DNA of 64,000 nt from Dermatophagoides farinae (Eukaryota; Arthropoda; Arachnida; Sarcoptiformes; Pyroglyphidae). Positions 1-64,000 of the stretch are shown here, piece by piece. Both the position numbers and the translations under genes were made by a program. The notes beneath the pieces were generated by a model that was not told the DNA's origin, did no database searches, and saw only the letters and a program-made list of their open reading frames with translations. The stretch is from positions 434,001 to 498,000 of the forward strand of contig NC_134677.1 of the NCBI RefSeq assembly GCF_024713945.1, read 5' to 3'. The stretch's first letter is position 1, and the number at the start of each line of letters is the position of its first letter.

Positions 1-3000
1 ATTTTTTCAAAAGGGCGTCAAACAACAACAACATCGTCAACATTGAATAAAATGGTTGATTGTCAAAACAACAACAAAAATTGAATAAAAATTTCACTTT
101 GAATTTCTTCGTTGGTTTTTGTGCGAGAAACAACAAAACAAAAAAAAACATAAACAGAAAATTCAATTCATGATGGGCAGGCATGCAGGTATGTGACAAT
201 TGTCAGATGATGATGATCATCATCATTGTCAAGAAAAGAATTTTTTTTTTTTTGAAAATCAGATGAATCACCAGAAAAGAGAGAGAGAATAGAGAAAAAA
301 AATCGTTGGCTTAATGGTATTTACTTGATGGTAGTGAGATCATCATCATTGTCACATATTTTGAAACATGGTTCTTTTACATTTGTTTATGAGAAGAAGC
401 AACAAGCAAATATGGATGAGAGCCACTGATGATGATGATGATGATGAGTGGATAATGAATAAATGAATGGTGTGGAAACAACAAAGAACCACCAACATGG
501 AAAAATAAATCACAAACTAATTTAAAGTTAAAATTTTTTTTTTATTATTACATTCACTCACACAATATTCGAATGAAAAACGAAAATTTTTTTTTTTGTT
601 TCTTTCCGTTGAACAACAACGATATCATCTGAATGATAATAGTCTTGTAGGCAAATTATCGTTTGTGGTGAAGCCGATTTTTGTTTTTTGTTTTTTAGTT
701 GATGATGATCATTTTTTTTTTAGTAATTCGGTTCCAAAACAGTGATTTTCATGTGTTTTAACATTTTTTTTTTATCACCGAAAAAAAATCAACACACACA
801 CATATGACATATCAATCGAATTGAATTCGAATGACTAAAAACATTCGAATTTTTTTTTTCGGTGGTAGCCAAAAAAAAATCCGATCATTCGTCAAAGTTG
901 ATACAAAAAAAAAGAGATGAGATAAGATATTTTTTTCTGGTTTTTTTTTCGGTCAATTTTATTTCGATGTGGACAAATATATCGAAAATTATGATGAAGA
1001 GACGATCATCATCATCATCATCATCATCGACAATGTTTAGATAACAGATAACTAGGGATGATGATGGTTCAGACGAAGATTATAAACTCGAAGTCGAAAA
1101 AAAATAATAATAATAAGGATAACCGGAAATTTCAAATGAAAACTTTCAGAGAGACTAAATTAGTGATTGATTGAACGGAGAGAGAGTAATTCATGTGGAT
1201 GGGGGATATTGAGATATGGTTAAAAGATGAAATTTTCGTTGATTGAATTGAGATACGAGCAATTTTTTTTTTTTTTTTTTTGGTTGAATTTTGTTGATTT
1301 TCTGCTGCTTCGTGATTACTTTTCGTTTCGAAAACATGTGTTTCGTTTTTTTTTCGTCAATCAATTTTTTTTGTTGTTGTTGTTGTTGTCACAAAAAAAT
1401 GAATGAATGAATGAAAAATCGCTTTTTTTTCAGTTCTCGTTGCTTATGTTTTGTCCATCATCGTTTCGGAATCGAACAGTATAAGTAAAGAAAAGTATGT
1501 CGGTGGCACGCAAATCTTATTGGATGATGATGAAGATGATGGTGATGGTGGCCAAAAATAGTGAAATTTTTTTTTCTGCCCCCAAATAGCAGCTTCGTGA
1601 TATAGACAAAAAAAATAAACAAAACACTTGCTTTCGATCTCTCTCTCTCTCAATCACTCTCTATTTCTACATAATCATCATCATCGAAAAAAAAAAAATT
1701 TTTATTCAAATCAAAAATAAAACAAAAAAAAATTACCGCTAATCAGGTCCATTTGGAATTTGTACGCTGTTTTTTGGAGTTATTCATAAAATTCGTTATG
1801 AAACCAAAGCAAAAAAAAAACTGGTACACACCCACTCAACCAGGTTGAATTTGAATTTTTTTTTTCGCATGCGAAAAAAATCCAACATTAACAATGTCAA
1901 CCATTCATCCAAATGATCATTTCGAATCATCATTAGCCAATATCAACCAACACCACCATCAAAAAAATGGGTAAATTGAATTGAAAAAAAATCTTACTAC
2001 TAATGCTGCGAAATGTGCAAGAAATAAAAATATAATCCATCTCCATTTATAATCGATCAAACAAACAAACGAAAAATGAAAGAATGAACCCAAATTTAGA
2101 TTCGGGTGTCATTCAGAAAGAGAAAAAAAATGCATCATTATCATTATCATTGGCCATTGTGTGTCTTTGTCGTTTTTTTTTCAAGAAAAAAAATAAACAA
2201 TAAAAATCATCATCATCATCATTGATTGTTTTTGCCAGAGAAGAAAAAAAAATGTTTGAAATTCCAGTGTCAAAAAAAAAAAAAAATTCCCAAAAACTCA
2301 CGCACACACACATACACACATTCTGATCGATAATGATCATGGTGATAATTAGATTTTAGCAGATCCACACACACACACTGATCAATGTGAAATGGTGGAA
2401 AAAAAATGAAAATTTTTATTTGTTTTATCATTCAATTCAATATATAATCACTGGCATCGTTTTTTGTTTCTGTCTTCACTCTTCTTGTCGATGTCGATCA
2501 AGTGGTGAATGTGTTCACCATGGTAAAATGCGGTCACCACTAAATATATTATGATGATGATGATGATAAACAGACACAGCCATAGAAGAAAAAAAATATA
2601 TATATTTGACATCGTTTTTGATTTTTTTTGGATTTTTACCATTCGTAAATGTGTGCGACATAACCGTAAGTTTCTATTTTAGATATATTCGAACCAGTTA
2701 TTTTTCATTCATCCAACATCATCCAACATCAAGCGTGACATACAAAAATGACGTATGACTCTGCTACTTTATTTATTTTTTTTTCATTTCAAAATTTTCA
2801 AAACAAATAGAAAACAAAAGTTCACTTTTCATCATCATCATCAAATGACAATCATTCATTTTGTAAAGAATCGTTGAACAATAAAAGTTCGTGTGTACGA
2901 ATTGCAAAAGAATTCATTTTCAAATGAATGATCAAAATGAATTCAACGTTCGATTTTACTAGTTGATGATTGTTGAAAAATGTGATAACATCTTTATCGT

Positions 3001-3228
3001 TTTCGTTTTATGTACAAAAATTATAATTTTAGAAAGAGTAATATATTTTTATTTTAAAAAATGAAAATAAAAAAAAATCAGTTAAAAATGCGTGTGTGTG
3101 TGTGTGTGTAAATATAGTTGGAAATAATACGGTCATCAGATTTTTTTTTAGTTTATCGTTCTCTCTCTCTTCGTGTACGATGGCGATAAGATCATCAATC
3201 AATTGATGATCACAGACACACACACACA
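1..3228. other. gene-poor, simple-sequence-rich stretch
   Basis: No convincing protein gene is seen on either strand. The open frames here are short and consist mostly of translated simple repeats (poly-Ser from TCA runs, poly-Phe from T runs, His/Thr from CA runs). The DNA holds many A/T homopolymers of 8-20 nt, (ATG)n/(CAT)n runs, for example around 430-450 and 1007-1027, and short (CA)n tracts near 2300-2380 and 3090-3110. It may contain untranslated exons or regulatory DNA of a gene to the left. One small hydrophobic frame, at 2448-2612, is listed separately as a weak candidate. Confidence 0.6.
2448..2612 (-). CDS. weak candidate single-pass membrane micropeptide
   Basis: A 54-residue frame starting at an ATG reads MSNIYIFFLLWLCLF, then a run of Ile, then YLVVTAF. 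This forms one continuous hydrophobic segment of about 25 residues, followed by a charged tail (HGEHIHHLIDIDKKSEDRNKKRCQ in outline). The architecture of one transmembrane helix plus a basic tail resembles known small membrane regulators. However, the Ile run is simply a translated (CAT)n repeat of the kind found all over this window, so chance is the likelier explanation. I see no splice partner and recognise no family. It is recorded only because no other gene explains the stretch. Confidence 0.12.
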   Translation of the reverse strand: MSNIYIFFLLWLCLFIIIIIIIYLVVTAFYHGEHIHHLIDIDKKSEDRNKKRCQ

Positions 3229-3471
3229 TCAACATTGTCCACGTCTTTTAGGTTTTATATAACAAGGTCCAGGTGGTGCATCAACAATACGACAATTTTT
3301 TGATCGTTTCATTACTGGATAATATTGTCCATTACTTGATACATATTGTATAGGTGCAGGTGCAAATGGTGAATGATAACAATATGGAATACGAGAATAA
3401 TATGGATAATAATAATAAGCCGAATATATAGGATAATATGATGATGTAATCATTGGGCCCCAAATAAGCAT
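3229..3471 (-). CDS. small Tyr/Pro-rich orphan protein (80 aa)
   Basis: The 80-residue frame begins MLIWGPMITSS. It then has a strongly tyrosine-rich stretch (YSAYYYYPYYSR, residues about 17-28) and a Pro/Ala/Tyr segment, and ends in a basic Cys-containing tail (IKPKRRGQC). Tyr makes up roughly a fifth of the protein. There is no signal peptide or membrane segment. A possible splice acceptor (T-rich tract then ATAG) lies about 30 nt upstream of the ATG, so a 5' untranslated exon is likely. It lies in tandem with, and on the same strand as, another small Pro/Cys-rich orphan at 3866-4168. I recognise no family. A structural role (cuticle-like) is conceivable from composition alone and is pure inference. 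Confidence 0.5.
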   Translation of the reverse strand: MLIWGPMITSSYYPIYSAYYYYPYYSRIPYCYHSPFAPAPIQYVSSNGQYYPVMKRSKNCRIVDAPPGPCYIKPKRRGQC

Positions 3472-3865
3472 TTTTGTTTAGGTTTTATGTTTCAAAGATT
3501 CTATATCAAAAAAAAAAAATAAAACAAAACGATGTTATTATCATTGAAAGTTAATGAATGAATGAATGAATGAAAGTGAATGTGAAATTATTACGCAGTA
3601 GTAATCACAAGAAATTCTATTATTATTATTATAAACACCTACGCTTTTCTTCTTTTTATGTGTTTTTGGGTGCAAGTAGCTTTGATGTTGATTGCATTTT
3701 TTGATATTAATTTCGTAACTGAGTAGTAGAAGATATTGACGATAGGCTGGCGATTTATATATAGACGTTTTTTTTCCAAACTTTGGAAGTGGCATAGAAA
3801 TAACATTGATGATGATGACTTGCCCATTTCCGATAAGTATATGTGAATGTAGAATAAATTTACGA

Positions 3866-4168
3866 TTATCGTCGTTTTGAACAAACGGATGATCTTCGAT
3901 ATGATGATGAACAAGGACGTTGTGCAGCAACAACAGGTGCCGGTGGTACACATACTCTACTGCTCATAATGGAAATCGATGTTGCCGTTGGAATTATAGC
4001 CGGCATAACCGCCGGAACAGGAACAATTGCTGGTGCTGGAACAACGGCCAAATTCATTTGATAACAATGACGACAACAACGTTGTTGAAGTGGATAACCA
4101 AAACAGCTACACATTGTCATATAGGCATTGCTTACAACCGGTACGCTTAAACCAACGTTGAAAAACAT
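3866..4168 (-). CDS. small Cys/Pro/Val-rich orphan protein (100 aa)
   Basis: The coding frame of 100 residues starts MFFNVGLSVPVV. It continues with a Cys-rich block (MCSCFGYPLQQRCCRHC, residues about 18-34) and a Pro/Ala/Val repeat region (VVPAPAIVPVPAVMPAIIP), and ends in Ser/Arg/Cys (SSYRRSSVCSKRR). A splice acceptor (T-tract, TTTAG) at 4197-4200 and a donor (AAG|GTATGA) at 4393-4394 indicate a 5' untranslated exon ending at 4394 and an intron of about 197 nt. A short out-of-frame upstream ATG lies between the acceptor and the start. The AVPAP-like repeats recall arthropod cuticle and chorion proteins, but there is no clear signal peptide. Its neighbour at 3229-3471 is similar in size and orientation. 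Function unknown. Confidence 0.5.
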   Translation of the reverse strand: MFFNVGLSVPVVSNAYMTMCSCFGYPLQQRCCRHCYQMNLAVVPAPAIVPVPAVMPAIIPTATSISIMSSRVCVPPAPVVAAQRPCSSSYRRSSVCSKRR

Positions 4169-4394
4169 TTTGAAGAAATCAAAAAAATCATTGAATCTAA
4201 AAAAAACAAAATGAAAAAATGAAATGAAATAATTTCCAATGAAACGTTTTATATTTATACCATTTTTTTTGAGATGGACGTCAAATAATTCTACCAAATC
4301 ATCATCGTCATCATTCGATCTATTCATTGAACATTATTGAATGGAATTAATCAATGAAAAAACAAAACAAAAAACAAAAACAAAAAATCATACC

Positions 4395-4868
4395 TTTTGA
4401 TCAATCAATCAATCAATCGAACACTGCAAAAAAAAAGAATTCACACTACACATACAATATTGCTGTGGCGCCACCTTTTGGTTTGTTTTTCGAATAAAAC
4501 ACTTTTATTTTTATTTTTTTTCATCAAATATCATTTTAAAAATAATAATAAAATTGATTGATAAACAAATGAAAAGAAAAATTGATTTAAATAATTTTGA
4601 ATGAAAGATAGAGGAAAAATCTGTTCTTTGTTTTGTTTTTTTTGCTGTGTTTCTTCATGCTTGTGGGATAAACTTTGCATTCAAATCGAATGGTGATAAG
4701 ATAGAAAGTGGTGAGAGAGAAAAAAAACTAAAATGGAAAAAAGATGAACAAAAAGCATTCTGAATGATTAATGATTTTCAAACGAAGCATACATTTGATG
4801 ACATTCTGCGGTTTGTTGTTGCTGTTAATTAAGAACTAATGATTTAATGATCGGCACACACACACACA
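4395..4868. other. intergenic, no feature seen
   Basis: AT-rich spacer between the small orphan gene's putative first exon and the 3' end of the Pro/Glu-rich gene. It has A/T homopolymers and AATAAA-like strings on both strands but nothing that can be called. Confidence 0.5.
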
Positions 4869-7033
4869 TTAAAGTGAAACAATTTCACCTGGAACTTCGG
4901 GCTGTGGTGATTCAGCTGTGGCATGTCCATTCTCTTGATGACTTATTACATCATTGGCCACCGGATCACCATTACAGGGAATATTTTTTAAAACATTCTC
5001 ATTATTATCATTCGATTGTTGTTGTTCATTTAATTTAGTGGTGGCTATTGGATCAGCAACAATTTTTTCGCCAACATTATCAATATTGACTTGTTGCTGT
5101 GATTCATTTTCTTTATTTTCACCAATCATTTCGGCTGGTTTTTCACTCTCAGTTGCCACTTGTTCCGGCTGTTGTTGTTCTATTGGTTTATTGTCAGCAG
5201 AAATTGCTTCTTGACTTGATGGAACAACTTCTGGTTGTGGCTGTTGTTGTTGTTCGGGTTGAGATTCAATTTCTTCGGTTGTTTTTACTGGTGTTGGTGT
5301 TGGTTGACTAGCGAGTTCTTCGGTTACAACTTTTTCTTCCGATTTTTCAACATTTGAAATTTCGGATGGTTGTTGTTCAGCCGATTGTTCAGCTTGTTTT
5401 TCCTCAACTTTTTCAACAATTTCTGGCGTTTGTTGTTCCTCATTTTTAACTACTTCTGGTTCTGCAGTTGTGGGCGGATTTTCTGGAACAACTGAAGCGG
5501 CAGCGGCAACAACAGGTTCTGGTTCCTTGTTGATTGACTGGTGGGGCAATCGATTCTGATTCTTTCACAGATTCAACGGGTTCTGGTGTTTTTGCAGCTT
5601 CAACAACTACTGGTTCTTTAGCTGGTTCATCACCGACAACAGCAGCAGCAGGAGCCGTTTCAGTTACTGGTTGAGCTTCTTTTTCCGGTTCTGCAACAGG
5701 TGCAGCTACTGGTGAAACTTCAACAACTGGTTCAGGCTCTTTAACCGGTTCGACGACTGATTCTGGTTCTTTCACAGGTTCACTTGGTGCAGCAGCAGCA
5801 GTTTCTGGTTCTGAAACTGTTGTTGGTTGTGGTTCCGGTTCTTTAACTGGTTCAGCATTGGCTAGCTCAGGAATTTCGGTAGATTTTGTTTCCGATTCTT
5901 TAGCCGATTCGGTACTGGCTGGTTGAGCCGCTGGTTCAACAGTTTCTTTGGCTATTTCTGGTTGTGAAGGAGCAGCTGCTGAATCATTTGGTTGTGGTGG
6001 TTGTTGTTGTTGTTCGGGTTGAGATTCTTTAGCAACATCCGAAGATGCTTGTGCCGTAATAGCCGCAACAGCTGCATTTGCCGCAGCTGTAACTTCTTCG
6101 GTCAAACTTGGTTCTTCAATTTTCGTTGCTGTTTCTGTAGCAGTAGCTGTATCAGCAGCGGCTATTATATTTCCATTCGACGACGGTGGTTGTGTATCCG
6201 AATTCTGGTCATTATTATGATTAGAATGAAAACCAAACATAAGAAATGTGAACAAACAATTATAATAATGGTATAAAGTCTGAAAAATTTCTTTTACCAT
6301 ATTTCAACTTGTGTGTTATGTGTGCTTGTGTTTGAATCAATGAAACGCACAAAAAAATGAGTGAAACAAACAAAAAATAACCGAATAAATAAATCCTAAA
6401 CAACACACTCTGATCAAGAATATGAAAAACAAAAAAAGATTTCCGAATCTAAATTTCATTCGCTTTATAAAGTACGCGAGAATGAATTGTGTTTACGACG
6501 TATCACATTTATAGCAACAAAAATATTTCATATTTAACCATACTCTGGATGCAATGAATAAATTCTACAGAATTTAAAGAAGAAAAAAAAAACTATAGAA
6601 CATTCATATGTCAAAACATATTTATATGTCAACTACGTTTTTGTTTTTGCTTTTCACATGACTAAAAAACATTTCTACATACATAGTTCTATTCTATTCC
6701 GCTATAAAGAATTTCGTTTGTTTGTATTTGTTTCATCACACGCATACATGCACACACACAGAATCATTGAATCTAATATTTCAGACTTTATAACGACAAC
6801 AAAACAAAACAAAAACAAGAATAGCAAACCTTGGGAACATAAGTTTCACGTGCTGTACTTGAAAATTTTGCCGCAGATGATACGGAACGTTTAGATTTTT
6901 TGGATCCTTTACCACCACCACCACCATTTGTTGTTACAGTTGAATCATTGGCCACTTCTGAAGTCGGTTTATCTTTCTCGGTAAAACTATATGAACGTCC
7001 ACGTCGTCGTTTTGTAGATAATTTTAGACCCAT
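4869..7033 (-). CDS. Pro/Glu/Val-rich repetitive acidic protein, probably N-myristoylated; frame broken once
   Basis: Proposed exon 1 is 7033-6830 (68 codons) and exon 2 runs from 6279 to 4869. Exon 1 begins MGLKLSTKRRRGRS, a Met-Gly start with a Ser at position 6 that fits N-myristoylation, and it has a basic segment (KGSKKSKRSVSSAAK). It ends AAG|GTTTG. The acceptor TTTTTCAG at 6280-6282 keeps phase 0. Exon 2 is low in hydrophobics and full of degenerate repeats such as KEPEPVVE, PVKEPE and QPEQQQQ. The frame changes once near 5538-5560, where both flanking frames carry the same repeat type. Dropping one base of a C4 run there (TTGCCCCAC on the coding strand) restores continuity, so this is either a sequencing indel or a real frameshift. 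A myristoylated, basic, then acidic E/P/A-rich protein recalls MARCKS/Akap200-type proteins, but there is no sequence match that I can assert. Confidence 0.5.
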
Positions 7034-8228
7034 TTTTTTCCAACTTTTGAGGCAGATTGAAAATCTATTTAAATCAATTAAAAATCACATGATTAATGAG
7101 GAAATTATTTTTCAACTTTCAAATTCTTCAACACACACTGCTGCTACTGCTGCCACTTTTCACTCTTGCTTACAGAGCAAACACACAACATTTGCCTGCC
7201 CCTTTTTTTGCATCATCATTATCATCAACATCTGAGAAATTCCAGTCTTCCGTAAAATGGGAAAAAAATCGAATATATGAAATGTTGACATATGCAAGAC
7301 AAACAACACATTTGAACACACAAACAAGCGAAAAAAATTTATTTAAATCGCAAAAAAAAACAGAAAAAAATCATTCATGCAAAAGTCATCATCATCATCA
7401 TTTCATCATTTTTCAAGGTTAAGAAAAAAATTTTTTTTCCTCATTCTCAACAACAACCAAAAAAACAACTTTAATACAGTGAAAAAAAAATGAAAAACAA
7501 AAATCAACATTGACACACACACATACACACAAACACAAACAGAGAGACACTTTATAATTTACGCTTCAAGAATTGGAATTTAGAGCAAGACAAAATGATG
7601 ATGATCAAAGATGTCAATGTTGACAACAACAAGCAACATCAACAAATTATAAACATTCAACAACAACCAAAAAAAAAACTTTAAATCTAGGCGATCATCA
7701 TCATTATCATCGTCATTGCTATTTTTTTGGATCATTACCCATTCAATTCAAGAGAGAGAGAGAATGACAAAAAACAAAAACATCATTGTGTGGGTGTGTG
7801 TACAATGCCATCTAATGTCATAAAAAAAGTTTTTTTTTCTAGGACAAGCAAAAAAAATTTTTTTTATAATCATCATTAATCTAATTAAATTATAACGATA
7901 ATTGCAACGACAACAACAACGATACCTGTGATTCAAATTTCAATGCCAAGAAAAAAAAACACAAATGATGACAGCAGACATTTTTTTATATTTATTACAC
8001 ACATAATAGTAAGAAACAATAACAAAATGTTTGTCAACCAAAATTAAACACACACGCACACACACACACACAATAGATTCCAACCTGAAAGAATTTATCA
8101 AAAAGTAAGAAATAAAAAAAAAAACTAACTTGATTCGTTTGACTTATCAACAACAACAACAACGAAAAGCGATAAAAGGAAAAAGATTTTGCCTAAGCAA
8201 AAGGTCATCATCATCATTACCATATTAT

Positions 8229-8260
<32 letters not shown>

Positions 8261-11200
8261 CAGACCAGACACATTTTTTGATTTCTTAGTCTGTTTTTCT
8301 CAGTCTAGTTTTTTTCGTTTGATGTTGTAGGATGTAAGGCAACAAGTTTTCATTTTATTTTTTATTTTTTATTTTTTTTTTTGATTCGTTTGGTTCATTG
8401 AACCTGAATAATAAAAATAATGATTATGATTATGATGATGATTAGCCAGTTGTGTAATATTATGTTGTGTTGTCCATCAACTTTACGCATATTTTACACA
8501 AATCACCACAAGTGTACCACCACCATCACCACCACTACCACCATTATCATCAGCAAAAAAAAATAACTTCAAACATAGATGATAATGGATAAATAATAGA
8601 ATCATTATTATGAAAAAAAACTTACATTTTTTTTTCTCAAAAAATTGTTGGCGATAAAGAGGAAAAAATCTGGTTCAATCCCCACAATAAAATATAAGAA
8701 ATGAATGCAAACAAGATTAGCTCAAATTTCATAAAGAAAAAGAAGAAAAAAAATTCTCTTACAAAACACAATGCTTCCAGGTGTTTTTTTTATGATGATT
8801 ATATATCTTTATTATTCACAATAGCTATTACTATGTAACATTATTGTACAATGATCAAAACTCAAATCTCATAGCCATGTAATGTAACATTCAACAGGTA
8901 GATATATCTATCTGTTCGTTGACAATCAACAGTTCACATATACCATATATACTGTTATTAAATTATTATGCTGATGATGCTTGTAAGAAGAGAAAGAAAC
9001 ATGAGTCATTCAAATGAAATAAAAAAAAAAATTGCAAACGAATAGAGTAACTTATGATTTACATAGATTGCCATCAATTAGATTTTCAGAAAAAAAAAAT
9101 TTGGAATTTACCATGGTAATCCAAATCTCATATTGAATATTTTTTTTTTGCTCAATTCAATTTCCGTTTGAAATGTACAGGGTGTGTGTGTGTATGTGTA
9201 ATAAAAACATTTATGTATCGGTATCATCAAATGTTGGAAAAATTTATTTATGACAAAAATTTTGATTGCCATTTTTTTTTGATCATCATCACCATGACAT
9301 GATGATAATCATAATCATCATTTTTTTTCACTGATTTACAGAAAAAAAACGACGGCAATGATGATTATTGTATATATACATAAACAACCGATTTTGATTC
9401 ATCGATGATGATAAAACAGAAAATTCGACCTAAAAAAAAAAATCAAAGCCGTTTCTCACCAGAATGAATGAATCAATCAATCGAATGGATGAATTTATTG
9501 AAAAGAAAAAAAAGTGTCAATAAACGTTTAAAGGAAATGAAAAAGAAAAACTTGTTCAATTCATATATACAACAACAACAAAACCAATTTCAAGATGGAT
9601 GAATTTTGACGCCAAATTGATACAAGGCAATGAATCGGCAAAATGCAATCATCTGCTGTTATTGTCATTGTTGTTTCTGATGACAAAAGTTGTTATCAAT
9701 TGAGCTAGCAGGATTCTATTATTTATTATTGGCACAATCGAACCGAAACCAAAATGTGAAAAGATTTTTCTTTTTTGGTTTCACAAACGATGACAATGAT
9801 TTTTATTTTTCAAACTTGTTGCTGCTGCTGATGTTGCAAATCAAATCGTGACCAATCGATTTTCTATTTTGTTTTTTTTTTGTCATTCCATCCTACTATT
9901 TGATGATGATCGAACTTGATCATCAGCGAAATAAAAAAAAAAAAATTTTTGTGGACAAAATGTACGAATCACAAACAAAGATGTTGTTATTATATAATAC
10001 GAGATAGATCTGTCTAATCGAATAATGAATTTCGGTTTTTTTCCTCTTTTCTTTTGTTTTGTTTTCCAGTGTTTCAAATACCAGAAAATCGATATGTGAT
10101 CGATGAATGATTTCAAATGATTGGAAAAAAAATCGAAAATCTGATTGACAGCTACATACACACACACAGCAAACTTATTAGCATTAATCATCAAAAAAAA
10201 ATCATTCATTTCATTTCATTTAAACAAAACAAAACAAAAAAAATCAAACCATTCATCAAACATCGAATCATAAAGGTCATTGTTCTCTTTTTTCAATTCG
10301 ACAAAACACGAATTTGTGAATAACACATTGAATTCCATTCATTCTGTCGTCAACATATATTACAATCATCATTATCAAATAGTTTGCAACAGGTGGGCGA
10401 GACTTGATTTTTTAGGAGAATTTTTTTCATCAGAAAACAATTCAAAAAATATCAAAAAAAAACCGATTACATAAATAATAAATACAAACACACGTACACA
10501 CAGGTGGCAATAATTATCAAGCAAACAAACAAACAAAAAAAAATCAATCAATCAATCGATTGATGATTGGCGAAAACAAAAAATATCAAAAAAAAACAGG
10601 ACATATAACATACTTCATGATCATGATCATCATCATCATCATTAAAGCATCGAGTTAAAAAATCATAAACATTCATTTTTTGAGAAAAAAGGAAATTCAT
10701 CATCATCAAATGAATCAATAAATCAATCACACACACACGGTTGTTATTGTTTTTTTTTTGACAAAAAAAATCGAACGTAATGAAAAGTTTTGTTGTAAAA
10801 ATTTTCAAAACTCATCTTTTCATCATCATCATCATGATGATGACATAATCATCATCCTGTGTGTTAAGCCATTTGTATAAAAATAAAAAGTTATTTATGA
10901 AACAAAAAAAAAATTCGGAAATATGAAATTATTGGCAACAGCAACAATAATAACAATATATTACACTCAATTCATATTGATTGATTGACCGGATATCGAT
11001 AATGACACACACACAGGATGGATATACATTCGTTGCTGTTGTCGATATTTTTTTTTAATGCATTCGTAGAAACATACGCAAGAAAAGAAAAAAATTTTTA
11101 AATCATCGATGAATGATTCTTGCGGGATTGATTTACTCATGTTACAAAACAAAATGAATACATACCAAATTTAAATCTAAATTTTCACGATGAAAACTGG

Positions 11201-13219
11201 TGAATTAGTTGTTGATTGAATTGAAAAACGGAGAACAAATGTGAAAATTAAATTCGTTAAAACAACAAAAAAAAAATCCAAACGAATTACAGGCATGCAC
11301 AAACACAAACACAAACACTAAACACACACACACAAAGCAGCAGCTATTGACAATGACGGTTTTTTTTCGCTTTGCTGCTTTCTCTATTCGAATCAAATCA
11401 AATCGAGTGAAAAAAAATTCAATAAAAAAAAACACATTGGACTTGGACTTGTGGATTTCGATGATGATGATGATGATGATGATGCCAATCACATATATAT
11501 CAGAAAAAAAATTGGTATTTCAATGTGAAAATGGAAATGAAATTTTTTCTCGTTCTCTCTCTCTCTATTTTGGCTGGATTGCTGGCCGGTCGTTGATGAT
11601 CGTGTGTTTGGCTTGATTTTTTTTTTTTTTTTGGTTGCTGTTTGGTAGATAATGTCTATATGATGATGGTCTGCCTTTTGGTTTTTTGCCTTGCAACAAC
11701 AACAACAACAACGACGATGATGATGATAATGGCTGCTCTATTGAAGCTATATATTGCTGATGGCTTAATGCTGGTGGTTGGTTGGTTGTTGGTGCTCGCT
11801 TTTTTTCTGGTGGAATGGTCGAACTTTCGATAAAAGGCGTGCTTTTGACTTTGAAAAAAAACTGAATTTATTTTTTTTGCTGAACTGTTGCTGAGTTTTT
11901 GTATGGTGATTGTGGACGTTCGTGTGACTGTGTTGTGAGTTGTGTTTTGTTTGTCGACGATGACTTTCTCTCCTCTCCCTCTTTTTATCATCTTGCACTA
12001 GGAAAAAAAAGAGAGTATGTGATGATGGTGATGATGATGATCTCAGATCTTGTCTTGCTCAACTTTATGGCTGGCCATTTGATCACATAAAACAAACAAC
12101 ATTGTGGTGGCCACAACACAAACAATTGAAATTTTGAATGGAAAAAAAAAATTTTTTTCCAGCGGCAAATACAACTGTGTCTGGATTAGTGGGGATCAAA
12201 CAAAGAATATCGCCATCGTTCAATGGCCTGTTTCAGGCCTGTAGTATTTATATTCGGGCGTGTATATATGTGTGATGATTCATTCAATTTTTGATTCAAA
12301 TTTCAACCATGATGAATGTTGTTGGAAATTGAATATTTATACAAAAATTAAAAAAAATCGAATTCGAATTAAATCAAAGAAAAAAAATGGCAATTCTTTG
12401 ATGGATGGGTGGGTGGATGGATGCCAAAAATGAAAGGTTCAAATTACTACACACAATTTTAATTTGTTTGTAAAATCATAGACAGATCCAGTTTCGAATA
12501 AATTCGAATCATCATCATTCATTCACAAATGTCGTAAATCATTATGATTCGATTCTGATTTTTTTTTTTTTTTTGGTTCGACAAAATGAATGAATGAATT
12601 ACGTCTGTTTGTTGGTTTTTTTTATTGCTGCTGAATGAATTTTCGCGGAAAAAATGATGATGATGATGATGATGACAATTTACAGTACAGTAGCCGGTTG
12701 ACGATGAAATTAATTAATTAACATCTGGCCTTGGAATTTGCAATATAGACAATTCACAGACCGAGAGACATTGATTGGCCTTGACATTTTCAAATGAGCA
12801 ACAGCGACATTTTTTTTTTTTTTTTTTTTGATTGGATCCAGAGATATCCAGATTTTTTTTTTGTAGACATGCGGTTGGTTGCGAATGAAGAAAATTTATT
12901 GTGAAAAAAAATAAATAAATGTTTCCTTTGCGTGTGTGGCAATTGATTTATGAATGAATTTTTTTTCTTTCTTTCTTTCAAAATATAACATCAATGCATG
13001 GATTTTATTTCTGTTTTTCTCAGAATTCTAAAGAAGAAAAAATCGTGGTTTTTCTATTTTTGTATTCAGAAATTTGAAATTTCATTTCATTCTGATGCCT
13101 TGTTCATATCGTGCAAGTTGTTTTCAAGTTGTTGTTTATTGATTCAATGCTGAGTTTATACGATGATTTTTATTTTTTATTTGTAAATTTTTGGCCGGTT
13201 TTTTTCTTTAAAAATCTTA
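7034..13219. other. 6.2-kb gene-poor region
   Basis: No gene with recognisable similarity or coding-like composition is seen on either strand. The region contains (CA)n at 8229-8256, many CAT/ATG and CAA/GTT triplet runs, long A or T runs and short GA tracts. The first few hundred bases presumably hold the promoter and 5' UTR of the minus-strand Pro/Glu-rich gene. A short GC-rich perfect hairpin (GGCCTG-TTT-CAGGCC, 12225-12239) stands out in AT-rich DNA but has no context. Confidence 0.55.
8229..8256. repeat. (CA)14 microsatellite
   Basis: Uninterrupted CA dinucleotide tract of 28 nt, one of many short CA/GT tracts in the window and among the longest in this half. Confidence 0.95.
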
Positions 13220-13806
13220 ATGTCCCGATTTTTATTACCAACATTATTATTGTCATCATCATTTTGGACATCTATTTGTCATCATTGTTCATCAACGACA
13301 AACGGCAGCATCAGCTGTAGTGTGAATAAAATGTCAAACGAATCATCAAAATATTCGATTGGCTATGTGACCATTTCGAATGCCGAAATGGCTAAAGAAT
13401 TGGCAAAGTAAGTGAATCAGTATTGATTTGTATTTATTCATCATCATTCAATCAAATTTTAAACAGGAAATTGGTCAATGAAAATAAAGTTGCCTGTGTT
13501 AATATATTGCCAACAATAACATCAATTTATCGATGGGAAAATGAATTACAAATTGATGAAAATGAATCATTAATGATAATGAAAACAAGAACCGCTGCCA
13601 TTGATGAATTGATTGAATTTATTCGCCATAATCATCCATATTCAGTGCCGGAAATTATATTTACAGCGGCAAGTTTTATATTGATTTTTGTTGTTATTAT
13701 TGGAAATCATTATTGTTTATTATTATTATAGATTACGGACGGAAATCCTGATTATTTGAAATGGATTTCATCATCAGTAAAACTATCGAATGAATCGAAT
13801 CCATGA
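13220..13806 (+). CDS. CUTA: CutA-like divalent-cation tolerance protein
   Basis: Three exons: 13220-13407, 13467-13668 and 13732-13806, 154 residues in total. The spliced product carries the CutA core: YVTISNAEMAKELAKKLV, CVNILPTITSIYRWENEL, an EIIFTAITDGNPDYLKWI-like C-terminal block and a short tail. CutA proteins form compact ferredoxin-like trimers; in animals they are linked to membrane anchoring of acetylcholinesterase and to metal tolerance. The first ATG gives a hydrophobic leader (MSRFLLPTLLLSSSFW), as in animal CutA with a signal or organelle sequence. An internal ATG at 13331 would give a 117-residue cytosolic form. The first intron (59 nt) is GT-AG. The second (63 nt) starts with GC (GCG|GCAAGT) and is the only splice that preserves the family sequence. 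It converges with the small secreted gene at 13911. Confidence 0.9.
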
Positions 13807-13910
13807 AAACCAGACAGATTTAGTGTGGCATGAGTCAAACTGCTGAAAATCAAAAACACAAATCTGAAAAATGAAATTTTTTAATCGATTGGAAATAACA
13901 ACCAAACCTT

Positions 13911-14198
13911 TTATTTCGGCGGTGGTTTATAGAATTTGAATCGATATTTTTTATTCTTGATTATACCACGATTTACATCTTCATAACGTGTTCCATAACC
14001 ACCTTTATAGCCTTGTTCATACATTAATTGTACTAGTGGATGAATTGGATAATAAAGTGTTACGAATTCTACATCACCATTGAAAAATTTATTATCCGAT
14101 GATGATTTCTCTTTTTTACATTGACCATTGTCCAGCAATAGTGATAACAACAACAACAACAACGATAATGTGATGATGATTGATCGTCTCATCATCAT
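13911..14198 (-). CDS. small secreted orphan protein (95 aa)
   Basis: A single-exon frame. The chosen start gives MMMRRSIIITLSLLLLLLS, a textbook signal peptide with a basic n-region, Leu-rich h-region and a likely cleavage near NGQC. A further in-frame ATG 17 codons upstream (14249) exists but puts charged residues and Cys before the hydrophobic core. The mature part, about 70 residues, is Lys/Tyr-rich: KKEKSSSDNKFF, FVTLYYPIHPLVQLMYEQGYKGGYG, RFKFYKPPPK. The stop codon lies about 105 nt from the stop of the convergent CutA gene. I do not recognise the family; a secreted peptide or cuticle-associated protein is possible. Confidence that it is a real gene is moderate, based on the leader and non-repetitive composition. 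Confidence 0.6.
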   Translation of the reverse strand: MMMRRSIIITLSLLLLLLSLLLDNGQCKKEKSSSDNKFFNGDVEFVTLYYPIHPLVQLMYEQGYKGGYGTRYEDVNRGIIKNKKYRFKFYKPPPK

Positions 14199-14249
14199 TG
14201 TGTACGACGAACGATGGCAGCAAATAAAAATGAAAATTTTTCGTCTCAA

Positions 14250-15439
14250 TTTTCATTTTTACGAAATTTTTTTTGTCTGTTTCATTGTTTATTCGCATCA
14301 ATGGCCATCTATGTCATCGATGACTCTTTTTTTGGTGTGTGTGTGTGTATGTCTGTACGGACATTACCGGATTTTTGTTTGTTTGTTTGGTTGGCAGGTT
14401 CCTGGAACTTGTTTTTTTTTCATTTATTTATTCATTTGTTGCTTAAATTGCTTAATTTGTCTGAAAAAAGCCTTCAATTTGAAATTTTAACAAATAGAAG
14501 CGCAAAAAAAAATTTTATCGATTTGTTTATCGATTTTTTTTGTTTTTTTGTTTTATTTCCTTTCCCATTTAACTCTTGTTTTTAGCAAAAAAAAAAAAAA
14601 AAAAAAAAACAAACGGAAAAAATGCTGCTGCTGGTGGTGGTGGTCAATGTTGTTAATTTATGAATTGTTTTAAAAGTGTGTGTGTTTAAAAATATTCAAT
14701 AAATCAATAAATCATCATCACCACATGCAGCAACCACAGTTGCAACCAAGAATCAATCAATCGATTGGATTCGATTCGCACAATTTTTTTTTTAGTTTGT
14801 TTGGTTAGAGATATTTAGCTGGAGAGACAAATTTTTCATCATTGTCGATGATTCAATGAAAAGTTTTTGGTGAAGAAAAAAATTAAAAAAAGTTTTTCCT
14901 CATAACATTTCTCTCTATGTTTTTTTCAATTTTTTTTTACTGGGTACAAATATTTCGTTGTGATTCAAATGTCATCCTTCTACGTTTTTTTTTTCACTTT
15001 TCTCCACAGCTATAGCGTGTGTTGAAATGATCGGGTTATTTTTCCACTTCTCGCATATCAAATCATTTCATTTCTCTAATTTCGTTGTTGTCGTTGTTGT
15101 CGATGTAAATATCGAATGATCGTCGTCGTCGTCGTCTTGGTGTTTGATTGATTGAAAAACAATCCAAATAATCGTTTCATATAGACAAGAAAAAATGGAA
15201 ATTTGAAACTTGAACTCACACACACAAACACAAAGATTTTATGCAATTTGAGTTGTATAGAAAATTTTTTTTTTTATTTAATCAAAATTTTGCAGAGAAA
15301 AAAAACATCATCATCATCGATTCGAATACAAAATTTTCAATAACCCAAAATAGAAGGGTAATAAACTAAGAAAATGGGGATTGATTGATTGGCATGGCAC
15401 AACATGAGACGAATTTTTCTTCTTCATTTTTTTTTTGTT
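14250..15439. other. intergenic, no gene seen
   Basis: T-rich spacer between the secreted orphan and the first FABP gene. It includes a 23-nt poly-A run (14587-14609), a (GGT)n stretch around 14628-14642 and a (CGT)n run near 15121-15134. Open frames here are Phe-rich translations of T runs. The part next to 14198 should contain the promoter of the secreted orphan. Confidence 0.5.
14587..14609. repeat. poly-A run (23 nt)
   Basis: Uninterrupted run of A. It is not preceded by any recognisable retrocopy and no target-site duplication was noticed, so it is treated as a simple homopolymer. Confidence 0.9.
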
Positions 15440-15904
15440 TTAGATTCGTTTATATGTTCGAACGGAAGTGACACCATCACAGGATGCAGTCTAAGAATAG
15501 AAATATAAATTTGATTTTGGGTTCCATTTCACTTGAAAACATCACAAAAAAAAACTTACCACAACAACTTCATCGCCATTGAATTCACGAATAATTTTCA
15601 CTTCTTTATCACCGAATTGTGTTTGAACAAATTTATTGTCACCTTCTTTTTGGATGACCGTTTTCACTCGTTTACCATCGGCACGATCTTCTTCGAATTC
15701 TTCGCCCAATTTGAATTTAGCTTCAGTATTTTTGAACGTACTTAATGAACGGAAAATGTATTGGTCATTTTCTATTGCCACTTCAAACGTTGGTTTCAAT
15801 GTTTTAGCTGCCGTTTTCACCATAAAACCGACGCCCAATTTGTCGAGAAATTCATCGAATTTTTCCGATTTTTCTAATTTATATTTACCTTCAATGCTTG
15901 CCAT
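15440..15904 (-). CDS. fatty-acid-binding protein, group 13 mite allergen type
   Basis: Exons 15904-15560 (345 nt, 115 codons) and 15490-15440 (51 nt) give 131 residues beginning [20 protein letters not shown] and ending [16 protein letters not shown]. This is an intracellular lipid-binding protein: a ten-stranded beta-barrel that carries fatty acids in the cytosol. The P2 carboxylate-binding residues are present at the canonical positions Arg106, Arg126 and Tyr128. The sequence matches the Dermatophagoides group 13 allergen as I remember it, and this is the main basis for naming the organism. The donor is GTG|GTAAGT and the acceptor TTCTTAG|ACT, phase 0. The coding part has only the third of the three classical FABP introns. 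A paralogue lies upstream on the same strand at 17544-18087. Confidence 0.95.
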
Positions 15905-17543
15905 TGTTTTTGATTGATTGATTGATTGATTGATGAACACAATATTAAAACAAAAAACAAAGTGGAAATGAAGTTTTCAATTTGATTTATCGTCGTCGAA
16001 TGTGTGTGTGTGTGAAATGTGAATTGTTTGGTGGTTTATAATAATAATGTAACGATGGTAATGATGATTTTATCGAAATAAAAAAAACTGATGACTATGA
16101 GACTTTTATACACGCATTCACAAGCGAAACAAACAAAAAAAAAATGATGCCTGCTAGTAGCTCGACGACGACTACGAAAAAAAGATAGCGGTTTTTTTTT
16201 GTCAACCAATGAAACTACTCATGTATAACTCATATCATGCTGTTTCCTCCCAACCATCACCACCACCACCAACACCACCACCGAAACCATCCGGCGTCAT
16301 TGTCATTCAGCATCATCATCATCATCGTGTATGTCATAAATGTGCACACGTATATTTAACATTTATTTATCGCAAGTTTGTAAACGCAACGTATATCGTG
16401 AATCGACCGCGCGAGTACATTGTTTTGTTTGTTTGTTTGTAATAATAATTGGTGAATGTGATAAAATTTGTGGCCCCACCACATATATCAGTTATTGAGG
16501 AGAAAAAAAATTTTTTTTTGTTTTTCTTGCTGATATGAAACCATTTTTTTTATCTAAAAATTTTGTTGATCGAATGTTTGAGTGTGTGTGTGCGTTTACA
16601 CAATTGTAACAATCGCAGTGTGTTGGTTATATTCATTGTGGTTTCTCAAATTTTATTATCATCGTTGATAAGTACAACTGTAAAAAAGCTCTATATAATG
16701 AATTTCGATATGAATATGGCTGGATGAATGTGATTCGAATGATGATGATGACGATGATGATAAAATATATGCCACTGATGTATATATGTTGATTTTAATG
16801 ATTATGATGATGATGTGGAAGAGGATGGAGAGTTTTTTTTTCGATGTAAAGAAAAAATGTATCTGTGTGTTTGTAGTAATATAATAATAATGTGTGTGTA
16901 CAAAGGTCAATAACCAAAAAAAAAAAAAAAAAAAATATTGAATTTCGTAGTTCGTGCATGTAAAACATTTTGTTTTTTTTTTGTTTGTTTGTCGGTACAT
17001 TCATTCACAAATATTGTTCAAAACGATTTTTACAGTTGTCGCTGTTGTTGTTGTTGTTTTTTTCTGCTCAGATTTATCAAATCGAATAGAATGTCATCGA
17101 ATTCGTCAATCAATCAATCTGAAAAAAAAACAGAAATTGATGACATTCAATCAGTCAGTCAATCAATCAATCAATCAATGCATTGGCTTGAAATACATGA
17201 TGTCTGGCATGTTTGGGTGTTTTTTTTCATTGATTTGTGATAATCATCAATTATCACCAGGCAGATATGGACTTTGTGCACTTTTTTTTTTGATGAATGT
17301 GACAAACAACAACGAATCCAATCGGACATTGTTGTTGCGTATACCCGAAAGATATCACATAAAGTATAATACTGTGGTGATATTTATAGCTACTAGATAT
17401 ATGTAAAAAAAACGAATTTTCTAGAATCAAAAAAAAATTTTTTTTATTGATCAAATGAAAATTTTATTTTATCAAAAATTTGAAAATTTTAGACAGATTC
17501 AGACGTTTTTCAGATTGTCTACCATCACAAACCACCACCACTA
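15905..17543. other. spacer between the two FABP genes
   Basis: No gene seen. It contains short (CA/GT)n and (CAT)n tracts, an A run near 16917-16935, Ser/His-repeat open frames and (CAAT)n repeats near 17110-17180. The 15905-16100 part should hold the promoter of the first FABP gene and the part next to 17543 the 3' UTR of the second; I cannot point to specific motifs. Confidence 0.5.
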
Positions 17544-18087
17544 CTACAAACGTTTATAGAAACGAACGGAAGTAACACCATTCACTGTGGCTATTACATT
17601 CAATCCATCATCGGTAAATTCTCGAACAATTTTCACTTCTTTATCGCCTTTCTGTATCTGTATCATTCGATTATCACCTTCCATTGTGATGATGGTCTGA
17701 TTGGATTGGAAAAAATTCAAATCATGTGATTAATTAAAGGATTTTTTAGGAACAAAAAAAAACCAAACCTTGACCAAAACATCATCGGCACGCATTTCTT
17801 CAAATTCTTCATTCAATTTGAATTTAATCTCTGTATTTTTCACTGTTGTTTCCGTTTTGAATACATAATAATCACCATCTTTGGTTATGGTTACAACCGG
17901 TGTTACTCTTTTGGCCAGATTACGTTTAACAAAATTGACACCTGTTGTTGTTTTGATATTCAATGACATGAAAAATTTTTTTTTTTTTTTTGGAAATTCA
18001 ACAGTTACCACACTTACCCAATTCGCTGAGAAATTCATCAAATTTTTCGGATTTTTCCAATTTATATTTGCCTTCAATTTGAACCAT
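17544..18087 (-). CDS. second fatty-acid-binding protein (tandem paralogue)
   Basis: Exons 18087-18018 (70 nt), 17941-17769 (173 nt) and 17696-17544 (153 nt) give 131 residues. The product begins [20 protein letters not shown] and ends [13 protein letters not shown], clearly related to the neighbouring allergen-type FABP (shared [44 protein letters not shown]). Arg106, Arg126 and Tyr128 of the lipid-carboxylate site are retained; the middle ([16 protein letters not shown]) is more divergent. Splice sites are TTGG|GTAAGT...CAACAG|GTG (phase 1) and AAG|GTTTGG...AATCAG|ACC (phase 0). It retains the first two classical FABP introns and lacks the third, the reverse of its neighbour. Expected role: cytosolic fatty-acid or other lipid carrier. 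Confidence 0.93.
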
Positions 18088-19115
18088 TTTGTTTTTTTTT
18101 TCGTTCGTTTAAACAACACAACACAAGTGGTGAAAAATGAAAAATAAAAAAAATTCAAAATAGAAAAAAATTTTCCAAAAGTTATCCACTATTTATACAC
18201 CACACACACAGCAACCTGACTGTATTTGAAAAGAAAAAAAAATCGAATGTTTGAGATTATGATCATCATCATGGTTACCTTGGTGAGCACAACATCCGCA
18301 GAGATATTGTCTTGAAATTTTCAAATGTACTACTTGCATTTCTAGTGATTGAAATCTTTTTCATCATCATCCATGTAACAATTATTTTTTTTTATCTCTG
18401 AATAAACAACAACGGCAATGATAATGATGTGAATGAAAGGGGAAAAAAGATAACTGATGATCAAACAAGAGAGAGAGAGAGAAAGATGGCGTGAGATCCA
18501 ATGAGGCATAAATAAATAATTACCATCATCATCATCATCAAACGAATGTGATTGTCATGGCCATTTTATTATTATTATTATGATGGTGATGGTTACCTTG
18601 GATTCCAACGTTCTCATCTAATGTCTGTAATCGGTTTTTTTTTCTATTGATAGAATTCCATCATTAATGTTTGTTTGTTTGTTTTTTTTAGACATAATGC
18701 CAATTTTTGCACTAATCAAATAATCCGATTAAATATTCTTTATTTTATTTATAGATATTTATTACAAAACCAGTCAAATCGATGATGATAATCACCGTTA
18801 TATTAACCACCAATCTGTTGGTGATAATAAATAATGGTAAATTTCCATAATCATTGCAAGCCACCATTTTTATTTGCAGGTACAATAGTACCGCCAACCA
18901 TTATCAATTGACAAGAATGAATGGTTGTGTGTGTTGTGTTGTGTTTGTGTAGACAATTCATCATCAATTTCTGATCAATTTATTTATTCATTCAATTCAG
19001 ATATCGATTAACAATATTGATATTGTGCCATAAATTACAATTTGTATGTGGGAAAAATAAGAAGAAAAAAACAACATAAACCAAACATTTAGCTGTAGCT
19101 GTAGTTCAATGATTA
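18088..19115. other. intergenic, no supported gene
   Basis: AT-rich spacer with (GA)n at about 18470-18482, CAT repeats and (TTA)n. A possible two-exon 28-codon micropeptide on the plus strand (18782-18836 joined to 18880 onward) was noticed and not accepted. Confidence 0.5.
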
Positions 19116-19784
19116 TCATGATAATAAATGTTGATCAAGAAATTCTTCAATCGTATCGGTATCCCATTTCTGTATATTCAGCTCATCAACAACATCATGA
19201 TGTTCATTCAATAGTTTCAATATTGGTAATATACCACGTACAAATTTAATTTTAAGATTGGAATATTTTTTTGATTTATCACCACGTATGAATGCTATTG
19301 TGAATGATAAAGGATAAAAATCACAATGGTGGAATGTTTTTTTCCAAAAAAAAAAAAAAAAAAATTCAAAACACAAACCTTTTATTTGGGGAAAATTTGC
19401 AATATTACATTCACAATATTCTAATCGTGCAAAGGAATACTGGTGGATGGAAGAAAAAACATCATGTTAATAAAATTCGAATGTTTTGTCTGTATTTGAT
19501 TCATACTTTTTTCGAATTTGAATCATCATCTTGACGACAACATTTCATACACGAATCTTTCAGATTATCTAGCTCAAATTTTGTCAATTCTAAACACCGA
19601 GAACAAAATAGTTCCGCTGGATTATAACCAAGTTGATTACATTCATTATCGGTTAATTTTTCGCCCACAATCGATGTGATAATCACAGACATGAAACAGC
19701 CGAATAGATACATCTGCATGGCGAGAAAAAAAATTTGAAAGTTTTCGTTGTTCAATATTATAAGATGAAACTTACTGGATTCAT
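19116..19784 (-). CDS. SELENOF: SELENOF (Sep15) homologue with Cys in place of selenocysteine
   Basis: Four exons, 19784-19776, 19713-19507, 19439-19379 and 19294-19116, give 151 residues. Hallmarks in order: a short hydrophobic leader (MNPMYLFGCFMSVIITSIVG); the Cys-rich UGGT-binding segment (ECNQLGYNPAELFCSRC, CMKCCRQDD); a thioredoxin-like fold with LEYCECNIANFPQI; then AFIRGDKSKKYSNLKIKFVRG and ILPILKLLN...NTD-like end (WDTDTIEEFLDQHL). Vertebrate SELENOF has CGU at the redox site; here it reads C-E-C (TGT GAA TGT), so the Sec is replaced by Cys and no in-frame TGA is needed. Family role: endoplasmic-reticulum redox partner of UDP-glucose:glycoprotein glucosyltransferase. The first coding exon is only 9 nt (MNP); an alternative start at 19719 cannot be excluded. 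It is divergent from the HTH-ANTH gene. Confidence 0.92.
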
Positions 19785-19990
19785 TTTTTTTTTGTTGCAA
19801 ATTTTGAGACCAAAAATTGAGAAATTGAAATTGAAATTTTTTTTTGTTTTCAAAAAAAAACACGTCAAATATATTTGAGAAAATTTCAAATTCTACTCGA
19901 ATGGTCCATTGGTTGGAAATAGTCACAACTGTTTTTTCAATGTTGTCACAAAAATTTATTGATTTATTGATGAGAAAGAACAAAAAAAAA
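19785..19990. promoter_or_regulatory. probable bidirectional promoter
   Basis: Only 206 nt separate the start codons of the divergent SELENOF gene (minus) and the HTH-ANTH gene (plus). Unless there are distant untranslated exons, both promoters and 5' UTRs lie here. No TATA box or other core element was recognised with confidence. Confidence 0.4.
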
Positions 19991-21293
19991 ATGGATTGGA
20001 AACAAAATCTTATCGATTCAATAAATCAAGATGAACAGATAATTTTCATTAAATTTTGTACATTACTCAATCATAATGCTCAACAGATTGAAGATGAATT
20101 AATCAAAGCTATCGGGTCCAAAGCCTATTCATTGGCCGCGATTCAACGTTTTCAGAATGAATTAAAAGAACGACAAAATCGAAAAACCAATGAAAAAATT
20201 ATCAAAAATATTCTGCTGAAATCCGAATCGAATAACAGCATCAAACCTAAAAAAGTAAGTCAATTGAATTATTGATCATTGACTCTGACTCGAATCATTT
20301 GTTGAACAGGAAAAATATCTCAACAACTTACTGTACAGTGATTGTCAAAAATTGGCAAAAAAATCCATGGCCACGAAAAATCATTTTGAAAAAAATTACC
20401 TAACAATTTTGGACAAAATATTAAATGCTCATGAATGGAATATTGATGAAACATTATTCGAATTGATTTTGATCAATTCCTATCAAACACAATCAAGTGA
20501 ATCATTTTGGAAATATGCCAATAATTGCATCTATAAAAAGATTGATCTGAAAATTGTTGACATACATAATATTTATTGGAAATTTCTCTTTCTTTGCCAT
20601 TGGCTCATGAGAAATGGCCATCCAAACGTTATTAAAGATGCATATGGCCAACGATCATTATTGGTGGAGTTGGCTAAAATCAAAACCTGTATATTACCAA
20701 ATTGTTGCCTTTTTAGTCAATTGAATCCATTGTATTTTTCATTGGTGCTTCAAAAAATTGAATTCCATATGGAACATGTGAAAATTCCTGGAAATTTCGT
20801 TATCAATTCATTACAATTAGAACAATTGGGAAATCAGGATCCATGCGTGTACGAAAAAATCTGTATTGAACTTTTCAATTATATGGATAAAATTTTACAA
20901 TTACAAATGGAAATTTTCGATATTCGTGGCCTAAATATTGATGGTGCGCAGCAAAAATGTATACTGAATCCATTGAAATTATCGATAATTGAATCAAGTC
21001 AAATTTATGATTTAATTTTTCAATTAATGCAAAAATTACACAATCATCATCACGAATCATCATTTGTTAGTGAAAATGATTTGAAAAAATATCAACATCG
21101 TTTCCGTGATCAATTTATGCAGCTAAAATTATTTTATTCCAAATGTCAAGAATATGATTATCTCAACGATTCGATACAGATACCTGAATTGGTGGATGAG
21201 CCACCAAATTTCGGCAATCCATCGATGAATGATGATGAATTTGAACAACAAACACCAGTGTTTTATCCACGTATTGTTATTGATGAAAATTAA
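19991..21293 (+). CDS. HIP1/Sla2-type ANTH domain protein with transposase-like HTH N-terminus
   Basis: Exon 1 is 19991-20254 (88 codons) and exon 2 is 20310-21293, 415 residues in total (AAA|GTAAGT ... GAACAG|GAA, phase 0). Exon 2 matches the ANTH domain of HIP1/HIP1R. It has FWKYANNC, a WKFLFLCHWLMRNGHPNVIKD motif at residues about 180-198 (human has RDGHPNVLKD), IELFNYMDKIL, a C-x-L-x-PL-x-L-x-I-x-E block, YQHRFRDQFMQLKLFY and IQIPELVDEPPNFGNPS. ANTH domains bind PtdIns(4,5)P2 in clathrin endocytosis. The protein stops right after ANTH: the coiled coil and actin-binding THATCH domain of HIP1 are absent, and fukutin starts 105 nt downstream. Exon 1 (FIKFCTLLNHNAQQIEDEL, GSKAYSLAAIQRFQNELK) fits the HTH_48 domain of mariner-type transposases (SETMAR-like). 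ANTH assignment is strong, HTH moderate. Confidence 0.75.
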
Positions 21294-21397
21294 TTATTAT
21301 TCAATCGATTGATAATTGAATTATTTTTACAATACATACAAAAGTGCCCGGTGTAAATCACCAAACAACAACAACAACAAAAAAAAGTAAAACGAAA

Positions 21398-22783
21398 ATG
21401 AAACCATTGAATTTGACATTGGGTCATCAGATTTTATTTTTTTTATTAGTAACAACCGGTTTATTATTGATTTTCGCTCATTCATTCATGAAAAATGATG
21501 TTACAAGCACAAATATTTTGGATAATAATGTTCCGTCATCTAGAACATTGAAAATATCGAAAGATTTGATTGAAATTATTTTTCATTTCAATTCAAAAAT
21601 TTTCATCATCGATCCAAATCTTTTAATGGAATTTTTAAATCCACAACAATCGTATGAATTACAATGGAGATTTAATCTGAATTTGAATGAATCTGACCGT
21701 CTAGCAACAACATTCGGTATATTTGATTATCATTTACGAGAATTTCAAAATTTATTGAAAAAACAAAATATTACCGTTGAAAATTATGGCAGTCAATTTC
21801 CATTTAATGATACCAATGTTCCTGTTCATATCGTTTTCCAAATGAATAATTTGACCATTCATGTTGTCGTTTTTTATCATGTTGAACATTTTCTATGGAT
21901 TGGACAAATGTCTCCGGCAAATTGTTGTTCACCATCACCAATGTATGGCAAATTTGAACAAATTTTCGATCCATTTAAAATTCAATTTATCGACATTATA
22001 CCAGTACCAGATGATATTGAATGGTTTCTAAGTCAATTACCAACATCACGTTATTTACATTGTCCAATTGGTGAAAAAATGAATTGGTTCACGAAATATC
22101 GAATTGAATTGAATGAACAAAGAATCCATAAAACAATTGAATCAATTGTAACGATGAAATCATTAATGAGAGCATTGCGAATGGAATTCTGGATCATGTG
22201 CGGTACATTACTGGGATGGTTTCGTCATTGTCATCCCATTCCGTATACAACCGATACTGATCTTTCGACTTGGTCAAAATATTTTCAAAATGAAAACAGC
22301 AGTCACGGAGACTGGATAACTGATCAGTTAAAATCCGTAGCTCTCAAACATGGATTGAATCTTTTCTATCGTTTTGGTGAACCAAGTCAAACATTGGAAT
22401 ATTCATTTCGTACACAATTTTATGATGAAAAAATTGATTTATTTGTTACATATGATAATGATGGTGGTGCTGGTAGTGGTGCAAATGATTCATATTTAAT
22501 ACCAAGTCATATTACAAAACATAAAAAATATCGTAATTATCGTTATCCACGTTATGAACTTTGTTCCATCACGCTGTTAGGACATAAATTACTAGCACCA
22601 TGTCAAACTGAACAAGTTATTATCCGTGAATATGGCGAAAAATGGAATGAACCAATTAAAGATTGGAATTATGTCTCATCACCATTTAATGGTGATGAAA
22701 TTATAAATTTTTCATTTCCAATCGATCAATATACAGAATATCGACGATTATATAAATCAAACGAATTGGTCATGATAAATTGA
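21398..22783 (+). CDS. FKTN: fukutin-like ribitol-phosphate transferase
   Basis: A single exon of 461 codons, the same length as vertebrate fukutin as I recall it. It is a type II membrane protein: a hydrophobic segment (ILFFLLVTTGLLLIFAH) at residues about 11-28, then a long luminal part. The LicD/nucleotidyltransferase core shows FWIMCGTLLGWFRHCHPIPYT followed by TDTDLSTW near residues 284-291, the acidic motif expected to bind metal and CDP-ribitol. Downstream IDLFVTYD, YRYPRYELCSI, VIIREYGEKWNEPIKDWNY match the C-terminal fukutin block. Family role: Golgi addition of ribitol-5-phosphate to the O-mannosyl glycan of alpha-dystroglycan. The ATG at 21398 is chosen; the open frame extends upstream only into poly-Thr without ATG. 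Tail-to-tail with the RBBP4-like gene, with 13 nt between stop codons. Confidence 0.88.
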   Translation: MKPLNLTLGHQILFFLLVTTGLLLIFAHSFMKNDVTSTNILDNNVPSSRTLKISKDLIEIIFHFNSKIFIIDPNLLMEFLNPQQSYELQWRFNLNLNESDRLATTFGIFDYHLREFQNLLKKQNITVENYGSQFPFNDTNVPVHIVFQMNNLTIHVVVFYHVEHFLWIGQMSPANCCSPSPMYGKFEQIFDPFKIQFIDIIPVPDDIEWFLSQLPTSRYLHCPIGEKMNWFTKYRIELNEQRIHKTIESIVTMKSLMRALRMEFWIMCGTLLGWFRHCHPIPYTTDTDLSTWSKYFQNENSSHGDWITDQLKSVALKHGLNLFYRFGEPSQTLEYSFRTQFYDEKIDLFVTYDNDGGAGSGANDSYLIPSHITKHKKYRNYRYPRYELCSITLLGHKLLAPCQTEQVIIREYGEKWNEPIKDWNYVSSPFNGDEIINFSFPIDQYTEYRRLYKSNELVMIN

Positions 22784-22796
22784 TTTTTTTTTCGTT

Positions 22797-24352
22797 TTAA
22801 ATATCCAATCTTGCTGTATCTTTGGTGACAAATTTGTTTGACTGTAAAAAAAAATAAATCAGAATTATTCGTTGAATGAAATTTGAATAAATTTTTTTTT
22901 CTTATACACAAACCATTTGCCAAATTTGGAAAACATTATCATCAGAAACTGAACAAATCATCAATGGATCGTCGTCATTATGATTCCAATCAAAATCATA
23001 AACCCTTGATGTATGACCACCATGAATGAATGTCAATGTTGAAGGGCCATTATCAATTTCTTGTGGTAATAATGAATCAAAAATTTTATCCATATCGAAT
23101 AGATACACTTTTCGATCATTGGTCAGCGCACCGAACAGTGTTTCACAATGTGGTGACCATTTTAATGTATGAAATTTTTCTTGTTTCAATTGAATTGAAT
23201 GTAATTTTTCATTCATATTACGAAGATCCCAAGCGGCTATCTGACAATCCGAACCACTAGTGATGAAAACATATTCCGAGAATGGATTAAATTTTATCTG
23301 AAAAGCTGATCCTTTATGTCCATTAAAATAATGACTCGGACGTTTCACATTATTCGAACGAATATCCCAAAGCAGGATATTTCCTTTCAATGTTGATGCA
23401 CCACAAATATCTGGATGTTTTTGATGCCAACTAGCATCATAGATGAAACCAACATGATCATTACCATCATCATCACAACTGAGTATCAATTTTGTTGTCA
23501 ATGTTTTACGTTTTTTCTGTGAATTCAGATCCCAAACGGCTACTTGATTACGATCGTAGCCAGTTAATAATAATCCAGATGTTTCATGATTCCATTCAAG
23601 ATTTGTTTCACTATTTAAATTTGGATACGATAGAATTGGTGATGTTGTTCCTAAGTTGTTGTTGTTGTTGTTTCGAATCAAAAAAAATCATTATTCAAAT
23701 TAGCACTAAAAAATAATTCATCAAACATACCAGCTGTATCATAATCAACAAGACAATCTTTAATATCATAAATGAATAAATCATTATGATTCCTGGTGGC
23801 AATAATATTTTCTTTTCCATACATTGATCTAGCACATTGAACAGGTCCATTATGATATAATTTAAAATCTGCTTCCAATTGATCTGAAAAAATTTTCTTG
23901 ATTAGACATTTTTTTTTTGTTTACCATTAATATATTTACCATTATAATGAATAAATGTACCGAATGCATCTTCTGGCATATTATAAAGATCAACTTTTGG
24001 TGGTTCTCGATATCCAGGCAATGCAATCGATGCCACTATAAGATAATTATCTTCATTGAATGCACCAGTATTTGTTCCAAATAATATACGTTGCAATATC
24101 GATTCATATGGATCATCATCAATTTTTTCAATACCATCATTTAGCCATTGTATGGTTTGCGATGGATATTCCAATATACGTGTCATCATAAAATCATACA
24201 TAAATGGTACATTCTTTTTCCATTGTTTATATTCATCGCTTGTTACTCGATCCTCGTCTTTTTTTGATAATTAAAATAATGAATGAATCGAAATTGAATG
24301 ATAAACAAACAAACAAACAAAAAACCACTTTTTACTTACAAACATCAGTCAT
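22797..24352 (-). CDS. divergent RBBP4/RBBP7 (p55/CAF1)-like WD40 histone chaperone
   Basis: Five exons, 24352-24340, 24257-23925, 23883-23731, 23650-22914 and 22841-22797, give 426 residues (human RBBP4: 425). The N-terminal helix region (EDRVTSDEYKQWKKNVPFMYDFMMTRILEYPS) precedes WD repeats with DASWHQKHPDICGAS, LLWDIRSNN, FNPFSEYVF, AAWDLRNM, LKWSPHCETLF, IHGGHTSRVYDFDW and ICSVSDDNVFQIWQM. These follow RBBP4 in order and spacing. RBBP4/7 proteins bind histone H4/H3 tails in CAF-1, NuRD, PRC2, HAT1 and Sin3 complexes. Conservation is far below that usual for this family in animals, and the C-terminal tail (SNKFVTKDTARLDI) and N-terminal segment differ. It is therefore probably a fast-evolving paralogue rather than the canonical p55. 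The first coding exon has just 13 nt. Confidence 0.85.
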
Positions 24353-24724
24353 GTTGTTGTTTATAATATAATGATGATCGATGATTCGAAAAGTTTTTTT
24401 CTGGTAAATAAAATTCGTCAATTTCAAACACAAATCATTCAATGGCCACAAATTGATCATCAATCATCAAATAGTTTAAATGGTTAGTTGGCGGCACTGG
24501 TGAACAGACAAAAAAGAGAGGGAAGAAAAAAAATTCAAATTTCAAGCGAGAATGTGAAAAATTGATATATTTTTTTTAATGTAACAAAAATCTATAGATC
24601 TTTTTATGTATTGGAAAAGAATGATTTTTTTTTTCTTTATTGAATTCAATAAAACGCATTGGTTGGTCGTACATAAATATCGTAAAAAACGTAGATACAG
24701 ACATCTATCGTCAGATAAATTAAT

Positions 24725-25960
24725 TTAAAATAAATTTTCAATCATTTCGAATAAATTTCGAACCTTATCCAATTCCATATTGTCCTGATTATCACGAAGA
24801 TAACGACGTATTTCATTCAAATGATCACGCTGGTGTGAATCAACTTTACGAAATTCTTCGACTAAAATTCGTTCCAAATATGACCGTGCATTCAAATAGG
24901 CAGCCTTTGATGATTTAGAAAATTTACGAATTTCTTCTGACAGTGATGCTTTTTGTGATCGCAGTTCACGTTGTGAAATTGTTTGGCCAATCGATAATTG
25001 TAGACGTTGTTTGTTTGGAAATCTAGATTTACCATCACCATAATCATCAAAATTATTTGTCATTTCAATTAGTCGTCGTTGTTTTTCAATTGTATAGCTT
25101 AAAATTTGATTCAAATGAGCTCGATTCAATTGACCGACTTTTAGGTTTCCTCTTTGTAAGACCAAGAGATTTTGTTCCAAATGTTGAATCTTTTTCAACT
25201 GTTCTGTCGATATTTCTGGATACAATCGTTCAAGATCAACACTTAATATTGGATTTCGTTTTTCTTCACGTGTAAAATTAAAATCAAATGTTGCCATCGG
25301 TTGAATTGTTCGGGTTCGTACAATACTTTGACGTGAAGCACGGATTAATTCATTTTTAATATTTCGTTGATTCTTGACACTTACATCACCAAGATAGGAT
25401 TTAATCTTTTTTTCAATTTCTAATGCAATAATCTGATTCTTCAATGCCTTGTACAACAGATCGGCCAAATTGTTTGCCTTTGTTGAATCGCAAATCTGAT
25501 TCACCATGAGTGGTTCAGATTTGGATAATGATTGTTGAATGTTGAGATTGCAATTTTTTATTTTGGTTGTTGTTGTTTTTAGTTCGCAATCAAGCCAATC
25601 ACTATCATCAACGAAATTTTGAAAATCATCATTCATATGTTCACCCCAAACTTCGGCAATTTCCAACATATTCGAAATGGTAGCCACATCATAATTAAGT
25701 AATCGTAATGGTTTAATATGATCCAATGAAATACCAGCCAATAATTCCAGTGTATTTAAACAAGAACGAATCATTTCCAAACGTTCACGATTCGTACGCA
25801 ATGACAAATCACATTTGACACGAAATAATCGTGTAAATATTGTGGCCCAAAATTGATAGTTTATGTAACGTGATGATACTAGCCGTGGTACGGCCAATGA
25901 ATGTTTAACGATTAATCCATTTACACGATCGACAAGATTTTGATTAGGAAGATGATCCAT
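24725..25960 (-). CDS. CEP95-like protein (N-terminal CH-like domain, C-terminal helices)
   Basis: A single-exon gene of 411 residues starting MDHLPNQNLVDRVNGLIV. Residues about 35-110 (FWATIFTRLF, LNTLELLAGISLDHIKPLRLL, ISNMLEIAEVWGEHM) resemble the calponin-homology-like N-terminus of centrosomal protein CEP95 (human: VIDSLALDYLQVSLSHI, IKNLLEIFDGLLEYL). The middle is Thr/Asn/Lys-rich. The C-terminal 170 residues are strongly helical and charged (LKKIQHLEQNLLVLQRG, EEFRKVDSHQRDHLNEIRRYL), consistent with coiled coil. It lacks a signal peptide or membrane segment. If the family assignment is right it acts at centrosome or basal body. The match is partial and I would not exclude another CH-NN-type family. 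Confidence 0.5.
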   Translation of the reverse strand: MDHLPNQNLVDRVNGLIVKHSLAVPRLVSSRYINYQFWATIFTRLFRVKCDLSLRTNRERLEMIRSCLNTLELLAGISLDHIKPLRLLNYDVATISNMLEIAEVWGEHMNDDFQNFVDDSDWLDCELKTTTTKIKNCNLNIQQSLSKSEPLMVNQICDSTKANNLADLLYKALKNQIIALEIEKKIKSYLGDVSVKNQRNIKNELIRASRQSIVRTRTIQPMATFDFNFTREEKRNPILSVDLERLYPEISTEQLKKIQHLEQNLLVLQRGNLKVGQLNRAHLNQILSYTIEKQRRLIEMTNNFDDYGDGKSRFPNKQRLQLSIGQTISQRELRSQKASLSEEIRKFSKSSKAAYLNARSYLERILVEEFRKVDSHQRDHLNEIRRYLRDNQDNMELDKVRNLFEMIENLF

Positions 25961-26272
25961 GTATTTTCTTGTTTCGAAATTATTTCATTTGACAAAATGA
26001 AAAATGAAAAATCAATAATGTTTTCTCAGTACAACACCAGCAGTAGTAATAGGTGAAATTTTAATTTTCAACTGTCAAAAAATTTTTTTTTTTTTTTTGT
26101 TTTTTTTTTGATTCGAATTTAACGTTTGATTGGGGTCGTTCATAAATGAGGTGTTTTAGGGAAAAAAATTAATTCGAATTTTTTTTCATTTTTTTTTTAA
26201 TCAGATTCAATACTGTCTAATTACACACGTAAAATAAAATTTTTATTTTTATATATTTGTGCTCATCATTCA
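25961..26272. other. short intergenic gap
   Basis: About 310 nt between the CEP95-like start and the decarboxylase stop on the same strand. It is T-rich with two T runs of about 15 nt near 26082-26097 and no further feature. It must carry the CEP95-like promoter and the decarboxylase 3' UTR. Confidence 0.5.
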
Positions 26273-28727
26273 TCAAAGATCAAACAAATGTTCAGCATAT
26301 TGTCTGATCAAACTCCAAGAATAAAACACATCATTTTCGTTTGTAGTACGTGCACAAATGGCAAAACGTATGATGAATTTATCGTTCACTTTAGATGGTG
26401 TTAAAAATATTTCTCTACCATGATTTATTGTCTGTAATAATTTTTCATTCATTTCATTTGATCCTCGTAGCCGAAAACAAACCAATCCCATACGAATTTC
26501 ATCAATCAATTCAAAACGTTCATCAGTTTTTAATAGTTGTCCAAATAATTGTGCCAATTCTATTTGCTGTTTTTGTTTTGTTTTGGAAAAAAAATGATGA
26601 AAAAAAAATTCGTCAAATACAAAAATGAAATTCCACTTTCACAAACAACCTTTCGTATATGTTTTTGTAATCCATCCACTCCATAGCTACGGAATACGAA
26701 CCACATTTTCAATGACCGGAATCGTCTTCCTAATGGTATTTGCCAATGCTATATATAAATATGTTATTATAATTTCGAATTATTTATATATAGCCAATGA
26801 AAATTACCCGATAATCAAGAATACGATTCTGATTTTCATGTTTAAGATATACTGGATTCACATTGAATGCATCCTCGATAAGACTTTTATCTTTTACCCT
26901 AAATAACAAAATCAATTCATTATAGTGGAAATGTGTCAAAAACAGTGGTGACAAACAAAACTAACCAGAATGCATTACAATCAAAATTGACCAAAAGCCA
27001 TTTATGTGGATTCACTGTGAATGATGTTGCATACTGTGTGATGAAATCAATAATAATAAATTAATCAAGTAAGTCAACCATAAATGGAATGAATCAATAA
27101 CTTACCTCTATACCATTCATATAATGACGAAGCTCTGGACAAACAAATGCTGATCCAGCATAAGCAGCATCCACATGTAGCCATATTTCAAATTCAGAAC
27201 ATAATTGACCAATTTTGTAAAGATCATCGAATGCACAGGTATTGGTTGTACCTAATGTTGCAATAACGATCATTGGTATTAAACCACGTTCATGATCGGC
27301 AACGATCCTTCTTCGTAACGCATCGACGTCCATCGAAAAATCTTCATCATTAACCGGTAAGAGACGAATTCTTGTTGCACTCAACATTGATGCTTTTTCT
27401 ACACTTGAATGTGATTGATTCGATGTATAGGCTACCATACGACCAAGTAAATCATAACGTTTTGAATCTTTATTTTCACCATTTTCGTCATCGTCATCAT
27501 CATTATTGGTAATTTTATTATCTAAACCATATTTTTGAAGAATTTTTGTACGTGCACCAAGTATTGCGATCAAAGTGGATTCACTGGCTGTTGTTTGGAT
27601 GACACCGCCGCCAGGTCCACCATTTTTAAAATGAAAATAATCTGGTAGTCCAAGCATTTGTGCAAGCCAATCCATCATACGCATTTCTAGTTCCGTACAT
27701 GAAGGTGCTGCATTCTGTAAATTATTCAATTGATTTATAAGAAAAAAAATGGAAATATTATTACGCTTACCCAAGTGAAACCAATACAAGCCAATGCCGT
27801 GGAAAGCATATCACCACAAATTGCTGGATATGAATTGGCCGTTGGAAAATATGCATGGAAACGGGGTGAATGCCAATGTGTCATCTATTATCCGCGATCA
27901 TTCGTTCATTCATTATTATGATTCCGGTATCCCCGACAATTCATTTGATACATGGATGTAACAACAGTGACGAAAAGAAAAGAATGTAAGCAAATATTTC
28001 ACACACACACATTTACAATAAATTGATTTTATATACAACAACAATAATGGCAAGTATAGCCTTTTTGATTTTATCAAAATCAATTTTCAATTCTAAATTC
28101 TATTATTCTCTTCTTCTCGATAGGAAAATAGTCAGAATTTTTTTTTGTCACTGATAATAATGTACATTATTATCTAGCTCTATTATATTTAATAATGAAA
28201 TGGTGATATTGAAAGGACACACACAGAATCAATAATAATAATAGTGTTTTATCAATGTGTCTCATTATTATTCAAAATTCATTGATGTGATCAATTTCTT
28301 TCTTTTTTTCTCATTTTTCTTTTTTCGTTTTACAGATAATAGACACACAGAGCCAGAAAGAGATTTATACAACAAAACATAATTATGATGATGAACCGGA
28401 ATGATCCAATTATTTTTTGTTGGAATTTTTTTTTTTGCTTCTCATTCATTCAAAATGCAATATTTTGATCATTGAATGGATCAATAGATGCAATATTGTA
28501 AAAAGTGATAGAGAAAAAAAACTTACGCCTTTCATAATGACCGGTTCGATATCGTTGAATAGATTGATCCATGGTTCACCTTGTTCTGGCGGTGCATCCG
28601 GTACCAATTCATTCAGATAGCCCGGTTCAACATCCGGTACGACAGACCTGGTACGTAGACCTTCAATATAATCAGCAATATAATCCGTTAATTGTTTGGC
28701 TGCTTGACGAAATTCATCGGAATTCAT
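26273..28727 (-). CDS. aromatic-L-amino-acid decarboxylase family (DDC/TDC/HDC)
   Basis: Seven exons, 28727-28527, 27884-27771, 27714-27106, 27033-26966, 26898-26808, 26748-26650 and 26566-26273, give 491 residues. It begins [21 protein letters not shown], then [78 protein letters not shown] and VNPHKWLL. Lys319 in PHKW is the pyridoxal-phosphate lysine and the Asp of HVDAAYAG binds the cofactor ring. The family makes biogenic amines (dopamine, serotonin, tyramine, histamine). I cannot separate DDC from tyrosine or histidine decarboxylase by eye. Between GLDNKI and DLLGRMVAY there is an Asp/Glu/Asn-rich insert of about 20 residues. Intron 1 (about 640 nt) is much longer than the others. All splice sites are GT-AG and in frame. 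Confidence 0.92.
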
Positions 28728-29333
28728 TTTCAAATCAACGACGAAAAAGTAAAAAGCTCAAGAAGAAACATACAGGAAAGAATTTAAAATTTTCAACTTT
28801 CACACGTACACACACGATGTATTGTTGATGATGTTCAAAATGATAATGTTCGAAATGCAGTAAAGTGGCCATTCATTACATTCCAATCCATTCCATTCAA
28901 AATCCTTATCTTGTCTTGAGATATCGACTTCAACAGCTACTGCTACTATAGCATCATCATCATCAAGGATGTGTGTGTGTGTATTTTTTCCACACGCATT
29001 ATTGAATGATAACACTATTTAAAAAGGCAATTCGATTATAAACCAAATCGATTATATAGGAAAAAATGTTTTCCAATCACACACGCACACACATCACGCA
29101 TATGTTATCGCAATGTGAAAAAAGAACCAACGAATTTTTTGAATACCAAAAAAAAAAAATCAAAATCTTTTTTGAAAAAATGACAAACACGTTGGGACAT
29201 CTAGTGGATTTTAGTGGTTAATAATTTTTTTTACTGATCACATGTGTACATCAACATTCATTCATTTTTTGATTTGAAAGAAATTTTTTCGGATCTTTTT
29301 CTGAAAAAAAATTATAAACCAAACAAACAAATA
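28728..29333. other. divergent intergenic region
   Basis: Region between the decarboxylase start (minus) and PPIL3 start (plus), expected to contain both promoters. It holds short (CA)n tracts at about 28806-28816 and 28972-28981 and nothing else that can be called. Confidence 0.45.
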
Positions 29334-29989
29334 ATGTCTGTCACATTGCATACCGATTTGGGTGATATTAAAATGGAATTATTCTGTGAAAAATGTCCAA
29401 AAACTTGTGAGGTTCGTTTATTTCATTGTTTTGTTTTTTGATTCATATGATTTTTATTTTTTTTTTTTTACAGAATTTCTTAGCACTTTGTGCTAGTGAT
29501 TATTATAATGGATGTATATTTCATCGTAATATCAAAGGATTCATGGTTCAAACTGGTGATCCAAGTGGTACCGGTAAAAATGGCCAAAGTATTTGGGATA
29601 GAAAATTTGATGATGAATTACACGATGATCTGCGTCATTCACGGCGTGGAATCGTATCGATGGCAAACAATGGTCCCCAATACTAATGGATCACAATTTT
29701 TTATTATTTATGCTGGCCAATCTCATTTGGATCTTAAATATACGATTTTTGCCAAGTATGTAATTTGTATTTTTATCAAAAAGAAAAAAAAATGTTTTCT
29801 ATTCTAAACCTTGATATATATTTTTTTTTCGTTTCATTTTTATACAGAGTGATTGATGGAATGGATACATTGAATGATTTGGAAAAAGTTGCCGTTAATC
29901 CGAAAAATTATCGTCCATTAAAAGATGTTCATCTGAATTGTGTGACAATCCATGCTAATCCATTTGCTGATCCAAATGTTGCACAATGA
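29334..29989 (+). CDS. PPIL3: PPIL3-type cyclophilin; one-base frame break in exon 2
   Basis: Exons 29334-29411, 29474-29755 and 29848-29989. The product starts MSVTLHTDLGDIKMELFCEK and has NFLALCASDYYNGCIFHRNI, MVQTGDPSGTGKNGQSIW, SMANNGP, NTNGSQFFIIY, YTIFAKVIDGMDTLNDLE and NYRPLKDVH, an almost line-by-line match to human PPIL3. That is a spliceosome-associated peptidyl-prolyl isomerase; the catalytic FHR and Q-FF elements are present. In exon 2 the frame breaks inside SMANNGP/NTNGSQFF: the sequence reads GGTCCCCAATACTAATGG, and with one C fewer (29675-29678) the frame runs on and total length becomes 166 residues with all splice phases consistent. As printed, the frame ends in a stop 3 codons later. 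An assembly indel is likelier than a true pseudogene because everything else is intact. Confidence 0.85.
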
Positions 29990-32900
29990 TTTTGTATTTA
30001 TTTTTTTTTTGCCCAATAGATGGCATGTATATGTATGTATGTGGACGTTCGAATGAATTCCTTGTGACCAAACATTTCGTTTGAAGAATTTTTCATTTTT
30101 TTTAATTAATCACAATCATCAAAACCATTTTCGTCATTATATGTCTATAATATTTATTGATCAATAAAAACGTGGATAAATAAAAATTAATTTTGATCGA
30201 TCGATTGCCATTCAGGCAATGTAAACAACGAAACAAAACAAAACAAAACAAAAATGAAAGACGAAAAACAAACAAACAAAAAATTATTTGAAAAAAGGTC
30301 CATTCAATTGATATTTGAAATATTTGCCAGTAATTAATATTCTTTGTTTTTTTTTCTCTTTGCTCTAGAATCATACACGAATTAATAATGGTCGAAAATC
30401 GATCAGATGATGATTTTCATCTACATTTCAAATGGAAACATTCGGTTCTCTGTTAGCAGCAGCAAAAAAAAATCATACATCAATTATCATCATTCAATAC
30501 AGACACACAGCTGTTGTCTTCTAAATGAATATATTACCCATCGAAACAAAACACAAAACAGGTGAACAATCATGAATGCACTTGTTGAATATTTTTTTTT
30601 CTTTCGTCAAACTAACGATAAAAAAAATCAAGTTTGCCATTTCAAAGAAAAAAAAAATTTTCATTGTCAAAAACAAGGTGTTTCAAGGATGTCAACCTTT
30701 TGCTGCTATTGTTGTTGTTGTTGTTGTTGTTGTAAATCATCGTTTGATATTGTATGGTATGTTAGTTTGTTTTTTTTTCTTCACTTTTAAATATCCATCA
30801 TTATCATCATCTTGAACACGAACATTATTTTGATGCTTGTTCTATGTTTGTGTGTGAAGGTGAATTTAAATTCTTTTTCACCCATATAGTGAGAGAGTAA
30901 GAAAACAGTAAGAAAATTTTTCTTTTCTTTATCTTTCATCTTTGTGAATATATGAAGCAAATCATCAATCGATTAACTTGATTGAATCCACAACAACATT
31001 CAACAATCAAATTGAATCAAGGCTATGTGATTGAACCATTCGATTGATTGTAAAATTCATAATCGCAGCTGTATATAGTCGAAATAGAAAACAACAACGA
31101 CAACAACAACAACAACAACACTGACATTGAATCTATTCATATTTATCCAAACGAAAAAAAAATCCCGGATAATTTTGAAAAAGAAAACCTACGCTTTAGT
31201 TGCTAAATATTAATATTTGATTTCATTCTCTCTCTAAAATACACACACTGGATGAATGACTGAACTAACCAAACCCTGTTGGCCATTGGAATTTTTTTTT
31301 TTTTTTGATAATGTAAACAGGCAAGATTCATTACCCCTTTTTTAAATGAATGAATGATCAACAACATGTACAATGTACCGCTCCCAAATTTGAATGAAAT
31401 TGATCTAATGGCAAAATTTTGTTTGTTCCTCTCATTCTCACTTGCCTTTAAAAAAAATGAAATGAAATGAACATCTGCCATTCACATTCATTGATCATGA
31501 TTTAGCACATTTTTTCTTACACACTCACTCGGTGAATGATTGACAAAAACATAAATTAAAGAGAGAGAGATAGAGAGTGAGAGAGGGTCAAAATAAAAAT
31601 CCAGTCAACAGTTAAAAAAAAAGAAAAGAGAAAGTGAGATTGATGAAAAAAGGGCGCCATATACACAACCCAATACATTCATTGAGTAAGGGAGAAAAGG
31701 AGTGAGAGAATCCGATTCCAACCTATCATCATCATCATCATCATGTGGGTAACATTTTTTTTTCATTTTGTTTAGAATGTACATGTTGTATAAAGGAATG
31801 TACATGTGTATGTGTATATTGTTTTCTCGTTGGTGTTGGTTTTTGTCTGTCTGTTTTGTGGTATTGCCAAAATATTCATTTTGATGATTTAAACAAAATT
31901 TTGGTATGAAGGATATTGCAGATAATTCGTCAGCAGTTTACGCCCATGGATACCATAGAAATAGACAGAGAGAAAAAGCTTCAATCACAAAGAAATTTTT
32001 TTTTTTTTGGTTGCTCCTACCATTTATCATACGCATAGACGGTGTTTGCTGTTTGCTGTTGCTGTTGTTGTTGTTGGGTGAATCGATCTTTTTTTTTGTT
32101 TGTCATCCATTCATCTATCTCCATCCGACGCCGATTTTTTTTTTTTGACTCGATCGATACGACAAACAAACAAACTAGTGTCTCTGTGTTATATGTGAAA
32201 TATGGTTAGTTGATGGTGAAAGTGCGGCAGCAACAAGATCATCATCAAGCCATGTGTGTGCCTGTTTGTCTGGTGGTGGTGGTGGGTTTTTTTTAGGTCA
32301 ATGTTACTGTGTCAATGTTATTTCAATCAAACATCGTGGTTATTTGTTAGTCGGTCGGTCGATTGGTATTTTTCAACTTTTAATTAAAAAACTTTTTTTT
32401 TGTCTCTTTAAACGTTTGTTTTTTCTGGTTAAATAGATAAAAACAAATTGAAAAAAGAATATTCTGCTTTATTCTCGTACATTCTTCTATTGTGTACCTT
32501 GTTTGTGTGTGTGTGTGAACCAGACTCGAAAGATCGCGTATCTCCTGGTTACAGTCGCGACCAATTCCAAAAATTCTGTGGAAAAATTTTTTTTCATTCG
32601 CAATCAATACAGAAGCAGAATCTCTCTCTATATATATATAAATGAATAATGAACTGTGAGAATTTGTAATAAAAAAAAGAATAATAATAACTTTGTCGCA
32701 TTTCATTGACATTGACATTGTTTCATTCAAATTAATCAATTTTTTTTATATAATTTTTTGATTGATTATCATCATCATTGACAATTTAAAGTACAGCAAT
32801 TAACAGCACAGTTTGTCAACCTGATGGATGGTTGATCACACACACACACACTTGACAACAACAACTGCGACGATTAAGTGACTACAGACCAAAACGAAAA

Positions 32901-33524
32901 TTAAAAAACAACACCGAACCTACATCGTATTTTGTTTGAGTGTGTGTGTGTGTGTGTGGGTGGATGGATGGATGGTCTATCATCATCTTTCTTCTTTTTT
33001 ATCGTTGTTGTCGTCACAAAAACAAATCCTTCCACAAATCCATAAACGAACGATTCACATTGATCATCATCATCATCGTGCTGCATACCGGCGCCGCATA
33101 TACATCACATCAGACATCACATGTCTAAAAAGGTGGTACAATGTACAATTGTTGTTGTTGTTGTTGCCGATGATCGATGGATTTTTGAATGATAATGAGA
33201 AAAAAAAATTATTAATAGCATCATCATATACACATAGACAAAACAAAGTTCAACAAAATCTTTTTTGTGTGTTTATATTCTATTTGTTTTTGTTGTTCTC
33301 AAATTAACAAATTTCTTGTGCCTTGTGGTGTTGTGCGTGTGTGTATGTGTCCATGATAATCAACAAGTTATTATGGTCACAAATATTCCGGTATTTTTTT
33401 ACGGCAAAAACAAAAATTCCGTCCTTTCATCCATCCATGACACGAATTCTTTAAGAGAATTTAATTTGCGAAAAAAAATCATTAATTGTTGAATGACAAA
33501 CTGTACAACACAATTAATGGCAAT
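29990..33524. other. 3.5-kb gene-poor region upstream of RXR
   Basis: No coding gene recognised. Contains many GTT/CAA triplet runs (for example 30712-30733 and 31095-31120), GA-rich tracts near 31560-31590 and (GT)n at 32939-32957. The open frames are translations of repeats. It probably holds the promoter and untranslated exons of the RXR/ultraspiracle gene. Confidence 0.5.
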
Positions 33525-35352
33525 ATGTATAAAAAAGATCGACCAATGTTGAGCGTTACATCGCTCTTGTATGGTTCACCTGCACCAAACAGTTATCCAT
33601 CATTATTTAATAACAGCAACAAAAATATTAATAATGGAATGGGTAAGTGAAATTTGTTTTTTTTTGTTGTTAAAAATTTGAATTTCTAAATAGAAATTTT
33701 ATCACTTAGGTTCTTCGATGACAAATCCAAATGATAATGGTGGCATGACATTGATTGGTAATGGAAATGTCCATAATACAGCTATTACAATGAATACAAC
33801 TAGTCCAATTATTGGTGGTGGTGGTGGTGGAACGAATCAAACATCTTTATTAAATCAAGTTCATAGTCCAACGACAACAATACAACAACAACAACAACAA
33901 CAAATGAATAATAGTAATAGTCCAACAAATATTGTTGTTTCTACCTGTGATAATAATAATAATAATCATCATCAACGATATCCTCCTAATCATCCACTAA
34001 GTGGTTCAAAACATTTATGTGCCATTTGTGAAGATCGTGCTTCGGGTAAACATTATGGTGTTTATAGGTTTGTGTGTTATGTGGAAACATTTATATTTAC
34101 AAATATTTGACTTTTGTTTTATCATTTATTTATTTCTGATTTCTAGTTGTGAAGGTTGTAAAGGTTTTTTTAAACGTACCGTACGCAAAGATTTAACCTA
34201 TGTTTGTCGTGATGATAAAAATTGTATTGTCGACAAAAGACAACGTAATCGTTGCCAGTATTGTCGTTATCAAAAATGTTTAGAAATGGGTATGAAACGT
34301 GAAGCCGTACAAGAAGAACGACAACGTAATAAACCATCAACAACGGCGGAAACTAATGAACCAGAATCATCGACAACGATAAATTCACCAACAACAACGA
34401 CAACATTGAATCATTATCATCAGAATAATCATCAATCTCATCATGATCGACGACTATTTAATGATCTAAATATTGAACGTTTAACAGATGCAGAAAAATT
34501 GATTGAAATTACTTCAAAGGTAATGTTTGGTTTTCTTTGACCATGACTTTAGCTGAAATTCAATTAGTTACTTTAAATTTATTTTCAGTGTTCACCAACA
34601 ACAACAACAACAACAACAACAACGACGAAAAAAGGAGCAACCAGAGAAATTGAACTTTTATTCAAGTGGATCAAAAACATTCCTTATTTTCAATCATTGG
34701 ATCCAAATGATCAACTTGTTTTGTTGAAAAGTGGTTGGAATGAATTATTGATTGCTGAATTTTCATATCGTTCCACTTGTAAACAGGATGCCTTACTATT
34801 AGCTAACGGTGTGGAGGTTAGCCAACAAAAAGCCCAAAGCGCCGGTATTGGTGATATTTTTAGCCGTGTTCTCAATGAACTTGTAGCAAAAATGCGTGAA
34901 ATGCAAATGGATCCAGCTGAAATTGGCTGTCTAAGGGCCATCGTATTATTTAATCCAGGTATATTTTTGTTTCCTTGCATCATTTCATTGGCTACAATTA
35001 ATTGATCAAATTTTTTTTTTATTTTCAGCGCTTAAAAATTTAAAAAACATAGATATTGTAGAAAAATTACGTGATCGTGTTTATTCATTGTTGGAAAATC
35101 ATTGCCGACTACTATATCCGGATAAAACAAGTAGATTTGCTAAACTATTGGTTCGTTTACCGGCATTACGTTCAATTGGTCTAAAATGTATTGAACATTT
35201 ATTTTTTCAACAATTTCTCGCTGAAAATGATTTAAGACAAAATATTGGTGAGAATTTTTTTATCAGAAATTTTTTATTTACTGATTGATTTTTTTTTCTT
35301 TGGTTTATTTATAGATATTTTCATTTCACAAATGTTAATGATTCCTAAATAA
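33525..35352 (+). CDS. usp: RXR/ultraspiracle nuclear receptor
   Basis: Six exons, 33525-33642, 33710-34067, 34147-34519, 34589-34958, 35029-35247 and 35315-35352, give 491 residues. The N-terminal A/B region is Asn/Thr/Gln-rich. The DNA-binding domain starts at Cys143 ([27 protein letters not shown] in outline; P-box CEGCKG) with the C-terminal extension [12 protein letters not shown]. The ligand-binding domain holds [16 protein letters not shown]-like [34 protein letters not shown] and [19 protein letters not shown], near-identical to RXR. It is the obligate partner of the ecdysone receptor and other nuclear receptors in arthropods. Odd points: a poly-Thr insert opens exon 4, and the last exon ends [13 protein letters not shown], so helix 12 lacks the Glu of the usual FLMEML core. 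ATG at 33525 is the first in frame after a stop at 33483; upstream exons remain possible. Confidence 0.95.
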
Positions 35353-35872
35353 AATGATGATCGTCTGATTTGGACCTCAACACAATGTGAATGTTCGATG
35401 TTAATCTCATCATCATAGTTTTGTGTTTAGTTTGGCTGTTCATTTATTTTCATGGATTCGAAAAAAAGACTGTATGAATCTCTGCAATGTTTTTTATTAT
35501 TATTATTATGAAAAGTACAAATTATTCGTTTTCGTTTTCAATTCATTCAAAGTTTACACACACAAAAAAAACGACATGTTTTTACATTTTTTTTTGTTGT
35601 TAAGTCATAAGAATTTTATTTTTTTCTTCAATTTTTTCGTTTTATTTTATTTTATTCTTTTTTTGCGATAAAAATATGAAAAATAAGAAAAATATTAAAT
35701 TAAATGCTATTTTAATCCATCACTGAGCCAGTTGTGTTGATTTGGATTTTTTTTTTTTTTTGGTTTGTTTATTTGTTTTCTTGAGTTCTCAGCTTTCATG
35801 TGGTTGGTTCAATTTTTTTTCTTTGAATAAAATTTTTTTTTTTTTTGATTATAACAACAACAAACCAGAAAA
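35353..35872. other. intergenic, RXR 3' UTR and MRGBP promoter
   Basis: T-rich 520-nt gap between two genes on the same strand; no additional feature seen. Confidence 0.5.
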
Positions 35873-36802
35873 ATGCCCGAATCATTTGATCAATTGGATT
35901 ACAATAAAGAATCACAATTATTATGTTCATTGTGTGCACATCCACCTGTTGGTTTTAATAAACATTTCAATATGATGGCCTGTTTGATTAGTTTTAATGC
36001 AGGTAATTCATCCGATGTTGATAGTGAAGAATTGTGGAAATATTTCAATTCAAAATATCATCAAGATCGTTTGAATGAATTGCATAAGATTCCATTTCCA
36101 AATGATGAAATGGATTATGATCTGTATGAATGTGATGATTTTAAAGAATTGATCGATAAACGTCGAAAAGAAGAAAAAGAAAAAGAGAAAACAAAATCAG
36201 AATCGCAACACGCTAAAGATCATCCATCCATTGAAGCTAGTGATGATAATACATTATCCGGTGCTTCAACACCGATCAATGTTCAAACACCACAATTGCC
36301 ATCATCAAGAAAACGAAAATCAGCAACGACTACGACTACATCACTTCAGGACAATTCTTTAGGATCGATGGATCAAAAATCTCAAACTCCTACAGTGGCA
36401 AGTCGCCGTCGTGATAGATCAGATTCAGAAAAAAATGAACGTTCAGAAAGTACTACTACTAGTAGTAGTAGTAATAAACATTCACATCGACATCGTTCGG
36501 ATAAAGATAATAAAGATAAAGATAAGGATGATAAGATGGATAAAAGTCATTCATCATCATCAACAACATCAACATCGACACCGTCCACCACCACCACCAC
36601 TAATGTTTCGACCAAAGATAATGCATCATCATCATCATCATCGAAAAAAATTCGAACAATGCCAAAACGTCCATCACGTAATAGTACAGCCAACAATAAT
36701 ATGACAAGTTCCAACACCAGTCACACCAGTGGCGGTGGCAGTAACGCAACACCAAAATCATCATCATCATCTAATAAAAAACATGATAAAAAACATAAAT
36801 GA
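35873..36802 (+). CDS. MRGBP: MRGBP (EAF7) subunit of the NuA4/TIP60 acetyltransferase complex
   Basis: Single-exon gene, 309 residues. Residues about 15-75 match the EAF7/MRGBP domain: LLCSLCAHPPVGFNKHFNMMACLISFN, SEELWKYFNSKYHQDRLNELHKIPFPNDEMDYDL in outline. Human MRGBP has KPVGVNRHFHM, VIWDHLSTMYD and LPFPNPERNF at the same places. The protein links MRG15/MRGX to the TIP60 histone acetyltransferase complex in the nucleus. After an Lys/Glu-rich stretch (KRRKEEKEKEKTK) the C-terminal 200 residues are low complexity, Ser/Thr/Lys-rich with KDNKDKDKDDK and poly-Ser from TCA repeats, and end in KKHDKKHK. This tail is much longer than in vertebrates. The ATG is preceded by T-rich DNA and AACCAGAAAA and gives the full domain. 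Confidence 0.85.
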   Translation: MPESFDQLDYNKESQLLCSLCAHPPVGFNKHFNMMACLISFNAGNSSDVDSEELWKYFNSKYHQDRLNELHKIPFPNDEMDYDLYECDDFKELIDKRRKEEKEKEKTKSESQHAKDHPSIEASDDNTLSGASTPINVQTPQLPSSRKRKSATTTTTSLQDNSLGSMDQKSQTPTVASRRRDRSDSEKNERSESTTTSSSSNKHSHRHRSDKDNKDKDKDDKMDKSHSSSSTTSTSTPSTTTTTNVSTKDNASSSSSSKKIRTMPKRPSRNSTANNNMTSSNTSHTSGGGSNATPKSSSSSNKKHDKKHK

Positions 36803-38047
36803 TCAAATTTAGCCAAAAAAAATCATAGTAAAATCATGATTAAATTCCATTCAATTATCCACTGATTTTGTCTAAAATAAAATTAATTTTTTTTCAAAGA
36901 TTCTAAAACGCAATATTTAAAGCAAAAAAAAAATGTAAATGACTGACTTCAAGGTTTTTTTTCTACCCGTTCTATGCGCCAATCAAATCAAATGATGATG
37001 ATGATGATGATGATTGCATACATTAACAATCAAAAAAAAAATATTTATATTATGTAAATGTAAATAATCTTTCTCGGTGTGTTTGTTGATAATTAAATGA
37101 AAATTGAAAGTATATGTATGGAATTACATTCATGTGATTCAAGCAATCGACGACTATGATGATGTTTTGGCAATAAAAATTGTTTCGTTTCGTTTTTATT
37201 GGTCATTAACCTTGGCAAGAAAAAAAAACAACAACAACAACATTCTAGCCATAATTACACCGGTAATAAAACATTTTTTTTCCCGATTCAAACTCTACAC
37301 TCCACACTTACTGTTATTGATGCCCGATGTCAGTCAGTATGCCATTATCAATCATCAAATGCATTTAAATGGAAAAATTTTTTCTTTTTCTATATAAAAT
37401 GCCGTCACTATGCAGCGAGATTAAAATTGTTGTTGTTGTTGTTGTTGCTGCTGCTTGGAATGACAATCAAAAATTTTTGTTGATAAATTATAAAAACATT
37501 TTTAAAAATCCATCCGGTGTAATTGGTTGTTGTTGTTGTTGTTGTTGCCTGTCTCAATAGGTCGTCGAACCAGCAATCATTATTATTTGGTGGTGAAAAT
37601 CAGTGCCATTTTCATTTGTATTTGTTTTTTTTTGGCCAACCAAAATCTTATTTGTTAATTGATAAAACAAGAAAAAAATTTCTCTTTAATTGCCGAATCA
37701 TCGATATTTGATTGATTGGTGGATTTTTTTTGTGTATGTTTCTATTATCATCATTTATATAAATGTAAAAAATGTCGAGAAAAAAATGTGACAAAAAAAG
37801 GACAGAAGATAACGAATGGATAATGAATGGATATTTACATTTTTTTTCATTCTTCTGTTTTGTTGTTGTTGGAAACAAAAAGTTTTCCATCCCTGAATTG
37901 AATATACAAATGATAACAAAATAAATGAATGATTTTAACAAATTATTATAGCGAAATAATAATAATTAAAAAAAATAAAACAAGAAAAAAAACTAAAAAC
38001 AAGATGATTCAACACGTTTTTTTCGGATTAATTTTTTTTTGTCCTTT
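36803..38047. other. intergenic between convergent genes, no gene seen
   Basis: Stretch between MRGBP (plus) and the first OATP gene (minus), holding both 3' UTRs. It includes AATAAA-like signals downstream of MRGBP (around 36875), (ATG)n at 36992-37013 and (GTT)n runs at about 37427-37446 and 37526-37546. Confidence 0.5.
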
Positions 38048-40708
38048 TTATGGTTGCTGTTGAACGATCTTGAATTCATCGGCCATCATGACTTCGTTCT
38101 CATTCTTATCATGTTGTTGTTGTTGTTGTTGTTGTGTTGTATCATCATGAAATTGAATAGCCGATGCTTTATAACAGACAATGAGATCGATACAAAATGC
38201 AAGAAACATAATTGATGCTGTTAAACCATGAAATAATTGCCGAAAACGTGTTGAATCATATAGACGACAGGCGCCAAGTTTTCCACAATTTTCTTCCCAA
38301 AACAAACATGTAGAATCGATGATTGATCCATAAAGGATTGGACATGGAACATTACCTAGAATAATAATGTTATAATGTTGCCAAACATACATTACAAAAA
38401 AAAAACTAACCAAACAATCCGGTTGCAAATGAAATAAATCCTAATGCCATAGCTTTATCACGTGGTTCAACACAACGTAATGTAAGTAACATTGATCCAA
38501 CTTCAGAGGTAGAATGTATAAGTACAGTAAATGAAAAGATAATAATGTACAATGTCAATGTATTGCACTCTAATGGACAGATTCCAGGTTTTGCTTCTAA
38601 AGTTTCAACGATATCGATCATATCGATATTATTATTATTCGAATGTTCATGACATTTACAATCGGTATAAAATTTCTAAAGACAAAGAAAGAAATTCATT
38701 ATGATTATCTTGTTGAAAAAAAGAAGAAGAAGAAACTTAATACCTCAGTACTATTGACATGAACTGTTGAACATCCTGCCAGACAAGGTGATATAAATGT
38801 AATACCATTATTCATACAGATTGGTTCAAAACGTCCTTGTGGACAATGGCAATCATATGAACATGAAAGATTCTTGTGGTTAATATCGAGAAAATAATCT
38901 TGACTAAATGATAATATGATGATGGTAATAAATATAAAAATGTCAATATAATCACAAAATACATACCCATTGATATTATCATGTTGTTTAATACCAGCAA
39001 ATTGATTGGTTGGACAGCCCAAAAACATCAAAATAATCATTCCAATAACATAGGATAATGCAGCAAATGCAATCCATTGGGCAACTAAACGAGCACTTGG
39101 ATTATAACGACGCATAAATGTACCACTGGCAAATATACCGAATCCCATAACCAGTATACCGGCTAAACCAGCAATCATATTTGCATCAGTTGCTGTCAAT
39201 TGAAATTGACTTTCCAAATATTTTGGTAAAAATGTATAAAGACCAGATATAGGTAGAATATGCAAAACAGAGCTAGCCGTACGACAAAGTAATATATCAT
39301 TGGTAAGCAAACGTTTCAAAGCTTGAGAAAATCCACCACCACCACCACCACCAATTGTTGAATGATCATTTTGATTGCCATTCGGTTTTATCTTTTCAAT
39401 ACAATGATCAACAGATGATGAATTATTATCACAGAATGTGATCAATTCAGTATTGTTAAGCTCATCCATATGATGATGATCATGATTATTGATTCGTTGC
39501 TGATGTAATGATTTAAGAAGATTTTCTTGTTCCATTTTTTGTTGTTGTTGTTGTCTATGACAATAAGAACTTGGATCAGGTTGTGGTAATCGTCTTGGGA
39601 AAACCATCATTGGAATCGATGCTAATGCCAGCGATACACCAACCAAAAATAAACCTAACCACTGAAATATGGGAAAAAAGGAAATGGATTTTTTGAACAA
39701 ATGAAAAAAAAATCAAAATCATAAACTTACCCAAGCACCAATCCAATTAGGATCATTTGGCTGTAAATCCGATGTACCGAATGGAAATTGCACAGGTATA
39801 CTAGTACAAACAGATCCCAAAAGAAAACCACAAACCGGTCCAAATATACGAACACCAATTGTAATACCGAAATAAAGTGGTGATTCTTTTGGCGCTACAT
39901 TATCATCAATATATGGAATGCCCAATGTATTGACAGTAGTCGTACCTAATCCAATCATCAATAGACTCATGAAAAATATGGCCAGAACAAAATTATTCAC
40001 ACGACTTTGTTGTACGACAACGTCGGATTGTTGATTGCAGAATAATTCAGCCGTCGAATTATCAATCGTGCACATTGTATTCATCGGTAAATTGATCAAT
40101 GATTGTTCTTTGGCGAATAATTGTTGTTGCTGTTGTTGTGTTGATGCTGGTTGACTACCGAAAAGATAATGTGGTGTCGAACATAATAATGCTGCGAATG
40201 CAAACACCAACATACCGGTGGCTATCCATCTTGGTCTATGACCTTTGCCACCATAATACGTAAGTAATAATGCACCACTAATCTGGCCAATTTCCGTTGA
40301 ACTCATTATAATACCTGTAGTACGGCTTTGTACTTGATATAATTTTTCAATTGTTGTTAAAACACTAACAAAATATGTATAATAAATTCCTTGCAGGACG
40401 GATGTCAGGCAGAATAAAGCTAGAAAACATTTTTTATTTGCAAAATGTTGCATACATTTTGGATGCCAATTGAATATTCCACAGGAAAAATCATTATCAT
40501 CAATATTATCATGATCATCATCATTATTGGCCATCATTTTCATCATTAACATTTGATGATGATTATTTGAATGTTGTTGTTGTTTTGGATCGATAGTAAG
40601 TGATATTATTTCATTTTTTGATGAATGATTATTAATGTTGTTGTTGTTGTTGTTGTTGTTGATATTGATGGCTGCAGTAGTAGACGAATCATCTTGATTT
40701 GTTGACAT
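38048..40708 (-). CDS. organic anion transporting polypeptide (SLCO/OATP family), copy 1
   Basis: Five exons, 40708-39731, 39661-38967, 38903-38744, 38675-38411 and 38355-38048, give 801 residues. OATPs are 12-helix membrane uptake carriers for bile acids, hormones, eicosanoids and xenobiotics. Seen here are CFLALFCLTSVLQGIYYTYFVSVLTTIE, the OATP signature WIGAWWLGLFLVG (formed across the exon 1/2 junction, GAW|W), FPRRLPQP, YLESQFQLTATDANMIAGLAG and RYNPSARL. The large extracellular loop between helices 9 and 10 carries a Kazal-like Cys-rich module on exon 3 (CSYDCHCPQGRFEPICMNNGITFISPCLAGC in outline). C-terminal helices and NVPCPILYGSIIDSTCLFWEENCGKLGACRLYD complete the family pattern. The N-terminus (about 80 residues) and the C-terminal tail are Asn/Gln-rich. 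A paralogue follows at 44761 on the same strand. Confidence 0.93.
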
Positions 40709-43700
40709 TTTCTTTGTGTTTATTTTTTTTATAATTAAAGTTGATCAAAATTCAAAAATAAAGAAAGTATCAAAATGATTCGAATTCGGAAACAAAACAA
40801 AAAAAAATACAAACACAAACAAGGTTAAAATAGTATATTTAAAATTTCAACAACAACAACAACAATCCGAAAAATGATTGTTTTTGTTGTTATTTACCAT
40901 TTATATATACAATTTATTGTGACTTTTGGATCATCTTTTTTTTCTTTTATTTCCAAATCAGAATGCTTCAAGACGTGTTGGTGGTGGTGGCGACGAGTCA
41001 ATTTTTTTTTTAGCAATTAAAAACAAAATAACCACACACCATAATAAAAAAAAACACACACAAATACAAACACAAACAACACAAGAGACACAAGTCGGTC
41101 TGGTATTGATGATGGTCGTCATCAACAATCTTCTACTTGCTGATGTCTGGGTAAGATCTCTGTCGTGTGTTGTCGTGGTTGTCGATGATCGGACGACTGG
41201 TGGACAGACTATAAGAAGATTTTTTTTCTTTTCGCTTTTCAATTTGGCGTATTCACAATTTTCGATTTTTGTTTTTTCTTTTCACAACAACCACGACTAT
41301 GTTGATAATGATGACGGCTGTGGCGGCAGTCGGCAGTCTTATGAAATAAAGAAGAAAGCACCGATTTTAGGTTTTCCGATTTTTTTTCATACTACTACCA
41401 GTTGTTGTTGTTGTTGTTGTTGTTGTTGTTGGAAACACACCATTCATTGATATACAACAAATACATGCCGTTTTTATTTACACCAAATAATCATTCGAAA
41501 TAAATACACAGAAAAAAAACAACTATACAGTCACAATGATGAATTGTGAGATTTAGTGAGTGAACCTAGAAAAGCCTAAACCACAACACTAGAACAAAAC
41601 AGAGATATATAACCGGCCGACGATGAATAGAATTGTGATTGAAAAGAAAGAGAAAGAGAGAAACATGTGCATTCGGGAATTACACCACATGCATTTGTTA
41701 TATATCAACACAGGAATATCAACACAGAATTCTGTTGATTGGTTGAGTGATTTTAATTCTGGTTAGTTATCTGATGATGATTTTTTTTGGAATTAAATCT
41801 GATTCAATCTAAAAAAAATTTTATAACACACACACACACACACACGCTTCGAAATCATTGAAATGGCACAATAATAAAAGTCCATCTCTCTTTATTTCTC
41901 TGATTTTTTTTTCAAATCAAAATTGATCGAAATAAAATTAAAAAATGAATGAAACTGCTGAAAGCGGCAGTGGTGGTGGTGGTGGTGGTTGTTCTTTTTT
42001 TTTTGTTCAATGCTTTGTACTGCTTCGTAGCGTGTGTGTGATCAGTGTTTGTGTTTTTGACAAAAAAAAACTGGATGGATAACAAACAAGAAGAAAAAAA
42101 AAGATGCAGAAAACACAAAACAGCCAACCAGCCAAACAACCACATACAGCATATGGATGATGATGAAAACGAATGAGAGAGTGGCAATCGAATGGTGATC
42201 AATAGAAGAAGAAGAAGAAAAGATTTGAAAATTTTTTCATTTCACATTTTTTTTCACGTATTTCGGGCTCTCTTTTTTTTCTATAGTGAACAAAAAAAAA
42301 AAATACAGATAAACGAATGATGTGCACGATTTGTGATTGATTACATGATTAGCTTCGCCTCTTGTTTTTTTTTTTTTTTTTTTTTTGAAAAAACTTTAAA
42401 GATGTCAAAAACAAAAAAAAAATTTCGAAAGTAAGATACCAACCACCACCACCAACAACAACAACAACAACGGCGATTGTCACACTTTGTGTGTGTGTGT
42501 GTTTAAGTTATTATTAACCCTTTTTTTCCATTCTCTTCATCATTTTCTTTCTCTCTCTCATTTTCATGTCCTATTTTTTTTTGTTTTTTGTTTAAATGAA
42601 AGAAAAAGCGACAAATCTGGTTATATTGGTTTTTTTTTGCTTTTTGGTCTTACTTTTTCTCGATAATTAGGTCTTTTCTTTTCATTTCAATTTTTTTTTT
42701 TAAATAAGAAAAAGGCTTCTTTTTTAGCCTTTTTGGTTGATCATCATCATGATTTGGTCGAAATTTGATTTAGCAATAAAAAAAATGAAATGAAATGAAG
42801 TGAAATCTAGGTTATCTCCATGTTGGTCATTTCGTTTCTGGATAATACCGGATTTCGCATACACACATATTTTTAGACCAAAAAAACAAAAAAACAAAAC
42901 TCTCTGGTCTATATCGGTATTGACCGGTGTAAACCGATGATAATCAACAACAACGACAACAACAATCGTACCTTGGTGTTTTTTTTTATTTCTTTATTTC
43001 TTTTCACACAAGTTCAAGGACAGGCCAATGACATTTGTTGACAATCGTCATCATCATCATTCATAATAAACAAAAAAAAAACAAACATCCACTTTGTGAA
43101 CGATTGCAGAAAAAGATTTTTTTTTTTGCAATTTTCATGTGAAAATTCACGAAAGAAAAAAAAAGAGTTATGACGATGATGATGACCGTGTGTGTAGGTT
43201 GAATTTTTTTTTTTTTGAATAAACCACCACCGCCTTTACCTTTAGATTAAATGGACCATGGGAAATTTTTGTTTGGGAATGGTCAAGAACCCTACATGGT
43301 CCTGCTGTCAACCAAAAAAAAAACCTGTTGATTGTCTGTTTTTGTCTGTGTGTGTGTGTGTGTGTGGAAAATAAAAAACATTTTGATTTTCCCTTTGGCC
43401 TTTGACTGATGGTCGTCTAGGTTTTTTTTCTTCATCTGTTTGTGTTTGTTTGTAGTAGACAACAATTTTCGGTCATTCACATACACACACACACACGTTA
43501 TAAACGAGTACGGCACTGACCTTTAGAATTTTTTTTTTGTTTTCGTTGTTGAACTTTTTTTTTCAAAAGATATTCGATATGTGGCTTTCACTTTTCACTG
43601 TATATTATGAAGATTTTTGGATTTTTTTTTCTTGTTCAACTACTTGACCTCATAGGGTCAGATACGAACAAATGTCATGGTCAAATTAAATCAAATCTCT

Positions 43701-44760
43701 AGTTTGGATGCTGATCATCATCATCTTTGTCATCAGTGGCCAGGTCAACAATGACATGACATACCTTCATCGTATCGTCATCATCAATGTAGGGTCAATG
43801 ACAATGAAATCTGATGATGATGATGATGATGACCTTGTCATATTATAGACAGGAAATGCAAATGTTCTATTCATTCATTCAACAGACAAACAAACAAACA
43901 AACACAAAGAAAATTTTCTTTTCATTCGATATATATCGATTCAAAAAATGGGCTAAAAACGGTAACCATATGTTCATCATCATCATCATCATCAAAAAAT
44001 TGCTTCTATGGCTTGGGCAGGCACGACAGTGGACACGAATCAATCGATAGTGGATTTAAAAGAAAAATTTTTTTTATTATTATTGTTATTAGTGGGGTAT
44101 AGAAAAAAATACATTCATCAATAATAATAATAGTGGCTATAATAGTGTTAATTAATATAAATGTCCAATGGAAAAGTTGATGAGGTGATTTGTCCATTTT
44201 TTTCAGAAATTTTTTTTGTTTCTGTTTTGTTTTACATATAAATAATATAATAGAAAAATAAAACAACACATTATGGCTGGCAATAACAACAAACAAAAAA
44301 AAATTGATTGCCTATTTAATGATCAATTTTCCTAATCATGGCGGCCAAAGAGTTATTGTGTGTATGTATCACAGTATATTTTTGTTGTTGTTGTTGTTGT
44401 TGTTGAAAATGATGAAGAAAAAAATTATTTAATTAAAAAATAAATAAATAGTTGATTGATTGATTGATTATCGATGATGAAATTCAATAAATCAATTCAT
44501 TGATCGATTGATGGTGGTGATAACCTCAATTTTTTTTTCTTTCTACTGCTCATTTGAATGATGATGAGATTCATACATTGTTTGATTTGTTGTTATGTAT
44601 TGTATGTGGAGTTTATGGTAAAATAAAAAATTTCAACGAAACGAAAAGAGAAAAAAAATTTCCATTGATATCTGAGTTCATCAAATCGATTGGATGATAA
44701 TTATGGCCATGTTTCAATGATAACACCAAAAAATGATATGGTGTGTAACCTGAGATTCTC
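40709..44760. other. 4-kb spacer between the two OATP genes
   Basis: No gene recognised. Rich in simple repeats: (GTT)n at 41401-41430, (CA)n at 41826-41845, a T run at 42366-42386, (ATG)n at 43813-43831 and (GT)n at 43349-43365. The part near 40709 should hold the promoter of OATP copy 1. Confidence 0.5.
41826..41845. repeat. (AC)10 microsatellite
   Basis: Uninterrupted AC tract in the spacer between the OATP genes. Confidence 0.9.
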
Positions 44761-47700
44761 TTATACTAAACTTTCTGAACGATGATGATGATGATAATGT
44801 TTCGATGTAGATGATGATGGTAACATTTCAATCTGTATTGAATTTATATTAGATGATGGTATCATCATCGTTGTTTGATTGTCATTATTATCACCATTAT
44901 TATTATCATGATTATCATTTATTGCTATCAAATTACCAACACCAATCGGAACGGGAATCAATGATGAATTTGATGATAAATTTTCATCATCATCATCTAT
45001 GGCTGAATTATAATCTGAATCTTGCATCTGTTGCTGTTGATGTTGTTGTTGTCCACCTAGTGGCTGTTGTTCTTCATCAGCTTCAGCAATAGTTTCCGGT
45101 GCAACAGACCAACCAAATACGGATAAACGATCCAATGAAATAATTGATGATATTACTTCATCAGTAGTAAATGTACCGTTTTTCATTTGTAATTTTTTCA
45201 ATTCTTTTTTCTCACGATAACAAATTAGTAATAAATCAAAAAAGAATAAAATTGCTGCCGTTATTTTGAATGCACTACAAACACCAACATATCTATTTTG
45301 TGAAAATAAAAAAAAATAAATAGAAAGAAACAAATGAAACAAAACAAAACAAAAAAAAAATAATCCAAATCCACTCACCTCAGACGAAATTGTTCAATAT
45401 TATAAAGTAAACAGAAACCACCTTGTTCACCGCAATGATTTTTCCAAACTAAACACGTCGAATCAATAACATTACCGAAAACAATTGGCGATGGTATGTA
45501 ACCAAACAAACGAAACAAAACAAATTGCATTCCCAATGCTAATGAACGTTCTTCTTCATCAACGGATCTATATTATTTGGCCAAAAACAAATTAAAAATG
45601 AATGAATTTAAATTCATTCTGATAATGCATATACCTCAATGTAATCATAACAACAGGCATTTGTGTGATTGAAACGACCAATGTGATAATAAATAATAGA
45701 ACCATAAATGGAACCATTGCCGTACAAATCTGATGACATGGTCCAGGCGTAACGATAGGCACCATAGTGATTTCATGATTATTATTATTATTGGATAGTA
45801 GACAAGCACAATTGCTATAATTTCGAATCTAAAGAAATGGCCATTGGATTGTGCCGTCAAAAAAAAACGATAAGATAAGATAAGATAAAAAAAACTGGGA
45901 TTATGTAATCAAAACTTACATCACGAGAATTATCGACCGAAGTACAGCCAGCAAAACATGGTGAATAATAACTAATTTTATTACGAACATCACATACTGG
46001 TTCCAGATCATTCGATGAACATCGACAGCCTAGATTACATTCAGCTGTCAGATTGACGGAAAATGTATCTTGAAATCTTGTTCTATAGAAGAAGAAGAAA
46101 GAAATTAAATTTGAAAAAAATATGAAAGTCAAAAAAACATACGTGTTGGCATATGGTAATGTAGTGCCGGCCATTTTAACATTTTCACAACCAAGAAAAT
46201 ATAAAGCCGTATAGAGACCCATACAGATAATGTTGAAAAATAAAACAACTTGAATGGCACCTTTTGGTGTCAATTGAAAACGTTTCAGAATGTAGCCACC
46301 AAGAAAAATACCAAAACAAGCACCAGGTATAGCGATACCACCGGCAAATAAATTTGCTTGTGATTTTCCCAAAGAAAATTGTGTTTCCAAATATTTGGGA
46401 AGAAAAATTAGAAAACCACTAACGATTGCCAATTCCATACAAGAACCAAGACAGGTGACCATATAGACTGGATTGCATGCCAGTCGCCACATACAAGCCG
46501 GTATTTCACCCAATTTACGGCCATATTTTGTATTTTTTGAATTCATAGTTCCATTTGGATCATCACCACAGTTAGTTTTAACGTTATTACTGTTACTATT
46601 ATTGTTACTGCTGCAGTTATTACCCGTATATGAATGGCAGCCACCACCACCACCACCACCGCTTGGTAAAGCGACAATTAATTCTTTTGATTTTTTTGCT
46701 TTCAGACTTTTTGGAAATATAAAAAATGGTATCGAGATCTAAATAGTGTGGGGTCCATACGAAAAAAACAATTAGATTTAGTGGAAAGAAAAAAACTGAA
46801 AAATTATTTAAAACATACGATTAAAAGCAGTATACCGAGTAAAATGAAACCAGCCCACCATGCACCGATCCATTTAGTATGACCAGGAAAAATATCTTCT
46901 GGCACAACACCGGTGCCCAATGCATTTTCATGAACATTGATAAAGAATCCACCGAGTAGAAATCCACAAACTAGACCAAAAGCAACCATACTATACATAC
47001 AACCCATATACATTGATGAACTTTCTTTTGGCACATGATCATCAATATAAGTGGTGCCCAATGTGAAAATTGGTGTACCACCACAACCAATCAGAACCAT
47101 AGCCAACATGAAAACCAACATTTGTGGTGCATGATAATTTGATTCTTGCAGACAATTTGGATCATCATCCAAAAGACCAAGATTAATAAATTGACTATAC
47201 AAGAAAAAAAAATCTAGTTAGCAAAAATAACACGAAATGATCAAACATCTGATTTACCTGGCTTTCTCAAGAAATGGTGACGTTAATGCCGGTTTCGGTA
47301 TACGACATGTATTGTCCAAATATTGTTGATCCGATTGATTTTTACCATTATGCATTGATGATAATGGTGATTTCAATGACATAAAATGTGGTAATGAAAA
47401 TATTAACGAACCAATGGCAGTGACAACGATACCGGTACCGATCCAGCGTGGTATATGTCGATGTGTACCAAAATAACTGACAAAAATTATTGTGGCAAGA
47501 TTTCCAATCTCAAATGTCGAAACAATAGCACCGGACATTTGTGATGATATATCAAAACGTTTTTCAATCGTAGTAATAACACTATTAAAATAACCAGATG
47601 AAAGTGCCTGTTGCAGTGTTACCAAAATGCAACAAAGAAATACGAAAAATTGTATGGTTGCATATTGCCTAAGCGAATTGAATTTCAATGACCAACAACC

Positions 47701-48318
47701 GCATTCAATTTTTTCTACATCCAAATTATCGGTGTCCGTATCACCAACGCCCACTGTTGAACGCATTTTTAATGATGAATATTTTATCGATACATTTGGA
47801 TCACCGGCTATTGATGATGTATGATGATGTAATGGAAAATAATATGGTGGATATGTTGCATCATAATGTATTGTTTTTTCTGATGATGTTTTCTTTAGAT
47901 TTGGTAACGCTAATGCAATAATTGGACCAGATTTATCCAACGCAATTTGTTGCTGTAATGATTCACCTGATTGATGTGCATAAAGACCAGTAGCAGCATA
48001 ATAGGAATAATCACGTACTGATGTAGCATTTCCGGCACTTTTTGCACGACGATGACCATGTATATAACGTGGACGATGATGATGTGAATGATGTGTTTGT
48101 AACTGTTGTTGTTGCTGCTGCTGCTGTATTGATGATGATGGTGGTGCTGTTGGTGGTGGTGGTTGTTGTGGATAAATTCCACCAGATTCACCTGAACAAT
48201 GCATTTTATGATGATGATGATGGTAATGATGATGATGATGATGATAATGTTTACCACCACCACCACCATTCGATGAGGATGATGATGATGATTGAATTTC
48301 TTTATTTGGATTCGACAT
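44761..48318 (-). CDS. organic anion transporting polypeptide (SLCO/OATP family), copy 2
   Basis: Seven coding exons, 48318-47258, 47194-46819, 46738-46143, 46082-45920, 45828-45635, 45567-45379 and 45292-44761, give 1036 residues. About 210 N-terminal residues are low complexity (poly-His, Gln, Pro, Ser). Helix 1 starts near residue 220 (YATIQFFVFLCCILVTLQQAL). The OATP signature WIGAWWAGFILLG, FPKSLKAK, YLETQFSLGKSQANLFAGG and the Kazal-like loop (CNLGCRCSSNDLEPVCD, YYSPCFAGCTSVD) on exon 4 are all present, followed by GNVIDSTCLVWKNHCGEQGGFCLLY. It has a long cytosolic tail with poly-Gln, Asp and Asn. The Kazal exon has the same flanking phases (2 and 0) as in copy 1, supporting common descent. 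A splice acceptor at 48332-48333 and donor at 48503-48504 point to a 5' untranslated exon beginning at 48505. Confidence 0.92.
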
Positions 48319-51300
48319 TTTTTTTTTATTTCTAAGATAATGGCCAAGTATCGAATTATAATAAACAAAACAACAACAACAACAATATAAAGTGTCCACT
48401 GAGTTTTTGCCAATAGAGACTAGAATTCACTATAATAATGTAAATAATAAATGGAAAAAAAATTTTGATGAAATAAAAAACCAAAAAATTGGTTCACCAC
48501 TTACGTTTTGATTTTCGTATATTTCCAATTGTTTGATATTATGTTTCGATAATCTATTTTGTGTGTTGACAATATCTAGAAATCAGAAATATGAATCATA
48601 ATTAATAAAATAAAATCAGATCAGATCAGATCAGATCAATTGATATATCGATACACAAACACGCACACACACAGACACAACTGACATGCACCGAGTATAT
48701 ACATAGATGGAGAGAAATAAATTGAGATGCAAAATATATGCATTTTGCTTCTCTTTTCATTTTCTAACACACATCTATAGATAAATATAGAGATAGAGAG
48801 AGAGAGAGAGTGGACAGTACAAATGGACTGAAACATATGAAATGAAAATACCGGATTCATAACGGAACAGAAAAAATCCCCCTCCTTCCTCATTAAAAAA
48901 AACTACAACTTTCACCGGTTGAAACACTGACTGACTGATTTGATTGACTGACACACACACACACACAAGAAAAAGAGAGAAAATCTTTACATCAGAACAA
49001 AAAAAAGAAGCAGCAGAAGCCGAAAACAAAATCGAACATGACACACACAGTAACAAAAAAAAAATTGAACAATAACAACAACAAGAACAAAAACAAAAAT
49101 GCCACGTGAACAGAGATTTACAAAAAAAAAAATTAAAAAAACGAAAAAAAATGAATCTTTCGCACTCACACACACTCTTAGATCCAACACTCTGGAACCA
49201 TCCAACAAACAAACAAATTCAACAAATTGTCTTCATTATCGTCTTCTTCTTCTTGACTTTATTGGCTATGCGCAACCGAAGAGTAAGATTCATTTCACTT
49301 GGAAACCAGAAAATAATTTCTTGGTATTTACCCGATATAACACACGCACATACATATAAGTTTGTCCTTCATTTCTGTTGTTTACAACAACCGAAATCTT
49401 GAAAATAATAATTTATATATCGATTTATTAGTGCGTGTGTGTGTATGGAAAAAAAATATGTCAAGTCATCATTCAATTATTGATCGATTATGATTATGGA
49501 ATTCAAAAAGAAAAACAACAATAAAACACATAAGACATATAAGAGTGATGGAATCAAACAAAATTTGGAACAAAATAACGGTGACGAAGCAGATTTTCAT
49601 CAATCACGAAAATTCTTTTTCATTTTTTTTTTGTTCATCCATAATCCATATTTATATACAACTTACCGGATATTTCATGTACACAAAGACAAAATTTATT
49701 TTGTTTTGAAATTTAAATCAACACACCGGTTATCAAGCTGGATTAAAAATAACAAAATGTTGTAAAATTCATCAATCAGGTATCATTTAAATGAAAGGGC
49801 ATCAGATTTAATGTAAATGAACCATAAACACATACACACACACACACAGACATTTAATTAATGATGATGATGATTTGATATTTGATTCAAATCGATAGAA
49901 AATGTTTGATTATCATCATCAAATATCATCATTTTACCTGTGTGATTTATAGACTACAACAACAACAGCATCCATCCTCTATCTTCTACACATTTACACC
50001 ATTTTAAAATCGAATCATCAAATATTTATACAGCAAGCATCCAAACACAAAAATCTTTAGATTGGCAAACAAAATAGATGGATATTTACCCGATAATGTG
50101 CAAAAAAAGCGACATTTAAGCAGCATCCAAAGGTAATCAATGTTGCTGTTGTTTTTTTTCGCCAAATTTTTAATTTCCGTTTTTTCCTCTATACGAGTAG
50201 GGAAAAAAACCGATCACGCGTATACAGAGAAACAACAATCTGTTTGATTGATTATATTTTGATCGATGGCGATCAAATTGTATGCGTGGCACAAAATTTT
50301 TTTTTTTCGATATTGATGTTGGTGGCATTTGATCATCATTTTATTATTCACAACGATGATGATGATGATATTTATTTACCCCATATATTTATCAACCAGT
50401 TATAACCGGGAAATAACCAATCAATCAATCAACCAACCAACCAACCAACCAAAATTATTGATTGTGAAGAAATTTTATCATTTTTTTTTCACTTTCACTC
50501 ACTCTCAGTCTCTTTCAGTGTTCAGGAAAAATATACGTTAACGGTAAAAATTTGTGAAAAAAAAGAGATTCAAAAAAAAAATTTTCAACGATGATGATGA
50601 TGAAAACAAACAAGTAAACATCATATATAAGTCACACACATTACACACACAATAAAAACAAATCAATAAATCAATTAAAATCAATCGATCGATTGATAAT
50701 CGAAACAGATGAGACAGACATGCGCATATGATAATGTTGAGTTTCTTTTTTTTTCGTCATCATCATCATTGTTGTTGTTGTTGTTGTTTTGAAAATTTAT
50801 CAATTATCTAATAGTAATTAGGGAAATACGACGACGATGACGATGACAACGAATGAATGACGTTCAACAACAAAGACTGTGGTGGTGGTGGTGGAAAACC
50901 GGAAATTTTTTCCTTCTTTTTCAATGAAATTAATCATTAAAAATTTGCATAAATTGAATTTTCATTTCATTTTCATCAGGTTATAATAATAATTGAGTTT
51001 TAAAAACATGGAAAAAACTGTCTGTTTGTTTGTTTGTTCGTGTGTGTGTGTGTGTGAATGTGTCAAAAAATTGAAATGAAAATCGATGGTAAATAAATCG
51101 ATGATTTATTCACTTCCGGGAAGTGAAACTGGCCAATTATCATTGAAAAAATTTTTTCTGATACAATTTTCTACTACTTGACATAATTAATGATGATGTA
51201 ATGGATTCAAAATTGAAGAAAAAAAAAACATAACAAAACCTCATTCACCTGAAACAGGATTGAAATATCAATTTTGAAAACAAAAAACAAAAAAAACAAC

Positions 51301-53956
51301 AGAAAAAACAGAGTGTAGAGTGGTCACGTTTTTTTTTTTGTTTTGTTACAACTTTATTATCTTGATTCATTTGTATTTTTTACTATCATGTTTTTGCGAT
51401 CAAACAAATGGTAAATCTTGACGAAGGAAAAGCAAAAATCAGATCGTACAACAATAGATAAACCGCTAAGTATTACGTTGACAAGAATGACAACAACAAC
51501 AACAACAACAAAAAGCCATAAAGATTGATTGAGGATGATGAAAATCAAGTCCTGAAATGAAATTTGAGCATCATATGTGAAAAATGATACACACTTTAAA
51601 AAAAAAAATTTGTTCCTGGTTCGATGAATTTTCTGTTGTTGTTGCTGCTGCTGCTGCTGTAATTTTTTTTGCTCCATTTGGAACCATAATAATAAATCGA
51701 TGACCATTGATTGATTGATCCATAAACAACAACAAGTGGTCAACATAATGAATGAAGAAGAAGAAAAAAATAAAAAGTTCGTGAACCTTGATTTCTGTGT
51801 TTATGTTGAATTGAATGAATACACACACACACACAATCTGGTTATTTTAAGAATAAACAACAACAACAACAATCATTCAAGCAAAGCCAAACACAATCAT
51901 CATCAGCTAGTTTATAATAACAAAAAAAAATGAAAAAAAATGTCAATGAGCTTTTCATGCATTTTTATACAACAAATCGAATCGTTTGCCAAAGATAGGC
52001 AAAAAAAAAGAAGAAGAAATTCTCATCACAAAATCATTCACATGGTTATGCAATCAGAATTGGTTCAAATGAGAAAAAAGAACCATCACCATTGTGTATG
52101 TGTGTGTGTGTGCGTATGTCGACATCAATTGTGAAGTATTTTTTATGATCAAAAAAAAAAAAAAAAACAATTCAAAGAGCATTGAACATCGACTTTTGCA
52201 ATCAAATTTCGTTTTTTTTTTCATAATCATCGCACATAAAGAGAATTTATATAAAATAAAGAATGAAAAATTCTAACATTAAGATGAATGAACTGTGTGC
52301 GTGTGTGTGTGTGTGTGATGAAGAACGTTTTTGTGATAGTTTTCTGGTGGTCGTCGTCTGTAATCCGTCCAGAGCGAGAGATTAATGACATCTACCACAC
52401 ACACACACACACACACAAAGACTACTGCAATTGATGCAATTTTTTTTTTGGTAAGCAGAAAAAAAACATTCGAAATTTGAGACATCATCATCGACAACAA
52501 CAACAACAACAAATCGATTGGATTTACATACCTGACATTTGACATTCAAATCAAACATTTGAATAAATAAGATGATTTTTGATCGACAACAAACAAAAAA
52601 AATTGAAGCTCGATTTTTATTTGTTCATTTATTTTTTTCACAGAATTTATTCATCTTGAATCACACAAAATTGAAACCAACAAAAGTAACAATAACAACA
52701 ACAAGAAAGACACTCACACACACACACAAACACAAATTTAACAATAACAAAATGAGCTCAACAACAACAACAAAGTTTCCATCATCATCATCATCATTTG
52801 ATCGAATTTACAGAAAAAAAAATTCAAATTACATAAATAAATAAAGTACAACTTTTGAGAATAAAAATGGAAAAAAATGGCAAACAAACGAACAAAAGAC
52901 ACGAATGGAACACACACATACACACACACACAAAACAATTAGAACAAAATCCATTTGAGAATTATGAAAATTTGTCGTCGTCGTCGTTGTCGTCATTCGT
53001 GGTGATTATGATGATGATGATTATGATTATGATGATGAAAAAGAGAATGATGGAAAAGCTTTTGAAAAAAAAACCAAAACAAAAACAACGACAACGACAA
53101 CGACAACAATCGACGTTCGTATATTGTGGCCCCGTTGTTGGTGATTGTACTGATGATGGTGGCAGTGGTATATATGCACTGAAGAAATTTTTTTTTTTTT
53201 TTTGCGGCCAAGAAAACGGAACGAACGAATTGAATCGAATCGAAGAAATGGAAAAAAACAAAAAAAAAAGAAAGAAAAGACGAAAATGAAATGAGGAGGA
53301 AGAGGAGGAGAAGGAGGTGCTTATATATTATTTAAAGAGACAAAATGCATGTTGTTAGTGAGTGGTGAAAAAAAAACCAGTTTTTTTTTTCGTTCACGAA
53401 CATCGTCTGTTCTACCTCTTCTTCTCTCTCTCTCTCTCTTGTTTTGTTTTCGAATTTCGAAAACGCGTTCGAATGTGTTTCGTTCGGTGATTTTGTGGAA
53501 ATTTTGAATCAACAAAACAAAAGTAAAAAAAAAAGAATGAAAAAGAATTTCATTTCATCATCATTGTTTATTTTGTTTTGTTTTTTATTTTTTATTTTTT
53601 TCATCGCTAGCTGGTGGTTATTATCGATTAATTATTCAACAATCAGTCTTTGAACAATAATCAGTTCCGGTTTTTTTTTCGTCTGCTGCTGTATTTTCTG
53701 TTTTTATCACACAGGTTATAAACAAGGTATTTATAAATATATAATAATCACGATGATAATAATTATCTAAATGTACTACATAATCAGGTCAATTTTTTTT
53801 TGTTTCAATCCTTTGATCATTATATGTAATATAACAAACAAACGAGATAATAATAATTTCCTTTTCTTTTTTTGTTTTTTGAATTCTTTTTTTTTGTTTG
53901 CATAGGAAAAATTAAAATTCATTCCATTGTCCATTCGAAGCAATAAATTAGTAGTT
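48319..53956. other. 5.6-kb gene-poor region, probable 5' UTR exon of OATP copy 2 at its left end
   Basis: Near 48331-48505 the minus strand shows an acceptor (TATCTTAG) just before the OATP start and a donor (AAAAC|GTAAGTGG), so the OATP gene very likely has at least one untranslated first exon here. The rest shows no coding gene: microsatellites include (ATCAG)n at 48615-48638, (AACC)n at about 50429-50450 and (TC)n at about 53423-53439. A donor-like CAG|GTATGT on the minus strand near 52532 may be a further upstream exon, unproven. Confidence 0.45.
48615..48638. repeat. (ATCAG)n pentanucleotide repeat
   Basis: Four full ATCAG units plus ATCA, in the region upstream of OATP copy 2. Confidence 0.85.
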
Positions 53957-54463
53957 ATGTCATCATTTTGCTATTTTTTTATATTCGATAAGAATGGAAA
54001 ATGTTTATTGCAATTGAAACAAGCGAATAAATCAAAATTTTTTACACATTCATCTGGCGATTGTATGGTGGCAATTTCCAACGATTCATGCGATGAAGAA
54101 TATCATCAAATTCTTTATGGTCTAGTTCATTCATTGAAAGCATTCATTAAACGTTTCAATATTCCACCGTACCATAATTCACAGGATGATGATTATTTCT
54201 ATTTTCGAAATTCTTCATATCAACTAATCTACTATGAATCATTAACACAAATTAAATTCATCATTATCATTCCATTGATGAGATTGACGAATGAAAAAAA
54301 TCCAATCATTAATTATCGAAAATTGATACAAGAATTTTATCAAAAAATTCATATAAAACGTTTCCTTCGTTTGAATAATCAACCAAAATGTGATTATGAA
54401 TCTAGTGAATTTCGAAAAGAATTATCAATGTTTATGAAGGAAAAATTGAAAATTTTCAAATAA
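53957..54463 (+). CDS. TRAPPC1: TRAPPC1 (Bet5) subunit of TRAPP vesicle-tethering complex
   Basis: Single-exon frame of 168 residues. It shows the longin/Bet5 pattern: FCYFFIFDKNGKCLLQL at the N-terminus (human: NLYLFDRNGVCL), EEYHQILYGLVHSLKAFIKRF (human: EEYKLMYGMLFSIRSFVSKM), SSYQLIYYESLTQIKFIIII (human: SRYKLHYYETPTGIKVVM) and a C-terminal block ending in SSEFRKELSMFMKEKL (human: SELFRSRLDSYV). TRAPP is the Rab1 guanine-nucleotide exchange and tethering complex for ER-Golgi traffic. The ATG at 53957 (MSSFCYFF) is chosen because it places the longin strand at the N-terminus as in the family. A T-rich tract and GCATAG just upstream (near 53905) look like a splice acceptor, so a 5' untranslated exon is likely. 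A loop with SNDSCDE is longer than in human. Confidence 0.8.
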   Translation: MSSFCYFFIFDKNGKCLLQLKQANKSKFFTHSSGDCMVAISNDSCDEEYHQILYGLVHSLKAFIKRFNIPPYHNSQDDDYFYFRNSSYQLIYYESLTQIKFIIIIPLMRLTNEKNPIINYRKLIQEFYQKIHIKRFLRLNNQPKCDYESSEFRKELSMFMKEKLKIFK

Positions 54464-56457
54464 ATAAATAAAAAAAAAACAAAAAAATCGTTAAACACGT
54501 CATCTATCGTATTCAATTTAAACTAGTACTCGCATTGGCTAAAAAAAAATATTGCACGCGAATCCATCATTCATGCATGCAAAGAGAACGAGCGAGAGAG
54601 AGAGGAATGAAAAAAAATCCTCGACACATCAACACGACGACGACGATGATGATGAAAATGCTCAACACGACAACAAATGATCAAACAGCAAAATAAAAAG
54701 AAAACAACGAGCAATTTTTTTGTTGTTGTTGTTTGTTCCAGAAACATTTCTGGTTTTCAATTGCCAAAAGTTTTTGGGGCATGAGTGTTTATGATTTCCA
54801 CATAGAAAATAGAAAAAACAAATTATCATCACCAAGTGTAAGTGTTAGCATCATTTTGTAATCATCATCATTTATATCGATCGATATACATCCTTTACAG
54901 ATCTAAAAAACAACAAAAACAAATTCACATCATCCTTCTTCTGCCGGCATTGCTACCACCATCCATCCATCCATCCATACATCCATCACGTCAATCAATC
55001 ATCATTTTAAAATATTTTGTTGCCATCAGAAAATCAAAAGCTTGTAATATCACCATAGATCTACACACACACACACACACACACAAACAACAGTTTTAAT
55101 TTTGTTATATATGGCTCTCTTTCTCTCTCTATTTTTTGCTTGAAATTTTACAAATCTCCAAAACAACAACAAAACAACAGCAGCTTTATTTTCATATAAT
55201 AAGTTTTTTTTTATTTCTTCCAAATCCTCAATTTATATTTATATATATCGTATATATTGTGAAACGTGTCGCAAAAAAAAACAACAACAACAAAAAGCTG
55301 ACCAAATCATCATAACCTTTTTTTCTCTTTTTAACACTCATCTGAATACCATTGTCGTCGTGGTTGTTGTTGTTGTTGTTGTTGTTGTATACATACAAAA
55401 ATTTAAACTTTCTCTTTATAACAACAACAACATCTTTTTTTTTGGCTTCTCTCTCACATCATTCAAGCACACACACACACACACAATGTATGTATATGAA
55501 ATGTGACATTCTGAACATTAAGATTTTTTTTTTATTTATTTATATAAAAAAATAGATAGATTGTGACATGAAATAAACAGAAAGAAAGAAAAATACTCTT
55601 ATCATACGTATACACATACATACATCGTGTATCATCATCATCTGGTGATCTTTCGATATTCGAAACTTGTGATTTGTGATCAAAAAAAAAAAAAAAGAGA
55701 AAACCGCTTAAAAGAATTTTTTTTTACATAGAAAAAAAAAGAGAAATTCACCTTTGACAACAATAACAACAGCGAAGAGACTACGACGGCGACGACGACG
55801 ACGACGAAAATTCAAAGGTCCTCGTGTATAGTGGTGTAATGATTGTCGTCGGCTGTCTGTTTTTTTTTCTTAAATTAACGGTGTGTTTGTGATATATTCG
55901 TTGTGGCAAAAATCCACATACACACACACACACACACATGTGGACTACATCCACTTCCGATCGATTTTTTGATTTTGTCATCGTCATTTTTTTGTTTGAT
56001 TTTTTTTTTTGCTTCAAGTTTTTACCAATCAATTATTTCAATGTTTATAAAAATTGACGAAACAACAACAACAATCGATACTTATTATCCACCCACCTAC
56101 ACACATACAGAACGCCTATATCATTGTGATATTCCAAGACAAAATTGCCGCAAATTTTATTCTCGTCATTCTGTTATCGTCAAAAATTCTTGCGATATTT
56201 TTCATTTTCTTCATTACTAATTGACTCGACTCAAATCCACTCGAATCGATTCATACAGAGAACAAAACAAAACAACACAAAAAAATCTATCGAAAGGTTT
56301 CATTTCTTAGCACTGTTTTGTTATTCTTTCTATCTATCATTATCAACATACTTGCTGTGATATAGTTGTCTATATCAAATATCCAAACACACACACATAC
56401 ACACAAATAGTCATTTCAACTTTATTATAATTTAAAAAATTTAAAAAAAAAACAACA
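54464..56457. other. intergenic, no gene seen
   Basis: Spacer of about 2 kb between TRAPPC1 and Elongin A. Contains a CCAT repeat near 54958-54977, (CA)n at about 55062-55084 and 55469-55485, (GTT)n at about 55363-55387 and (ACG)n at about 55783-55807. The last few hundred bases are presumably the Elongin A promoter and 5' UTR. Confidence 0.5.
55783..55807. repeat. (ACG)n trinucleotide repeat
   Basis: An almost pure ACG/GAC run, CpG-containing and therefore unusual in this AT-rich window; another lies at 63885-63906. Confidence 0.8.
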
Positions 56458-58802
56458 ATGAGTGATAAACATATTGAAACTGTGAATCATTTAAAGAAAA
56501 AATTGGATAAAGGTGTTAGTTTTGAAAAGGTAAGATGATGATGATGATGATGAATAATTTAACAGAAAAAAAATGTTTACTGACCATTTTTTCCATTCGA
56601 TTTATATAGACAATGCATATATTATATAAATTACAAAAAATACCAATTTCTGTCCAATTATTGGAGGTATTTACATTCATTATTCATTGTTGAACAAATA
56701 TTAATAATTTTTTTTTTTGCATTTACAAAATTTTAGGAAACTGGTATCGGTTATAAATTACGTGAATTGAGTAAACGTGAAAAAAATAATGATGTTGGCA
56801 AAACGGCTAAATTATTGATTATGGCATGGAAACAATTTCTGAAAGATCAACAAGAACGGCAAGAAAAAGAAGATGATGACGATGACGATGATGTTGTCGA
56901 TGAACATGATGATGAGGAAGAACAAGAATATGATGATGATCATTCTAAACATCAACATAAACATCGAAATGAACGTCATCATTATCAACAACAACAACAA
57001 CAGCAGCAACAGCATAATAATATGGATTCCTGTGATGATGAACAACAACAACAACAATTCAATGGCAACAATGATGATGATGATGATGATGATGAAATTG
57101 GTCAAAATGTTTCAGATAATAAATCAGAAGAAAGTGGTGTTAGTCCACCACAACAACAACATCAATATAGCATCAGTAATAATAAAAAGAAACATAAGAA
57201 AAAGAAAAAATCACGAACCAAAGAGAATATGATGGATCCGAGTGATGATGAAAGAAAAGAAAAGAAAAAAGATAAAAAACGTAAACATCGTGATATTAAT
57301 GAAGATGGTGATGATGATGATAATATGAATGGTTTCGATGACGGTGGTAACAATAGATTAAAATATCATCGATTGGAAATGTCATCGTCATCAACATCAT
57401 CATCTAGATATATGGATAAAAATAAAAAATGTGATAATGATTCCAGTTTTAAATATTCAAATGGTGATATAATTGGTATTCATGATGAATCAAATTGGAT
57501 TAACAATAATGAACAACAATCTGTGCAACAACAAGTAACAGCCACAAATAAACGAAATTCAACGAAAATGAAAAACATTTCTTCTACTTCCACTACTACT
57601 ACTATTTCGAATGGTGGCGATATGTTTAGTTCAATGTTAAATATGGGTGATCAACATGTGTTACAATCTACCAACAAGCATGGGTAATGTTTACAAGTTT
57701 CTTCATTTTTTTAGATCATTATAATTAATTTTTGGAACACTAAAATAGGAAAACTTCAATAACTAATTATGGTCGCAATAATCGAATGAATCAATCTTTT
57801 TTGAATGATGATGATCAACAGCAATCGTCATCATCATCGTCATTAACTTCGAATTTTGATAGAGAAATGATGCAATCATTGAATTTATCGGCAAATCGAT
57901 ATGATCCAAGCTTATTTCAATATTATCAATCACAATCAAGATCGAATAATAGTAATGATGATTTAGATAAAAATCAAATGATAAATATGGCTGGTATGAA
58001 ATTTAAAGGCCGTACACAGGTATATGCTGGTTCATCGAAAGTTGTAACCGTTCCCGAAGTATATCGATTACAAGATATTTGCATTAAAGTATTGATGAAT
58101 CATGTGAATAAAATCTATGAAGTTGGCGATTTACCATATTTTATATTGAAACCAGTGTTTGCTAAATGCACTGTACAACAGCTACGGCGAATCGAACATT
58201 ATAATCCGGTAAGTATTGTGAATTTTGTTTATTTTTGTTTTAAAATTTTTATTTTATTTACAACCACGAACAGCAATTATTGGAAGATACAGATGAATTG
58301 TGGCGTGAATTTTGTGAAAAAGAATTCAAAAACAAACGAATGGATCACAATAGATTTGAATCATGGCGTGATTTTTATGGCTATCTTGTTGATGAACGTG
58401 AACAGAAATTGAAAAATATAACCAAAAATATCAATTCAAAACAACGTCAAGCAATACCTGGTTTGTGTGAAATATATTTTTTTTGTTGTTGCACAATTTA
58501 TTCTGATTTGTTCACTTCAAAACAGAACGTAAAACACAACAATTGGAAGCGGTTAAAACACCAAGAGAAATTCGTCGACGACAAGAACGAAATTTTGGCA
58601 CAGTATATCCAATGAAACGAACAGGTAGTTCGGTATCATCATCGTCATTGCCGAATAGTGAGTTTTGTTTGTCCAATGATTCAAGGATTATTAATATATA
58701 TGGTCTTTTTTTCGTTTGTTTGTTTGTTTTAATATAGAAGGAAAACCTGCGCCATTGATGAAGAAGTTACTACAATTGCGGCAGAGTAAAATACGCCGAT
58801 AA
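56458..58802 (+). CDS. ELOA: Elongin A, transcription elongation factor and ubiquitin-ligase substrate adaptor
   Basis: Seven exons, 56458-56529, 56610-56666, 56737-57683, 57749-58208, 58274-58460, 58526-58657 and 58738-58802, give 639 residues. Residues 1-80 form the TFIIS N-terminal (LW) domain: VNHLKKKLDKGVSFEK, LYKLQKIPISVQLLEETGIGYKLREL, VGKTAKLLIMAWKQFL. Then comes a long Asp/Gln/His/Lys low-complexity linker. Residues about 450-560 are the Elongin A domain: VPEVYRLQDICIKVLMNHV contains the BC-box (L-x3-C-x3-L) that binds Elongin C, followed by PYFILKPVFAKCTVQQLRRIEHYNP, DTDELWREFCEKEF and ESWRDFYGYLVDERE. The C-terminus has APLMKKLLQLRQSK. The protein stimulates RNA polymerase II elongation with Elongins B and C and, with Cullin 5, ubiquitinates stalled polymerase. 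All introns are GT-AG with consistent phase. Confidence 0.93.
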
Positions 58803-59510
58803 TAATAATAATAATATAAATCATCAATCAATCATTTATTCAACAATTTTGGTTGCACAGAATAATTAATATTGAAAGTGTATTATTACGTTATTATTTA
58901 TTATTCTGTTTTTTTTTTGACTGAAAATTAAATTTTAAAATTAAAAATTAATTAAATTCAATCAATGTCTATTTTTTTTTTTTTTAAATAAAATATCAGA
59001 AAAAAAGATGCAATTGTCGTTCATAGTGGATTTATTTGCCAACAGATGGCAGCACTTTTACGAATTAAAATCCAATACCGGTAATTTTGAATTTTCATTT
59101 ATATATTATATTATAATTATTTAAAGTGCTTTTGATCATTCATTAACAAAAAGCACTAGTTTGCATATAAAGATCATTATAAAATCAATGGATGATCATT
59201 ATTTCGAAATCAATCAAATCAAGTCAATTGAAATGCAAAAAAAAAAAGAAAAAAGTTTCTTTGAAACCAATAAAAAAAATCAATTTAAACAACAAAGCAA
59301 TATATTTGAAAAAAATCTACATCACAAATCCACTGGGTTGTTTTGATTTTGATAAATTTGACCATTTGACAATTTTCAATTTTGATATGTGTGCGTGTGT
59401 CGTCGTTGACAAACTTTTTTTTTTTATTTCTTCGAAATAAGAAAAAATCTTTTTTTTTTGCATTCTGATTGAAAGGCATTGCTTTAGGCCTTGTTTTTCA
59501 TTCAATTTTT

Positions 59511-59532
59511 GTTGTTGTTGTTGTTGTTGTTG
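59511..59532. repeat. (GTT)n trinucleotide repeat
   Basis: Uninterrupted GTT run of seven units, typical of the many CAA/GTT tracts in this window. Confidence 0.9.
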
Positions 59533-60364
59533 TACATCTCAAAGTACTGAGAATCAGAATCAACAAAAGAATACAAACACACATACACATACACACAGAG
59601 AGAAAAAAGAATAGGCCAGAGGACATTTATACATTCTCAAGCTAGTCATGTGTTTTCATATATACAGTCTGATTAACGATCACCATATACTGCTACAAAA
59701 CATATCGAGAAAATATAAATGCGAAAATGAGTTGTTTTTTGTTGTTGTTGTTGTCTATATCAACTCAGAATTTGGAATTTTTTTTTTCGGGCGACAATTT
59801 TCTAACCACTTATAATCGTGAATGAATGAATGATGAATTTAATAATGTGTAATGACGATGATGATAATAATAAGAGCAATGAGTGAAAAGTATGAAATAA
59901 AAACGGAAAGGAAATATACTTTTTCGCCATATCCATCCATTCATTCATTGTCGTCATTATTATATATTGTGTGTGTGTGGTTTCTTTTTTTAGGTCGTTT
60001 TTTTTCTCGTTGTTGTTGTGGTGGTGGTGGTGGTGGTGGACAATGTTCCACTACTGTGCCACAGCGTTATTTAAGATTCAGAAAAAAAAGAATCTTTTTG
60101 CCCATTTTTATTATTATTATTATTATTGTTATATTCAACGTGAATATTCCATATGAATGAATTCTGGTGATTCTATTACTGTTTGGAAATGGAGCAAAAA
60201 AAAAAAAAAAATAGAAAAGAAAAGAAAAACAGCTGCCAGGCATCTTTCAATCGTTTTTTTTTCATATATTCTTTTTTTGTCGTTTTTTTTTCATTCTTTA
60301 TTATTATTATTATTGTATATGTGTGTGTGTGTGTGTGATTGCAAATACAAATCTTAATATTGTG

Positions 60365-60366
<2 letters not shown>

Positions 60367-60422
<56 letters not shown>

Positions 60423-60459
60423 GATTATTTGTTCATTTGTGTGTGTGTGTGTGTGTGTG
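60367..60459. repeat. long (TG)n double microsatellite
   Basis: A pure TG tract of 27 units (60367-60420), a 17-nt spacer and a second TG tract of 11 units (60438-60459). It is the longest dinucleotide repeat in the window, capable of Z-DNA formation in principle and probably length-polymorphic. Confidence 0.95.
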
Positions 60460-62360
60460 CGTCAAATGTAAACACACACTTCTTCATGAATAACCCGAAT
60501 GAATATTTTGTTAGTAGTTGAAATTGGTTGAAAATGTTTCCAAATAAACAGATGAAGATGAAAGAAAGAAAGAAAATAATGAAAATGAAAAATTTAATTT
60601 TTCTTTTTTTTTCCTGAGGAAGAATCTGAAAGAAATTTTTTTTTTTCATTTGCAAACAAACAAACAAATAAACGAAAATCAATCAATCGATCAATGAAAA
60701 TAGCCTATATATGCTAATGAATTGGCTTAATAAAAAAAAAAACTTGGAAATAAAGAATCAAACAAACCATCCAATGGAGAATAAACTTTTTTTTTCTGTT
60801 TGTTTGTTTGCTACGATTATGAAATGGAAAGAATAATAATAATAAAAAAAATGACAAAGAAATGAGATTGTGATGTACCAAAAATCATAGCGAAAAAAAA
60901 ATCTGGTCAATTGTTATCATTCTGTGTGTGTGTGTGCATTCCACACACACATTCACGAAATATCTGAATTATATGGCGGTGAATCAATGAATGAATGAAT
61001 GAATGGTTTTTTGATGTGGAAAAAAAACAGAGGCACGAAAAATGTGCAAAAAAAAAAGCAATCTCACTCTCTAAATCTCCATCTCTCTCTCTCTTTCTCT
61101 TTTTGTATGTATTTATCTTATCCATTTCATTTGAAATGTAAAAATATTTACCGCATACAACAATACAATCACAACAAAAGATTCATTTTCAAACAAACAA
61201 AAAAAAATGAAATAAAAAATACCGCGAATCAACCAGAAAAACCTGATTATATTATATTGGTGATGGCTGACCATAATTCATACACACACAAAAACACAAT
61301 AAGAGTGTGATTCACATTCGAACAACAACAAGAATCGAAACTCCACAACAACAACAACAACGAAAAAAAAATTGAAAATACTCGGACAATAGGAATAGGA
61401 ATTCAGATGAAATGAAATGAAATGGAAACATAAACGTTTGATTCTTTTATTCATTTTCTTTCAATCGATTACCGTGTGGTCAAACCACACTAACACACAC
61501 ACACATCCATTTTTTTCAGGCAAATTCTATTCAATTTGAATTCACTCGATTTTTTTTTTCGAGTGTTGCAAACAAAAAAAAAACGAAACTCAATCTTATT
61601 CACGAAAAAAAAACAGACACACATACACTTGTTCCGGATGACTGTCTTTTTTTTTGTTGATTCTATCTGATCGAATAAATCAATAATCGTAATCATAATT
61701 ATTTTCTCTGCGGCTTAATTCACATGCACACACACAGAGATCGCATATATGTAATAGTTGGTGGTGGTGGTGGTGGGATTTTTATTATTCTGATTTACAG
61801 CGTTACATTAAACGATTGCCTTATCATCGAGAAAAAAAACCTCATAACCATTTACACATTTTTTTCAGAGTGAGAGAGAGAGAGAAATTACTTTTTGAAT
61901 CATTGATTATACAAGTGTGTGTGTGTGTGTGGTATATAAAAACATAATTTTTTTTTTTTTTTTTTTTTGGTTATTTATGGTTAATTATGACTTCGGGCCA
62001 TTCATATAATATGTGTGTGTGTGTGTGTGGATGTGTTTAGATTTCAGGATATGGAAAAACTTTCTTTCAACCGTTATTATGTGATTATTTGAATGTTTGA
62101 ATAACTTTATGTTTTCATTCACTTTGACAATCTTTCTTGTTTTAGATTTTTTTTTTATTCGCGCTCCAATGGTTTTTTTTTTTTTTTTTTGGTGGCAATC
62201 ATCATCATGACGACAATTCAGATCCAGATTTTGGGTATTTAATTTTCAAAACATTCTGGATTGGATTTTTGTGGCAATAAAAACTATGATGACGATGATT
62301 ATTATTATGACTATAAATGGCCAAATATTAATGGGCCATTGCCAGAATCTAGGAATCTAT

Positions 62361-62383
<23 letters not shown>
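62361..62383. repeat. (AG)n microsatellite
   Basis: Uninterrupted AG tract of 23 nt followed by AAGAGAA. Confidence 0.9.
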
Positions 62384-62391
<8 letters not shown>

Positions 62392-63110
62392 CTCTGTTTC
62401 CGTTTTGTAAACGATGTTGATGATAATTTCAACAACAACATGTTTTCAATAAGATAATTTTATTATTCCAGCAAAAAAAGGAATCAAAAACTTTTTTTAT
62501 GGTAACCATATAGAATGAAAGTATAAAATGATCATCATCATCATTTCGATCATTCTTCTTGGCCCATATATAATATCTGTTTATTTTTGTCAATTGTCAT
62601 CGATGTGTGCGTGCGTGTGTTATGATCGCTCAATAACAACAATCGATTCTTGAGAATTTATGGCTCTCGAATTTATACATAAATACAAAAAAAAATTTTT
62701 TATTTGATACAAACACAGAATTTTTGTTTGATTTTAGATTCTTGAATTTACAATTGAATTCTATAATGAATTCTGTTTCTATTTTCTATTTTTTTTTCGA
62801 CTTGTTTGAAACTCCAATCTCGATGGAAGGATTTTTTGAACAATAAAAAAAACGAAGATGATCATCATTATAAAGTCAATAATAATGAACAAACTATATA
62901 GACAGCAGAGTCAGTCAGTCAATATATAAATGTATGGATAGCAATAGAGAAAGCCATTGAATGATAATAATGTAATGTATATACCGAATAGTGATAACTA
63001 AACATCATCATCATTGAATTGGCACCACTAATCAATTGAACTTGTATTTATATATATATATCATAATAAATTGAATGAAAAAATTGACAATTGAAAAGTG
63101 AATGGAAAAG

Positions 63111-63130
63111 AAACGAAACGAAACGAAACG
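63111..63130. repeat. (AAACG)4 pentanucleotide repeat
   Basis: Four perfect units in the gene-poor right end. Confidence 0.85.
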
Positions 63131-63385
63131 AGAAGAAAAAAAATTTTATGATCATCACCAAACACACACACACATGCACACAAAGAAAGAAAGATCGAAA
63201 TGAATTGAATTGAATTAATCGAACAACAACAACAAAAAAAAAACGGAAAAACGAAGAAAAACGATCAAATCAATTGCAGCAGCTTTACTTTTTTTTTATT
63301 TTATTTTATTTGCCATTTTCATTGCTTTTTCTTTGTAATGGTGATGGTCGTGTGTCGTATTTTGTTGGACGATGGTCGTCGATTG

Positions 63386-63412
63386 GTGTGTGTGTGTGTG
63401 TGTGTGTGTGTG
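63386..63412. repeat. (GT)n microsatellite
   Basis: Uninterrupted GT tract of 27 nt, followed at 63454-63468 by a second shorter GT tract. Confidence 0.9.
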
Positions 63413-63884
63413 GTGTGTTTTAATTTATTTTTTGAGATATTGACTCTCTCTCTGTGTGTGTGTGTGTATGGATATCCGGATAATGAATAATAAATAATAA
63501 TGAAAACGACCGAAAAAAATGGACTGCAAAAAAAAAAAAAATTTCTCTCATTTTTCATAATTATCGCGTTAATCAATTTAGTAATCATTTTTTTTCACAT
63601 TGAAAAAGTGAAAAAATGGAAAAAAAGGCGCGAAAAAAATATATCCAGATCACACACACACACACACACATATATTTGATTAAGACATCTATTCAATGAA
63701 AAAAAAACTGTCAATGTAAAACAAATTTACTGAAATTGAATGGAGAATGAATAAGATCCTTAAATTCAAAGTTTTTTTTCTTTCTTTCTTTGTTTGTCGT
63801 TTTTGTTGTTGTTGTCGATGTTGTTGATGTAAACATCGTATCGTTTATGAATGGGACTGATTTGGATTTTTGGTTATAATAATA

Positions 63885-63906
63885 GACGATGACGACGACG
63901 ACGACG
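63885..63906. repeat. (GAC/ACG)n repeat
   Basis: CpG-containing triplet run, similar to that at 55783. Confidence 0.75.
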
Positions 63907-64000
63907 ATAATCGGATCATTTTTGTTCGTTTATTTTATAACATATCCATCAAAATGGATGGTTTTAATGCTGATAAATTAGTTCGACACACACACATACA

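Follow-up and report, generated by a model that had tools for sequence, protein, structure and literature searches.

A divergent and C-terminally truncated HIP1 paralogue is probably encoded in the genome of the mite Dermatophagoides farinae

HIP1 bridges clathrin and actin through its coiled coil and its I_LWEQ (THATCH) domain. For the ANTH domain of the related protein Sla2, PMC8129110 describes K24, K26 and H27 as PIP2-binding residues, with K14 nearby, and R29 as the epsin interface, and reports that the exchange R29A blocks ENTH/ANTH assembly and membrane remodelling. That paper also states that deletion of residues formerly assigned to the epsin interface destabilises the domain. We take these to be the Tyr-Leu of the extra ANTH helix of the HIP1/Sla2 subfamily, given as Y252 and L253 in PMC5780493. 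Residues of a ubiquitin-binding loop are named in PMC8648300 as L241 and D244 in HIP1R and as L212 and D218 in Sla2.

We compared with these proteins a predicted gene found in a window of 64,000 nucleotides of D. farinae DNA. A sequence-only reading had described an exon of 88 codons joined by a phase-0 intron to a single exon of 984 nt, with a product of 415 aa, and all of this, including the peptides it quoted, was recovered from the sequence. The gene and its neighbours are as follows.

19119..19719, minus strand: divergent Sep15/SelM-domain gene (Sep15_SelM E 7.4e-21 in 19119-19466)
19991..20254, plus strand: exon 1, opening with ATG, 88 codons; probably helical with a basic C-terminal half
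20255..20309, plus strand: intron of 55 nt, phase 0, GT-AG (GTAAGT...AACAG)
20310..21293, plus strand: exon 2, 984 nt without an internal intron, coding for a HIP1-type ANTH domain (327 aa and the stop)
20367..20369, plus strand: rival start ATG at exon 2 residue 20, where the HIP1-homologous part begins
20445..20462, plus strand: DETLFE codons, exon 2 residues 46-51, at the position of the KxKHxR PIP2/epsin motif of HIP1/Sla2
21398..22783, plus strand: downstream fukutin-N-like gene (FKTN_N E 2e-7), 104 bases past the exon 2 stop

Both strands of the window were scanned for ATG frames that run for 88 or more codons up to a GTRAGT and are followed by an AG with 300 or more open bases behind it. 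This arrangement occurred three times (this gene, 57786-58274, and 40708-39661 on the minus strand) and in none of 40 two-base-block shuffles, in which one strand was shuffled. The exon-intron arrangement therefore exceeds chance, and the predicted gene model probably describes a real gene. Its start codon is not fixed, as further in-frame ATGs lie upstream of exon 1 at 19901, 19940 and 19970, in a stretch with a non-coding-like codon score (-0.231). Elsewhere in the window, the frames at 56737-58412 (plus strand) look like those of an Elongin A gene.

The likely start of the Sep15/SelM gene lies about 270 bases from exon 1, and 19504-20025 gave no Pfam-type family match. This neighbour reads CEC where the selenoprotein form carries a TGA-coded selenocysteine, and thus looks like a cysteine form. 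On the other side, the 104 bases between the exon 2 stop and the fukutin-like gene held short frames only, with nothing recognisable by eye. Further away on the minus strand, a fatty-acid-binding gene at 15542-15904 (in a wider span of 15542-15976) matched the allergen Der f 13 best in the PDB (E 1.1e-70), which points to a Dermatophagoides-type mite, and adjacent frames at about 17544-18188 on that strand resembled by eye a second, diverged member of that family.

The sequence-only reading had proposed an HMM search of the 415-residue product, and in this search exon 2 matched Pfam ANTH with E 8.1e-33, from profile position 54 onwards, its frame ending shortly after the domain. The best PDB match was the ANTH domain of HIP1R (7ost, E 4.2e-29), ahead of Sla2 (E about 1e-10), so that the description of a single exon encoding a HIP1-type ANTH domain and stopping after it held. 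Homology to HIP1 extended from exon 2 residue 21, the motifs WKF, GHP, FH, YMD and EPPNF were kept, and the C-terminal end aligned, with a gap, to the tail that follows the HIP1 ANTH domain (the PxVVI stretch). The Tyr-Leu of the extra helix was also kept: the YL in EYDYLNDSIQIPEL aligned with RYLTSLITIPKL of 5oo7, whose letters are 252-253 by the offset that makes the motif Arg residue 37, while the other Sla2 row has V and T at 252-253. Coiled coil and I_LWEQ were absent between the stop at 21291-21293 and the next gene at 21398, and a search of the genome for I_LWEQ found nine places, on contigs C7 and C10 only.

A search of the mite's own genome for ANTH domains gave six places including the window, the others belonging to the following.

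Contig C5: AP180-like gene
Contig C7, about 4.28 Mb: HIP1 gene, two ANTH pieces
Contig C7, 4.36 Mb: epsin-type gene
Contig C15: ANTH match below the cut-off

In the C7 gene at 4.28 Mb, ANTH pieces come first, then frames that by eye look like a coil, then I_LWEQ pieces, so that it is apparently a full-length HIP1. Nine of its exons joined gave 319 residues with an ANTH match of E 2.2e-69, of which 146/297 were identical to HIP1R. The window copy shared with this ANTH part 93 of 263 aligned residues (35%), with a score of 421 against a maximum of 64 among 300 shuffles. A tree of six rows grouped the window copy with the mite's own HIP1 (support 57/29), and a topology that joins own HIP1 to HIP1R and leaves the window copy outside was not rejected (p-AU 0.307); the branch of the window copy was 2.58 long versus 0.22 for own HIP1. 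Contig C15 (425 kb) carried, beside its weak ANTH match, an ENTH match of its own and may stem from a non-mite organism; by eye, the frames of one of its loci (L031, G000:C15:276000-283500) look unlike mite genes. Among viral contigs scanned for relatives, two stretches fitted a pattern and none was confirmed.

The docking face is changed in the window copy. In a stretch where the alignment is free of gaps, Sla2 K24, K26, H27 and R29 were replaced by D, T, L and E, whereas own HIP1, like HIP1R, has retained K, K, H and R. The residue at Sla2 K14 stayed K, and K13 was replaced by D (R in own HIP1). Three other epsin-interface positions of Sla2 (K10, R25 and W36) differ already in own HIP1 and HIP1R and are therefore uninformative on the window copy; they also count somewhat against our reading, since animals do not keep this interface strictly constant. 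Counting K, R, D and E, the net charge of the motif stretch was -4 in the window copy, whereas own HIP1 has +4, HIP1R has +3 and two Sla2 sequences have +4 and +5. The PIP2/epsin-interface residues are thus lost and the charge is partly reversed. The ubiquitin loop was lengthened, with Leu falling on V or H and Asp on N or E, varying with alignment and row.

The codon score of exon 1, 0.035, was the highest of its six frames and compares with 0.057 for exon 2. A non-coding reference of 1640 overlapping pieces, from regions judged non-coding by eye, had a mean of -0.243 (sd 0.118), and 0.49% of these pieces scored as high as exon 1. G+C content by codon position mirrored that of exon 2. Held-out coding pieces had a mean of 0.158, and since 4/27 of them scored as low as exon 1, it is less typical as coding sequence; a real Sep15 exon read in frame scored -0.019. 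A score from synonymous choices only (-0.013 for exon 1, 0.022 for exon 2) did not discriminate, and the 16 intron codons scored 0.043, which indicates that short pieces are noisy. Exon 1 is probably coding. A weak structure model from the single sequence (pLDDT 57.5) was helical, with helices at residues 13-25, 30-41 and 48-81, and residues 46-88 carried a net charge of +7. The equivalent model of exon 2 was nearly all helical with a pLDDT of 52.2. Because this sure ANTH domain also receives low pLDDT without relatives, the low confidence for exon 1 is no evidence against a fold.

Searches with exon 1 returned matches that we regard as chance. In the genome it retrieved itself and one match at chance level (E 3.58), with no second copy. 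Weak Pfam matches (IFT20 E 0.0087, L27_2 E 0.025, DUF6402 E 0.047) lay below cut-offs and were taken as chance, and two PDB rows (E 1 and 2.2) were likewise at chance level. Exon 1 was also compared as a possible repeat of exon 2 and as a piece of own HIP1; the local scores of 38 and 31 were at shuffle level, for which the mean of 38 was taken from another pair (exon 2 versus HIP1).

These results bear on an alternative in which exon 1 lies outside the protein, translation starts from ATG 20367 at the margin of the ANTH domain, and the frame called exon 1 is an upstream or chance one. The start of HIP1 homology directly after this ATG would agree with it, as would the non-coding-like score of exon 2 residues 1-19 (-0.150), the lack of any relative of exon 1 in Pfam, the own genome and the PDB, and the low codon and synonymous-only scores of exon 1. 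Nevertheless, the exon 1 frame scored above 99.5% of the pieces taken as non-coding, the splice structure was absent from the shuffles, and ATG 19991 has the better context (A at -3, versus T at -3 for 20367). We therefore consider a start within exon 2 rather unlikely, while giving it more weight than the other alternatives below.

Regarding the origin of the copy, none of the eight introns in the ANTH part of own HIP1 is kept in the window copy. This agrees with the earlier proposal of an intronless, truncated ANTH domain, and the intron-rich C7 gene provides a separate HIP1 in the same genome. The copy presumably arose without introns, either as a processed copy or by wholesale intron loss. 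A target-site duplication or poly-A tail would not be expected to survive at 35% identity. Processed copies usually keep the 3' part of their parent, and the retention of the 5' part of HIP1 is a point against a processed copy. An intronless, truncated ANTH part on a very long branch might also be expected of a decaying retropseudogene. However, 327 codons have stayed open despite about 65% residue change, and the WKF, GHP, FH, YMD and EPPNF motifs persist, so we regard decay as improbable. At a stop frequency of 0.057 per codon, a frame that remains open at such divergence suggests that the copy was kept by selection.

The sequence-only reading had proposed a host gene made by joining a domesticated mariner HTH (HTH_48) to the ANTH domain, and the HTH half of this proposal was not supported, judged by the criterion that the reading itself had set, a lack of HTH_48 hits. 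HTH_48 was absent from Pfam searches at E up to 10 for both exon 1 and the whole 415-residue product, which also lacked any transposase family, with the caveat that HMMER filtering discards the majority of matches with E beyond about 0.1. A search for HTH_48 through the whole genome (62.4 Mb, 22 contigs) found ten places at E <= 0.001, none of them in the window. We also built an unfiltered profile of eight genuine HTH_48 domains, comprising six of the ten own-genome matches together with SETMAR and Mos1; L005 and L008, duplicates or near-duplicates of L004, were left out, as were two weak matches without a locus. Held-out members scored 48.7-85.2 bits in 8/8 cases (three being close kin of one another), and exon 1 scored 1.0 bit, a value equalled by 328/5000 shuffles and by 17/289 other frames of the window. 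In hhalign the probability was 0.3% in global and 3.1% in local mode. By all four approaches HTH_48 was rejected for exon 1. The likeness was within chance, and this case illustrates that a resemblance to HTH_48 seen by eye can be of that kind. Among the genomic HTH_48 places, L001, L002, L003 and L006 have the longest frames, of 148, 435, 253 and 183 aa, respectively, and are candidates for domesticated copies. No title among the literature matches listed dealt with a mite gene of this kind or with a fusion of transposase and ANTH.

A SETMAR-like host-transposase fusion, in which a captured HTH_48 would tie the ANTH domain to DNA, is therefore very improbable: the helix spacing in the weak exon 1 model would fit a three-helix HTH and the local hhalign alignment spans 39 columns without gaps (P-value 0.015, a single comparison), but the profile and hhalign scores, the lack of a Pfam or genome-wide HTH_48 match and the failure of exon 1 to retrieve mariner copies from the genome all speak against it. 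At most, an HTH in an extreme state of decay might underlie exon 1.

We consider it likely that the gene is a divergent, C-terminally truncated HIP1 paralogue, with a single-exon ANTH domain following one short, probably helical exon. As the fold-keeping motifs remain, the product would be expected to be a cytosolic, soluble ANTH protein. With the PIP2 and epsin residues gone it would not be expected to use the known interfaces to enter the PIP2-glued epsin/HIP1 coat, and with coiled coil and I_LWEQ gone it would not bridge clathrin and actin. It could then compete with HIP1 or deliver remaining ANTH partners, e.g. ubiquitinated cargo, and so act as a decoy or cargo adaptor, for which the basic-tailed exon 1 may supply a new contact surface. 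More tentatively, this would make it a lineage-specific ANTH protein with a partly charge-reversed docking face and a new helical N-terminal module, a former coat adaptor that is possibly uncoupled from the membrane and acts on HIP1 and epsin as a regulator or decoy. If expressed, it would represent a natural separation-of-function HIP1, in which an ANTH fold is found without the known PIP2 site and without clathrin or actin coupling, and would allow one to ask about ANTH roles besides membrane binding. As such the gene is a modest curiosity that is worth a line in mite annotation.

Compared with known systems, the mite product resembles SETMAR and the mariner HTH_48 proteins in having a short, probably helical N-terminal segment ahead of another domain; it differs from them in lacking an above-chance HTH_48 score and a transposase part. 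With AP180/CALM (PICALM, LAP) it has the ANTH fold family in common, but it was 20.3% identical to the mite's own AP180-like gene (two typed exon pieces) versus 32.6% to own HIP1. The mite copy departs from HIP1, HIP1R and Sla2 in that it stops after the ANTH domain without coiled coil or I_LWEQ, has the KxKHxR motif replaced, carries an extra N-terminal exon and has no ANTH introns. These proteins are still its closest counterparts in likeness, with an ANTH domain of the same subfamily, the Tyr-Leu of the extra helix and a PxVVI-like tail that aligns with a gap.
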